DNA of 43,932 nucleotides. Source: Bacteroidales bacterium (lineage in GTDB: Bacteria; Bacteroidota; Bacteroidia; Bacteroidales; UBA932). Position numbers and translations under genes: made by a program. The notes under the pieces are model-generated. The model was not told where the DNA came from. It searched no databases and saw only the letters and a list, made by a program, of their open reading frames with translations. Where the stretch lies: contig JAGBVR010000012.1 of the NCBI GenBank assembly GCA_017630215.1, positions 1-43,932 of the forward strand, given 5' to 3'. Below are positions 1 through 43,932 of this stretch, in pieces; position 1 is the stretch's first letter, and every line of letters starts with the position of its first letter.

Positions 1-100
1 ACGGTCCTCTAAGGACGCGTCAAGGCCAAGACGAGATTTTTGAAAAATCTCCACCCTCCGGGTAGTATTTTCCAAAAATGCCTTGACACGTCCGGACCGT
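1..100 (+). promoter_or_regulatory. Long imperfect hairpin (element A), candidate single-strand promoter
   Basis: The arms pair as ACGGTCC (1-7) with GGACCGT (94-100), then a 5-nt bulge (8-12), GGACG (13-17) with CGTCC (89-93), one C/A mismatch (18/88), GTCAAGGC (19-26) with GCCTTGAC (80-87), an asymmetric bulge (27-35), and an inner stem ATTTTTGAAAAAT (36-48) with ATTTTCCAAAAAT (67-79), 12 of 13 paired. The segment 49-55 CTCCACC facing GGTAGT (61-66) caps it. A second element with the same topology but different outer-arm sequence lies at 28282-28419. It sits about 50 nt before an ssb-like start codon. A Frpo-like single-strand promoter, an RNA leader or a priming site are possible; the hairpin is seen, the role is inferred. 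It may extend left of the window. Confidence 0.7.
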
Positions 101-153
101 TTCAGAAAGGGCATCAAAAACAGTAATGTTCAACCCTTTAAACTTTTAATGTC

Positions 154-438
154 ATGAAATCTGACAATCTCATCCAACTCTCTGGATTCCTTACAAAGGA
201 TGTAATCACCAACGAAAAGAAGTCATTCGCTGCCTTTACGATCGGACGCAAAATCGGAGAAGAGACAATGTACATGAGCTGCATTGCTTTCCCATCACAG
301 AAATTCAAGATTCCATTCGACATCCTTGCAAAAGGCAATGAAGTCTTTGTCGCAGGTTATCTCCGACCAAACAACTACACGAAAGACGGTGTAAAGCACT
401 GTTCCATCCAGCTCGTAGCGGAAAAGATACGTGAATAA
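154..438 (+). CDS. ssb: Small SSB-like OB-fold protein
   Basis: This 94-residue protein begins with a short strand pattern (LIQLSGFLTKDV) followed by FAAFTIGRKIGEETMYMSCI and GNEVFVAGYLRP, the order of strands seen in single-stranded-DNA-binding proteins. It is shorter than chromosomal SSB and has no long acidic C-terminal tail, as is common for mobile-element SSB paralogues. It should coat single-stranded DNA in the cytoplasm, for example the strand entering during conjugation. It is the first gene behind hairpin element A; AACCCTTTAAA (131-141) before the start recurs before the RadC-like gene behind the second hairpin. It is followed at 19 nt by a small ORF and then pcfK/pcfJ-like genes, probably one transcript. 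The family call is fairly firm, the role in DNA entry is inference. Confidence 0.75.
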   Translation: MKSDNLIQLSGFLTKDVITNEKKSFAAFTIGRKIGEETMYMSCIAFPSQKFKIPFDILAKGNEVFVAGYLRPNNYTKDGVKHCSIQLVAEKIRE

Positions 439-457
439 CCCCTAAATACTCAAGATT

Positions 458-595
458 ATGAACACACTACGTTACTCCCGTACAATGTCCCTCGAAGACA
501 TCATCTCCACCACTCCTGAACTCCAGGACTTCATCTCCTCATTAGGTCTCGTACCTAAAACATCTCCACAAGACATCAACCAAGACAACAACTAA
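458..595 (+). CDS. 45-aa hypothetical protein
   Basis: A short open frame of 45 residues runs from ATG 458 to TAA 593-595, ending 4 nt before the pcfK-like start. The product begins MNTLRYSRTMSLEDII and ends in a polar tail rich in D, Q and N. It has no membrane segment, signal peptide or known motif that I recognise. Support for it being real is its position in a tight run of same-strand genes, its snug fit between the neighbours, and codon use like theirs (many C-ending codons). Function unknown. Confidence 0.5.
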   Translation: MNTLRYSRTMSLEDIISTTPELQDFISSLGLVPKTSPQDINQDNN

Positions 596-599
596 CACT

Positions 600-1055
600 A
601 TGGCAACTCAATCTCAATCCAATATAAGATCAATGGTCTCACCGGCGTTCTTCACCGCCATCGAGTCATTCATAATGCAGAAGATGGATGCAAACGACCT
701 CTTTGCAAAGAAGGTATGCAATCCACAGAAGAACATAGACGACTGCATTACATACATCCTGAACACCGTACAGAAATCCGGTTACAAAGGATTTGCTGAC
801 GATGAAATCTATTCAATGGCTGTTCATTACTACGAAGAAGAAAACATCGAAGTCGGTAAACTTGTTAACTGTCAGGTAGTAGTAAATCATCAGGTGGAAC
901 TCACTCCTGAAGAGATCGCAGAAATGCGACAGAAAGCCAAAGATGAAGTGTTCAGACAGGAACAGGATCGTCTGAAGAACCACAACAGCATAAGGCGAAC
1001 AGTAAAGCCTGCAACTACTCCACAACACGAAGAAGAAACCTTAACATTATTCTGA
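600..1055 (+). CDS. PcfK-like protein
   Basis: The 151-residue product resembles the PcfK-like family found beside PcfJ in conjugative elements of Firmicutes and Bacteroidota. The recognisable part is the N-terminal helical region (FFTAIESFIMQKMDANDLF, residues about 18-36) followed by a KNIDDCITYILNTVQKSG segment and a charged C-terminal half with a coiled-coil-like EEIAEMRQKAKDEV stretch. It is soluble and has no signal peptide. It is followed one base later by the pcfJ-like gene, the usual pairing for this family. Its molecular role in transfer is not known to me. Family assignment rests on sequence feel plus gene pairing, and is good but not certain. Confidence 0.7.
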   Translation: MATQSQSNIRSMVSPAFFTAIESFIMQKMDANDLFAKKVCNPQKNIDDCITYILNTVQKSGYKGFADDEIYSMAVHYYEEENIEVGKLVNCQVVVNHQVELTPEEIAEMRQKAKDEVFRQEQDRLKNHNSIRRTVKPATTPQHEEETLTLF

Positions 1056-1056
1056 T

Positions 1057-2376
1057 ATGAAACCAAAGACCATACTACAGAAAAGAGTATATGAAATCCA
1101 TAAGGATCTTCCTGCTCTTACACAACATCAAAAGGAGTGGGCACTGGAGCACTGTTTCAAGCATCTGTGCATATTCCATAAGACTACAAAAGAATATATC
1201 TGCGTAGATTGCGGACATCGTTGGAAATATGATGACCTGTCAGGGAATTGTCCACATTGTAATTCAGTACTCACATTTCACGATAAGCCCCGTCAGAGGG
1301 TCTTCAAAGACTGGAATTATTACTCGATCATCCAGACATACCAGGAGTTTACAGTCATCCGCATATTTTATATAGACAGGTACATAAAACTTGGCGAAGT
1401 TCACAACCTCGGAGATTTCTACGAAATATCGCAGTACTGGTTCGACGATAATGGCGGCCAGGTAATTCTGGCAAAGAACAAACTGATGTTTTCGTTCTAC
1501 AGTAACACCCCTTTCAATCTCAGAAGCGAACTGAATGTCAAGCAACCCTACAAAGAATATGATTACATCTCTCCTTATCAGGTATATCCAAAGATTCAGG
1601 TCAGCAAGGCCCTGAAAAGAAACGGACTGAAAAAGTCATTCAGAGGCTTCCGTGAAGTAGATGTCATCAGATACCTCTTGAGCGAACCCATATATGAAAC
1701 ACTCTGGAAGCAAAAGGACCTGCCTATGATTAAACGATTCCACAGTGACGGCTATCGCATCAAGAAATACTGGAAACAGATCCTCAAATTCAAAAAACGT
1801 GACTACAATGTCGAAAATATCGGCTTATGGTTTGACTATCTCGATCTTCTCTCATATTTCGGCAAAGACATCAACAACCCTCATTACCTGTTCCCAGCAG
1901 ACTTTACAGCAGCTCACGATCTCTATATGAAGCGAAAACGCAAGAGAATGGAGAAAGAAAATGAGGAACGCAGAAGAGAATATGAGAAAGAAGCCAAAGA
2001 AAGAGAACTCCAGAGAATCATTGAACAGGAAAAGAAGGCAGAAGAGTTTATCAAGAACAAGAGCAAATACTTCGACATCACATTCCGTAACTCAAACATC
2101 ATAGTAGTAGTCCTCAGCAGCATAGATGCCTACAAGAAAGAAGGCGACACCCTCCATCACTGCGTCTTCACTAACACCTACTACGACCGCAAGAACTCCC
2201 TCATCCTCTCAGCCCGACTCATCGATATCCCGGACACCCCACTCGAAACCATCGAACTATCCCTCACCGACGGCCACATTCTCCAATGCTACGGCTCCCA
2301 CAACCAGGAAACCCAATACCACAACGAAATCATCTCCCTCGTCAACCAGCACTCCCACCTCATCCTCGCCGCATAG
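1057..2376 (+). CDS. PcfJ-like protein with zinc ribbon
   Basis: The 439-residue product has an N-terminal zinc ribbon (CVDCGHRW then CPHCNS, residues about 49-69), a middle region, a long charged helix near residues 290-335 (KRKRKRMEKENEERRREYEK), and a C-terminal PcfJ-like domain with HHCVFTNTYYDRKNSLILSA. PcfJ-like proteins travel with PcfK-like partners on conjugative elements; a nucleic-acid binding role is likely from the zinc ribbon and the basic helix. It ends the + strand run behind hairpin A and is followed by a 170-nt gap before the end of the convergent RADAR operon. The last 250 bases are strikingly C-rich and G-poor, like other + strand genes of this element. Confidence 0.75.
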   Translation: MKPKTILQKRVYEIHKDLPALTQHQKEWALEHCFKHLCIFHKTTKEYICVDCGHRWKYDDLSGNCPHCNSVLTFHDKPRQRVFKDWNYYSIIQTYQEFTVIRIFYIDRYIKLGEVHNLGDFYEISQYWFDDNGGQVILAKNKLMFSFYSNTPFNLRSELNVKQPYKEYDYISPYQVYPKIQVSKALKRNGLKKSFRGFREVDVIRYLLSEPIYETLWKQKDLPMIKRFHSDGYRIKKYWKQILKFKKRDYNVENIGLWFDYLDLLSYFGKDINNPHYLFPADFTAAHDLYMKRKRKRMEKENEERRREYEKEAKERELQRIIEQEKKAEEFIKNKSKYFDITFRNSNIIVVVLSSIDAYKKEGDTLHHCVFTNTYYDRKNSLILSARLIDIPDTPLETIELSLTDGHILQCYGSHNQETQYHNEIISLVNQHSHLILAA

Positions 2377-2546
2377 CTAAAATAAGTGATTGCAATATGG
2401 TTCTGCCTAATAAGAGAAAATTAGCAACATCAGTCTATATCACATTTATTGAATTTTGTTTTTAGAGCTACATGTCCCTTGAGAAAATATGAGAATCACT
2501 TCATTATTCACACCTTATTTTCTATGATGTGATTTATATACTTTAA

Positions 2547-3167
2547 TTATTTATACTTGACTATTAAATCTGTAATAATTGTTTCGGAATTTTTCTTCGC
2601 CTCACGAAATAATATATATATCAGCAAACTCACTAATATCAAAATAATCAAGATTAAAATACTGCCACACAAACACCCATAACAACTGACTACTCGACAA
2701 AATGATGAGATTAAAAGAATGAAAGCAAGTATGGCATCCCCAACAAGTCCTTCATATACTGCACTCATAACCCACAAACGATTATAGAAATCGTAAGATT
2801 TTCCATTACTATCGTTTCTAAGATTATCCCAATACTGACTAAACAATGCATCTATTTCTTCATTTGATTCAGAAGTAAATCCATGTTTTTTGAATATCTG
2901 ATATTTATATTTTTTATGCCGAAAGAGATCCTGCCTAATTGATCGACCTATAGCAAACATTATAAGTCCGAAGATATATATGATAAATATGATAAAAAAC
3001 CAACTTATATTAATATTTAATAGTAGGTCAATATTATTGTATAAGCTCCAAATGTAAATCAACATATATGCTGTTACTCCTGAAATAACAAAAGAGAAAT
3101 CAAACACGCTAAATACATCTGCTATTCTATCTACAATTTTATTTAGTGAAGTATTCATAATTATCAA
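2547..3167 (-). CDS. Small membrane protein of the RADAR locus (RdrC/Csx27 or RdrD/SLATT type)
   Basis: The 206-residue protein has two hydrophobic helices in the N-terminal half (VISGVTAYMLIYIW and WFFIIFIIYIFGLIMFAIG) and a further long hydrophobic pair in the C-terminal third (AILAFILLISSF and ILILIILILVSLLIYILF), with a basic cytoplasmic-looking segment between them. It is the last gene of a three-gene operon behind RdrA- and RdrB-like genes, 51 nt after the deaminase stop. RADAR loci often carry a third gene for a small membrane protein, either Csx27-like or SLATT-domain. I cannot tell which from sequence alone. A role in membrane disruption or triggering is inference. The start could also be the second methionine at 3158. 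Confidence 0.65.
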   Translation of the reverse strand: MIIMNTSLNKIVDRIADVFSVFDFSFVISGVTAYMLIYIWSLYNNIDLLLNINISWFFIIFIIYIFGLIMFAIGRSIRQDLFRHKKYKYQIFKKHGFTSESNEEIDALFSQYWDNLRNDSNGKSYDFYNRLWVMSAVYEGLVGDAILAFILLISSFCRVVSCYGCLCGSILILIILILVSLLIYILFREAKKNSETIITDLIVKYK

Positions 3168-3218
3168 GATATTGAAGTAAATGTTAGTATAAATACATTA
3201 AAAATATAAATATAACGA

Positions 3219-5723
3219 TTAATTAAATTTATATATCTGAGAGTTCTTATCCAACTTTTCAATTACACTCATCGCTTGATTTCTACTCACATGATGTACA
3301 TATACTAGTTTACAGTATATGTTTGAGTATTCATTGTAAATATTGGTGGCGAATATTCCAGGATCATCTGTACCAACAACAATAGGCGGTATAGGATTAC
3401 CTTCATTTTCCCATTTAATCCAATTCCACAGGTGATATGTATCATATGTATGATGATGCCCGATTCTCACATTGCTCGTGGGAAGTGTTTCTATTACGAT
3501 TTCCTTCTCGTTCAAATACCGCAAAAGCATCAATTGTAATTCTTCCAGATCTAATTCAGTAAAGATTTCAGTTGTTTTCACCTCAATTATTTCATCATAC
3601 TTCTTTCTGAAATTTGGACAATGATATTGCCTTAGCATTGTCATTCTTTCATTATCTTCATTTATATGATCACCACAATCACATATATCATCCTCGGAAT
3701 CAAGACTTAGTCTATTGAAAACTTCACACCATTCTTCGTGATTATATAGCGACATATTCTTTACGCTTTCCTTATTCCCAGCAAAAACATGGAGTGGACA
3801 TAAGCGACGAAGTTTCCAGACCTCACTTATCAATTCAATGGAATAAGAATGACTATATATACTATAATATAATTCGTGAATTTTCACTACAAGATTATTA
3901 ATTGTATGTTTTAGCTTATCGTTTGAATACTTTGTTATGATATTATATGCGAAAACTAGGTCGTCAAGATATTCCCCTTTGCGCATATAAATACATTCAC
4001 CGACGTTTTCAATCCATTGTTTAGGTGACACCCCTGCAGCCGTAGCATGTCCTATGCGATCTCCATAGCTGAAATCCAAGAAGTCTACAGCCTCGTAGAT
4101 ACTTCTAAGGCCTCCTAAAAGATGAAAGAAATCCTCTCCTGCGTGATATGTGAAGTGGTTGAAACCTCGCCTTTTAAGATAACGGAATGCAGGTGCAAAT
4201 ACCTCTGGAGGAGCATCAAATTCACTGGCAGCAGCATCTACTCCAATAATATGCCTTGAAGCAGGTGAATTGTTGTCCTTCATGTGTGCAAGCACATTCG
4301 CCCTTTCCCATATATCTTTACGCAACTGTTCATGCCTGATCAGTGTTGGGGCATTATCTTTCTTTTTTATAAAGTGAGCTATCAATTTCAACTCAGGAAT
4401 TTGTTTGTGATCAGATTCATACAAGTTGTCAAGATCTTTCCAACAATTCTCCCAACCTTGAATTATATTGGATATGAGTTGTTCATTTTCTTGTGTTGAC
4501 AATTTCGGAGAAAAACGTCCTTCCACAAAAGATATATTACAACCGCGATTCCCACACAATTGCAAAAAACGTGTCTTATAATCAATTCTCTCACAATTAT
4601 CACGAATTCCATTCATTGTATATTTCTGAAATTCTTCAAATCCATAATCATGCTTTTGTTGTACAAGAAGACGATTAAAAAATCCGAGTATTAGTAAATA
4701 TAGGTGAAATGCAGCAGCTACACTTTCATTCTGACTGTCGACTAAGTATCCCAATACAAGAATATACATCAGCCCCTCTACATTCAATGGAGTCCCATAT
4801 TTAGTTCCCCCTTCAATAGTAATTGCAGCAAACGGATTTTCTATTCCATCATTAAGTTTGTCATTGCCATTTATGAGAAAGGAAATGACTTCCGACAAGT
4901 CTTTTGCATTGAAAAGTTGTTGTATATTTTGTTCTTTACCTTGTTGTCCTTGATGTTGTGACTCTTCTTTATCTCTTCCTATATTACAAATGTGGCTCTC
5001 GAATAAGACCATATATAAGTATTGCCGTATCCTTCTTGCCACTAATAGTAATTGCTCCAATTTCTCAGTGCTCATTGGAGCTAAATCTTGCTCTATCTGC
5101 TCTTGTGCAAGACTATTATTAGTGATAGAATCATTGTACAAATTCAAAATTTTCTGCGGATACATCATCAAGTCTTGCCAAACAATATCAGCTTCTGTGG
5201 AGCCATTTAAGTGAATGTGCAAATCGTGAAAGCCTTGCTGTTGATTCACAATATGCGCAATTTCAGGAATATACGGATATGGTAAAGCCGTATATTTAAC
5301 ATTGGGAAGAATAGTTTTGAGACAATACTCTCTTATTTCAGATATGTCGGCATTCACACACAATGGTTTCTTTATATGCAAGAATGCCATTTGCAGAATT
5401 AGAGGAGGAATATATGTTATAAGTTCTTGCCACGAATTTTGTTTTGACTGCTTTACATATATTTGCTCATTAATTATCTCCAAATGTTCGTCAGCCAACT
5501 TGTAAAGTCCTTTCGTTAAAAGAGACGGAAGCGATTCGATTCCTTTTAAGAAATAGCTCTGATTCACCCTATAATAATGATCTGGAACATTCTTTTCTTC
5601 ACTACGCAGAAGTAGCAGCAAACGTCGTCTTACATCTGCAAAGGACGGCACTTTGCCTGATATATACTCGTTAAGAGATAAACTATCAATTAGCAAATAT
5701 CTTATTATTGAGTTTGTTGTCAT
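3219..5723 (-). CDS. rdrB: RADAR adenosine deaminase RdrB-like
   Basis: The 834-residue protein carries the spaced metal-binding motifs of the adenosine deaminase superfamily: HxH in FHDLHIHLNGSTEAD (His 169 and 171), YHAGEDF near residue 528, DRIGHATAAG shortly after, and GTDDPGIF near residue 782. It is far longer than ordinary adenosine deaminase (about 350 residues), as expected for RdrB, which assembles into large shells with RdrA and deaminates adenosine or ATP during phage infection. Its ATG overlaps the RdrA-like stop by one base (TAATG), so translation is coupled. All catalytic motifs look intact. The large insertion between the first and later motifs matches RdrB rather than a housekeeping enzyme. 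The gene is AT-rich compared with the tra genes, a sign of separate origin. Confidence 0.85.
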   Translation of the reverse strand: MTTNSIIRYLLIDSLSLNEYISGKVPSFADVRRRLLLLLRSEEKNVPDHYYRVNQSYFLKGIESLPSLLTKGLYKLADEHLEIINEQIYVKQSKQNSWQELITYIPPLILQMAFLHIKKPLCVNADISEIREYCLKTILPNVKYTALPYPYIPEIAHIVNQQQGFHDLHIHLNGSTEADIVWQDLMMYPQKILNLYNDSITNNSLAQEQIEQDLAPMSTEKLEQLLLVARRIRQYLYMVLFESHICNIGRDKEESQHQGQQGKEQNIQQLFNAKDLSEVISFLINGNDKLNDGIENPFAAITIEGGTKYGTPLNVEGLMYILVLGYLVDSQNESVAAAFHLYLLILGFFNRLLVQQKHDYGFEEFQKYTMNGIRDNCERIDYKTRFLQLCGNRGCNISFVEGRFSPKLSTQENEQLISNIIQGWENCWKDLDNLYESDHKQIPELKLIAHFIKKKDNAPTLIRHEQLRKDIWERANVLAHMKDNNSPASRHIIGVDAAASEFDAPPEVFAPAFRYLKRRGFNHFTYHAGEDFFHLLGGLRSIYEAVDFLDFSYGDRIGHATAAGVSPKQWIENVGECIYMRKGEYLDDLVFAYNIITKYSNDKLKHTINNLVVKIHELYYSIYSHSYSIELISEVWKLRRLCPLHVFAGNKESVKNMSLYNHEEWCEVFNRLSLDSEDDICDCGDHINEDNERMTMLRQYHCPNFRKKYDEIIEVKTTEIFTELDLEELQLMLLRYLNEKEIVIETLPTSNVRIGHHHTYDTYHLWNWIKWENEGNPIPPIVVGTDDPGIFATNIYNEYSNIYCKLVYVHHVSRNQAMSVIEKLDKNSQIYKFN

Positions 5724-8569
5724 TATTTTGATGCATTAATTTCTTTTTTTACATCTTTCCAAGTCTTATTATCACCTTTACAATAATTCTTAAGTTTTTC
5801 AATCATAGTTACATGTGGACGCTTAATGAATAAATCTGAAATCTCATCTCTAATCTCATCCACTTCCTTATCAGCTAATAATTGAGGCGTTTTATATCTA
5901 GTGGCCAGTCTATCTATAGTTTTTTTTGATTTTTCACCTTTAGCAAGAGAAAATGTGATTTTATTATCTTTCTTCAAATCCTTTTTACTACCATATATAC
6001 TAACTTGTTGAAGTTCAATGTGAACGGAATGTTCTTTGCACCATTCTATAATTTTACTTTCATCAACCCTTGAATTCGTCTTTTTTATGAAAATTGCTAA
6101 ATTATTCCATAATTCAATTAATTCATTTTGGGATCTTTGAGATTCCGATGTTTCGCTATTTGCATGACTCAAATATAATATGAACAGTGGGCATGCTAAT
6201 AACCATTGCGAAAAACTCAACTTATCCCTATTAGCGGGTTCCCGATTTACTTCCTTTAGGTTATTTATGAAAATGGTATTTGTTTCCGAAGGATTATTGT
6301 TTGTTAGGTTTAAGCTATTAATGTTTTCTTTAACATCTTCTATTAGAACAGAATTCATAACGATAACAATTCTTCTATGCATAGCATCTCCTAGGTTAGG
6401 AATTTCATCAGCTATGACTTTATCATCAAGATTCCTCATTGCATAAAATGAGCGTGTTGCAGCTTTCCCAATTAAATGTGGTGGCACACATTCGGGACAA
6501 TCATCCATCCAATCGCACAATGCTTCAGCTAAATCTAATTCCTCATCTTTCTGTTCCTGTTTGATAATAGTATTATATCTATACGAGCTATCGGACACTT
6601 CTAATGATCTCTCAAAAACAGGCATTACATTATCCTTGATTTGAGATAATTCTTTTAATAATACTTGTATATCATTTATTCTATTTTCTCTATTTTCCTG
6701 ATTTTTCTTTATGACATTATAGCGTTTAAGCAGTTCCACGATCGTTCCTAATAATGTATAAAAGGAATAAATAACGATAGACTGTTGCTTATGTGCAAAC
6801 AAGGCTATTGACATTGGAAAACAGGCAAGTTGCTTTTTCATTAATGATGCATCTTCAAATGCAACATCTATTCTATCCTGTGTTTCTAACGAAGATTTTT
6901 TTGCATACTCCGCTAGACCTTTAAGTATTATTGTACCGCCCCATGGAGCTTTGTTTTCTGAACCATTGTTATTTATACTGGCCCTTATATAAGTTGACAA
7001 GTAACTGCAAATATCTCTATAAACTTTGTTCTGTCCAATAAATGAGTAATCTGATAAGCCTTCAATTGTTGGAACAAGTGCTGTATCTTTTTTTTGATCG
7101 CTACAATATGGCATCATGGTGAGGAGGTTCTTTATAGTCGCAATCGCAATCCAGTATTCAAAAAACATTGAGGGGTTGTTCTTTGAATGCTCAATGAACA
7201 TCGTATATAAAGAAAATAGAACCGCATTATAATTAACATAACCAGATGTCGGTAACAACTGATATGTTTCATTTAATATTTTGTTTTCTAGCAAAAACTT
7301 ATGGGTTATATAGCAAAAATCATTTGACTGTGATTTTGCTTTTTCCACATCAATTCCCAATTCATACATGTCACTAACAAACGTATCTGTAATGTCCAAC
7401 AAACTGGCTCTATCTCTTTTATTTGTCATACTTTTGTAATACTCAAATAGTTTTATAAATTGAATTTGAGTCCTTAAAGGAAGAGTTAAAAGGTAAGATA
7501 CGACAGAATGCGCTTCATATTTATTATGAATTCCCCAAGCATTTAGCAATTCAATATAGTGAGTATAGATATCATTGCTCTCATTATTGATAGAAACTTT
7601 TAGACCTCGATTATTTAACATTTCTCCAATTGTCAATAGATGTATACGATTAGGAGCTTTCATGATTTTCTGCATATACTGACTCTCTATTTCTGTCACC
7701 ATTTCATCAAATGACTCTATTCTTCCCTGTATTTCTCCTTCCCATTTCAACAATTCACTCCCTAAATTTTCCCACTGAAATTTCCGGATTGCTTTAGAAA
7801 ACAATTTAATGTCTCCACTTAAAAGAGTAATTATATGTGGTGAAGTAAGGTATTTTCGTATAGTTTCTAGTACCTTCCACCCGTTATTAAAATTTACATC
7901 TATATCATCAAAGGCTATAAGAAATACCTTCTTTCCCAATATTTTGAGTGCTTCCTCTAAAATGCAATTGAAATTCTTTTCAAGTTCTTTTGCAGCTTTT
8001 ACAGCTTCAAGCCCCTTTTTCATCACATGCTCTGGATCATGCCAATTTGAATACAATGAGGCATTATCTATATCAATTGAAGGTAAGCCTGCTGCTAATT
8101 TCTTTAGTTTATCATCCCAGCACTTCCTTTGGCGATACTCTCTACAATATGGATCACATTCATTTTTGCTGATTTTCTTTTCGACTTTATCAGTAATTAG
8201 AGAAATTAATGTTAAAAATATATGCCCTTTTTCCTCAATAAGCGTAGGATCTATAAGTTCTATTATTTCAATATCTTTATTTCTCTCTTTTTCACAATAA
8301 TGTAGAACACTCATCAAAAAAGATGTCTTTCCACTTCCGCGTGACCCTAAAATAGTAATTGTATCATTATAACGACCACGAATCAATGAATCTTTACTCT
8401 CATTATCCTTTATTTTACTATCTATGAGTTTTCTTACTCTATCAAATTCCGCTTTATGAATAATATCTGTTTCTTCAAAAGAGCAGGCATTCATACTTTT
8501 GTTTAAGTCAATAATAATTTTGTTGCTTTCCATATTCCTAAGGTTAAATTTTAGTTTGTTATTAATCAT
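5723..8569 (-). CDS. rdrA: RADAR ATPase RdrA-like
   Basis: The 948-residue protein has an N-terminal P-loop domain with Walker A GSRGSGKT (residues 75-82) and Walker B KKVFLIAFDDIDVN near residues 213-226, followed by a long helical region without a recognisable domain. Length, ATPase at the N terminus and the one-base overlap with a giant adenosine deaminase fit RdrA, the ring-forming ATPase partner of RdrB in RADAR. In that system the pair blocks phage growth through deamination of adenine nucleotides or RNA. The start at 8569 lies 26 nt after the remains of a YhcG-like gene; an in-frame ATG at 8533 (MESNKIII) is an alternative. The gene is AT-rich, and both nucleotide-binding motifs look functional. 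Confidence 0.85.
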   Translation of the reverse strand: MINNKLKFNLRNMESNKIIIDLNKSMNACSFEETDIIHKAEFDRVRKLIDSKIKDNESKDSLIRGRYNDTITILGSRGSGKTSFLMSVLHYCEKERNKDIEIIELIDPTLIEEKGHIFLTLISLITDKVEKKISKNECDPYCREYRQRKCWDDKLKKLAAGLPSIDIDNASLYSNWHDPEHVMKKGLEAVKAAKELEKNFNCILEEALKILGKKVFLIAFDDIDVNFNNGWKVLETIRKYLTSPHIITLLSGDIKLFSKAIRKFQWENLGSELLKWEGEIQGRIESFDEMVTEIESQYMQKIMKAPNRIHLLTIGEMLNNRGLKVSINNESNDIYTHYIELLNAWGIHNKYEAHSVVSYLLTLPLRTQIQFIKLFEYYKSMTNKRDRASLLDITDTFVSDMYELGIDVEKAKSQSNDFCYITHKFLLENKILNETYQLLPTSGYVNYNAVLFSLYTMFIEHSKNNPSMFFEYWIAIATIKNLLTMMPYCSDQKKDTALVPTIEGLSDYSFIGQNKVYRDICSYLSTYIRASINNNGSENKAPWGGTIILKGLAEYAKKSSLETQDRIDVAFEDASLMKKQLACFPMSIALFAHKQQSIVIYSFYTLLGTIVELLKRYNVIKKNQENRENRINDIQVLLKELSQIKDNVMPVFERSLEVSDSSYRYNTIIKQEQKDEELDLAEALCDWMDDCPECVPPHLIGKAATRSFYAMRNLDDKVIADEIPNLGDAMHRRIVIVMNSVLIEDVKENINSLNLTNNNPSETNTIFINNLKEVNREPANRDKLSFSQWLLACPLFILYLSHANSETSESQRSQNELIELWNNLAIFIKKTNSRVDESKIIEWCKEHSVHIELQQVSIYGSKKDLKKDNKITFSLAKGEKSKKTIDRLATRYKTPQLLADKEVDEIRDEISDLFIKRPHVTMIEKLKNYCKGDNKTWKDVKKEINASK

Positions 8570-8594
8570 TGTTGCTATTGCGACGCCCAGCTCT

Positions 8595-9030
8595 TTATAT
8601 AGATTTCTTCATCTCATTTGTAACCAATTCTTGCAACTTATTTTTAGGAAACAAGTATTGATATTCTGCGACACCTATAGGCTTATTAACATCTTGTAGA
8701 GCCAGTTCTACCTCCAAATGGTCTCTCTCAGCACAAAGAATGATTCCAATAGACGGATTCTCATCTGGAACCTTCTCTAATTTATCCAATAGCGATAGAT
8801 AAAAATTCATCTTACCAACATATTCGGGTTTGAATTCTCCAATCTTTAATTCCATGGTAACTCATAATAAGTAAGTTATAACTCCACGGTAAAAGTGCGA
8901 CAGCCTGTCGCACTTTTGTGTCACATTCACGATACCGCAGATAGAATTTCTTCTTATCCCACAGGTTTCTTGGAGACAAACCCATGTAAGGATACTTTGA
9001 CTTTAAATCAACTGATAATCTTTCTACATC
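8595..9030 (-). pseudogene. Decayed DUF1016 (YhcG/PDDEXK-1) nuclease gene
   Basis: Two pieces of a YhcG-like protein are present in different frames. Reading down from about 9028, the frame gives VERLSVDLKSKYPYMGLSPR, RNLWDKKKFY and VRQAVALLPWSYNLLIM, typical of the DUF1016 N-terminal domain. At about 8860-8855 it shifts into MELKIGEFKPEYVGKMNFYL and later NPSIGIILCAERDHLE and NKPIGVAEYQ, typical of the C-terminal nuclease domain starting at its ELK motif. The linker, start of the N-terminal domain and the front of the nuclease domain are missing, so an internal deletion plus frameshift has destroyed the gene. An 86-residue open frame (8595-8855) remains but lacks the upstream catalytic acid. 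It lies directly upstream of RADAR and marks an older cargo at this site. Confidence 0.8.
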
Positions 9031-9108
9031 TTATCACCTATATTATCATATAATTTAACACTTTCACTGATACCTACATACCAGCATATCTTCACTAAAA
9101 CGGAATTT

Positions 9109-10080
9109 CTAAATGAGTTTCATCATTGAGCGTCTTCCACGTTTATACTCGTCATATTGATCCTTAAGTATATTCGCAGATTCACTAAAATTATTCAGCA
9201 ATACGTTCAAATCTGACTTGCTACTCTCCTTAATCAAAGCGTCAAGTTTCGTAATATGAGACGCACTGTTCGATTCATCTGGATTATCAAGTTCCAAAAC
9301 TTGTTTAAGGTCAATCTCCCTATTGTTAAGATTAAGATATGTCACAATACACATCAGCAATAACTCTAACGATTCCTTCAAAGTTTCAGGAATATCTTGT
9401 CCAGTAGTATCTCTAAACACATCTTTATAGTCTCTATCCTTCAATCTTATATCAGAACAAAACTTAATTAGATCTCGTGTCGTCCTTACAGCAACATTGT
9501 CTATTTTTTCATCGTTATCTGCATTTAACACATATTTAAAATCGACACCTTTATTAAGTTTGTTATTAATCTGCAATACGCATTCAATTAGTACAAAGAT
9601 ATTAGATGTTGATAATACCGCGTAAGTATGTGACTGAATAGAATCGAACACTTTCATATATGTACACGAAGACTTACATATCCACCCCAAAGCCCATATT
9701 GGCTTATTCTGTTGACATAGCATATATGCTATCATTCTACTATCATTCGCATATGCCTTAAAGATTTTTCCATGAGTCTTTTTTATTGACTCAGAAAAAT
9801 CCTTATCGTAGTATTTCTTTACGGCATCTTCTGCAACAGAATATATATGTGTCTTTGATATCATCCAAGGGACAACCACAGACATTGTTATACTCAATGT
9901 GACACAAGACAGAATCAAACTATTAACAGATGTTGCGGCAATAGTTGATTTACAGCAACAAAAATAGGAATGAATGACAGTACTAAATATTGCTATGAGA
10001 GTAACGCATGCCAGAAAGATAATAATGTAGAGGACGTATTCTCCTCGTCGAACTGTATTATTTACATTTTTCATTTTCAT
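9109..10080 (-). CDS. Unknown protein with two N-terminal membrane helices
   Basis: The 323-residue protein has two membrane segments near the N terminus (YVLYIIIFLACVTLIAIF, residues about 16-33, and SLILSCVTLSITMSVVVPWM, residues about 54-73) and then a soluble, mostly helical and charged domain of about 240 residues. A cysteine cluster (YFCCCKS) lies between the helices. I recognise no family. It stands alone between the YhcG remnant and traN, in the same direction as both, and its composition is closer to the cargo than to the tra genes. It could be another defence or exclusion protein of the cargo region, but nothing in the sequence proves that. Confidence 0.6.
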   Translation of the reverse strand: MKMKNVNNTVRRGEYVLYIIIFLACVTLIAIFSTVIHSYFCCCKSTIAATSVNSLILSCVTLSITMSVVVPWMISKTHIYSVAEDAVKKYYDKDFSESIKKTHGKIFKAYANDSRMIAYMLCQQNKPIWALGWICKSSCTYMKVFDSIQSHTYAVLSTSNIFVLIECVLQINNKLNKGVDFKYVLNADNDEKIDNVAVRTTRDLIKFCSDIRLKDRDYKDVFRDTTGQDIPETLKESLELLLMCIVTYLNLNNREIDLKQVLELDNPDESNSASHITKLDALIKESSKSDLNVLLNNFSESANILKDQYDEYKRGRRSMMKLI

Positions 10081-10176
10081 ATATAGTATGGATTAATGCC
10101 ATTAACATTTACTCGACTAAGTTATATAAAATTAGCCATAATGACAAGTGATATATTGTATTTAAATCACTTAAAG

Positions 10177-10974
10177 TCAAATCCTCACATCCCTCACTCC
10201 AAAACTCAACACAAAATTCCTCGGGCCTCCGTCCTCATACAAATATATCCTGAACACCTGACCTCTCACCAGCGTCACTTTATCAAAGCTGAACACCATC
10301 CGCGATATAGCTCCTGGTGCAACCGTACATTCGCCAGAAGTATGCTTCGGAAATAACTGCTTCTCATAAACAAGCCCGCGCTTGGTCTTTCGCTTACTCT
10401 CAATCACAAACCGAGGACTCGACATCGAGTAGCTCACAGCAGAACCATTCTCAACACTCAAAACAATATAAGTCACGTCATCTTTAATAATCACATTCTC
10501 ACAAAGAACCTTAATATCATATGCCACATCCCCAATGTGATATATCTCGCGTTCTAAAGAATCCAGAACCTCTGCCACATCCGGAGTCCACCTACTCAAA
10601 TCCAATGTCTCCGGCTTGGTCATATCCGTCATCCCCGGCCTGACCGAGGATCTACGCATATCCACAATCAACACCTCCGGACTCTCACCATAGACCACAA
10701 TAAACGTATGAAGCCTGCCATCTGCCTCCAGACACGACATAGTAGTCGTAAACTCAAAAGCCTCCTTTGCCTTCACAGCCACAATATCCTTACTTCCCTC
10801 GACAATCCTGGCAGACAACACCTTATTCGACAGATCCACATATTTCAGTTCCGAACTGAAACGGATATGCGTCGTACTCATAGTCGAGATATACACTGTA
10901 TCAATAGATGATGCTGTCGCCACATTCACAAAAGCAGTCAATAAAACTGCGAACAAAATCACTCTCCTCATCAT
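10177..10974 (-). CDS. traN: Conjugative transfer protein TraN (DUF4138-like)
   Basis: The 265-residue product begins with a signal peptide (MMRRVILFAVLLTAFVNVATA) and has a beta-rich mature part with STTHIRFSSELKYVDLSN near the start, as in the Bacteroidetes TraN family, which corresponds to the VirB9-like outer channel part. It ends the tra string; its ATG overlaps the traM stop by ATGA. Residues 108-116 (RSSVRPGMTD) are encoded by a palindromic repeat at 10628-10653 that looks inserted in frame and has relatives in traM. It acts in the periplasm and outer membrane as part of the mating channel. Confidence 0.85.
   Translation of the reverse strand: MMRRVILFAVLLTAFVNVATASSIDTVYISTMSTTHIRFSSELKYVDLSNKVLSARIVEGSKDIVAVKAKEAFEFTTTMSCLEADGRLHTFIVVYGESPEVLIVDMRRSSVRPGMTDMTKPETLDLSRWTPDVAEVLDSLEREIYHIGDVAYDIKVLCENVIIKDDVTYIVLSVENGSAVSYSMSSPRFVIESKRKTKRGLVYEKQLFPKHTSGECTVAPGAISRMVFSFDKVTLVRGQVFRIYLYEDGGPRNFVLSFGVRDVRI
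10628..10653 (-). repeat. In-frame palindromic repeat in traN
   Basis: Plus-strand GTCATCCCCGGCCTGACC followed by GAGGATCT. It matches the traM copy at 11713-11738 at most positions and is an imperfect palindrome around CCGG-CCTGA-CCGAGG. It is translated as RSSVRPGMT. Such GATCCCCGG...CCGGGGATGAC palindromes are normally seen between genes, so their use inside a conserved transfer gene is unusual. Confidence 0.7.
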
Positions 10975-12098
10975 CGCTCCAATTTAACCAAATAAAACTC
11001 ATAACCTGACACAACCTTAACCGATAGTTCGCCAGAAGCCGACTTTGCTATAGTCGCTCCTGTCCTGAGCACTGTATTCGCCAGATCACCAACCAATCCA
11101 CCGAAAGTCGAATTCGCTGCAGAAATGGCATCAGAAGAAGCCCTCCTGCTATTACGCGAAGCTGAAGTCTCCGGGCAATAAATCCCTGCCATACCATCAG
11201 TATCGTATGCGACTAACTGCAAGGGCAGAATCCTTCCATTCATCTCAAAACTTCTAACACTCAGCTCCAATCGATCCGACACCTTGCACACCGCAGCCAA
11301 ATGAGTATTCGCAGGCACGAACACACCATCAGCAGAATAATCCTCCAGCAGTCTCACCGTTACCCTCTGCCCGTCAACCACCTTCTGATCTCGCACGAAC
11401 ATACACCTGAAAGGCACTTTTGCCGATGATGAATATCTCACAGAAGGATCATCAAAATCATCATCCAGAGAAGTTATAATCCCAACATTACCGGAAGCGA
11501 TATCATTCCGTGATAACATCGCAGATTGAGATCTCTCATCATCTCTACCATCATCCCCATCCCGATGATCGTCGCATCCAGCTTGATAATCGTCATTGCC
11601 GGCTTGACCGGCAATCTCACTCCCTGTCATCACATCCCTCACCATCTCTGCACGCCTCCTGTCATACTCTAACTTCTGCTCCGGTGTCATTTGCCCATAA
11701 CCACTGCTACCTGTCATCCCCGGCTTGACCGGGGATCTCTCAACAGCTATACTGACTGATGCGACATCCGAATCCCCAAACACCCTCTTCGCAGCAGCAT
11801 CCTCATCCTCTATAACAATCGACGGTTTCTCCTTAACTTCATTGCTATCCGACGACACCAGCGAAATATCCTCCTCTGCCGACAATTGTGCAAAATACTG
11901 ATCTGTCGAGACATGAGTATTCCTATAAGCCTCAGTCTTACTATCATACACTGGAACCGCAACACCTTCAGGGACATTCACAGCTACCTGTTCCTCTGCC
12001 ACAGATGCCCTCTTGCCTCCGAAAGCGTTACATAAAGCCATCACCAATATCGACACGACGATGCCTCCAAATCCCACATATAACAATACCTTCTTCAT
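10971..12098 (-). CDS. traM: Conjugative transfer protein TraM
   Basis: The 375-residue protein has one N-terminal membrane helix (VLLYVGFGGIVVSILVMALC, residues about 4-23), a long low-complexity periplasmic linker (about 30-220) rich in D, S, E and R, and a conserved C-terminal domain with KVPFRCMFVRDQKVVDGQRV and AKSASGELSVKVVSGYEFYL. This is the layout of Bacteroidetes TraM, the VirB10-like part that spans the envelope. It overlaps traK and traN by ATGA. Two palindromic repeats are translated inside the linker (residues about 121-130 RSPVKPGMTG and 161-169 EIAGQAGND). The linker is where extra sequence would be tolerated. Confidence 0.85.
   Translation of the reverse strand: MKKVLLYVGFGGIVVSILVMALCNAFGGKRASVAEEQVAVNVPEGVAVPVYDSKTEAYRNTHVSTDQYFAQLSAEEDISLVSSDSNEVKEKPSIVIEDEDAAAKRVFGDSDVASVSIAVERSPVKPGMTGSSGYGQMTPEQKLEYDRRRAEMVRDVMTGSEIAGQAGNDDYQAGCDDHRDGDDGRDDERSQSAMLSRNDIASGNVGIITSLDDDFDDPSVRYSSSAKVPFRCMFVRDQKVVDGQRVTVRLLEDYSADGVFVPANTHLAAVCKVSDRLELSVRSFEMNGRILPLQLVAYDTDGMAGIYCPETSASRNSRRASSDAISAANSTFGGLVGDLANTVLRTGATIAKSASGELSVKVVSGYEFYLVKLER
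11592..11617 (-). repeat. In-frame palindromic repeat in traM (copy 1)
   Basis: Plus-strand stem ATTGCCGG (11595-11602) pairs exactly with CCGGCAAT (11608-11615) around CTTGA. It is translated in traM as part of EIAGQAGND. The core GGCTTGACCGG is shared with the copy at 11713-11738, while the outer arms differ in a compensating way (TTGCC/GGCAA against TCCCC/GGGGA). Confidence 0.75.
11713..11738 (-). repeat. In-frame palindromic repeat in traM (copy 2)
   Basis: Plus-strand stem ATCCCCGG (11716-11723) pairs exactly with CCGGGGAT (11729-11736) around CTTGA. It is translated as RSPVKPGMTG in the traM linker. This is the cleanest of the three related palindromes in traM and traN. Confidence 0.8.
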
Positions 12099-12724
12099 CG
12101 CTTCCTTGTCTCTATAAGATTATTCTCAGTCACCTTGAACTTCTCGATCAGCAATCCGTGAGGATTCACATCCGACCTCGAAGAATTGATCAGCTGACAC
12201 TCACTCACAAATGAATACTCACTGATATTACTCTCACGCACCACATACTGCCTTGCGTATGTCTTCACCTGATATGGATATCCATTTCCCTGGAACACTA
12301 CCGAATCTACCATCATCTGCTGCGAAATGTTAGCAGATACAAGCCTCGAATAATATCCTTTCTCAGCCAGGTCTTGCGAATATTCGTATGCTGACCTGTC
12401 TGCTAGATTAAAAGCCCTGTCCAAATTTTCCTGAATAGTCTGCTTCTGTGGAGATAAAGTAAACATCAACTCGTGAAATCTGGTCACATGGTCCTTCACC
12501 TCTATCTCCTTGCTCATCACAGCATCCGTCTGTAAGGCCAGCAGCAGAGACTTGCCCTGATCCAACACATAGATCTTCTCCCTCTGCTTCTCCGCATAAA
12601 CCAGAGCCGACACACCGACTACAGTCGCAAATACCAGCGACATAGCAACGCTCACAACAGCAAGCCTGCTCAAACCCTTGAAGGATTTCTCAATATCCCT
12701 CGCCATCAATTCAATCTTACTCAT
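12095..12724 (-). CDS. traK: Conjugative transfer protein TraK
   Basis: The 209-residue product has one N-terminal membrane helix (AVVSVAMSLVFATVVGVSALVY, residues about 22-43) preceded by a short cytoplasmic arm with FKGLSRL, and a soluble periplasmic domain with AFNLADRSAYEYSQDLAEKG and YPYQVKTYARQYVVRES. This matches the Bacteroidetes TraK family, a VirB8-like inner-membrane channel part. It lies 19 nt after traJ and overlaps traM by ATGA. The ATG at 12724 is supported by the typical short arm before the membrane helix. Confidence 0.85.
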   Translation of the reverse strand: MSKIELMARDIEKSFKGLSRLAVVSVAMSLVFATVVGVSALVYAEKQREKIYVLDQGKSLLLALQTDAVMSKEIEVKDHVTRFHELMFTLSPQKQTIQENLDRAFNLADRSAYEYSQDLAEKGYYSRLVSANISQQMMVDSVVFQGNGYPYQVKTYARQYVVRESNISEYSFVSECQLINSSRSDVNPHGLLIEKFKVTENNLIETRKR

Positions 12725-12743
12725 ATCAAAATCCTTTTATAAA

Positions 12744-13760
12744 TTATTTCTTCATAGCAATAGCCTTCATAGCTGCTCGCATTATAGCACCGTTGGCTTC
12801 ACTTGCTCCCGAACTTGACACCACCCAGGCACACATACTCGGCACAGCCAACAAACAAATCAATGTCACAACATCCAACAATGTCAACTGAATCACTGGA
12901 AACCATATCTGTTGCGACAGATCGGCGTTACAATACATATTGACAACAATTTCCTTTGTCTTGAAATTGACAAAATCCACAATTGCAGCCATAGGAACCC
13001 AGAACGATATCTGAATATATCTTGCGAACCAGGTCCCGATATTACCCATAAATCCCGGCAGCAAAGCAAGTGCAAACACGAACGGTCCAATCAGGCCAAG
13101 AATAATCAGATATACACTGCTCACAAGCATCAACACATATCGCACAATATGGACAATCATTGTAGCTACCCACGACAGGACATTCGCACTCGTCTTGACC
13201 CTTATCTGCATATATTGACTGGCAGCTTCCTTTAAGGCATCTCGAATACGACCCCAAAATGAACTGCTTTCAGTTCGCTCCACCTGTGTCTCTGCCAGTG
13301 ATTCCATCACGGCACTCGAACCATACGAAGTACCTTCACCATCATCAGTATCCATCACCATCCCGGCCATCTCCGCTTCAAACTGTCCTTGCAGGGTATT
13401 CTCCTGGGTAGCATCCTCCACCGATTGGAAAAGATTTGCGACCTTCCCTGTCAATCCGCTCTGATCTTTATCCACCATAGAAGTGATACCCTTTGTCAGC
13501 AAACCAACCAGATAATCTGTTGGTATCAGTACAAATGAATAGAAATTACAAGTCAACAGAAGCACAGCACAAGACTTTATCACAGCACTCACGTCAAGCC
13601 TGCCAAAAGGATCGTTAAGCATCTTGTTGTACCACCAGATCAATGAAATCAACGCAGTAATGCATCCCACTCCGCAGGCAAGCATATATATGGAAGAATG
13701 ATCACCCGTAAATACGGATCTTTTAATTTCTTCCATCACTCTCACATAATTCAACTCCAT
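12744..13760 (-). CDS. traJ: Conjugative transfer protein TraJ, polytopic membrane protein
   Basis: The 338-residue protein has several hydrophobic segments: IYMLACGVGCITALISLIWW near the N terminus, SCAVLLLTCNFYSFVLI, then after a polar linker (residues about 110-180) three or four more (VLSWVATMIVHIVRYVLMLV, YLIILGLIGPFVFALALLPG, LTLLDVVTLICLLAVPSMCA). This is the Bacteroidetes TraJ family, equivalent to the VirB6 polytopic part of the type IV channel. It starts two bases after the traI stop and is followed 19 nt later by traK. The central serine- and acid-rich linker is a variable part of the family. Confidence 0.85.
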   Translation of the reverse strand: MELNYVRVMEEIKRSVFTGDHSSIYMLACGVGCITALISLIWWYNKMLNDPFGRLDVSAVIKSCAVLLLTCNFYSFVLIPTDYLVGLLTKGITSMVDKDQSGLTGKVANLFQSVEDATQENTLQGQFEAEMAGMVMDTDDGEGTSYGSSAVMESLAETQVERTESSSFWGRIRDALKEAASQYMQIRVKTSANVLSWVATMIVHIVRYVLMLVSSVYLIILGLIGPFVFALALLPGFMGNIGTWFARYIQISFWVPMAAIVDFVNFKTKEIVVNMYCNADLSQQIWFPVIQLTLLDVVTLICLLAVPSMCAWVVSSSGASEANGAIMRAAMKAIAMKK

Positions 13761-13762
13761 AC

Positions 13763-14389
13763 CTAATACTTCATCTTGAAAGCCTCATCCATACTCCTCA
13801 TATTCACGGCGAGCACTCTGCCACTATCAATCACTGCATAAGTTTCAATAATATGCTCGTACATTGCTGCATTTGTCTTGCACACCTGTCTCTCGCATTC
13901 CTTCAATGCTGCACGCCGTTCTTCCTCGCTTACATTTGATTTCGCGCTCAGATACTCTCTTGCTCTTTTCACCTCACGCGATGCCATCAGCAAATATTGG
14001 AACCCTTCGTTTACAAGCGACCTTACCTGATAATACTTCAGCTGATCAGCATCAAGTTCCTCCAGCCTCTCAACATATCGTGAAAACATCAAAGCAGTAG
14101 TCTCATAATACCTCGCAAGACGAATTACTGACTGTGCCTTATACACACTCTCACGCACCTCACTGTATCGTTCGTTCATCTCCTTCAGAAACTCCAACTG
14201 TTCCTTCATCACGCCGATATTCTCCAGAAACTGATAAGTATTGTTCGCCATATTATCACCATCCTGCAGGAACGACAGTATAGCCTGAGCAAGATTACTT
14301 GCATCAAATGTTGCAAACTGAGCAGATGCTCTCTGGGGAGCCATAAACCCCATCATCGACACACAAACAACAATCACCCACCGTCTCAT
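13763..14389 (-). CDS. traI: Conjugative transfer protein TraI (DUF4141-like)
   Basis: The 208-residue protein starts with a signal peptide (MRRWVIVVCVSMMGFMAPQRASAQ) and continues as an almost entirely helical, coiled-coil-rich periplasmic protein (MKEQLEFLKEMNERYSEVRE, LMASREVKRAREYLSAKS). Length, signal and helical makeup fit Bacteroidetes TraI, which resembles VirB5-type components. Its start overlaps the traG stop by ATGA, and traJ follows two bases later, so it is translated as part of the tra operon. Confidence 0.82.
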   Translation of the reverse strand: MRRWVIVVCVSMMGFMAPQRASAQFATFDASNLAQAILSFLQDGDNMANNTYQFLENIGVMKEQLEFLKEMNERYSEVRESVYKAQSVIRLARYYETTALMFSRYVERLEELDADQLKYYQVRSLVNEGFQYLLMASREVKRAREYLSAKSNVSEEERRAALKECERQVCKTNAAMYEHIIETYAVIDSGRVLAVNMRSMDEAFKMKY

Positions 14390-16842
14390 ACCGCACCTCC
14401 TTTCTTAGTCAGATTTCTAATAGCCTTGACATAACTTCCGGTCTTAGCGACCTCCTTCGCAAGTCTCACCTTATCGCGCTTCTGCGAAGAAAAAGCAATT
14501 CGCTCCTCCGGAGATACCTCTAATCTCATCACAAAAGATTTCCTGTTGCCAAGATTGAAATACACCTCTCTTCCTGCTGCGACACCTTTACGATATCTGT
14601 TCAGTGACAGCACCATAGCCTTATCATCCTCATCCAGCGACAGATAATCAGCCAAAGCATCAAACCTGTTTACATATCTCGTCTGATCCAACAAGATCTT
14701 TACAGCAGAGTTCTCGAGAATCGTATCCTTGATTATCGGTGAAGACACAATGTCCTTAAGTTCCTGAGTCACCACCACTGCCGATGTTCTATGCTTACGT
14801 GCAGTCTTCCACAGCTCCATCATATACGAAGCCATCTGTGTACCCATAATTGCCTTCCAAGCCTCCTCAATACACATCACCTTGAAGTCACTATTTGAAG
14901 ACATCTTCTCCATAAAGGCGTCCATAATCACAAGTGTAGTCACCGGATATATCACCGGATCACCTTTAATCCTGTCAATCTCAAACACCACAAACCTGTC
15001 GTTCAAGATATCTGCATTTTCATTTGAGTTCAAAAGGTAATCATACACCCCTCCATCATAGAACTGTTCCAACGAAATCAGATAATCCTTCAAATCGAAA
15101 TACTCTTTCCCGATTTCCTTCTCCCCAAGACTAAGACAGAACTCATCCCTGACATACCTGTAATAATCATTGAACACTGGATCTCTATCTTCCGACCATC
15201 TGTCAATGAACGCAATGATACTGTCTCGCACAATCTTCATCGAGGCAGAGTTCATCGCCTCATTACCATTCTTCCACAAAGTCAGCATCAGCGTGAACAG
15301 GAAGTTCAAAGCCTGATTGTCAGCAGTTCTGAAACGTCTCACATTCCTGAAAGGATTGAACGAGATTGGCTTGCCTTTCTCAAAGGTATAATATGTACCA
15401 TCCGCACCTTTACTTTCCTCCTTGATGATATTGCATAATGCTCGATATGAATCTCCGACATCAATCAGAAACACATGCTGTCCGGCATCATAGCAACTTT
15501 TAAGATATTTATTCATAAAGAACGACTTTCCGCTACCCGAAGGTCCCAAAAGAAAAACATTGTAATTCTCGACCAGACCCATCTCCAGAGCCTTCTCCTG
15601 AATATCAAACCTCTGCGGTACCTGTCTCAACCGGTCACTCATCTTCATCACGCCATCAGGCACTCCCGGCTCAAAGCCGTCATAAATCCCCATGCATAGA
15701 GCTGCCTTCAGATCAGCAGTCATATACTCCTGATACGCGAGCCCGGCCTCATTCCCGGGAATAGAAGCCCAGAACTGGCAAGGCGCATCATAGATATCAT
15801 ACACTGGAGTAACTCCCATCCTCGATATGGCAGACACTACCTTATCCTTCACTGTCTCATACTCATCAGCAGTTCCTCCAGCCAGTACATTTATATGAAA
15901 CCTCACCGTATGAATCTGCTCTGAAGCTGCCGACTCCAGAAACTCATTCAGCTCCTCGGAATACATCCTGTTCTCTGCCGACCGCCCTGCCATCGACGAC
16001 ATCTGTCTGCGTCTTGTATCAAGTTCTCCGTGTATATCCTTTTGCGGTTCCTTCAATATGAAATGATTCACGATATGCTCACAATCCAGCTCCTGACCGA
16101 TTTCATTCATAAACGACAAATTCACAGCAGAAGAATCCGTACTTAGCGAAACCACCTTCCTGCACGAAGTCACTTCCGCAGGCAACTGATCAAGATCCGC
16201 TATCAGATGACAGCCAAAATATCTGTCACCGGTACGTACCTTGTCACGTCTCATCTGAATATCCGACAACACATCATCCCCTTCATCTGTAAAGTTCAGA
16301 TAGTCCTGGATAAGTCCGGGGAAATCTCCGGATCCGAATATATCCTCATCTGTCAGCCGCCTCATCTCCAGCAAACCGCATCCTTGAACGACAGTCGCAA
16401 ACTGCTCCGCAACCGCATCAAACCGGGCAAGGACTTCTGATTTAGGCATCGATCCACCAGCAGTTATTCCTAGCAAGCCACTCGAAGCCCCTCTCACATT
16501 CTTCTTCGACGAGAAAGTTAAGAATAGCCTGCACCTGTGATCCAGATACTCTCTAGCATCGAAATGCATCTCATACGCCTCCTGAAGAAATCCGGCAGAC
16601 TTCTCCGCCACATACTTTTTCTTCATATACACGTCCTGCTTATGCACGATTGCATAGTCCGGCAGAAGAGTTACAGCTGAATGCAAAGCCTGCACAATTG
16701 CATCATACCGCTCTTCATTACACCTGAATGCAGGAGGCAGCAGCACCTCCCACCCATAGCACACATCACCGCGTTTCGACAGGATCACGCCATCGCCGCC
16801 ATTCATCACAGGGAAACATCCCCTCACATCAATCTTCTCCAT
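14386..16842 (-). CDS. traG: Conjugation ATPase TraG (VirB4 family)
   Basis: The 818-residue cytoplasmic ATPase has Walker A in FLLGPSGSGKSFFMNKYL (residues about 432-449) and Walker B in FKVMCIEEAWKAI near residue 650, followed by the family pattern SYMMELWKTARKHRTSAVVVTQ. Length and motif spacing match Bacteroidetes TraG, the VirB4-type motor that powers channel assembly and DNA passage. It starts 19 nt inside traF and overlaps traI by ATGA. All nucleotide-binding motifs look intact, so the transfer system is likely functional. No unusual insertions are seen. Confidence 0.92.
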   Translation of the reverse strand: MEKIDVRGCFPVMNGGDGVILSKRGDVCYGWEVLLPPAFRCNEERYDAIVQALHSAVTLLPDYAIVHKQDVYMKKKYVAEKSAGFLQEAYEMHFDAREYLDHRCRLFLTFSSKKNVRGASSGLLGITAGGSMPKSEVLARFDAVAEQFATVVQGCGLLEMRRLTDEDIFGSGDFPGLIQDYLNFTDEGDDVLSDIQMRRDKVRTGDRYFGCHLIADLDQLPAEVTSCRKVVSLSTDSSAVNLSFMNEIGQELDCEHIVNHFILKEPQKDIHGELDTRRRQMSSMAGRSAENRMYSEELNEFLESAASEQIHTVRFHINVLAGGTADEYETVKDKVVSAISRMGVTPVYDIYDAPCQFWASIPGNEAGLAYQEYMTADLKAALCMGIYDGFEPGVPDGVMKMSDRLRQVPQRFDIQEKALEMGLVENYNVFLLGPSGSGKSFFMNKYLKSCYDAGQHVFLIDVGDSYRALCNIIKEESKGADGTYYTFEKGKPISFNPFRNVRRFRTADNQALNFLFTLMLTLWKNGNEAMNSASMKIVRDSIIAFIDRWSEDRDPVFNDYYRYVRDEFCLSLGEKEIGKEYFDLKDYLISLEQFYDGGVYDYLLNSNENADILNDRFVVFEIDRIKGDPVIYPVTTLVIMDAFMEKMSSNSDFKVMCIEEAWKAIMGTQMASYMMELWKTARKHRTSAVVVTQELKDIVSSPIIKDTILENSAVKILLDQTRYVNRFDALADYLSLDEDDKAMVLSLNRYRKGVAAGREVYFNLGNRKSFVMRLEVSPEERIAFSSQKRDKVRLAKEVAKTGSYVKAIRNLTKKGGAV

Positions 16843-17126
16843 ACCTTATTCCTTATGATTACAAAACCCGGCAGTCCGATCCCTGCTATCGTCCGTCTCA
16901 ATGCCTTCACACCGAAACGTTGCTGCAATTCTGCCACTGCCACATACCCAAAAGCCAACAGCACAGCAGCAGCTACAAGCCCAACCATAGGACCTGTAAC
17001 AGAGCCAACTACCAATGAAACGATTATAACACAGAGTGCCAACGCACCTGCAAGAGCAATGAACCTGCCCTTGATACCAAACAGACTGAAAGGCCTGTCC
17101 AGATTACGGTAAACCTTGACTCTCAT
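16824..17126 (-). CDS. traF: Conjugative transfer protein TraF (DUF4133-like)
   Basis: The 100-residue product begins MRVKVYRNLDRPFSLFGIKG, the typical start of the DUF4133 family (VirB3-like), then has two adjacent membrane helices (FIALAGALALCVIIVSLVVG and MVGLVAAAVLLAFGYVAVA) and a basic C terminus. I place the start at 17126 because that ATG overlaps the traE stop as ATGA and gives the family's N terminus; a longer frame back to 17186 only reads through traE. It overlaps traG by 19 nt. Confidence 0.88.
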   Translation of the reverse strand: MRVKVYRNLDRPFSLFGIKGRFIALAGALALCVIIVSLVVGSVTGPMVGLVAAAVLLAFGYVAVAELQQRFGVKALRRTIAGIGLPGFVIIRNKVWRRLM

Positions 17127-17434
17127 AGCCCAATGAAATTCTTGAGCACAAGGGCTGCAATTATGCAGAACACCATACCTCCGCACCAGCCTAGAGCCTT
17201 GTTCGCCGATTCCTGATCACCGCTATAGAGTCTGATACCGACTGTCACAAGCGACACAATCGCTATCACACTCAGCACGGCAATCACAACCTGATAAATA
17301 AGAGACCCGGCAGACCTGATCTGCGTATTGGCCTCACTCAAAAAAGTAATGGCATCCTGAGCCATCACATCGGTGCAGACCGCAATGCACAGCAGTCCCA
17401 CCAAAGCATATCTCTCTCCTCTAATCTTCATCAC
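17123..17434 (-). CDS. traE: Conjugative transfer protein TraE (DUF4134-like)
   Basis: The 103-residue protein has a signal peptide ending at VMAQ, then ANTQIRSAGSLIYQVVIAVL, a second membrane segment, and GDQESANKALGWCGGMVF before a last hydrophobic helix. This is the Bacteroidetes TraE/DUF4134 pattern, a VirB2-like small pilin or channel protein. It is followed by traF with an ATGA overlap and preceded 8 nt upstream by an unknown small gene. Confidence 0.88.
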   Translation of the reverse strand: MMKIRGERYALVGLLCIAVCTDVMAQDAITFLSEANTQIRSAGSLIYQVVIAVLSVIAIVSLVTVGIRLYSGDQESANKALGWCGGMVFCIIAALVLKNFIGL

Positions 17435-17442
17435 TTATGCTT

Positions 17443-17718
17443 CTATTTGTTTATATACTCTTCGGCAGCCTTGGCATCGTCCACCGACACACTATATCTG
17501 TCGAAGATGTCTCTCACCGCCCTCCTGCGGTTTTCCTTCTCCTCATCAAAATTCGCCTCTATGCCCACAAGGGGAGGAACAACAATATGTTCCACCTCCA
17601 CCATAGGCACAATGGCTGAGATGTCCGGCAATCCGGACACCTCAGCCTCAGGTATCTTCTGTCTCTTGAAAAGCCTATCTGTCAGGCTCAAACAAATCCT
17701 GTTCATCCATCTCCACAT
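17443..17718 (-). CDS. Unknown 91-aa protein between traA and traE
   Basis: The 91-residue product is soluble and charged, with a basic N terminus (MWRWMNRICLSLTDRLFKRQ), a hydrophobic beta-like middle (IVPMVEVEHIVVPPLVGIEA) and an acidic helical end. It overlaps traA by 44 nt and precedes traE by 8 nt, so it sits where traB to traD lie in other Bacteroidetes tra operons. I do not recognise the family and give no symbol. Position and overlap argue that it is a real, co-translated gene. Confidence 0.6.
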   Translation of the reverse strand: MWRWMNRICLSLTDRLFKRQKIPEAEVSGLPDISAIVPMVEVEHIVVPPLVGIEANFDEEKENRRRAVRDIFDRYSVSVDDAKAAEEYINK

Positions 17719-18412
17719 ATCTCACCACCTCTTCGAACAATCCAACTACTCCCGGATTCTCACGCATAATCTTCTTCATCGGAAAACACAATGACGAACG
17801 CACGAATCCATTATCCTTCATATCCTTTGTCAGTACAGCAGCACCTTTCACTCTGTTCCGCGAAAAGGTCACTCCTTCTGAATCAAACCATTCGCCGACA
17901 TTGGCATATCGACTTTCATTCTGTCTATAATCCACACGGTTCAGGAAGACCATACACTTCACTCCAGTCTCCTTGAAAACCTTTGCCATAGACCTTGCAG
18001 AACTCATAACCATACCGTCCACTTCCACCGGCATCACAACCAGATCCAAGGCCTCTTCCTCTATAAACCTGCAAATGGCATCACTGCTGGTAAAAGAACC
18101 AGGAAAGTCCACAATCACATAATCTACGGCTCCATCAAGCCGTTTAAGATTGCTCACTACATTCCTTATATGATTCTCTGATACATTCTGCACCTGCTCT
18201 ATCGGATAGATGTTTTCCGGAAGTTCCTTATCCTTCGACAGATAATCATCTTTCTCCCTCTCACGATAGAAATACAGATTATACTCTGGAAAATCCACAT
18301 CAAGTACAAGCACCCTCCGGCCAAGTATGTATGTCAGATACGAAGCAAACATAATATTGAACGAAGTCTTGCCCGTACCTCCTTTCGACATAAAAAACGT
18401 CACCACCTTCAT
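17675..18412 (-). CDS. traA: TraA, ParA/MinD-type ATPase
   Basis: The 245-residue protein has the deviant Walker A KGGTGKTS near the N terminus (residues about 10-17), a Walker A' type LVLDVDFPEYN near residue 35-46 and YVIVDFPGSF near residue 98-107, the three signatures of the ParA superfamily. In Bacteroidetes conjugative elements this gene opens the tra string and is called TraA. It likely acts in the cytoplasm, positioning the element or transfer machinery. It lies 26 nt after a FimB/Mfa2-like gene, which places the fimbrial genes upstream in the same transcript. Confidence 0.87.
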   Translation of the reverse strand: MKVVTFFMSKGGTGKTSFNIMFASYLTYILGRRVLVLDVDFPEYNLYFYREREKDDYLSKDKELPENIYPIEQVQNVSENHIRNVVSNLKRLDGAVDYVIVDFPGSFTSSDAICRFIEEEALDLVVMPVEVDGMVMSSARSMAKVFKETGVKCMVFLNRVDYRQNESRYANVGEWFDSEGVTFSRNRVKGAAVLTKDMKDNGFVRSSLCFPMKKIMRENPGVVGLFEEVVRYVEMDEQDLFEPDR

Positions 18413-18438
18413 AGTCGTATGATTTATGATAACTTACC

Positions 18439-19350
18439 CTAAATCACAATATCCATCACCACAACACCATCCCAACCGCTCACGGTAATCATCACCTGCT
18501 GCATCTCCAAGTCAAGAACGACATTGACATCCGCAAGATCTTCTGCACTCCAGTCATATCCACTCCGGGCAATATACTCTCCAAGTGGCAGCCTATCTAC
18601 GATATCATCGTCATCCAGCATAACCATCTCCAACGAGTTATCCTCCTGTCTCGGCACTCTTACCTGATACACACCGTTCTTCTGCACAGGCGCATATCTG
18701 AAGTCTCCCTGAACCGGCATCAAATCCCAGGCTGTCACACCAGCGACATTGCCCCAGACCTCAATATCGTATGGAGAAGTGTAACCATCCTTACCCAGAG
18801 TAAACGACACAGTACAGAACTCCTTATGAAGATCCACGTCACACAAGACACTCTCGCACCTTGTATGATACATCTTGAAGAACCCATAAAGACTATCCAT
18901 CTGCTCACCAACAGGAATCCTTATCTCATCCCCGTAATTACCAGATTGTAATCTGTCATTTCGAGCGGAGCGTAGCGGAGTCGAGAAATCTTTGCCCAAA
19001 GCCACCGCCGACACCCCGACCGAACCTCTGGGAACCTCATACTCCAAAGTCCCGGCATCAGCACTTACAGCCTCCGTCATCTGATATTCATACTCTACCG
19101 CATCCTCATCAGAATTACCACGCAACCGCAAAAGAACATTTTCAGCGACATTTGAGCGACTTTCTGGCGACTTTGTAACGTCTTGATGTTCAATGTTACT
19201 TTGCATCTCTGGCGACTTCCAGCGACTTTCAGCGACATCTGACAAATCCACCGTCATCCAGCAAGGACACCCGCTCCTGTCCTCCTTCACCGAACAAGAA
19301 GACAAGAGCAGCATCCCAGCCATCCACATAACAAACAAAATCCTATTCAT
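18439..19350 (-). CDS. FimB/Mfa2-like fimbrial lipoprotein
   Basis: The product starts MNRILFVMWMAGMLLLSSC with a lipobox and then SVKEDRSGCPCWMTVDLSDV, the hallmark beginning of FimB/Mfa2 proteins, which anchor and limit Bacteroidales fimbriae. I chose ATG 19350 over 19371 because it gives a normal lipoprotein signal. Two inserted stretches stand out: residues about 120-132 of this form (DFSTPLRSARNDR) are encoded by a palindromic repeat (18954-18991), and residues near 40-70 come from a repeat with several GTCGC units. It overlaps the upstream fimbrial gene by a few bases and precedes traA by 26 nt. Confidence 0.78.
   Translation of the reverse strand: MNRILFVMWMAGMLLLSSCSVKEDRSGCPCWMTVDLSDVAESRWKSPEMQSNIEHQDVTKSPESRSNVAENVLLRLRGNSDEDAVEYEYQMTEAVSADAGTLEYEVPRGSVGVSAVALGKDFSTPLRSARNDRLQSGNYGDEIRIPVGEQMDSLYGFFKMYHTRCESVLCDVDLHKEFCTVSFTLGKDGYTSPYDIEVWGNVAGVTAWDLMPVQGDFRYAPVQKNGVYQVRVPRQEDNSLEMVMLDDDDIVDRLPLGEYIARSGYDWSAEDLADVNVVLDLEMQQVMITVSGWDGVVVMDIVI
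18954..18991 (-). repeat. Intergenic-type palindromic repeat translated inside the fimB-like gene
   Basis: The plus strand reads TGTCATTTCGAGCGGAGCG then TAGCGGAGTCGAGAAATCT. The ends AGATTTCTCGA and TCGAGAAATCT-type arms form an imperfect palindrome (ATTTCGA pairing with TCGAGAAAT, and CGGAGCG with internal copies). This repeat type is common between genes in Bacteroidota genomes. Here it is in frame and encodes DFSTPLRSARNDR. A smaller inverted repeat CAGATT-GT-AATCTG lies just beside it (18942-18955). Confidence 0.75.
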
Positions 19351-20698
19351 AACCGTATATATCATATCCATCCACTGTATATCCTACATTCATTTTCGCA
19401 AGTTCAGTCTCAGACCAATCCGCAATCTCAGTGACAGCGCCTTTCACTTCGTATTTCTGTTCGTATTTATTCGAATACTCTGACCCGATACTCTTCAGAT
19501 TGATGTTACCGACTTTATAAATCATTCCGGCATTAAGTTCATAAAGTGAAATGATATAGAAGTACGGAATGCCATCAATATCCACCTCGATGACCAGTTT
19601 CTGGGTATCATCCTGATTCTTAATATCCCCATATAAATATGAACGGATAAATCGTGATACTGGTACTGTATAAAACACTTTATTGACATTTAAACTATGG
19701 GGCAAATTAGCATTTGACGATGAACACAATATGCCTTCATTCTCATCGAACTCGTGTACGGAAGCTGTCAGCTGATCTCCCGTAGCATCAATTATCAATT
19801 CGCCCTTTGGAGCGAGTCTGTTATTGTTGATTATATAGTCATACTTATAGGATAATTTACCTTTGCCCCCGAATTCTGTCAGATCAAGTATTCCTTCGTC
19901 ATCATCAAAGTAAGAACTGGTCATCTCCCAATTATTACAATCATTATTCATTTTAAGGAGATTTCCAAAAGCAGGGTCGCTAAACTTTGTGCTTCCGCTT
20001 CCCAGAACATCCTGATAATTACCATTAACTGTCGTTGCTGACTCATCCAACAGTCTCAATGCATTAGGGTAATTGATGATTGCAATCCTCTTCAGCTTTA
20101 CATCCTTGTCAAACAATGACTCATCGTCAAAATCTGCCGTTATGCTTGAAATCTCGATTCTCGTCAAATACCTGTAAAGGGTCACAGTTTTTGTTTCATT
20201 TTTCGTAAAGTTGGCATAATTACACCCACACATAAGAGGCTTATGAAGCATGAAGTTTCCTGCCTCTAATGGAATTATGCCAGTAGGCATTTCTCCTATT
20301 TCATCAGCATTAAGCCCTGCAAGATATTCAGCAGAGTCTTCGTCCAGATTTGCAACAAATACCCAAGTATGCTTCTTGTTGCTCGAATCATAACTCTTAG
20401 GATTAACTGTACTCAGATCAAGTCCGTCAGTATCTTTCCACACATCGTGTCGCAAAAGATCACCGGACTTATTATACTCGTACATATCAATCCTGTCGAT
20501 GAAATCATCTGTTTCATCTGCATTGATATTCTCTGCCTTGGTCATTGTATATGTCACAGGCTCCACACGCAGGTTGAATCCGACTTCAAATAGTTCCTCA
20601 CTATTCCCGGATGGCACATCAATATCCTTCACACAGGCACTGACAGCCAATGCAATCGCAGCGATTGTCAAAAGAAAACGATACCTTTTCATACTCAT
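19343..20698 (-). CDS. Fimbrial-type lipoprotein (Mfa/DUF4906-like), 451 aa
   Basis: The protein has a lipoprotein signal (KRYRFLLTIAAIALAVSAC, lipobox Cys near residue 22) followed by a beta-rich mature part with EVGFNLRVEPVT and, at the end, GAVTEIADWSETELAKMNVG. That ending is like the adjacent 442-residue protein (VAEWSEITIENMNVG), so the two are paralogues. They are probably minor or tip fimbrial subunits of a Mfa-type pilus, exported to the outer membrane as lipoproteins. The start overlaps the upstream stop (ATGA). The exact subunit role is inferred from context. Confidence 0.68.
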   Translation of the reverse strand: MSMKRYRFLLTIAAIALAVSACVKDIDVPSGNSEELFEVGFNLRVEPVTYTMTKAENINADETDDFIDRIDMYEYNKSGDLLRHDVWKDTDGLDLSTVNPKSYDSSNKKHTWVFVANLDEDSAEYLAGLNADEIGEMPTGIIPLEAGNFMLHKPLMCGCNYANFTKNETKTVTLYRYLTRIEISSITADFDDESLFDKDVKLKRIAIINYPNALRLLDESATTVNGNYQDVLGSGSTKFSDPAFGNLLKMNNDCNNWEMTSSYFDDDEGILDLTEFGGKGKLSYKYDYIINNNRLAPKGELIIDATGDQLTASVHEFDENEGILCSSSNANLPHSLNVNKVFYTVPVSRFIRSYLYGDIKNQDDTQKLVIEVDIDGIPYFYIISLYELNAGMIYKVGNINLKSIGSEYSNKYEQKYEVKGAVTEIADWSETELAKMNVGYTVDGYDIYGYE

Positions 20699-22023
20699 TG
20701 CTCGTCATATAGTTCCACAGGTTCACCCGTTACCGGATCTGCTCCCACATTCATATTCTCGATAGTAATTTCTGACCATTCTGCCACCTTAATCGTGTAA
20801 TCCACAACATACTTTATAGGAAAGAAATTGGAATACTCCGATCCATAATCCTTGATGGTTATGTTATCTATCTTGTAAACAGTATTAGGCTGAGGATGGA
20901 TAAGAGGTATAGGATAGAACCAACTCTTACCATCAATTGAAAGTTCTATCACAAGTTTCGGATATTCATTCTGTTTACTGAAATCTGACACGATGTCATA
21001 CTCGTTGAACACACCTCTACCCATATATCCATAAAAGGATTTTCCTACATTCATACTATGCGAGTCAGACATATCACCAGATTCCACAACTAGACCTTCT
21101 CCTAAAGAATTATCATAGCCCTGATAAGTAACATCCTTCAAGAGACCTTTAGCATCAATATTAAGAATACCGGAATCTTTCTTATAATTGGAATTAATTA
21201 AGAACTGGAATGTGTCATTCAGTTTACCCGGCCCTTCCATAACAAACGATCCATTAGGATCCCAGTTGTTTGGAGCATTTGTATAATGTTTGAATCCCCG
21301 TTCGATCCCGCCGAATGCATTTGTGAAAGCACGCTCGTTTCCAAAGAATAGATACCACGTATAGAAATGACCGATAGCATCAGAGTTCAATGGGACGAAG
21401 TAATTGCAGACATTTGTCATGGCTATATTCTTGACAAAAATCTCTTTACCGAGAAGTTCCTCGTTTTCCGGGGCAACTATGATTTTACCGATGTCAATAC
21501 GATACATCAGTCTCCTCAATTCAATTGACACATTCCCGTCTTTCGTAAATTGATAATCGTTTGCTCCTACCATCACTATCCTGTCTGTTGCAAAGTTATT
21601 AGCACTCAAAACAATCCAAGCTTCAGGATCATTGTCGTTATTTAATTGTGCAAGGGTCTTACCTTCAAGCAATTTAGCCGTGTCTTCATCCAGATTACCT
21701 ATTGCCAGCACTCCTAATCTTTCTCCCTTCTTCTCTTTGAATGAATATGTGGTTATCCCGCTCGGATCAGGTTCAAGCACGATATGCTCATCCAATAACG
21801 GCTCATCTTCGTGAAATACATACAGATCAAGCCTATGAAGTCCGTCTGTTATAGGAACATCATCTGAATCAAGTGCCTTTGTCCGGACTCCATCACTCAC
21901 AACCCTTATGGTCAAAGTGTGTTCCTCATCTGTCAGACCTCCACCCATAGGCCCGGCCTCCTTATTACACGACACCGCCAGCACTCCCGACAATGCCATG
22001 AACAATATCATCAGCCTTTTCAT
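20695..22023 (-). CDS. Fimbrial-type lipoprotein (Mfa/DUF4906-like), 442 aa
   Basis: I start the gene at ATG 22023, which has a strong AGGAGG site just upstream; the frame could be opened 18 nt earlier only at a TTG that forms part of that ribosome site. The product begins MKRLMILFMALSGVLAVSC (lipobox) and has HTLTIRVVSDGVRTKALDSD and a C-terminal KVAEWSEITIENMNVG shared with its downstream paralogue. It is likely a secreted fimbrial subunit. A perfect 9-bp hairpin lies between it and the upstream pilin-like gene. Confidence 0.7.
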   Translation of the reverse strand: MKRLMILFMALSGVLAVSCNKEAGPMGGGLTDEEHTLTIRVVSDGVRTKALDSDDVPITDGLHRLDLYVFHEDEPLLDEHIVLEPDPSGITTYSFKEKKGERLGVLAIGNLDEDTAKLLEGKTLAQLNNDNDPEAWIVLSANNFATDRIVMVGANDYQFTKDGNVSIELRRLMYRIDIGKIIVAPENEELLGKEIFVKNIAMTNVCNYFVPLNSDAIGHFYTWYLFFGNERAFTNAFGGIERGFKHYTNAPNNWDPNGSFVMEGPGKLNDTFQFLINSNYKKDSGILNIDAKGLLKDVTYQGYDNSLGEGLVVESGDMSDSHSMNVGKSFYGYMGRGVFNEYDIVSDFSKQNEYPKLVIELSIDGKSWFYPIPLIHPQPNTVYKIDNITIKDYGSEYSNFFPIKYVVDYTIKVAEWSEITIENMNVGADPVTGEPVELYDEQ

Positions 22024-22043
22024 ACTTTCCTCCTTTTTCAAAT

Positions 22044-22071
22044 GGTCTCCGCCACCCTCGTAGCGGAGACC
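22044..22071 (-). terminator. Hairpin between the pilin-like gene and downstream fimbrial genes
   Basis: GGTCTCCGC (22044-22052) pairs exactly with GCGGAGACC (22063-22071) around a 10-nt loop. On the coding (minus) strand it follows the 331-residue fimbrillin gene by about 45 nt and stands just before the AGGAGG site of the next gene. There is no clear U-run after it, so it may stabilise the pilin mRNA end or attenuate rather than fully stop transcription. Confidence 0.55.
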
Positions 22072-22117
22072 GTAACAACTAACTTTAATGAATGAAACTA
22101 AACTACACCTCGCGGCG

Positions 22118-23113
22118 TTAGATTATGATACCGTCGGTCACAGGCACAACTGTCCAAGGCTTCACGGTAATCTCGAAAGCACAATCCTCAAACGATACAG
22201 GCATATCTGCGTTGTCCGATCCCGGTCTTGTGATTGTGAGTTCAAGCTCATACGACTTGTTGTTCTCGAGTTCCGGAAGGGTCACAGGATAATAGTATGT
22301 GTCAGTTCCGAGAGTGGTCTTCAGCACAAGTCTTGTCCTGCGTGGACTCCACGAAGCCGCATCAGAATCCGCAGCCTTGTTAGGATAGCAGTAGAATGTG
22401 TGCTGAGTGCTGTATGCCTCCTCATTCACAACAGATGCAGCCGGAGCATCGTGAGTGAACATCGCCATCTCCGAACTGTAGTCCAACTTGTTATACCAGT
22501 CCACAGGATTGTCGGTCAGGCCATAGTTAACATCACCTGCCACATTGGTAATGAAGATCTCATCGATACTGAAATCCAGTGCTGCAAGAGCCGCAGAAGT
22601 GAACGCTCTGTTCACTGTCTTGAGCACCACCTTCGACACCATACGGTCCACCTCTACATTAACTGGGAGCTCCGACGGAAGAGTAGCATCAGTCTTGCCG
22701 AACATCACGAAGTTGCTCTCATCGTTGTCTGTAAGAGCCGACTTCGCAGCAAGCAGGTCGGTCTTTGTCGCAATGTCCTTCAGATCCGGAGCATTTACAA
22801 CAGCATACACCTCTCGATCACCCTTCGTACAGCTTACAGTCACGCTTGAAGCATTGTCAGCCACACCGTAAGCATCAAGCGCGTCACCTCGGAACACGAA
22901 CACCTGAAGGTTGTTCACCTTCACCTCATCCTCGGCAGTGATCGTAGTCGATCTGGTCATACCTGTGGCAATCCCCACAGTAAGTTCTGTCCTCTCACCA
23001 TCCACAGGTACATTGGCATTACCCTGATTCATCGATGGAACATTGTCCTTCTTGCACGACATTGTGCCGAACACAGCTGCCACAGCAGCCATCATAAGAA
23101 ATCCTTTTCTCAT
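22118..23113 (-). CDS. Major fimbrillin-like lipoprotein (Mfa1/FimA type)
   Basis: The 331-residue protein has a lipoprotein signal (MMAAVAAVFGTMSC, lipobox Cys 20), then ERTELTVGIATGMTRSTTIT, a plausible arginine cleavage site after which donor-strand assembly could act, VNNLQVFVFRGDALDAYG, and the C-terminal ITVKPWTVVPVTDG typical of fimbrillins. It is probably the stalk subunit of a type V-like fimbria, exported as a lipoprotein. It is the first and likely most abundant of four fimbrial genes in a row. The nearby + strand frame at 22088-22849 is a shadow. Confidence 0.75.
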   Translation of the reverse strand: MRKGFLMMAAVAAVFGTMSCKKDNVPSMNQGNANVPVDGERTELTVGIATGMTRSTTITAEDEVKVNNLQVFVFRGDALDAYGVADNASSVTVSCTKGDREVYAVVNAPDLKDIATKTDLLAAKSALTDNDESNFVMFGKTDATLPSELPVNVEVDRMVSKVVLKTVNRAFTSAALAALDFSIDEIFITNVAGDVNYGLTDNPVDWYNKLDYSSEMAMFTHDAPAASVVNEEAYSTQHTFYCYPNKAADSDAASWSPRRTRLVLKTTLGTDTYYYPVTLPELENNKSYELELTITRPGSDNADMPVSFEDCAFEITVKPWTVVPVTDGIII

Positions 23114-23171
23114 AATTGAAATTGATTAAATGTTAGTAAAAAGTTTATGTTTTAGCGAAATACGCTCTTTC

Positions 23172-23291
23172 TTACAGCAATAGACAGACAAGGATAACTA
23201 GAACGATGTCAGCTATAATCAGTAATGAAATACCGCCACCGAACAGAACTGCCAATGCCTCGCTCTCCTTATTTGTGTCTTTGTTGATCAT
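23172..23291 (-). CDS. 39-aa single-span membrane peptide
   Basis: ATG at 23289-23291 overlaps the stop of the upstream gene as ATGA, and the frame closes at TAA 23172-23174. The product has a charged start (MINKDTNKESEA) and a hydrophobic helix (ISLLIIADIVLVILVCLLL) running to the end. The four-base overlap strongly suggests translational coupling. It is too short for most gene callers. Function unknown; it might sit with the fimbrial or transfer apparatus in the inner membrane. Confidence 0.6.
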   Translation of the reverse strand: MINKDTNKESEALAVLFGGGISLLIIADIVLVILVCLLL

Positions 23292-24127
23292 AATCTCAAA
23301 CCTCTTCTTTCACCCAAATCCTTTTCTGCCTTTGCCTCATTCGCCCGACCTATTTCTCTTTCACCAGATCTTCCAGGCGCTCTTTCCAAACCGTTACCCT
23401 CTGCCATCTCACGCTCCTTCACCATCTCCTGAAAAGCCTTACAGACAGCTGGTACCAGCCTGTCACGGTTATCATATTCATTGATGTGAGGGAAAGACGA
23501 CTCCCGGCCATTGACATCGAACAGTCCGTAAATGGTCTGTCCTCCATAGTCAGGTACAGCCTCATAAGCGAAATGCTCTTTGCCGTCAAGACTACCGGCA
23601 TACCTGAAATCCGTAATGAACTCATTGTGCATAATCGGGCAGTCAATCCTCTGATTGCTGGAGTTCTTCAAGCAGGCCGAGAAGTCATCGTGATGCACGA
23701 AGAAGAATCCGGGACAAACCTCAGTTACAGTACTCCTGCTGGCTGGATTGGTATTATGATGATTCAGCCTTCTTTCCTCTCGTGCCGCAGTCTCGGAATC
23801 ATACCATCCGCATATACGGGTAGGATTGAGTTTCGCCTGCTCCAGTTCCGACATCATTTTGTTCACAAACTTCTCATCAGGTTTGTCACATAACAGTTCA
23901 AAGTTCCCGTCGTGCCTTATCACGAACATCCTGGTCTTATCCCCGTCATTCATAAAGCGGAATCCCTTGATGCTTCCGTAGCCCTCCACCGGCTTTTGAA
24001 AATCAAAACTCCGGGTCCACTCGGCATACTTTCCGAATACCTCCGCAGCCTGACCTCTGACCCTCTCCCTGGCATCCACCGACACCCTCCAGGCAGCATC
24101 ATACAACTCTCGATAGCCATTTTTCAT
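23288..24127 (-). CDS. Unknown soluble protein, 279 aa
   Basis: The product has no signal peptide or membrane helix. It opens with a helix (ELYDAAWRVSVDARERVRGQ), continues with GYGSIKGFRFMNDGDKTRMF, a histidine- and aspartate-containing middle (FFFVHHDDFSACLKNS, YAGSLDGKEHFAYEAVPDYG), and ends in a charged, low-complexity tail (about 240-279). I recognise no family. It lies three bases after an Ig-like lipoprotein gene and is coupled to a 39-aa membrane peptide. Context says a conjugation- or fimbria-linked accessory protein. Confidence 0.6.
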   Translation of the reverse strand: MKNGYRELYDAAWRVSVDARERVRGQAAEVFGKYAEWTRSFDFQKPVEGYGSIKGFRFMNDGDKTRMFVIRHDGNFELLCDKPDEKFVNKMMSELEQAKLNPTRICGWYDSETAAREERRLNHHNTNPASRSTVTEVCPGFFFVHHDDFSACLKNSSNQRIDCPIMHNEFITDFRYAGSLDGKEHFAYEAVPDYGGQTIYGLFDVNGRESSFPHINEYDNRDRLVPAVCKAFQEMVKEREMAEGNGLERAPGRSGEREIGRANEAKAEKDLGERRGLRL

Positions 24128-24130
24128 AAC

Positions 24131-25039
24131 CTATCCGAGATTAATGAAGATGTCATTTTCGATCCAGCCACTGCCAGCAGAATTCCCCTCCTTTTCTGGC
24201 AACTGATACACACCCTCCTGAACAAAGTCTGCTTCAATCTTGAAGTTTATATAATCAGGCTCACCCCAATCAGCATCGTCAAGAATTCCGTCAATGATGA
24301 TATATGGACTGCTAAGTTTGCACACAAATTCCATAGTCACTCCGTGGGGGCCATACCACAGTTTATCACCATTCTTATCGGTAATCGGAGCCATAGAATA
24401 CAACTGATTCAACGCCGGTTCCACATCAACAAGCCCCGACCAGTCGGCATCCTCACATAACTCCACCTCATCACTCCATACAACATGATCTGCATACACA
24501 ATCTTACCTCTGTCATTACCAGGCCAGCCATAGAACTGCATATCTACAGTCACTTCTGCCGTCACCGGTTCAAATCCATAATCAATCACTCTGAACCCTG
24601 CTGTGCCATACGAATGATCAAACTCAGCATCCAGCATAATATGCCCGAACACTACAAACTCATACTCGTAGCGATATACTTCAGTATCGTTCTCAACAAC
24701 AAGTGTAAGCAAGGCTTTTCCCGGTGAATCTGCACAAAGATTCCAAGTGCCATTCTCCACAGATTCCACATAAACTACAGACTCATCAGATGACTCTATC
24801 CTGCTGATGAACCCATCCCTGCTGCACTCAAGAGACAATATGTACACATCATTAACATCTGCTGCATAAATGTCAGAATACACCTCTATCACATTCATAT
24901 TTTCAGCATCGGTAATCTCCAGCATAACCTCAGGAGCAACAACCTCAGGAACCATCACATCAACTACTTTTTCAAAGCAGGAAACCATTGCAACTATCGA
25001 TGCGACAGCTGCAAGAAATCTAAATCCAATCTTCCTCAT
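24131..25039 (-). CDS. Ig-like lipoprotein in the transfer region, TraQ-position
   Basis: The 302-residue protein has a lipoprotein signal (FRFLAAVASIVAMVSC, lipobox Cys near residue 21), a repeated-strand N-terminal domain with YILSLECSRDGFISRIESSD and GKALLTLVVENDTEVYRYEY, and a second acidic domain ending in NDIFINLG. It resembles Ig-like bacterial surface domains. TraQ of Bacteroides elements is also a lipoprotein of this general kind, but the length is greater and I do not claim homology. It lies 12 nt after a DUF3575-like gene in the same direction. Confidence 0.55.
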   Translation of the reverse strand: MRKIGFRFLAAVASIVAMVSCFEKVVDVMVPEVVAPEVMLEITDAENMNVIEVYSDIYAADVNDVYILSLECSRDGFISRIESSDESVVYVESVENGTWNLCADSPGKALLTLVVENDTEVYRYEYEFVVFGHIMLDAEFDHSYGTAGFRVIDYGFEPVTAEVTVDMQFYGWPGNDRGKIVYADHVVWSDEVELCEDADWSGLVDVEPALNQLYSMAPITDKNGDKLWYGPHGVTMEFVCKLSSPYIIIDGILDDADWGEPDYINFKIEADFVQEGVYQLPEKEGNSAGSGWIENDIFINLG

Positions 25040-25051
25040 ATCTTCAACAGT

Positions 25052-25615
25052 TTAGAATATCCACACAAGAGAAACGAGCAGTTCATTCGAAGCCATAAAC
25101 CACTCCTGTCCCGAATCTGTCACCTTTCCACACGAAGGGCAGGCATAAGTGGTATATGTCCTGTAACCGCCCCATAGTCCAAGACCGAACTCCATATTGA
25201 AATGCTTGGTGAGCATTAAAGAATATCCGGCATTCACGCCAAGTCCGTATGAGTCACCTTCCTCGGCTTCATCATTGATGATACCGCCTCTGTTGTATTC
25301 ACGATACTGCAATTTGCCTCCGGTCCACCATCCGGAATATGTGTTCCACCACCAGTAACGCACTCCGGCGTGATAAGCCTGCTTGCGGTTCTGCAACTGA
25401 TCTGCATTTCCCTTATTGAACGTCCAGGGATTCAATTCCGCACCGACATTAACAGTCATATGCTGACTCACTGCATACGACGCTTCCACATCCATTGTAC
25501 CAAAATCCAATGCGTCCGCTGCATTGACGGCAACGGCCCATCGCTGAGCCGAAGCCGTACCGCAGCACAAAATGCCACACAAAAGCATTAAGAATGAAAG
25601 TCTTTGAAGTCTCAT
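25052..25615 (-). CDS. DUF3575-like outer-membrane beta-barrel protein
   Basis: The 187-residue protein has a signal peptide (LSFLMLLCGILCCGTASAQ), then WAVAVNAADALDFGTMDVEA and a series of amphipathic strands (HMTVNVGAELNPWTF, YGLGVNAGYSLMLTKHFNME, FGLGLWGGYRTYTTY), with a CPSCG loop. This matches DUF3575 proteins, which commonly accompany Bacteroidales fimbrial gene clusters, so it supports reading this region as a fimbrial operon. It ends in an aromatic residue (VSLVWIF), as beta-barrels do. Confidence 0.75.
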   Translation of the reverse strand: MRLQRLSFLMLLCGILCCGTASAQRWAVAVNAADALDFGTMDVEASYAVSQHMTVNVGAELNPWTFNKGNADQLQNRKQAYHAGVRYWWWNTYSGWWTGGKLQYREYNRGGIINDEAEEGDSYGLGVNAGYSLMLTKHFNMEFGLGLWGGYRTYTTYACPSCGKVTDSGQEWFMASNELLVSLVWIF

Positions 25616-25618
25616 ATA

Positions 25619-25780
25619 TCAATAGTTTAAGTAGTTCTCTTTCAAAAGGAAGAGCATCTCACGACGGTCTTCCTTCACAAGGGGTAATACCATAATAGCC
25701 AGATAAAGATGATTTACGGAAAAGCCATCTATAGTAAGGCTCCGATAGTGTGTGTAGCTTCTACCTGAAAGAATTACCAT
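25619..25780 (-). CDS. 53-aa possible small protein
   Basis: The frame runs from ATG 25780 to TGA 25619-25621, closing 3 nt before the DUF3575-like start, and encodes MVILSGRSYTHYRSLTIDGF and later VKEDRREMLFLLKENYLNY. The tight fit to the next gene is the main support. There is no recognisable domain. A real short gene in the operon or a chance frame in a 408-nt gap are both possible. Confidence 0.35.
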   Translation of the reverse strand: MVILSGRSYTHYRSLTIDGFSVNHLYLAIMVLPLVKEDRREMLFLLKENYLNY

Positions 25781-25823
25781 GATTACGGGAAAAGAAGAAT
25801 CTGACCACTACAGTAAACACCCT

Positions 25824-25964
25824 TCAGATTACGATAAATGGAGCGGCTCTCTTCGAACTGCATTTCTCTCTCACCATAACCAACCCCACTACAGCCTGAG
25901 CCGCACGGCCCTCGAAGAGAGCATCTCCACATACAAGTTTTTCTAGTTCAAGTAATCTCATCAT
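25824..25964 (-). CDS. 46-aa possible small protein
   Basis: A frame from ATG 25964 to TGA 25824-25826 encodes MMRLLELEKLVCGDALFEGR and ends in APFIVI. It overlaps an 11-bp inverted repeat (25846-25856 with 25912-25922), which could mean that the region is a structured RNA rather than a gene. Only the operon position supports it. Confidence 0.25.
   Translation of the reverse strand: MMRLLELEKLVCGDALFEGRAAQAVVGLVMVREKCSSKRAAPFIVI
25846..25922 (-). repeat. 11-bp inverted repeat in the 408-nt gap before traO
   Basis: GCTCTCTTCGA (25846-25856) pairs exactly with TCGAAGAGAGC (25912-25922), with a 55-nt loop containing smaller pairings. It lies in the gap 25616-26023, which otherwise holds only the two doubtful small frames. 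It may shape the mRNA between traO and the DUF3575-like gene. Confidence 0.5.
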
Positions 25965-26023
25965 TAACAAACCAACATTCACATTATTAACCTATTTCTT
26001 CATTTATGAAATCTGCTCCCGTA

Positions 26024-26587
26024 TCAGAGCATTACCTTCAAACCCAAACAGACATCATAGTTTAGCATCCTTATTCCCGATGAGAAGTTAAGCGGAACAA
26101 GAGCACCAGCCATTGCAGCTACTTTCTCAACTATGAAGAACTCGGCAGACAGCCCCGCATAAACCCCATACAGGAACGCAGTTCTACCGATGCCTAACAC
26201 TGTATCCTTCGGTAGCCTGCTCATCGGATCGAGCACTTCTGCACCCATAAACACCCCACCGCCGCCATACAGATTGACACTACGTCTTCTCGTACCGGCA
26301 AGACGGTGCATATAACCACCGAAAGCATAGCAGTGAACATATTCAAGGTTATACTTTGAGCTGGTCATCGCGTCATAAAAATGACCGCTTGCACCTAAAG
26401 TCCAGAAACCGCCTAAGGTATACTGGCCATATTCAGCCATAGCACCAAAATTCTCAAAGTCATACAGACAATCAGCAGACAGAAATCCCTGTCCTGCCAT
26501 AGTCCTCTGCGCAGTGGCATCCGACATAAAACTCACCTCACAAACGAGGATAAGCAAAGAGATCTTTAATGCTGTCTCACCTTTCAT
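26024..26587 (-). CDS. traO: TraO-like outer-membrane protein
   Basis: The 187-residue product has a signal peptide (ISLLILVCEVSFMSDATAQ), the start QRTMAGQGFLSADCLYDFEN and alternating strands (VNLYGGGGVFMGAEVL, FLYGVYAGLSAEFFIVEKVA), ending in YDVCLGLKVML. This resembles TraO of Bacteroides conjugative transposons, a beta-barrel-like protein, and here it opens the minus-strand transfer string. It lies divergent from rep, with a repeat-rich control region between them. Confidence 0.7.
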   Translation of the reverse strand: MKGETALKISLLILVCEVSFMSDATAQRTMAGQGFLSADCLYDFENFGAMAEYGQYTLGGFWTLGASGHFYDAMTSSKYNLEYVHCYAFGGYMHRLAGTRRRSVNLYGGGGVFMGAEVLDPMSRLPKDTVLGIGRTAFLYGVYAGLSAEFFIVEKVAAMAGALVPLNFSSGIRMLNYDVCLGLKVML

Positions 26588-26605
26588 TTTGGTCTCATTT
26601 TACAA

Positions 26606-26692
26606 CTTTGTGGTATTTCCAAAATACCGCTTGGTATCGTTTCGTTACCACAAAGGAAAATCTTTTCTTTGGAAATTCCAAATAAATCCGAT
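26606..26692. promoter_or_regulatory. Inverted-repeat control region between traO and rep
   Basis: CTTTGTGGTA (26606-26615) pairs exactly with TACCACAAAG (26646-26655). Inside it GGTATTT-CCA-AAATACC (26612-26628) is a perfect inverted repeat and TTGGTA recurs at 26631. TTTGGAA-A-TTCCAAA follows at about 26678-26692. It stands between divergent genes, so it is a likely operator for the initiator gene, the transfer operon or both. It shares the TGGTA/TACCA motif with other control regions of the element. Confidence 0.6.
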
Positions 26693-26720
26693 ACTTTTGT
26701 CACACATTTTTTCACGGGTG

Positions 26721-27770
26721 ATGAGAGAAAAGGGCAATAAAATGAAGTTTAAAACCAGACGATCTGAAAGTCATCCGAAGGATGAAATCTATCAGGTCAA
26801 CGCTATCGCGTATCTTGAAAGCGATCTGAAACTTGCCCACCTGAGAATACTGATGGCAATCATAAGCAATCTTCAAAACGCCATACACTACAAATTATCC
26901 AGAGGCAAAAGGAACAGTCCCATACCATCGACTTATCTTCCTCCCAAAGGTGAAATCGGTCAGTATGGACCAACAAGAACAATCGAAATTCCGGTGAGAG
27001 ACTTCCATATGGGACGAAACAACGGAGCAAGACTCAGACTGTACCTATCCGAACTTCAGACAACCCACTGTATCTTTCCTGAGCGATGCAGATATCCCGG
27101 GCTGATTGCAGGATTCACCTTCCCAGCATATTCGACCACCGTACAGATACATATACTTGACAAGATAATCCACCGCCTCCTCCTGACAGAAGAAGGCTAC
27201 AGCTACTATTCGCATAGTTCTGCATTGTCACTCACAAACAAATACACCGTAAGGCTGTACTGGATGATATGTTCCTGGAGGGGGAAAGGCGGCTTCGTCA
27301 TCACACTGGAAAACTTCAAAAGGATCCTTTCATTGACTAAAGGATATGACAGGTACGACAATATCGTCAACAGAGTCATCAGACCGGCACAACAGGAACT
27401 CCAGGAAAGATTTCCTATATGGTTCCAGTTCCGCTCATATGACACGTCCGGGTACAAAAGGCTTGTATTCAAAATCAAGATAAAGCTCACGGAAGAGGAA
27501 CGAAACCAAAAGAGCAATGAAGCACGGAACATCTGTTTCGGGCTTTTAAGCGAAATGGGTGCTCAGACTGGTACCATATCGGGCATATTTCTCCGGCTCG
27601 AATACGAAGACCTCAGGCCATTTATGAACAAACTGGTGGAACTGTCAGGCTACATCAAAAACAATCCATCTATCAAAGATAGGGATAGCTACATCAGAGC
27701 CTCACTAAATCAATGGTTTGACGACTGGTCACTGCGTTATCAGGAGCTCTCCGAAGACCACGAAAAGTAA
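26721..27770 (+). CDS. Plasmid-type replication initiator (Rep_3/RepB superfamily)
   Basis: The protein of 349 residues (ATG 26721; 342 residues from ATG 26742) has the two winged-helix halves typical of iteron-binding initiators: LAHLRILMAIISNLQNAI near the start, HSSALSLTNKYTVRLYWMIC and FVITLENFKRILSLTKGYDR in the middle, with FQFRSYDTSGYKRLVFKIKI. The open frame extends upstream to 26514 without a credible start. Seven iterons follow directly (27787-28042), which is strong support. It would open the origin and recruit host replication proteins, giving the element a replicating form. Confidence 0.82.
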   Translation: MREKGNKMKFKTRRSESHPKDEIYQVNAIAYLESDLKLAHLRILMAIISNLQNAIHYKLSRGKRNSPIPSTYLPPKGEIGQYGPTRTIEIPVRDFHMGRNNGARLRLYLSELQTTHCIFPERCRYPGLIAGFTFPAYSTTVQIHILDKIIHRLLLTEEGYSYYSHSSALSLTNKYTVRLYWMICSWRGKGGFVITLENFKRILSLTKGYDRYDNIVNRVIRPAQQELQERFPIWFQFRSYDTSGYKRLVFKIKIKLTEEERNQKSNEARNICFGLLSEMGAQTGTISGIFLRLEYEDLRPFMNKLVELSGYIKNNPSIKDRDSYIRASLNQWFDDWSLRYQELSEDHEK

Positions 27771-27786
27771 TCTTCTCACATACATA

Positions 27787-28042
27787 GTTAGTCAATTTGT
27801 AGGGTCTTTAATTTCAGGTTAGTCAAAAAGTAGGCGCTCACTATCAACATATTACACACATATCTAACTCTGATTATATTCAAACAGACTCTTATATATC
27901 TTGTTTTTCATCATAGTTAGTCAATCTGTAGTAAGCAATCATCAGGGTTAGTCAAAATGTAGTAACAAGTTAGTCATTTTATAGTGATAGGTTAGTCATT
28001 TCGTAGTAGTAGAGTATCAAAAGTTATTCAAATCGTAGTAAG
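27787..28042 (+). repeat. Iterons and probable replication origin
   Basis: Seven direct repeats with consensus GTTAGTCAnnntGTAG start at 27787, 27818, 27916, 27947, 27969, 27991 and 28023 (the last one GTTATTCA). Spacings are 31, 98, 31, 22, 22 and 32 nt, so several are in helical register. The 28043-28281 stretch is AT-rich with a small inverted repeat TGCACA-TTCC-TGTGCA near 28151. Together with the upstream initiator gene this is a typical iteron origin. Confidence 0.85.
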
Positions 28043-28281
28043 ATATCGGCTTGCAACAACTCTTAACATTTTGTCGGACAAGTTATTATAGATGCCCGTT
28101 CACATCTCTACAAATAGATATCTACTATAGATAAATACAAACTATCTACTATGCACATTCCTGTGCACACTGGTGAAAAGAAAAACGCTCCAATTATTCA
28201 GAAAGAGAAAGTTCCGCTAAAGAGAAAGACTGGATTCAGATTGCATTCAAAGAGGGTTTATGATCATTGCAAAGGTATAAT

Positions 28282-28419
28282 CAGTTGACCGATGGTGTTA
28301 CCCTCCGGCAAGAACCGCCCTTGCAGGGCTATTTTGAAAAAATCTCCACCTTCACCGCTCATTCTTCGCGGACTCAGGTAGTATTTTTCCAAAATTTCTT
28401 GACACCATCGCCACAACTG
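28282..28419 (+). promoter_or_regulatory. Long imperfect hairpin (element B), same architecture as element A
   Basis: CAGTTG (28282-28287) pairs with CAACTG (28414-28419), GATGGTGT (28291-28298) with ACACCATC (28402-28409), a 10-nt bulge follows, CAAGAA (28309-28314) pairs with TTCTTG (28396-28401), then a side hairpin GCCC-TTGCA-GGGC (28317-28329), and the inner stem ATTTTGAAAAAAT (28331-28343) with ATTTTTCCAAAAT (28383-28395), 12 of 13 paired. The inner stem and the CTCCACC/GGTAGT cap match element A, including the same mismatch position; the outer arms differ in sequence but keep pairing. It stands before the RadC-like gene. Single-strand promoter is inferred. Confidence 0.75.
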
Positions 28420-28465
28420 ATTAAAAGAAAAAGCAATAATCATAAACCCTTTAAATTCAATCATT

Positions 28466-29056
28466 ATGGAAGCAAAGAAACTCAACAGACTCGGATTCAG
28501 ATTCTCAGAAGACATCAATCTCATCTCTCTCCTAAAAGAGAACTCTTCATTAGCATTCGACCTCCCGGAACATCAGAAAGAAAAAGTCAGAGTACTTCGT
28601 GAAATAGTACAGGAATACTACACATCCATTGACCTATCAAAACATATAACACTTGACAGTCCTGAAATGGTACTCAAAAGCATGTATCCGATAATGAAGG
28701 GTCTAGAACATAAAGAATACTGGGTCATCTTCACCAACAGACGACACGCCCATATTAAAACTATCAGACATACCATAGGAAGTCATGAATCTCTACTTGA
28801 TGTCAGAATCATACTCCGACAGGCTCTTGAACTCAATGCGACCGGAATCATTCTCGTAAGCAACAGCGTAGACGGATCAGTTGAACCAACACTTCGCGAC
28901 ATCGAATACACCCAAAAACTCCACAAAGCCGCCGGACTCCTCGACATCTACCTCACCGACCACGTCATCATCTCAGCCTCATCCTACCACTCCATCACCG
29001 ACCACCAAACCTACACCCTCACAACGGAATTCCTGACAACTCTCAAAGAGAAATAA
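28466..29056 (+). CDS. RadC-like JAB-domain protein with lost metal ligands
   Basis: The 196-residue protein aligns by eye to RadC C-terminal domains: EYWVIFTNRRHAHIKTIRHT, VRIILRQALELNATGIILVS, RDIEYTQKLHKAAGLLDIYL then TDHVIISASSYHS. In RadC the next part after ILV is HNHPSG; here it is SNSVDG, so the two metal-binding histidines are gone, while the later D is kept. The protein is therefore unlikely to be a metalloprotease-like enzyme and may bind DNA or a partner instead. RadC-like genes are common in mobile-element leading regions. It is behind hairpin B and preceded by the same AACCCTTTAAA-like leader as the ssb-like gene. Confidence 0.72.
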   Translation: MEAKKLNRLGFRFSEDINLISLLKENSSLAFDLPEHQKEKVRVLREIVQEYYTSIDLSKHITLDSPEMVLKSMYPIMKGLEHKEYWVIFTNRRHAHIKTIRHTIGSHESLLDVRIILRQALELNATGIILVSNSVDGSVEPTLRDIEYTQKLHKAAGLLDIYLTDHVIISASSYHSITDHQTYTLTTEFLTTLKEK

Positions 29057-29120
29057 TCACATACCCCATCTACCAACAGTTCAGGCTGAAGCATCCGCTC
29101 CAGCCTGAACTTACATCATA

Positions 29121-29233
29121 TTTTTGAGCGACATTTTGAGCGACATTTGACATTCAATCAAAATATATTCTCAAAGCATATGACTGATATTCAATAAAAT
29201 ACCCAAAGATTTTTGAGCGACACTTTGAGCGAC
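29121..29233. repeat. Bipartite GTCGCT repeat downstream of the AlbA-like gene
   Basis: On the minus strand two pairs of GTCGCTCAAA units (plus-strand 29121-29144 and 29210-29233) flank about 65 nt containing ATTGAATATCA and ATTGAATGTCA. A similar two-part array with a related middle (ATTGAACATCA) is inside the fimB-like gene at about 19143-19240. In one frame the unit reads NVAQ, a peptide repeat often seen in AlbA_2-type regulators of Bacteroidota, so it may be a decayed end of such a gene or a small mobile repeat. Little else lies in the 29057-29237 gap. Confidence 0.55.
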
Positions 29234-29237
29234 AACA

Positions 29238-30668
29238 TCAGTCTTTTATTTGCCAATATCCATTCTTAGAAGCCCCCACAAACTCTATCTTATCCTTCAT
29301 CCGAGCCAATTGTCTTTCAATAGTTTTAGTGCTGACTCCACAATGTTCGGCTATCTCAGCACGAGTAATCTTAGGATTCTCTGTTACTAAAGATAATATC
29401 TTATATGCTAGAGAATCTGAATCTTCCATACGGAATTTCATATCCACCACATCATCTGAATTGTACACTATTACTTTAAAGGTCGTATAATCGTTCAAAA
29501 CATACTCAGCGGGTTTACAACTATATTGTTCCAGAGTCTCACGCACAGTCTTAAGACCTATTCCGAACTGATTTACGTAGCCGAGAATTTTCATCGCTGA
29601 TGCAATCAAAGGATTACGGTAGTCTGTCTCATTCGGAAAGTTCTCAATATTCGCCCTACCATAAAGGTTGCCTGGATTATCAATCTCTATCCTGTCGCTG
29701 TATTCATAGAAACGTATAGGAGAATTGGTCCCTTCGAAACTACGGTGCATAATGGAGTTCATTACAATCTCTCGCATAGCCCTATAAGGATAATTGATCT
29801 TCATATCCTCTCTCATCATCGTCACATATACGGGACGTTGATTCTCTATGGTGTAATGTACGAATACATCAATATCCTCAAGAGTCTTCAGAAGGTTGCC
29901 CTTGAAAGCGACTTCTTTCAGTACCTTTGTTGCTCTATGTGTTCCTTCAAACTTCACATACTGAACATATGCACCTCCGATAAACAATGTCGGAGCTTTA
30001 CCCAAGAGCAGCATACCGAAATTAGTCGGACAATCTTCTGACTTATCGTACAGTCGAAGAGAAGCAAGCTGTGACTTGACATCTCGGTTGTCGTTCTTGA
30101 GAAGCTCTGGGTCTATTGCCTTAGGCAAATACTTAATTCTGAATGCATCAAGATCCAAATCATTTATTGTTGAGCCATAACAAGGCTGGGTCTCAAAAGG
30201 AAGGAAGTTGGCAACACGTTTCTCCATCAGGATTCTTTCATCATCCTCATTCGCAATAGCCTTTCTTGGCCCGACTCTGATCCAAATACGTCCTTTATAT
30301 CTGACCGGTGTCAATTTAGATGGCTGCACCTCGATAACTGCCACATCTCCTTCTGGAAACGAGACTTTATAGACACTCATAGACGGAGCAGGAAGTATAT
30401 TGCCCTCGCTACGTAAACTTGAAAGGTTCTTCAACAGTTTATCTGTAGCCTTCAGACCGCTCAACGTTCCCTTATCGTACGCACCGATAAACAGATATCC
30501 CGGCAGACCTGTGCTGCAAATATCATTTGCAAACGCACATATCGCCTGTGAGAACTTTTCCGTATTATCTGTCGATATAGTCCTCTCAACTCTTTCATTC
30601 TCAAGATCGAGCAATAATTCTTTTACCTCCTCTGCTGTCAGCATATGCCTTCGTTTTTTGTATTCCAT
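29238..30668 (-). CDS. AlbA_2 (Schlafen-type) DNA-binding regulator with HTH
   Basis: The 476-residue protein has an N-terminal AlbA_2 domain (FSQAICAFANDICSTGLPGY, with GRIWIRVGPRKAIANEDDER), a middle region with PYRAMREIVMNSIMHRSFEG and GLKTVRETLEQYSC typical of the HATPase-like domain of RecG-like regulators, and a C-terminal winged helix (ITRAEIAEHCGVSTKTIERQ, ending KNGYWQIKD). Such proteins act as transcription regulators or, in some cases, as defence effectors. It stands alone on the minus strand between the RadC-like and RHH-like genes. Start could also be ATG 30644. Confidence 0.72.
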   Translation of the reverse strand: MEYKKRRHMLTAEEVKELLLDLENERVERTISTDNTEKFSQAICAFANDICSTGLPGYLFIGAYDKGTLSGLKATDKLLKNLSSLRSEGNILPAPSMSVYKVSFPEGDVAVIEVQPSKLTPVRYKGRIWIRVGPRKAIANEDDERILMEKRVANFLPFETQPCYGSTINDLDLDAFRIKYLPKAIDPELLKNDNRDVKSQLASLRLYDKSEDCPTNFGMLLLGKAPTLFIGGAYVQYVKFEGTHRATKVLKEVAFKGNLLKTLEDIDVFVHYTIENQRPVYVTMMREDMKINYPYRAMREIVMNSIMHRSFEGTNSPIRFYEYSDRIEIDNPGNLYGRANIENFPNETDYRNPLIASAMKILGYVNQFGIGLKTVRETLEQYSCKPAEYVLNDYTTFKVIVYNSDDVVDMKFRMEDSDSLAYKILSLVTENPKITRAEIAEHCGVSTKTIERQLARMKDKIEFVGASKNGYWQIKD

Positions 30669-30702
30669 ACAAAGTTAATTGTTTTATCGATACCTGATAC
30701 AA

Positions 30703-31047
30703 TTACTTCTTCCCAATCATACTTTTGGCTTTCGGATACTTAGTCTCGATATAACACTCCAACATATCATCCACGATATCGCTCACAGAAGGAGACTGCA
30801 TTACGCCATTCTGGTCAAGCCATATCCCAAGCAAACGTATCTTCCTATGTACCGCACTTGATATACGGATAGACTTAGCATAGTCATTGCCGCCCTGTCT
30901 CTTTAAGGGCCGTAGCCTTTGCGGACTGTCTTGTTCCTTTTCCTTTTTCACCTGGGGCCTTGAAGAGGAGTCATTTTGTTCTACCGATACTTTCGGAGCA
31001 TCAGTGTCAAGTCCTAACACCTGTCTAAAATTGTCAATCTGATTCAT
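30703..31047 (-). CDS. Small ribbon-helix-helix-like DNA-binding protein (DUF3408-like)
   Basis: The 114-residue protein has a disordered, charged N-terminal half (residues 1-58) and a C-terminal part with KSIRISSAVHRKIRLLG then SPSVSDIVDDMLECYIETK, which fits a strand plus two helices as in ribbon-helix-helix proteins. DUF3408-type proteins occur beside mob or tra genes in Bacteroides elements. Its start is 16 nt from an array of eighteen 8-bp repeats, which is the kind of site RHH proteins bind in tandem. It could be an autoregulator, a partition protein or a relaxosome accessory factor. Confidence 0.62.
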   Translation of the reverse strand: MNQIDNFRQVLGLDTDAPKVSVEQNDSSSRPQVKKEKEQDSPQRLRPLKRQGGNDYAKSIRISSAVHRKIRLLGIWLDQNGVMQSPSVSDIVDDMLECYIETKYPKAKSMIGKK

Positions 31048-31062
31048 AATTCAAATCTATAT

Positions 31063-31206
31063 TACCATTATACCATATTACCACTTTACCATTGTACCAT
31101 ACATCCACATTACAATTAATGGTAAATACTATGTTCCCACAATACCACTTTACCACAACTCCACTATACTATGTTACCACGTTACCATATAACCATATTA
31201 CAACGC
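31063..31206 (+). repeat. Eighteen-unit 8-bp repeat array, candidate parS-like or operator array
   Basis: The motif TACCA or a one- to two-base variant occurs at 31063, 31071, 31079, 31087, 31095, 31103, 31111, 31119, 31127, 31135, 31143, 31151, 31159, 31167, 31175, 31183, 31191 and 31199, a strict 8-nt register over 144 nt. Only 31119 (ATGGT) departs strongly. The consensus unit is TACCAyNT. It is next to the RHH-like gene start on one side and the oriT-mob region on the other. No spacers of CRISPR type exist. Binding by the RHH-like neighbour is inference. Confidence 0.8.
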
Positions 31207-31312
31207 TGCAAATATACAACTTTGGTATAATTTACAAACCAATAGGTTTATTTTTATTTCCAAATGTCAATATTTTTTAGCAACTTTGTCCCAGACTTAG
31301 GAAACCCATCCA

Positions 31313-31436
31313 TTTTAGATCTTGGGTCTAAAAGCAAGATGTGCGTTCGTCAGACAAAGTCTTCCGCTCGCTCCGCCCCGCAGGGGCTCATCTTGCCCAT
31401 TACAGGGTTCGCTCCGAAGTCGCTCCTGTCAGACAA
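31313..31436 (+). other. oriT: Candidate oriT
   Basis: The stretch holds nested repeats: TTTTAGA (31313-31319) with TCTAAAA (31327-31333), GCAAGATG (31334-31341) with CATCTTGC (31389-31396), GCCCC-GCA-GGGGC (31375-31387), and a direct repeat GTCAGACAA at 31349 and 31428. It is a GC-rich island in an AT-rich gap and lies immediately before mobA-like and the relaxase gene, the usual oriT place. The nick site cannot be set from sequence alone. Confidence 0.6.
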
Positions 31437-31490
31437 CGATCAGGAGGTTATGATAGAGACATAGTTAAACTGTTAGAGGAGGAGAGCATT

Positions 31491-31943
31491 GTGAGAAAGA
31501 ACAAAACAGTCAGAATTACATTCCGGATTACGGATGAGGAAGCCATTGATCTTGCGACAATGATGTCGCTTGAGGGCTTCAGATCAAGATCAAAATTCAT
31601 CAGGAAACGCCTGTTCGGTAGGAAAATTCAAAGGCGAAAACTCATCAGTTCCGAGGCGAATATCTGCAAACAGATTGAGATTCTAAGAGCAGACATCAAG
31701 AAGATCGGAGTAAATTACAATCAAGTTGTAAAGGCAGTCAATACTGTCGTCAAGCTTAAAGGACGCGACGGCAGACCGGTCGTGTCCACACGTTCAATGG
31801 AATATAAACTCAGTGGGATGAAGACACTGATGGAAGGTATACTTGCCAAGGTATGTGAAATCAAAGAAGAACTTACAGCGGACAATAATGATCAAGAAGA
31901 CGAAGATCCTGAGCCGACATTTTGTGATAGTACCAATCAATAA
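31491..31943 (+). CDS. mobA: MobA-like relaxosome accessory protein
   Basis: I start this gene at GTG 31491, preceded by AGGAGGAG; the longer frame from 31341 runs through the oriT-like repeats and lacks a credible start. The 150-residue product begins VRKNKTVRITFRITDEEAID, a typical RHH-type N terminus of MobC/MobA accessory proteins, and has EILRADIKKIGVNYNQVVKA followed by a conserved helical region (MEYKLSGMKTLMEGILAKVC). It should bind oriT and help the relaxase. An ssb and the relaxase gene follow. Confidence 0.75.
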   Translation: MRKNKTVRITFRITDEEAIDLATMMSLEGFRSRSKFIRKRLFGRKIQRRKLISSEANICKQIEILRADIKKIGVNYNQVVKAVNTVVKLKGRDGRPVVSTRSMEYKLSGMKTLMEGILAKVCEIKEELTADNNDQEDEDPEPTFCDSTNQ

Positions 31944-31961
31944 TTTTAAACTTAAACTATT

Positions 31962-32273
31962 ATGCAGACAATCATTATTTCGGGACATCTTGCAGCAGAC
32001 TGTGAGACGTTCCAAAGCAAAGGCGACCTTGAAATGGTCAGATTCTCAGTTGCAGTGAACTCGCCCAAGATAGGAAGTGAGGACAGCAAGCCAACCTACT
32101 ATACCTGTAGAATGAAGAAAAACGGCTCATCAGAACTGCTGAAGAAAGGTAGACACGTATCAGTCACAGGGGAACTCCATGCTTCCTTGAATATCACAGA
32201 GGCAAAGACTCACCTCAATCTTGATGTCTGGGTCTATAGTCTTGACATATCACCAGGAGTCAAGGAGAACTGA
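31962..32273 (+). CDS. ssb: SSB-like protein (second copy)
   Basis: The 103-residue protein begins MQTIIISGHLAADCETFQSK and continues with MVRFSVAVNSPKIGSEDSKP, TYYTCRMKKNGSSELLKKG and RHVSVTGELHASLNI, the OB-fold order of single-stranded-DNA-binding proteins. Like the first ssb of the window it is short and lacks an acidic tail. The two copies are not close in sequence. It sits between mobA-like and the relaxase gene, so it probably acts on the unwound strand at transfer start. Confidence 0.8.
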   Translation: MQTIIISGHLAADCETFQSKGDLEMVRFSVAVNSPKIGSEDSKPTYYTCRMKKNGSSELLKKGRHVSVTGELHASLNITEAKTHLNLDVWVYSLDISPGVKEN

Positions 32274-32311
32274 ATAGAACAGGCTTATCATATTGATATG
32301 GATTCATTACT

Positions 32312-33472
32312 ATGGTAATAGTGATAGCAGAACCTGCATCTAGCGTTTCTGTCACGGTAGGATACAACGAGCAGAAGGTCTCCGAGGGTACAGCCTCGGT
32401 GACCTATTGTTCGAAAATCGATGATATTCGTGATCCGATGGCTACATTCCGGCAATATGAGAACGCTAGCATAAGAACGGAGAAAATGTCATTTCACGCT
32501 AGTATAAATCCTGCCCCAGGAGAGAAACTTGACCAAGACAAGATGATAGAGTTTGTCAAGGAGTATATGGAGGGAATGGGTTATGGAGATCAACCATATA
32601 TCCTATATAAGCACAACGATATTGACCGCGAGCATTATCACATCGTGTCTGTCAGGGTAGATAAAAACGGCAAGAAGATCAATGACAGTTTTGAAGGACG
32701 CCGTAGCGCTAAACTGTTACGAGAGTTGGCGAAGAAATACGGCTTTACTGTCGGAAAATCTAATGACTTCAGAAAGAGCGATGCAATCGATGTGAGACGT
32801 TTTGATCCGAAAAAGCCAAACTATTCAAGTCAAATTGAATCGCTGATGAGAGATGTGATGAAATACCATTTCACAACAGTCAATCAGTTTGAAGCGGCTA
32901 TGAAAAGTCTCGGCGTGGAGATGGTTCTGAAAAGTCGCTGCGGTCGTATTGAAATCAGTTTCTATGGACTTGATCCCGCTACAGGGAAGCGTTGTACCGG
33001 ACGGATAAAGGAGAAGAATCTTGACACTCCCGTTTACGAACAGATACTTCTGCGTTCCTTTGATTGCGGAAAAAGCAAGTGCAACGACGAACGGCAGCGC
33101 ACAGGCAAGGTCGTGCAGTTCTGTTTCGAAAATGCAACATCGGAGAGGCATTTGCGAAGCCTATTGGCAAAGTTCGGCATATCTGTGGAGTTCTCGAGAA
33201 ATTCGGAAGGGCGTATCTTCGGTGCAACGTTCATCGATCACGAACAGCAGTGCTGCTTCAAGGCAAGTGAATTGAAAGGCATCACAGCGGCCGACCTTGA
33301 CTGCGCTGATCAACGGTGGCAGGAAGATGATGGTGAAAAGGGAAAGGCAGCTTCTGCTGCCGATAATCTGGCAGCCATTACGATGGCTGCGATAGGTACG
33401 GAGAGGAATAGAAGGAAGGATGATGAAGTATATCTGAAACAAGGGCGCAATAATCAAGGTCAGAAGTTGTAG
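32312..33472 (+). CDS. mobB: MobB-like relaxase (MOB_P-type)
   Basis: The 386-residue protein has the relaxase motifs VGYNEQKVSEGTASVTYC near the start (candidate catalytic Tyr 18), FHASINPAPG, and the metal-binding HNDIDREHYHIVSVRVD (residues about 104-120). The rest is a charged helical domain with a tail that looks variable. This is the Bacteroides relaxase type often called MobB. It follows ssb and precedes a coupling protein gene by about 30 nt. The nick reaction and covalent link to the 5' end are known of the family; the exact tyrosine is my reading. Confidence 0.85.
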   Translation: MVIVIAEPASSVSVTVGYNEQKVSEGTASVTYCSKIDDIRDPMATFRQYENASIRTEKMSFHASINPAPGEKLDQDKMIEFVKEYMEGMGYGDQPYILYKHNDIDREHYHIVSVRVDKNGKKINDSFEGRRSAKLLRELAKKYGFTVGKSNDFRKSDAIDVRRFDPKKPNYSSQIESLMRDVMKYHFTTVNQFEAAMKSLGVEMVLKSRCGRIEISFYGLDPATGKRCTGRIKEKNLDTPVYEQILLRSFDCGKSKCNDERQRTGKVVQFCFENATSERHLRSLLAKFGISVEFSRNSEGRIFGATFIDHEQQCCFKASELKGITAADLDCADQRWQEDDGEKGKAASAADNLAAITMAAIGTERNRRKDDEVYLKQGRNNQGQKL

Positions 33473-33505
33473 GATAGTGAAATTTTGTGCAGATGGATTG
33501 AGGCG

Positions 33506-35398
33506 ATGGATGCAAGAACAAAACCTATGTTCTCGATGTTCCTGATGTTGTCAGGAGTCATCTTGATTACAATACTTTATTATTATGCTTATCCGTTCTG
33601 GGTAAGGATTGGATTATCATCAGGTATGACGGATATGCTGATGATACAGTTTTACAAGTCTGGAATTATGAGGTCACAGATGGCCGTCAGAGGCATATGC
33701 TTATTCTTCTGTCTGCTGTCGTTCGTAGTTCGGTCCGGAAATTCAAAAGACTCAAGTTGGGCGGAGATTTTTATGCCTCTGTTGAGTGGTCTTGTCGTGT
33801 TTATGGTAGCACCGTTTCTTGGCAATGGTGGTATGTTCCTGCTGGCTACGTTTACCGGATATGTGATGTTCCTGGCAGGGGCAGTACTTCTCGGCAGGAA
33901 GTTCCGCAGTTTCAATGCCAATCTGCCGGATTATTGGGATACATTCGAGCAATGTGAGGAGCTCATAGAGAATGATCTCAGCGTGAATATTCCTTTCCGT
34001 TATCAGTACAAGGGCAAGATACGCGACGGTTACGCCAATGTGGTATCACCGCAGCGAGCAACCCTGATTCTCGGTATTCCCGGAAGTGGCAAGACTGCAG
34101 CAATATATAGGCATTTCATCCGTCAGATGTTAAGTAAGGGATATGCCTTGTTTGTCTATGATTACAAATATCCAGACCTTACGCAGATAGTGCTTAATGA
34201 GCTGCTGGACCATTACCACTGCTTCAAGGTGAAGCCTAAGTTCTATGCGGTGAACTTTGATGATCCGCTCCATTCGCACCGTTTCAACCCGATACACCCA
34301 CGTTATCTCAAGGATCCTATCGACAGTACAGAGGTCGCTGAGATCATAATGAGCAATGTAAGCAGGGGCAAGGAGAAGAAGGAAGATTTCTTCTCGACTT
34401 CTGCGGTCTGTTATATCGATCTGCTGATATGGTTTCTGAGGATATATGACGGAGGAAAGTACTGTACATTCCCTCATCTGATCGAGCTCATGGGACAGGA
34501 TTATAGAGATGTATTCGAGGTGTTGAAGCAATTTGCTGAACTTGAAGTCAAAAGGAATACTTTTGCAGATGCCATCAAAGACCAGGCATTCGAGCAGCTT
34601 CAGGGTCAGATTGCCTCGGCCAGAGTACCGCTCAACAGATTCGCGTCAAAGACACTTTATTGGACGCTGTCGGGAGATGATTTCAGCTTAGACATCAATA
34701 ATCCGGATGAACCGAAAATCATCTGCGTCGGCAACAATCCTATGAGGCAATCAATATATGGAACAACTCTGGCACTGCTCACATCGCGCCTTTTCAAAAC
34801 GATAAACAAACCAGGCAGAATACAGAGTGCCGTTCTGATAGATGAGCTTCCAACCATCCTTCTCAAAGGACTTGATCATCTGATAAACACGGCAAGGTCG
34901 AATATGGTTGCCACAGTTCTCGGAGCACAGGACAAGACGCAGCTCGTAAAGGATTACGACAAGAAAGAATCCGATGTTATATTCAACACTGTCGGGAACG
35001 TCTTTGCCGGAGCAGTCAAGGGCAGTACTGCCGAGACTCTGTCAAAGTCATTCGGCAAGGAAGAGAGGGAGACAAGGTCATACCAGGAAAGCGACATCAG
35101 CGATCACGTGACGTACTCCTACCAACTCAAGGACGTATTGCCGGCTCATAAGATAGAATCTTTATCGCAGGGAACCTTCTGCGGTTACGTCGCTGATACC
35201 TTCAAGCAGAAAGTCAATCCGAAGATATTCTGCGGAGAAGTGATATTGCCTCCTCCAGCAAAGCATAACGAGGATATACCAAAAATCCTCAATCTGCCCG
35301 AAGACAAGATTGAGGAAGAAATCTCAAAGAACTACCTCCGCATCAAAAGGGAGATAGTGAACATAATCAGAGATGAGCTATCAAAAGCCAGGAGTTAG
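33506..35398 (+). CDS. mobC: Type IV coupling protein MobC-like (VirD4/TraG family)
   Basis: The protein has two to four N-terminal membrane segments (FLMLSGVILITILYYYAY, AVRGICLFFCLLSFVV, LLATFTGYVMFLAGAVLL), then Walker A ATLILGIPGSGKTAAIYRH near residue 190 and Walker B SAVLIDELPTILLKG near 440, as in VirD4-type ATPases. I chose ATG 33506 over the TTG at 33485. It connects the relaxosome to the tra channel. In Bacteroides elements this gene follows the relaxase gene and is called MobC. Confidence 0.88.
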   Translation: MDARTKPMFSMFLMLSGVILITILYYYAYPFWVRIGLSSGMTDMLMIQFYKSGIMRSQMAVRGICLFFCLLSFVVRSGNSKDSSWAEIFMPLLSGLVVFMVAPFLGNGGMFLLATFTGYVMFLAGAVLLGRKFRSFNANLPDYWDTFEQCEELIENDLSVNIPFRYQYKGKIRDGYANVVSPQRATLILGIPGSGKTAAIYRHFIRQMLSKGYALFVYDYKYPDLTQIVLNELLDHYHCFKVKPKFYAVNFDDPLHSHRFNPIHPRYLKDPIDSTEVAEIIMSNVSRGKEKKEDFFSTSAVCYIDLLIWFLRIYDGGKYCTFPHLIELMGQDYRDVFEVLKQFAELEVKRNTFADAIKDQAFEQLQGQIASARVPLNRFASKTLYWTLSGDDFSLDINNPDEPKIICVGNNPMRQSIYGTTLALLTSRLFKTINKPGRIQSAVLIDELPTILLKGLDHLINTARSNMVATVLGAQDKTQLVKDYDKKESDVIFNTVGNVFAGAVKGSTAETLSKSFGKEERETRSYQESDISDHVTYSYQLKDVLPAHKIESLSQGTFCGYVADTFKQKVNPKIFCGEVILPPPAKHNEDIPKILNLPEDKIEEEISKNYLRIKREIVNIIRDELSKARS

Positions 35399-35400
35399 AT

Positions 35401-35688
35401 TTACTCTTCCTCCTTGACCCAGCGCCACTCGAACCTGTATCCGGCAGCTTTGGCCATCTTCTCCATTTCAGATATCTTGCAGTCATCTGACTGGAACCAG
35501 CGTCTCATTATATGACGATCCACATTGCACATAGCTCCCAACTGGGCGCCTGTAATGCCAAGCTCCGCAAGATACTTCCTGATGCCGCTCAGGCGAGGGC
35601 CGGTCTGCATCTCGATTGGAGTTCTTTGTCTCTTAGGTATCACTACAGTAGTCTTCTGCGTAGTCTCAGGAGTCGGATTCTTAGGCAT
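35401..35688 (-). CDS. Small HTH protein
   Basis: The 95-residue protein has a basic N-terminal tail and a helix-turn-helix-like core (LSGIRKYLAELGITGAQLGA then VDRHIMRRWFQ), ending in AGYRFEWRWVKEEE. It is divergent from the primase gene and ends two bases after the mobC stop on the other strand. Its upstream region (35736-35804) has TACC-N4-GGTA repeats that could be its operator. It is probably a regulator; toxin or antitoxin roles have no support. Confidence 0.65.
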   Translation of the reverse strand: MPKNPTPETTQKTTVVIPKRQRTPIEMQTGPRLSGIRKYLAELGITGAQLGAMCNVDRHIMRRWFQSDDCKISEMEKMAKAAGYRFEWRWVKEEE

Positions 35689-35735
35689 AGTTATCCCTTA
35701 ATTTGGTTTTATGAAATATTATTCTTTTCTTTGCA

Positions 35736-35804
35736 TTGGTATTATTTCATTACCAAGAGGTAGATATATAACACCAACAAAACTATTGTAATTACCAACA
35801 GGTA
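35736..35804. promoter_or_regulatory. Repeated TACC-N4-GGTA operator candidate
   Basis: TACCAAGAGGTA (35751-35762) and TACCAACAGGTA (35793-35804) are two near-identical inverted repeats 42 nt apart, on about the same face of the helix. TTGGTA (35736-35741) also pairs with TACCAA (35751-35756). They lie between the divergent HTH and primase genes, so they fit an operator for the HTH protein. Confidence 0.6.
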
Positions 35805-35871
35805 AGCATTGCAACACAAAGTTATATAAAATTCGATTAAATGCGATAGAATTAGACGAAATTTCATCAAA

Positions 35872-36774
35872 ATGTTCGATAATCCAATATATAACTATCC
35901 TCTTGACCTTCTTCTTAAGCATCTTGGATGCAAGGAAGAAGGCAAAGGAATGTACTACTCTCCGTTAAGAAATGAGACGACACCATCATTGCACGTGAAC
36001 AAACGCGATAATGTATGGTACGATCACGGAGCCGGCATCGGAGGAACAAACGTACAGCTGATAATGGCCGCCAAGAAATGCAGTAAAGAAGAAGCGGAGT
36101 CATACATCAAAACACTTGATCCTGTTGCAGCCAGCAGAACAGAATCAATCTCAAAACCCGAATCTACTCCGACCACAGAAATCATAAAGGTAAAGTCCAT
36201 CTGTAGCTATTACCTCAAGAAATACCTTGAAAAGAGGAAGATTCCTATAAGCATAGCAGACAAATACTGCAAAGAAGTCATCCTAAGAAACCACGTAAAA
36301 GGGAAAGATTACACGACTTTGGGGTTTGAGAACAATGCTGGAGGCTATAATCTCAGTGCGCCGTATGGGTTTAAGTCCTGCAGTAAGGGAGGCATAACAA
36401 CGATTGATACAGAGGGCAAACGAACAGTTATGCCATCAACACGGGGTGTCGCCATCTTTGAGGGCAGTTTCGACTTCCTTTCATGGCAAGTCCTGCAAAA
36501 CAGCAAGACACCTACCACAGATATCCTGGTCCTGAATTCAGTCAACAATCTGGACAAAGCGACCGGATACCTAAACTTACACGAAAGCTTCATATGTTTC
36601 CTAGATAACGACCAGGCAGGACGCAAGTGCCTCGAAGATATTCAGAAAATGTTCCCCGGCAAAGAAATCAAAGATATGTCAGGCCTGTACAGCCAGCACA
36701 AAGATCTTAATGAAATGCTTCAGAACTGCCGAGGCTATTCGCTTAACCAGACAACTCATAAAAATTCACTATAA
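35872..36774 (+). CDS. Toprim-domain primase of mobile elements
   Basis: The 300-residue protein has a CHC2-type N-terminal fold without all the zinc ligands (LLKHLGCKEEGKGMYYSPLR then VWYDHGAGIGGTNVQLIMAA), typical of Bacteroidetes mobile-element primases, and a C-terminal toprim domain with VAIFEGSFDFLSWQVL and SFICFLDNDQAGRKCLEDI (the E and DxD metal site). It likely primes the complement strand after transfer or at the iteron origin. It is followed 3 nt later by a small HTH gene. Confidence 0.8.
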   Translation: MFDNPIYNYPLDLLLKHLGCKEEGKGMYYSPLRNETTPSLHVNKRDNVWYDHGAGIGGTNVQLIMAAKKCSKEEAESYIKTLDPVAASRTESISKPESTPTTEIIKVKSICSYYLKKYLEKRKIPISIADKYCKEVILRNHVKGKDYTTLGFENNAGGYNLSAPYGFKSCSKGGITTIDTEGKRTVMPSTRGVAIFEGSFDFLSWQVLQNSKTPTTDILVLNSVNNLDKATGYLNLHESFICFLDNDQAGRKCLEDIQKMFPGKEIKDMSGLYSQHKDLNEMLQNCRGYSLNQTTHKNSL

Positions 36775-36777
36775 ACT

Positions 36778-37083
36778 ATGGAAGACAGAGATCAAAACAT
36801 CGCAAACATCCTTAAGCACATTAAAGGATTACGTAAAGATATCCGTGAAATGCGTAAAAGTATGGACGCTGGCAGCAAAATGATATTCACCAACCAGGAA
36901 ATCATGGAACAGTTAGACGTATCCACTGCCGTCCTTAAAAAATGGAGAGATTCCGGCCTCCTCGGTTACTCCCAAATCAACAACAAATACTACTACTCCC
37001 GCAATGACATCCTTGAATTCATGCAAACCACCCACTACGAAGCCTTTGTGACTCGTAAAAAACATATGAAAATATATGAATAA
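36778..37083 (+). CDS. Small HTH protein (excisionase/MerR-like)
   Basis: The 101-residue protein has a coiled-coil-like N terminus (LKHIKGLRKDIREMRKSM) and a winged-helix core FTNQEIMEQLDVSTAVLKKW then LLGYSQINNKYYYSRNDILE, the pattern of DUF3853- or Xis-like helix-turn-helix proteins in Bacteroides elements. It may regulate excision or transfer. It ends the backbone; a 9-bp inverted repeat follows, and the AT-rich cargo begins after it. Confidence 0.7.
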   Translation: MEDRDQNIANILKHIKGLRKDIREMRKSMDAGSKMIFTNQEIMEQLDVSTAVLKKWRDSGLLGYSQINNKYYYSRNDILEFMQTTHYEAFVTRKKHMKIYE

Positions 37084-37127
37084 TAAATCTTCAATATTTT
37101 TGCTGCCTAAATAACATATAAACGAGC

Positions 37128-37147
37128 AACTTGATATTTATCAAGTT
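37128..37147 (+). terminator. Inverted repeat ending the backbone transcript
   Basis: AACTTGATA (37128-37136) and TATCAAGTT (37139-37147) are exactly complementary around TT, followed by TTAAAT. The stem is AT-rich and 45 nt past the HTH stop. It may be a weak terminator or an operator for the cargo promoter. Confidence 0.5.
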
Positions 37148-37207
37148 TTAAATCAATAAGATATATGGTCGCATAAATACTTCTAAAGTTTCAGTTGAAA
37201 ATAGTTA

Positions 37208-37242
37208 TTTTGTAAAAACGATTAAAAATATCATTATATTTG
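37208..37242 (+). promoter_or_regulatory. Bacteroides-type promoter of the cargo operon
   Basis: TATATTTG (37235-37242) matches the Bacteroides -7 consensus TAnnTTTG exactly, and TTTTG (37208-37212) can serve as the -33 box with 22 nt between them, slightly long. The ATG at 37258 is only about 10 nt after the expected start of transcription, so the leader would be very short. Confidence 0.6.
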
Positions 37243-37257
37243 CAAGTTATATGAAAA

Positions 37258-38403
37258 ATGATGATAGATAAAAAAGAACATATAACAACTTTACGAACCC
37301 AATCTCGTAGTATTGTTGGCTTGCATAGACCTTTTAATAAGCCGCTAAAAAGTCTATGCTGGGTTTGTTCATACGCTAAAAAATGGTCAAACAATATAAA
37401 TGATAACTTCTATTATTGTTTCTATATACATCATGTTAAAGAGATTATAAGACATCAACATATGACCAATAAGTGGAATGAGGGCTGTATTAGTCTGCAG
37501 GATGCAATGGTTGTTAATGAAATAATGTCAAAATCTAATTTGAGAGTTCGTATAGTAGAATGTTTGCATAAGAGAAATACAGAGGAAGATAAGTTAATAT
37601 ATCAGACATACAAAAAAGCCAGTTATTACATTTCATTGTCAAAAAAACTAGGATTATTGGATGCGAATTGTAGACCAACAAGTGATGGCTTACAGTTAGC
37701 AGCCGTTAATAGTAATTTTTACGTATTAAATACAGATGAGAAAAAACTAATTCTTAGTTATTTGCTTGAAGTTAACCCTGACTTAATGATTGCATTAATC
37801 ATTACTCAGAGTGAGGTTGAGCAAGGAAAGTACCCTTCACATTTATCTCTAATTTTTCAAAAGAGTCAAGGAAAAAACTTTGATAAAGGTTATATAAGGA
37901 GTTTTAAACATAATTATTTACCCGTTATGACCTCATGGTTTTCACAGTTGAATATCACAAAGAAAAAAGGGGGGCTGAAAAAAGAATGGGAAATTTTCAT
38001 GCAAAGCTATCCCACGTATTATTCTAAGTATAAGGAACAACTATCAGCTTATAAGGGGTTTAAAGAAGGTGTTTTAAAACAAGAATTGGCAAAGAAAAAA
38101 AGATATAAGAAATTTACCGATATCTACAATTCATTATATAAACAGGGACAAGCTGATTTAGGTTTTGTTAACCTATATGATATAATGTCAAAAATGCGTA
38201 TGGGATATGAGCGATTTTCAAAATTTATCAATGATTTTTATACTGAGAATAGAAAGAAGGTAATTATCTTATTTTCTAATACAGTCTCATCTATTGATAA
38301 ACGTCCTAGATTTAGGATTGGAGACAAAATAGTACTTAAAATTAAATTAATTAAAATGATAGATTATGAAGTTGGAGACACTTTGGGAGAATTTAACGCC
38401 TAA
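37258..38403 (+). CDS. Cargo protein 1: winged-helix-like protein of unknown function
   Basis: The 381-residue frame opens right after a good promoter. An alternative start at ATG 37462 (MTNKWNEGCISLQDAM) would give 313 residues and a more ordinary N terminus. The middle has SYYISLSKKLGLLDANCRPT then SDGLQLAAVN, which looks like a winged helix, and the C-terminal half is basic and helical (KKRYKKFTDIYNSLYKQGQA). I recognise no family. It shares an operon with an ATPase, a nuclease and a methyltransferase, so a DNA-binding or specificity role is plausible. The gene is clearly AT-rich compared with the backbone. Confidence 0.65.
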   Translation: MMIDKKEHITTLRTQSRSIVGLHRPFNKPLKSLCWVCSYAKKWSNNINDNFYYCFYIHHVKEIIRHQHMTNKWNEGCISLQDAMVVNEIMSKSNLRVRIVECLHKRNTEEDKLIYQTYKKASYYISLSKKLGLLDANCRPTSDGLQLAAVNSNFYVLNTDEKKLILSYLLEVNPDLMIALIITQSEVEQGKYPSHLSLIFQKSQGKNFDKGYIRSFKHNYLPVMTSWFSQLNITKKKGGLKKEWEIFMQSYPTYYSKYKEQLSAYKGFKEGVLKQELAKKKRYKKFTDIYNSLYKQGQADLGFVNLYDIMSKMRMGYERFSKFINDFYTENRKKVIILFSNTVSSIDKRPRFRIGDKIVLKIKLIKMIDYEVGDTLGEFNA

Positions 38404-39880
38404 CCCTGAGAACATCAATACAATAAAGAAGGATTTAAGCGTTGGCATTGCACCACACTTGCCGTATTTCATTATAGGTTTATATGATATAAAGTCTAAA
38501 CTTTATAACTATTTGACTAATATTGATACTAGTTTCCAATTTTGCTTGATAAAAGGACAATATGGAAATGGTAAGACTAATTTATTGAAATATCTGGAAT
38601 ATTTCTTTGATGTGCATTCGGAATATAATGTTCATTGTGAAACTTGGAGAGCAGATGTTGATAAGTATGATCTTAATTTATTTTTGCTATATATTTTGCA
38701 ACAACGTCATGCAAGTATTTTGCATAGTTTCTTAAAATTATCATCTGAAGAAGTTTTAAAAGAAGCTTGTAATAACTATAAGGGTGGCTTTTCTGTCCTT
38801 AAAAGCTACTCAGAAGTCATATGCGCACATAAGGACAATGATGATGCTCTTACAGAAATAATACAACTTGGAACTGGAGTTAAATACGACAAGCGTTCTT
38901 TTGATAAGTACTATCTAACAAAATTTTCAGATTATAATAGACACGAGGTGCTAGTGTTCTTTTTGAATATTTTAGCACAAAACAATTACTATATTTTATT
39001 CTGTATAGACGAACTAGAAAAAATCGAAGAAAAATCTCGCGCGCGATTCCAATCGTATTTAACGTCATTTAGAGAATTAATCGACATGTCAGGGTTAATA
39101 AAAGGGCATATGATTATAGCCTCAATGACGGATGCTGGGAAATTTTCATCTATGCCTCTAGAGGCATATAATCCAGCATTTGCGAGAAGAATTGTATCTT
39201 CGACTTATGAACTTAAAAGTATTACTAATACTGAAGACATTAAACAGTTAGCATTATCACTATGCACAATACTACAGGAGTCGTGCAAAGATACAGACAT
39301 TGACTTAATTGTTAGTAAAGTTGTAAAACAGCACTTATCTCACACAAATGAGGTAGTCATTAGTTTGTACAAGAATCTTACGGAATGCAACTATAAGTCG
39401 TGGAGGGACAAACTTCATGAGGCAAATCTAGATATACCACTACAGCAACGTATGCAAGCCTTATACGAAGAAGGCGTAGACATTCGTATAAATTCGAAAT
39501 TTTTTGCTCCTCTCGAAAATTATATTAACATCGTTTGTCAGAATCCGAATGAATATCAGATAAAAGCTCAAATGTATCAGACAATTCGATCTGTTGATAA
39601 ATTAAGTTGCTATATCTTTTTATTCACGACAGATTATGATGCTAACCTAAATAGAATAAAAAACGTAAACCAATTATTCCCTAACGATAAGCTATATATT
39701 TTTAAGCCTGAAGGTTTGAGTATTTCAAATTCTGTTTTATTAGAAGAAGGTCTTAACAATATTGAGGATGTTGTAGTCTACAATCCAATTGAATTAATGG
39801 CTCTGCTGACATTGTTTGTTGAGAATTACGATAATGATACCTTAAAGGATATAATTGTTGAATGTACTAAGGGCCTATAA
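38366..39880 (+). CDS. Cargo protein 2: P-loop ATPase, BREX-ATPase-like (DUF2791-like)
   Basis: The 504-residue protein has Walker A in FCLIKGQYGNGKTNLLKYLE (about residues 62-75) and Walker B in YYILFCIDELEKIEE (about 209-223), followed by HMIIASMTDAGKF, a sensor-like stretch, and FARRIVSSTYELKSI. The GxYGNGKT and DELE forms resemble the DUF2791/BrxD type ATP-binding proteins. No PglZ or helicase gene is nearby, so it is not BREX. It begins 38 nt inside cargo gene 1. It may be the energy-using switch of the module. Confidence 0.7.
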   Translation: MKLETLWENLTPNPENINTIKKDLSVGIAPHLPYFIIGLYDIKSKLYNYLTNIDTSFQFCLIKGQYGNGKTNLLKYLEYFFDVHSEYNVHCETWRADVDKYDLNLFLLYILQQRHASILHSFLKLSSEEVLKEACNNYKGGFSVLKSYSEVICAHKDNDDALTEIIQLGTGVKYDKRSFDKYYLTKFSDYNRHEVLVFFLNILAQNNYYILFCIDELEKIEEKSRARFQSYLTSFRELIDMSGLIKGHMIIASMTDAGKFSSMPLEAYNPAFARRIVSSTYELKSITNTEDIKQLALSLCTILQESCKDTDIDLIVSKVVKQHLSHTNEVVISLYKNLTECNYKSWRDKLHEANLDIPLQQRMQALYEEGVDIRINSKFFAPLENYINIVCQNPNEYQIKAQMYQTIRSVDKLSCYIFLFTTDYDANLNRIKNVNQLFPNDKLYIFKPEGLSISNSVLLEEGLNNIEDVVVYNPIELMALLTLFVENYDNDTLKDIIVECTKGL

Positions 39881-39882
39881 TT

Positions 39883-41637
39883 ATGTTTGATAGAAATGAA
39901 CTTTATAGAATATATAAGTTTTCTTTACCAATTTTTGACATTTTAGTTCCTTATTGGAATTTATATGTAAGATTTAAAGGGATCGATGTTATTAAATCTT
40001 TGAACTTTCCAGAAGGATTTGAGGAATATTCAGATAAATGCTCGCTTATTTATCATGAGCATTTATCTGAAATTGAAAAAACAGAAGGTGATGTTGATGC
40101 CATTGCATCCATCGAAGAAACAACATACAATCAAGTATTACAAATTGTCACAGAATATATTTGTTTAACCATACTTAATAATGAGCAATTTGGGAGAACT
40201 TTCAAAAAACGTTTGTTTTTAATTCTTATAGAAGGTGAATCATTACTCTGCATAACAAAGGATTGTGATGAGGAAAAAATGGAAGAATTATTGATTAGTT
40301 TTCTAAATAGATCTAATCCCATCAAAATATTACTGAATATTTTAGATGCAGAAAACGACACTTGGGCAGATGAAATGATTAATAGTGGGCTTTATGATAT
40401 TGCTGCTAAGAAAGCAATATCGAGTGTTGACATTCGTTCAATGCATGCTCCTATATATTGTTTAAGTGATCTTCAGCGTTCATTAGACGGTTGCATTTTT
40501 GGCGAAGTAAATTCAACAAACTGTTGGATCAACTATAATTTATTAAATGAACATCTAAACAAGGATATAACAGAAGTTGAGAGCATTAAATACTTTTCGA
40601 CGAACTCTAATGAATCTTTATTAAACGCTCATGTAATAATTTTAAATGATTTGGTTATTCCTTTAATCAGTGATTTTAAAAAACAATATCCGATAAAAAT
40701 GAGTGGTATATGGAGAGAATTTAAAAGTCATGTTTATCATCATAAAACAAACACAACGGAGAATACTACTCGTTCTGCAAATCAGAATTATTTTTTGCAA
40801 TTGACAAAAGACGAAACTTTTACTGATAAATTATTTTATTTAGAAGATAACCTATTTGTCCCAGATGAACATTTCAATAAAATTCAGGGACTAGAGGAAT
40901 TTTTCAATGATATAATTATCGTTGATGGTTTATCTGAACTCGATAATTATGAGTTTTTTTCTGCTAATATAGGTAAAGCAGCCCCATTCATTGGTATACA
41001 TAAAAAGGATAAAGCAGGATCTCAATCATATAAACTACTACATTACTTGCAAAATGAAGGTGGCAAATTGATGAATTATCGTGGCAACAACCAAAAGCAT
41101 AAGTGTGCTGGACGTAAAGCTAAGATATTGAAGCCTGACATCGCATTCTATTATCTCCTAAGGTTTTATGAGGATTTTACATCGCTTGCTTTGAATGAAA
41201 TTCGAGACAATAACAAAAGTATTGACTTTATAACTAACCAAAATGTATCCTATAATGGCCAACGAAATGAAATAGATGTAATAGCATTTAATGGCAGAAA
41301 TATATTTATCATTGAACTGAAAACTAACTTAACAATAGAATCCATTATTTCATTCCAAAAGAAATGTAATAGATGGCTAAAGCAAAATGCTGATATATCA
41401 CCAAGCCTGAAGTTTATAATTGCTGGTAGTCGTGGAAAAGAAACATTGAATATATGTACGTCAAAAGTAATAGAAGCAGATGATGGGGTAAACAATGCCC
41501 CCCTAAATCCGACTTATACTATTAGTGTACCACTCGATAATGGAGAGGATTTGTTGTGTTTCACCGAATCGTCATTTACAAGACTGAAAGATAGATTATC
41601 ACAAATATTGATAACTAATGAGACTCCCAATAACTAG
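39883..41637 (+). CDS. Cargo protein 3: PD-(D/E)XK nuclease-like protein
   Basis: The 584-residue protein has a long N-terminal region (about 1-440) with no motif that I recognise and a C-terminal nuclease core NEIDVIAFNGRNIFIIELKT (about residues 460-479). The Asp of NEID and the ExK of IELKT are the catalytic set of the PD-(D/E)XK family. A helix with FQKKCNRWLKQN follows. It starts 2 nt after the ATPase stop and overlaps the methyltransferase gene by 20 nt. It is probably the DNA-cutting effector; the N-terminal part may sense or recruit. Confidence 0.7.
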   Translation: MFDRNELYRIYKFSLPIFDILVPYWNLYVRFKGIDVIKSLNFPEGFEEYSDKCSLIYHEHLSEIEKTEGDVDAIASIEETTYNQVLQIVTEYICLTILNNEQFGRTFKKRLFLILIEGESLLCITKDCDEEKMEELLISFLNRSNPIKILLNILDAENDTWADEMINSGLYDIAAKKAISSVDIRSMHAPIYCLSDLQRSLDGCIFGEVNSTNCWINYNLLNEHLNKDITEVESIKYFSTNSNESLLNAHVIILNDLVIPLISDFKKQYPIKMSGIWREFKSHVYHHKTNTTENTTRSANQNYFLQLTKDETFTDKLFYLEDNLFVPDEHFNKIQGLEEFFNDIIIVDGLSELDNYEFFSANIGKAAPFIGIHKKDKAGSQSYKLLHYLQNEGGKLMNYRGNNQKHKCAGRKAKILKPDIAFYYLLRFYEDFTSLALNEIRDNNKSIDFITNQNVSYNGQRNEIDVIAFNGRNIFIIELKTNLTIESIISFQKKCNRWLKQNADISPSLKFIIAGSRGKETLNICTSKVIEADDGVNNAPLNPTYTISVPLDNGEDLLCFTESSFTRLKDRLSQILITNETPNN

Positions 41638-42655
41638 GTATTACGGTTCAAAACGTAAGTTAATTAATAAAATATGGGAGGCATTAAACGATCTCCAAAT
41701 CGAATTTGACTCTGTGCTGGATTTATTTGGTGGTACGGGAGTTGTGTCATATTTTATGGCTCAAAAGGGTAAACATGTAGTATACAATGACATCTTCTCC
41801 TTTAATTGTGAAATAGCAAAGGCATTACTATGCTCTAGCCGAGGAGTCTTTTCAGAGTCTGATGCTTTATGTCTTTTAAATAAAGTTGCAGGCAGGGAAT
41901 ACGATAATATTATAGCTGAAAATTATATTGATATATACTACACAGATGAAGAGAATAGGATCATTGATACAGTAATCCAGAACATACCGTATTTGGAGCC
42001 AGAAAAACAAGCTAGTGCATATTATGTGTTATTTCAAAGCTGTATTATAAAGAGGCCATTTAATTTATTCCACAGAAAGAATCTTAACTTAAGGACGAAT
42101 TTTGTCAAAGCAAACTTTGGCAATAAAAAAACATGGGAACAATCTTTTGAAGACTTGTTTATTAAATTTACACGAGAACTCAATGAGCTGCAGTTTACAG
42201 TTTTACCACAAGTCGAGATTACGAATTTTTCAGCATTGAATTGCAATCGTCACGCTGATGTGGTTTATATTGATACACCCTACTTTCCGAAAGAAAATGG
42301 TGGTTCAATAACTTATCATAGCAGATATCACTTCCTTGAAGGTCTGATGAATTATGCTGCAATCCCTAGTCATATAGATTATTCTAAGGTAAATTTAGAA
42401 ATTAACATATCAAGGAATTTGGAATTTGAAAGAAGAAGTTGCTTTATTCATGAATTGGATCAGTTAATAAATATGCATAGGGACTCAATAATTGCCCTGT
42501 CGTATACAACTGAAGGATATCCATCAATTGATGAATTGGAGGCAATTATTAGGCGTTATAAAGCAAGAACACATGTGTGTTATTTGGGTCAGCACAGTTT
42601 TGCCCTAAATCGAAATAATGCGGGACGTCAAGAAGTATTAATAGTTGGTATTTAG
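41618..42655 (+). CDS. Cargo protein 4: D12-class adenine-N6 DNA methyltransferase
   Basis: The 345-residue protein begins RYYGSKRKLINKIWEAL, the start motif of Dam/D12 methyltransferases, then has the SAM-binding VLDLFGGTGVVSYFMAQKG (about residues 35-53) and the catalytic DVVYIDTPYF (about 214-223; DxPY form DTPY). Length is close to other D12 enzymes. It would methylate adenine in a short site, protecting self DNA. It ends the cargo operon. No separate restriction enzyme of the usual type II kind is present; the nuclease is in the preceding gene. Confidence 0.85.
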   Translation: MRLPITRYYGSKRKLINKIWEALNDLQIEFDSVLDLFGGTGVVSYFMAQKGKHVVYNDIFSFNCEIAKALLCSSRGVFSESDALCLLNKVAGREYDNIIAENYIDIYYTDEENRIIDTVIQNIPYLEPEKQASAYYVLFQSCIIKRPFNLFHRKNLNLRTNFVKANFGNKKTWEQSFEDLFIKFTRELNELQFTVLPQVEITNFSALNCNRHADVVYIDTPYFPKENGGSITYHSRYHFLEGLMNYAAIPSHIDYSKVNLEINISRNLEFERRSCFIHELDQLINMHRDSIIALSYTTEGYPSIDELEAIIRRYKARTHVCYLGQHSFALNRNNAGRQEVLIVGI

Positions 42656-42769
42656 TTTATTTGGATTATTATTTCTATTTTTGCTGTAAACTATGACAGT
42701 GGTCTTGGTAAGTTCTTTGAATTCGATTTGGTAAGTGCTGGGAAAGTGGTGTTGAGGCGCGGAAAGTAG

Positions 42770-42892
42770 TCACATTCTGTCGTATTTGACGCAACTTTTA
42801 CCTACCAAGAAAGTTACCAAATTACCCAAGAATCGCCATACAACGTAAGTAGAATGCGCACAATCACATTCTTCAACGAAGAGGAATACTAA
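42770..42892 (+). pseudogene. Possible C-terminal fragment of an interrupted gene
   Basis: A frame with no start codon, after a stop at 42767-42769, reads SHSVVFDATFTYQESYQITQ then ESPYNVSRMRTITFFNEEEY and stops at 42890-42892. It is followed 35 nt later by a strong terminator. This is what the 3' end of a host gene cut by integration would look like, but the frame is only 40 codons long and may be chance. Confidence 0.3.
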
Positions 42893-42927
42893 TGAGGTAA
42901 CCGATTGGTAGCCAAATAAATGAATTA

Positions 42928-42969
42928 AACGGTGAGAATAACTTTTGCTATTCTCACCGTTATTTTTTA
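42928..42969 (+). terminator. Strong intrinsic terminator
   Basis: AACGGTGAGAATA (42928-42940) and TATTCTCACCGTT (42949-42961) form a perfect 13-bp stem with an 8-nt loop, followed by ATTTTTTAT. It ends transcription in the + direction after the cargo and the 42770-42892 fragment. Confidence 0.85.
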
Positions 42970-43430
42970 TACCTTTTTGGTACCATTCAGTAACCAAAGT
43001 TATCCATAAGTTATCCTCAACTATTCCTAAAATGTCCAAGTTGGATGGCGGGGAGTGAAGTATTTATTTTTCAATACCCCAGTGAGTGTTATCCGTTTCT
43101 AAAAAATACTTAACTTTGTCGGGTCAAGCGGTGTAAGCCCTTGATATTACATATTGTGAAAGTGTTTTTCGAAAGTCCTTTCTTGAAAATGTGGTAGTTT
43201 TCATATAGCAGGACGGCACGGAACAGCACTCACTTTCGTATAGATACCAATGACGGGTCGTGTTCTGCGTACCCGATATCCCATATCTATCCGAGTGTGA
43301 GGTATTGTGTCGTTTATTGCTATAGAGGTCTTACCACAACCTTCAAGAAGATAAACGGAAGTCAGCTCCACACTTTCTTTGTATATATTCCTCATCATCT
43401 TGGAGTCTGGGTGATTTAAATTATTGCATA

Positions 43431-43553
43431 ATGATAGAATTTTTGTACAAATCTCCAGATGTACGTGTAATGGAGATATTGGCAGAGGGCATTTTGTGCT
43501 CATCCCCTTCATTGGAAGACATAGGTTCAGAAAAAGACGAAATAGATTGGTAA
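43431..43553 (+). CDS. 40-aa peptide gene upstream of a fimbrillin-like gene
   Basis: ATG 43431 to TAA 43551-43553 encodes MIEFLYKSPDVRVMEILAEG then ILCSSPSLEDIGSEKDEIDW. Short acidic-ended peptides of this type (…VxVLE…GxLCxS…) often stand just before fimbrillin-like lipoprotein genes in Bacteroidales. It ends 10 nt before the next start. The preceding stretch 43000-43430 holds nothing that I can call; a minus-strand frame at 43201-43512 has no support. Confidence 0.65.
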   Translation: MIEFLYKSPDVRVMEILAEGILCSSPSLEDIGSEKDEIDW

Positions 43554-43563
43554 ATATTACGAT

Positions 43564-43932
43564 ATGAAAAAGACATTCATTTGGTTAGCCGCATCACTGT
43601 TATTTATAGTGGTTGGCTGTGTGGAAGGGCTTCACGAGCCAGATGTGACTGTAACATCTTCTGAACAACTTCCAAACCTGACCGCTGGTTTTGCGGAAGG
43701 GGAGACAAAGACATACGTGGAAAGTGGTAAATATCTTCGTTGGCACGAGGATGACCGCTTGACCGCATTTTTTGGCAATACGCTGAATTGTCAGTATAAG
43801 TTTAATGGCGCTACGGGAGATAATAGCGGCTCGTTCTCTTATATATCAAGCGGCAACTTGGAGACTGGCAATGCCCTTGACCGCATCTACGCAGTCTATC
43901 CATACGATGAGACTACAACAATAACAGATGAT
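43564..43932 (+). CDS. Fimbrillin-like lipoprotein, truncated by window end
   Basis: The visible 123 residues start MKKTFIWLAASLLFIVVGC with a lipobox, then FAEGETKTYVESGKYLRWHE and DRLTAFFGNTLNCQYKFNG, the usual N-terminal domain of fimbrillin-family surface lipoproteins in Bacteroidales (KTYVE…G..LRWHxDDRL). The gene continues beyond the window. It differs from the four fimbrial proteins of the tra region, and its position beyond the terminator and repeat cluster suggests it is host chromosome. Confidence 0.75.
   Translation, partial: MKKTFIWLAASLLFIVVGCVEGLHEPDVTVTSSEQLPNLTAGFAEGETKTYVESGKYLRWHEDDRLTAFFGNTLNCQYKFNGATGDNSGSFSYISSGNLETGNALDRIYAVYPYDETTTITDD

Follow-up and report, generated by a model that had tools for sequence, protein, structure and literature searches.

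The four genes at positions 37,258 to 42,655 of the DNA analyzed here constitute a conserved module, and judged by their sequences they are best read as an undescribed restriction-modification (RM)-like variant related to the BREX and Ssp systems. The module is cargo carried by a conjugative element. By the window we mean the whole stretch of DNA that was analyzed, 43,932 nt in length (G000:C12:1-43932), whose own assembly is 57.8% complete. The module occupies the following positions in it:

37235..37242, plus strand: candidate -7 element of a Bacteroides-type promoter, TATATTTG (consensus match only)
37258..38403, plus strand: gene 1, 381 aa, BrxA-like HTH protein with a C-terminal winged helix (predicted by a model)
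38366..39880, plus strand: gene 2, 504 aa, BrxC/BrxD-family ATPase (PF10923; partial PADLOC matches to BrxD/SngB)
39883..41637, plus strand: gene 3, 584 aa, about 270 N-terminal residues followed by a C-terminal Can2-like PD-(D/E)XK nuclease
41618..42655, plus strand: gene 4, 345 aa, D12-class N6-adenine DNA methyltransferase (PF02086, E = 1.3e-15)

All four open reading frames (ORFs) are intact. Genes 1 and 2 overlap by 38 nt, genes 2 and 3 are separated by 2 nt, and genes 3 and 4 overlap by 20 nt, which confirms the arrangement of four plus-strand genes given in a preliminary description of this DNA. The AT-richness that it had ascribed to the module against a GC-richer backbone is likewise borne out by a GC content of 0.314, compared to 0.441 at positions 10001-37000. 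In front of gene 1, TATATTTG and the TTTTG found 22 nt upstream of it (37208-37212) make a plausible candidate for a promoter of the Bacteroides type. When the window was scanned for the consensus, with the spacer set at 20 nt, 21 sites were obtained versus 20.6 expected by chance, and no site at the start of the module; such matches are as frequent in the window as chance predicts.

The conjugative functions of the element are represented in the window by a TraG match that exceeds the NCBIfam cut-off, by matches to TraN, TraM, TraJ, MobA, MobB, and MobC with E-values of 1e-12 or better that stay below the NCBIfam cut-offs, and by a relaxase and a coupling protein whose Pfam matches are both over the cut-off. 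Together with the relatives of the module, these conjugation genes point to a probable Bacteroidales host. The window contains no tRNA, and no exact repeats of 15 nt or more were found between positions 42655-43564 and the rest of it. PADLOC places the RADAR genes on the same element:

2547-3167, minus strand: SLATT-like gene (weakly so), beside RdrB
3219-5723, minus strand: RdrB, with an adenosine-deaminase domain
5723-8569, minus strand: RdrA

The RADAR region is the other AT-rich stretch that we measured in the window (GC content of 0.327), and low GC content therefore marks cargo in general and not the module alone. Two further genes were observed on the minus strand: one encodes a Schlafen/AlbA_2-type protein (29238-30668), and the other is a 323-aa ORF in the interval between RADAR and the tra genes (9109-10080), which had weak PADLOC matches only (HEC-01A, REase_II) and no Pfam match and is possibly a further nuclease cargo gene.

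Family matches support the earlier proposal that one module unites DNA modification with an ATPase and a nuclease, and the named motifs are all present, with core residues that are invariant in the relatives. Gene 2 contains a Walker A (GQYGNGKT, its lysine being K70) and a Walker B (ILFCIDELEK) motif, whose cores (GNGK and DE.EKI) are conserved at 8 of 8 loci. The PF10923 profile matched all eight gene 2 proteins (E = 2e-9 to 0.015) and was over the cut-off in five of them; the match is restricted to the N-terminal part, and that of the window's own gene 2 lies below the cut-off. Going by its model, gene 1 is a candidate BrxA-like HTH protein; the model also predicts a C-terminal winged helix, in support of the winged-helix-like nature guessed for it before. 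Its N-terminal stretch LHRPFN...WVC is conserved. In gene 3, the nuclease core NEID...IELK is present and E463, D465, E478, and K480 are invariant at 9 of 9 loci. Most matches to this protein begin near residue 273, no CARF match was found over its N-terminal half, and no cas families occurred among the flanking ORFs scanned. Gene 4 carries the FGGTG and DTPY motifs, with D35, F37-G39, D219, P221, and Y222 invariant in 9 of 9 proteins, and has the features of a type II-kind methyltransferase (PF02086; PADLOC MTase_II at 3.1e-45). Across the module loci, identities amount to 25-62% for gene 1, 28-62% for gene 2, 17-48% for gene 3, and 48-71% for gene 4. Weak and short PADLOC matches were obtained for relatives of gene 1 (PDC-M34B, 0.005; Cas7_IIId, 8e-4), gene 2 (ATPase-Toprim, 1.4e-4; AbiEi, 0.005; PtuA, 0.008), and gene 3 (Cas4_II, 0.0017), while sequence searches of the PDB with genes 1-4 returned nothing convincing.

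The methyltransferase proved to be the productive search route to further copies of the module. A profile scan of genome contigs with the methyltransferase alignment confirmed 418 loci, of which the best 80 were evaluated, so that the counts are lower bounds. Gene 2 and/or gene 3 were found at five of these 80 loci, and genes 1-3 were present in the same order and on the same strand, together with gene 4, in an uncultured Bacteroidaceae (L052), Pedobacter sandarakinus (L053), Chryseobacterium (L054), and Parapedobacter defluvii (L063). A Bacilli-labelled contig (L051) starts inside gene 2; since it is only 3.5 kb long and its gene 4 groups with that of the window, it may be misbinned. The remaining 75 of the best 80 loci had no match to genes 1-3 (BLAST E 0.01, HMM E 1), some of them being shortened by contig ends (136 nt upstream at L055). 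Searches with the gene 2 profile alone are free of the ascertainment bias of discovery through gene 4. They detected carriers in 4 of 231 genomes of the family of the Pedobacter genome (two new), in 2 of 148 of the family of the Chryseobacterium genome (one new), and in 1 of 126 of the family of the L051 genome (none new). All three new loci (L139-L141) contained genes 1, 3, and 4. This brings the number of further module loci to eight: the full set of four genes occurs at seven of them, and the eighth is truncated by a contig end. Co-occurrence elsewhere in the same order, which the preliminary description had named as a check, was thus found: the four genes stand together at 8 of 8 testable loci, and this linkage in other genomes takes the module beyond chance.

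The module is rare. In the taxonomic order of the window's genome, gene 3 gave nuclease-domain matches only (7 of 392 other genomes), and gene 2 was found in none of 298 genomes of that genome's family. Across the phylum, 13 of 394 genomes had short, weak gene 2 matches (E 0.01-0.1) and no further carrier was found; tblastn with genes 1-4 against these 13 loci (about 3 kb each) detected no second module gene (best, gene 4 at E 0.38), and the ORFs of two of them (L013 and L020) were inspected. No matches were obtained in the plasmid collection with gene 1 (from 37516), gene 2, gene 3, or the L053 gene 2, in the phage collection with genes 2 and 3, or in viral contigs with genes 2 and 3 and alignments of genes 1 and 2. 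Viral contigs searched with gene 4 alone did not reveal genes 1-3, nor did a first scan of genome contigs, which used an alignment of gene 2 with two remote ATPases.

An already disfavored explanation, which we rate as highly improbable, is that an ordinary type II methyltransferase happens to lie beside an unrelated three-gene cassette. It could draw on the EcoRV-like enzymes that are often located near gene 4 relatives outside the module (50 of 90 tree rows), on the gene 4 tree, which differs from the trees of genes 1-3, and on the inverted gene 4 of L139, which is linked to a Ham1/GHMP-kinase operon. However, gene 4 is present at 8 of 8 testable loci, overlaps gene 3 at 8 of 9, and the nine module members among the 90 tree rows form a single clade (support 100/94); L055, whose neighbours lie beyond the contig end, is the sister of this clade. 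Genes 1-3 vary in concert (r = 0.94-0.95), gene 4 less so (0.68-0.75), and the tree of genes 1-3 and that of gene 4 are mutually rejected in the AU test (p = 4e-57 and 1.5e-4). The conflict is plainest at L139, whose gene 4 (7415-8512) adjoins a Ham1/kinase gene and a GHMP-kinase-like gene; the placements of L053 and L141 also differ. From this incongruence, chiefly that of L139, we infer that the methyltransferase was exchanged inside the module clade, apparently at one locus, an event most readily understood if the target site is common to the members. Related D12 methyltransferases recur in an operon with a Ham1-like and kinase-like AAA fusion, a GHMP-kinase-like gene, and a gene of about 234 aa (L026, L027, L029, L124, and L139). 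Among 44 plasmid records matching gene 4, six neighbourhoods were examined; three contained the Ham1/GHMP operon, two a type II endonuclease, and one neither, and genes 1-3 were found in none of the six (tblastn E 0.1).

A match to a named system was looked for, and PADLOC v2 contains no complete one: gene 4 alone was matched over its full length, genes 1-3 partially or weakly. The available text of two surveys that cover BREX, BR, Ssp, Dnd, and HerA capture systems (PMC12839542; PMC10853773) does not describe the module, and no description was found in the literature searched, which lay outside subscription papers, bioRxiv preprints, and supplements. The notion of an undescribed defence in the preliminary description agrees with these results but had overlooked the kinship to BREX and Ssp, and its interpretation is partly supported. 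Since gene 2 belongs to the BrxC/BrxD family and gene 1 is BrxA-like in the model, we prefer a BREX/Ssp-related label over a wholly separate family, and since no PglZ was found, we file the module outside BREX. As had been stated before, none of the four genes is a PglZ, DISARM, type I, McrBC, or Dnd/Ssp partner gene; DISARM, MADS, Dnd, McrBC, and type I RM were set aside on this basis.

In common with BREX, the module possesses an adenine methyltransferase and an ATPase of the BrxC/BrxD family; a BrxA-like HTH protein, as the model of gene 1 suggests, may be a further common part. Its four genes lack matches to PglZ, a BrxX/PglX-type methyltransferase, BrxL, and a helicase; unlike BREX and BR systems, it combines a D12-class methyltransferase with a separate Can2-like nuclease. 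PglZ was also missing from 20 ORFs flanking the relatives, and the window's own genome (57.8% complete) has one sub-cut-off PF08665 match (20.8 of 25 bits) in an ORF that we take to be a phosphoglycerate mutase. BR ('Hma') systems, as described in the available part of PMC12839542, are DUF499-centred and BREX-related, and their types 1 and 2 use a PD-(D/E)XK or HKD nuclease, the former as in the module. A Swi2/Snf2 helicase (BR/Hma) was absent from the four genes and was not the best match in the 20 ORFs, which cover the flanks of the relatives in part. With Ssp (SspBCD-SspE) the module shares, by description in the accessible text, a wHTH protein, an ORC/Cdc6-type ATPase, a modification enzyme, and a nuclease (PMC10853773; PMC12839542). 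Where Ssp has the PAPS reductase SspD, the module has its methyltransferase: D12 methyltransferase homologues occur at 9 of 9 module loci, and no PAPS reductase matched in the four window genes or the 20 flanking ORFs. The module nuclease presumably differs from SspE. Operons of ORC/Cdc6, REase-ASCH, and DndG-like triple-wHTH genes have been reported on mobile elements; compared by description, they contain an ATPase, a REase, and a multi-wHTH protein as the module does, but carry an ASCH fusion, and the available text mentions no adenine methyltransferase (PMC10853773). Type II RM systems of the EcoRV kind have a related methyltransferase (41% identity between gene 4 and that of L037, which adjoins an EcoRV-family enzyme), whereas in the module the place of the EcoRV-like enzyme is taken by genes 1-3, which include the ATPase gene present at every testable locus. 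Type II RM is characterized by cleavage at the methylated site that needs no ATP. The CARF-PD-(D/E)XK nucleases Can2, Card1, and VC1899 appear to differ from gene 3 in its N-terminal half, for which no CARF match was obtained, and in the flanking ORFs scanned, where no cas family was seen.

We consider it probable that the module is an RM-like defence built of BREX/Ssp-type parts, in which a complex of the HTH protein and the ATPase licenses the nuclease on unmethylated DNA. Going by its family, gene 4 would mark a fixed site of the host DNA by adenine methylation; the relation to EcoRV-type partners makes GATATC, the EcoRV site, a first candidate. Gene 1 would read DNA and gene 2 would assemble with it there, ATP driving assembly or scanning, on the model of BrxA/BrxC and SspB/SspC (PMC12839542; PMC10853773). 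Gene 2 would license gene 3 where the site is unmethylated, and the Can2-like PD-(D/E)XK domain would then cut or nick foreign unmethylated DNA; both local and collateral cutting are entertained, since the nuclease half resembles Can2. Can2 and Card1 degrade nucleic acid without choice of site. It is conceivable, if rather unlikely, that genes 1 and 2 act as a sensor of invasion or of lost methylation and activate gene 3 as a non-site-specific, abortive or collateral nuclease, with gene 4 quieting the sensor.

SspB and SspC take part in phosphorothioation, that is, in modification. Genes 1 and 2 might by this precedent load or target gene 4 and leave gene 3 to act alone on marked or unmarked DNA, and the equation of BrxC with SspC and of DUF4007 with SspB in the available part of PMC12839542 would fit such a role. 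We find this improbable: gene 4 relatives adjoin EcoRV-like enzymes at loci without matches to genes 1-3, and gene 4 was apparently exchanged while genes 1-3 were kept together. Returning to the licensed nuclease, we suggest more tentatively that the module could define a new ATP-dependent RM class that joins BrxA-like and BrxC/D-like sensing to a portable EcoRV-type methyltransferase and a Can2-like nuclease with its CRISPR sensor half replaced. The ATPase complex, and not a cyclic nucleotide, would fire this nuclease of a CRISPR family, and one target site would be shared by the members, so that their methyltransferases would be exchangeable.

The module would be a new type of ATP-dependent restriction, here travelling beside RADAR on a conjugative element. 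Phage restriction by BREX is still described as poorly understood in the available text of PMC11580459, and a four-gene relative whose nuclease can be recognized and whose methyltransferase is small and self-contained would offer a simple model for the contributions of BrxA- and BrxC-like proteins. In Parapedobacter defluvii (L063), a HEPN_LA2681 TPR protein, possibly RNA-cleaving, is encoded directly upstream of the module (1178-2704).
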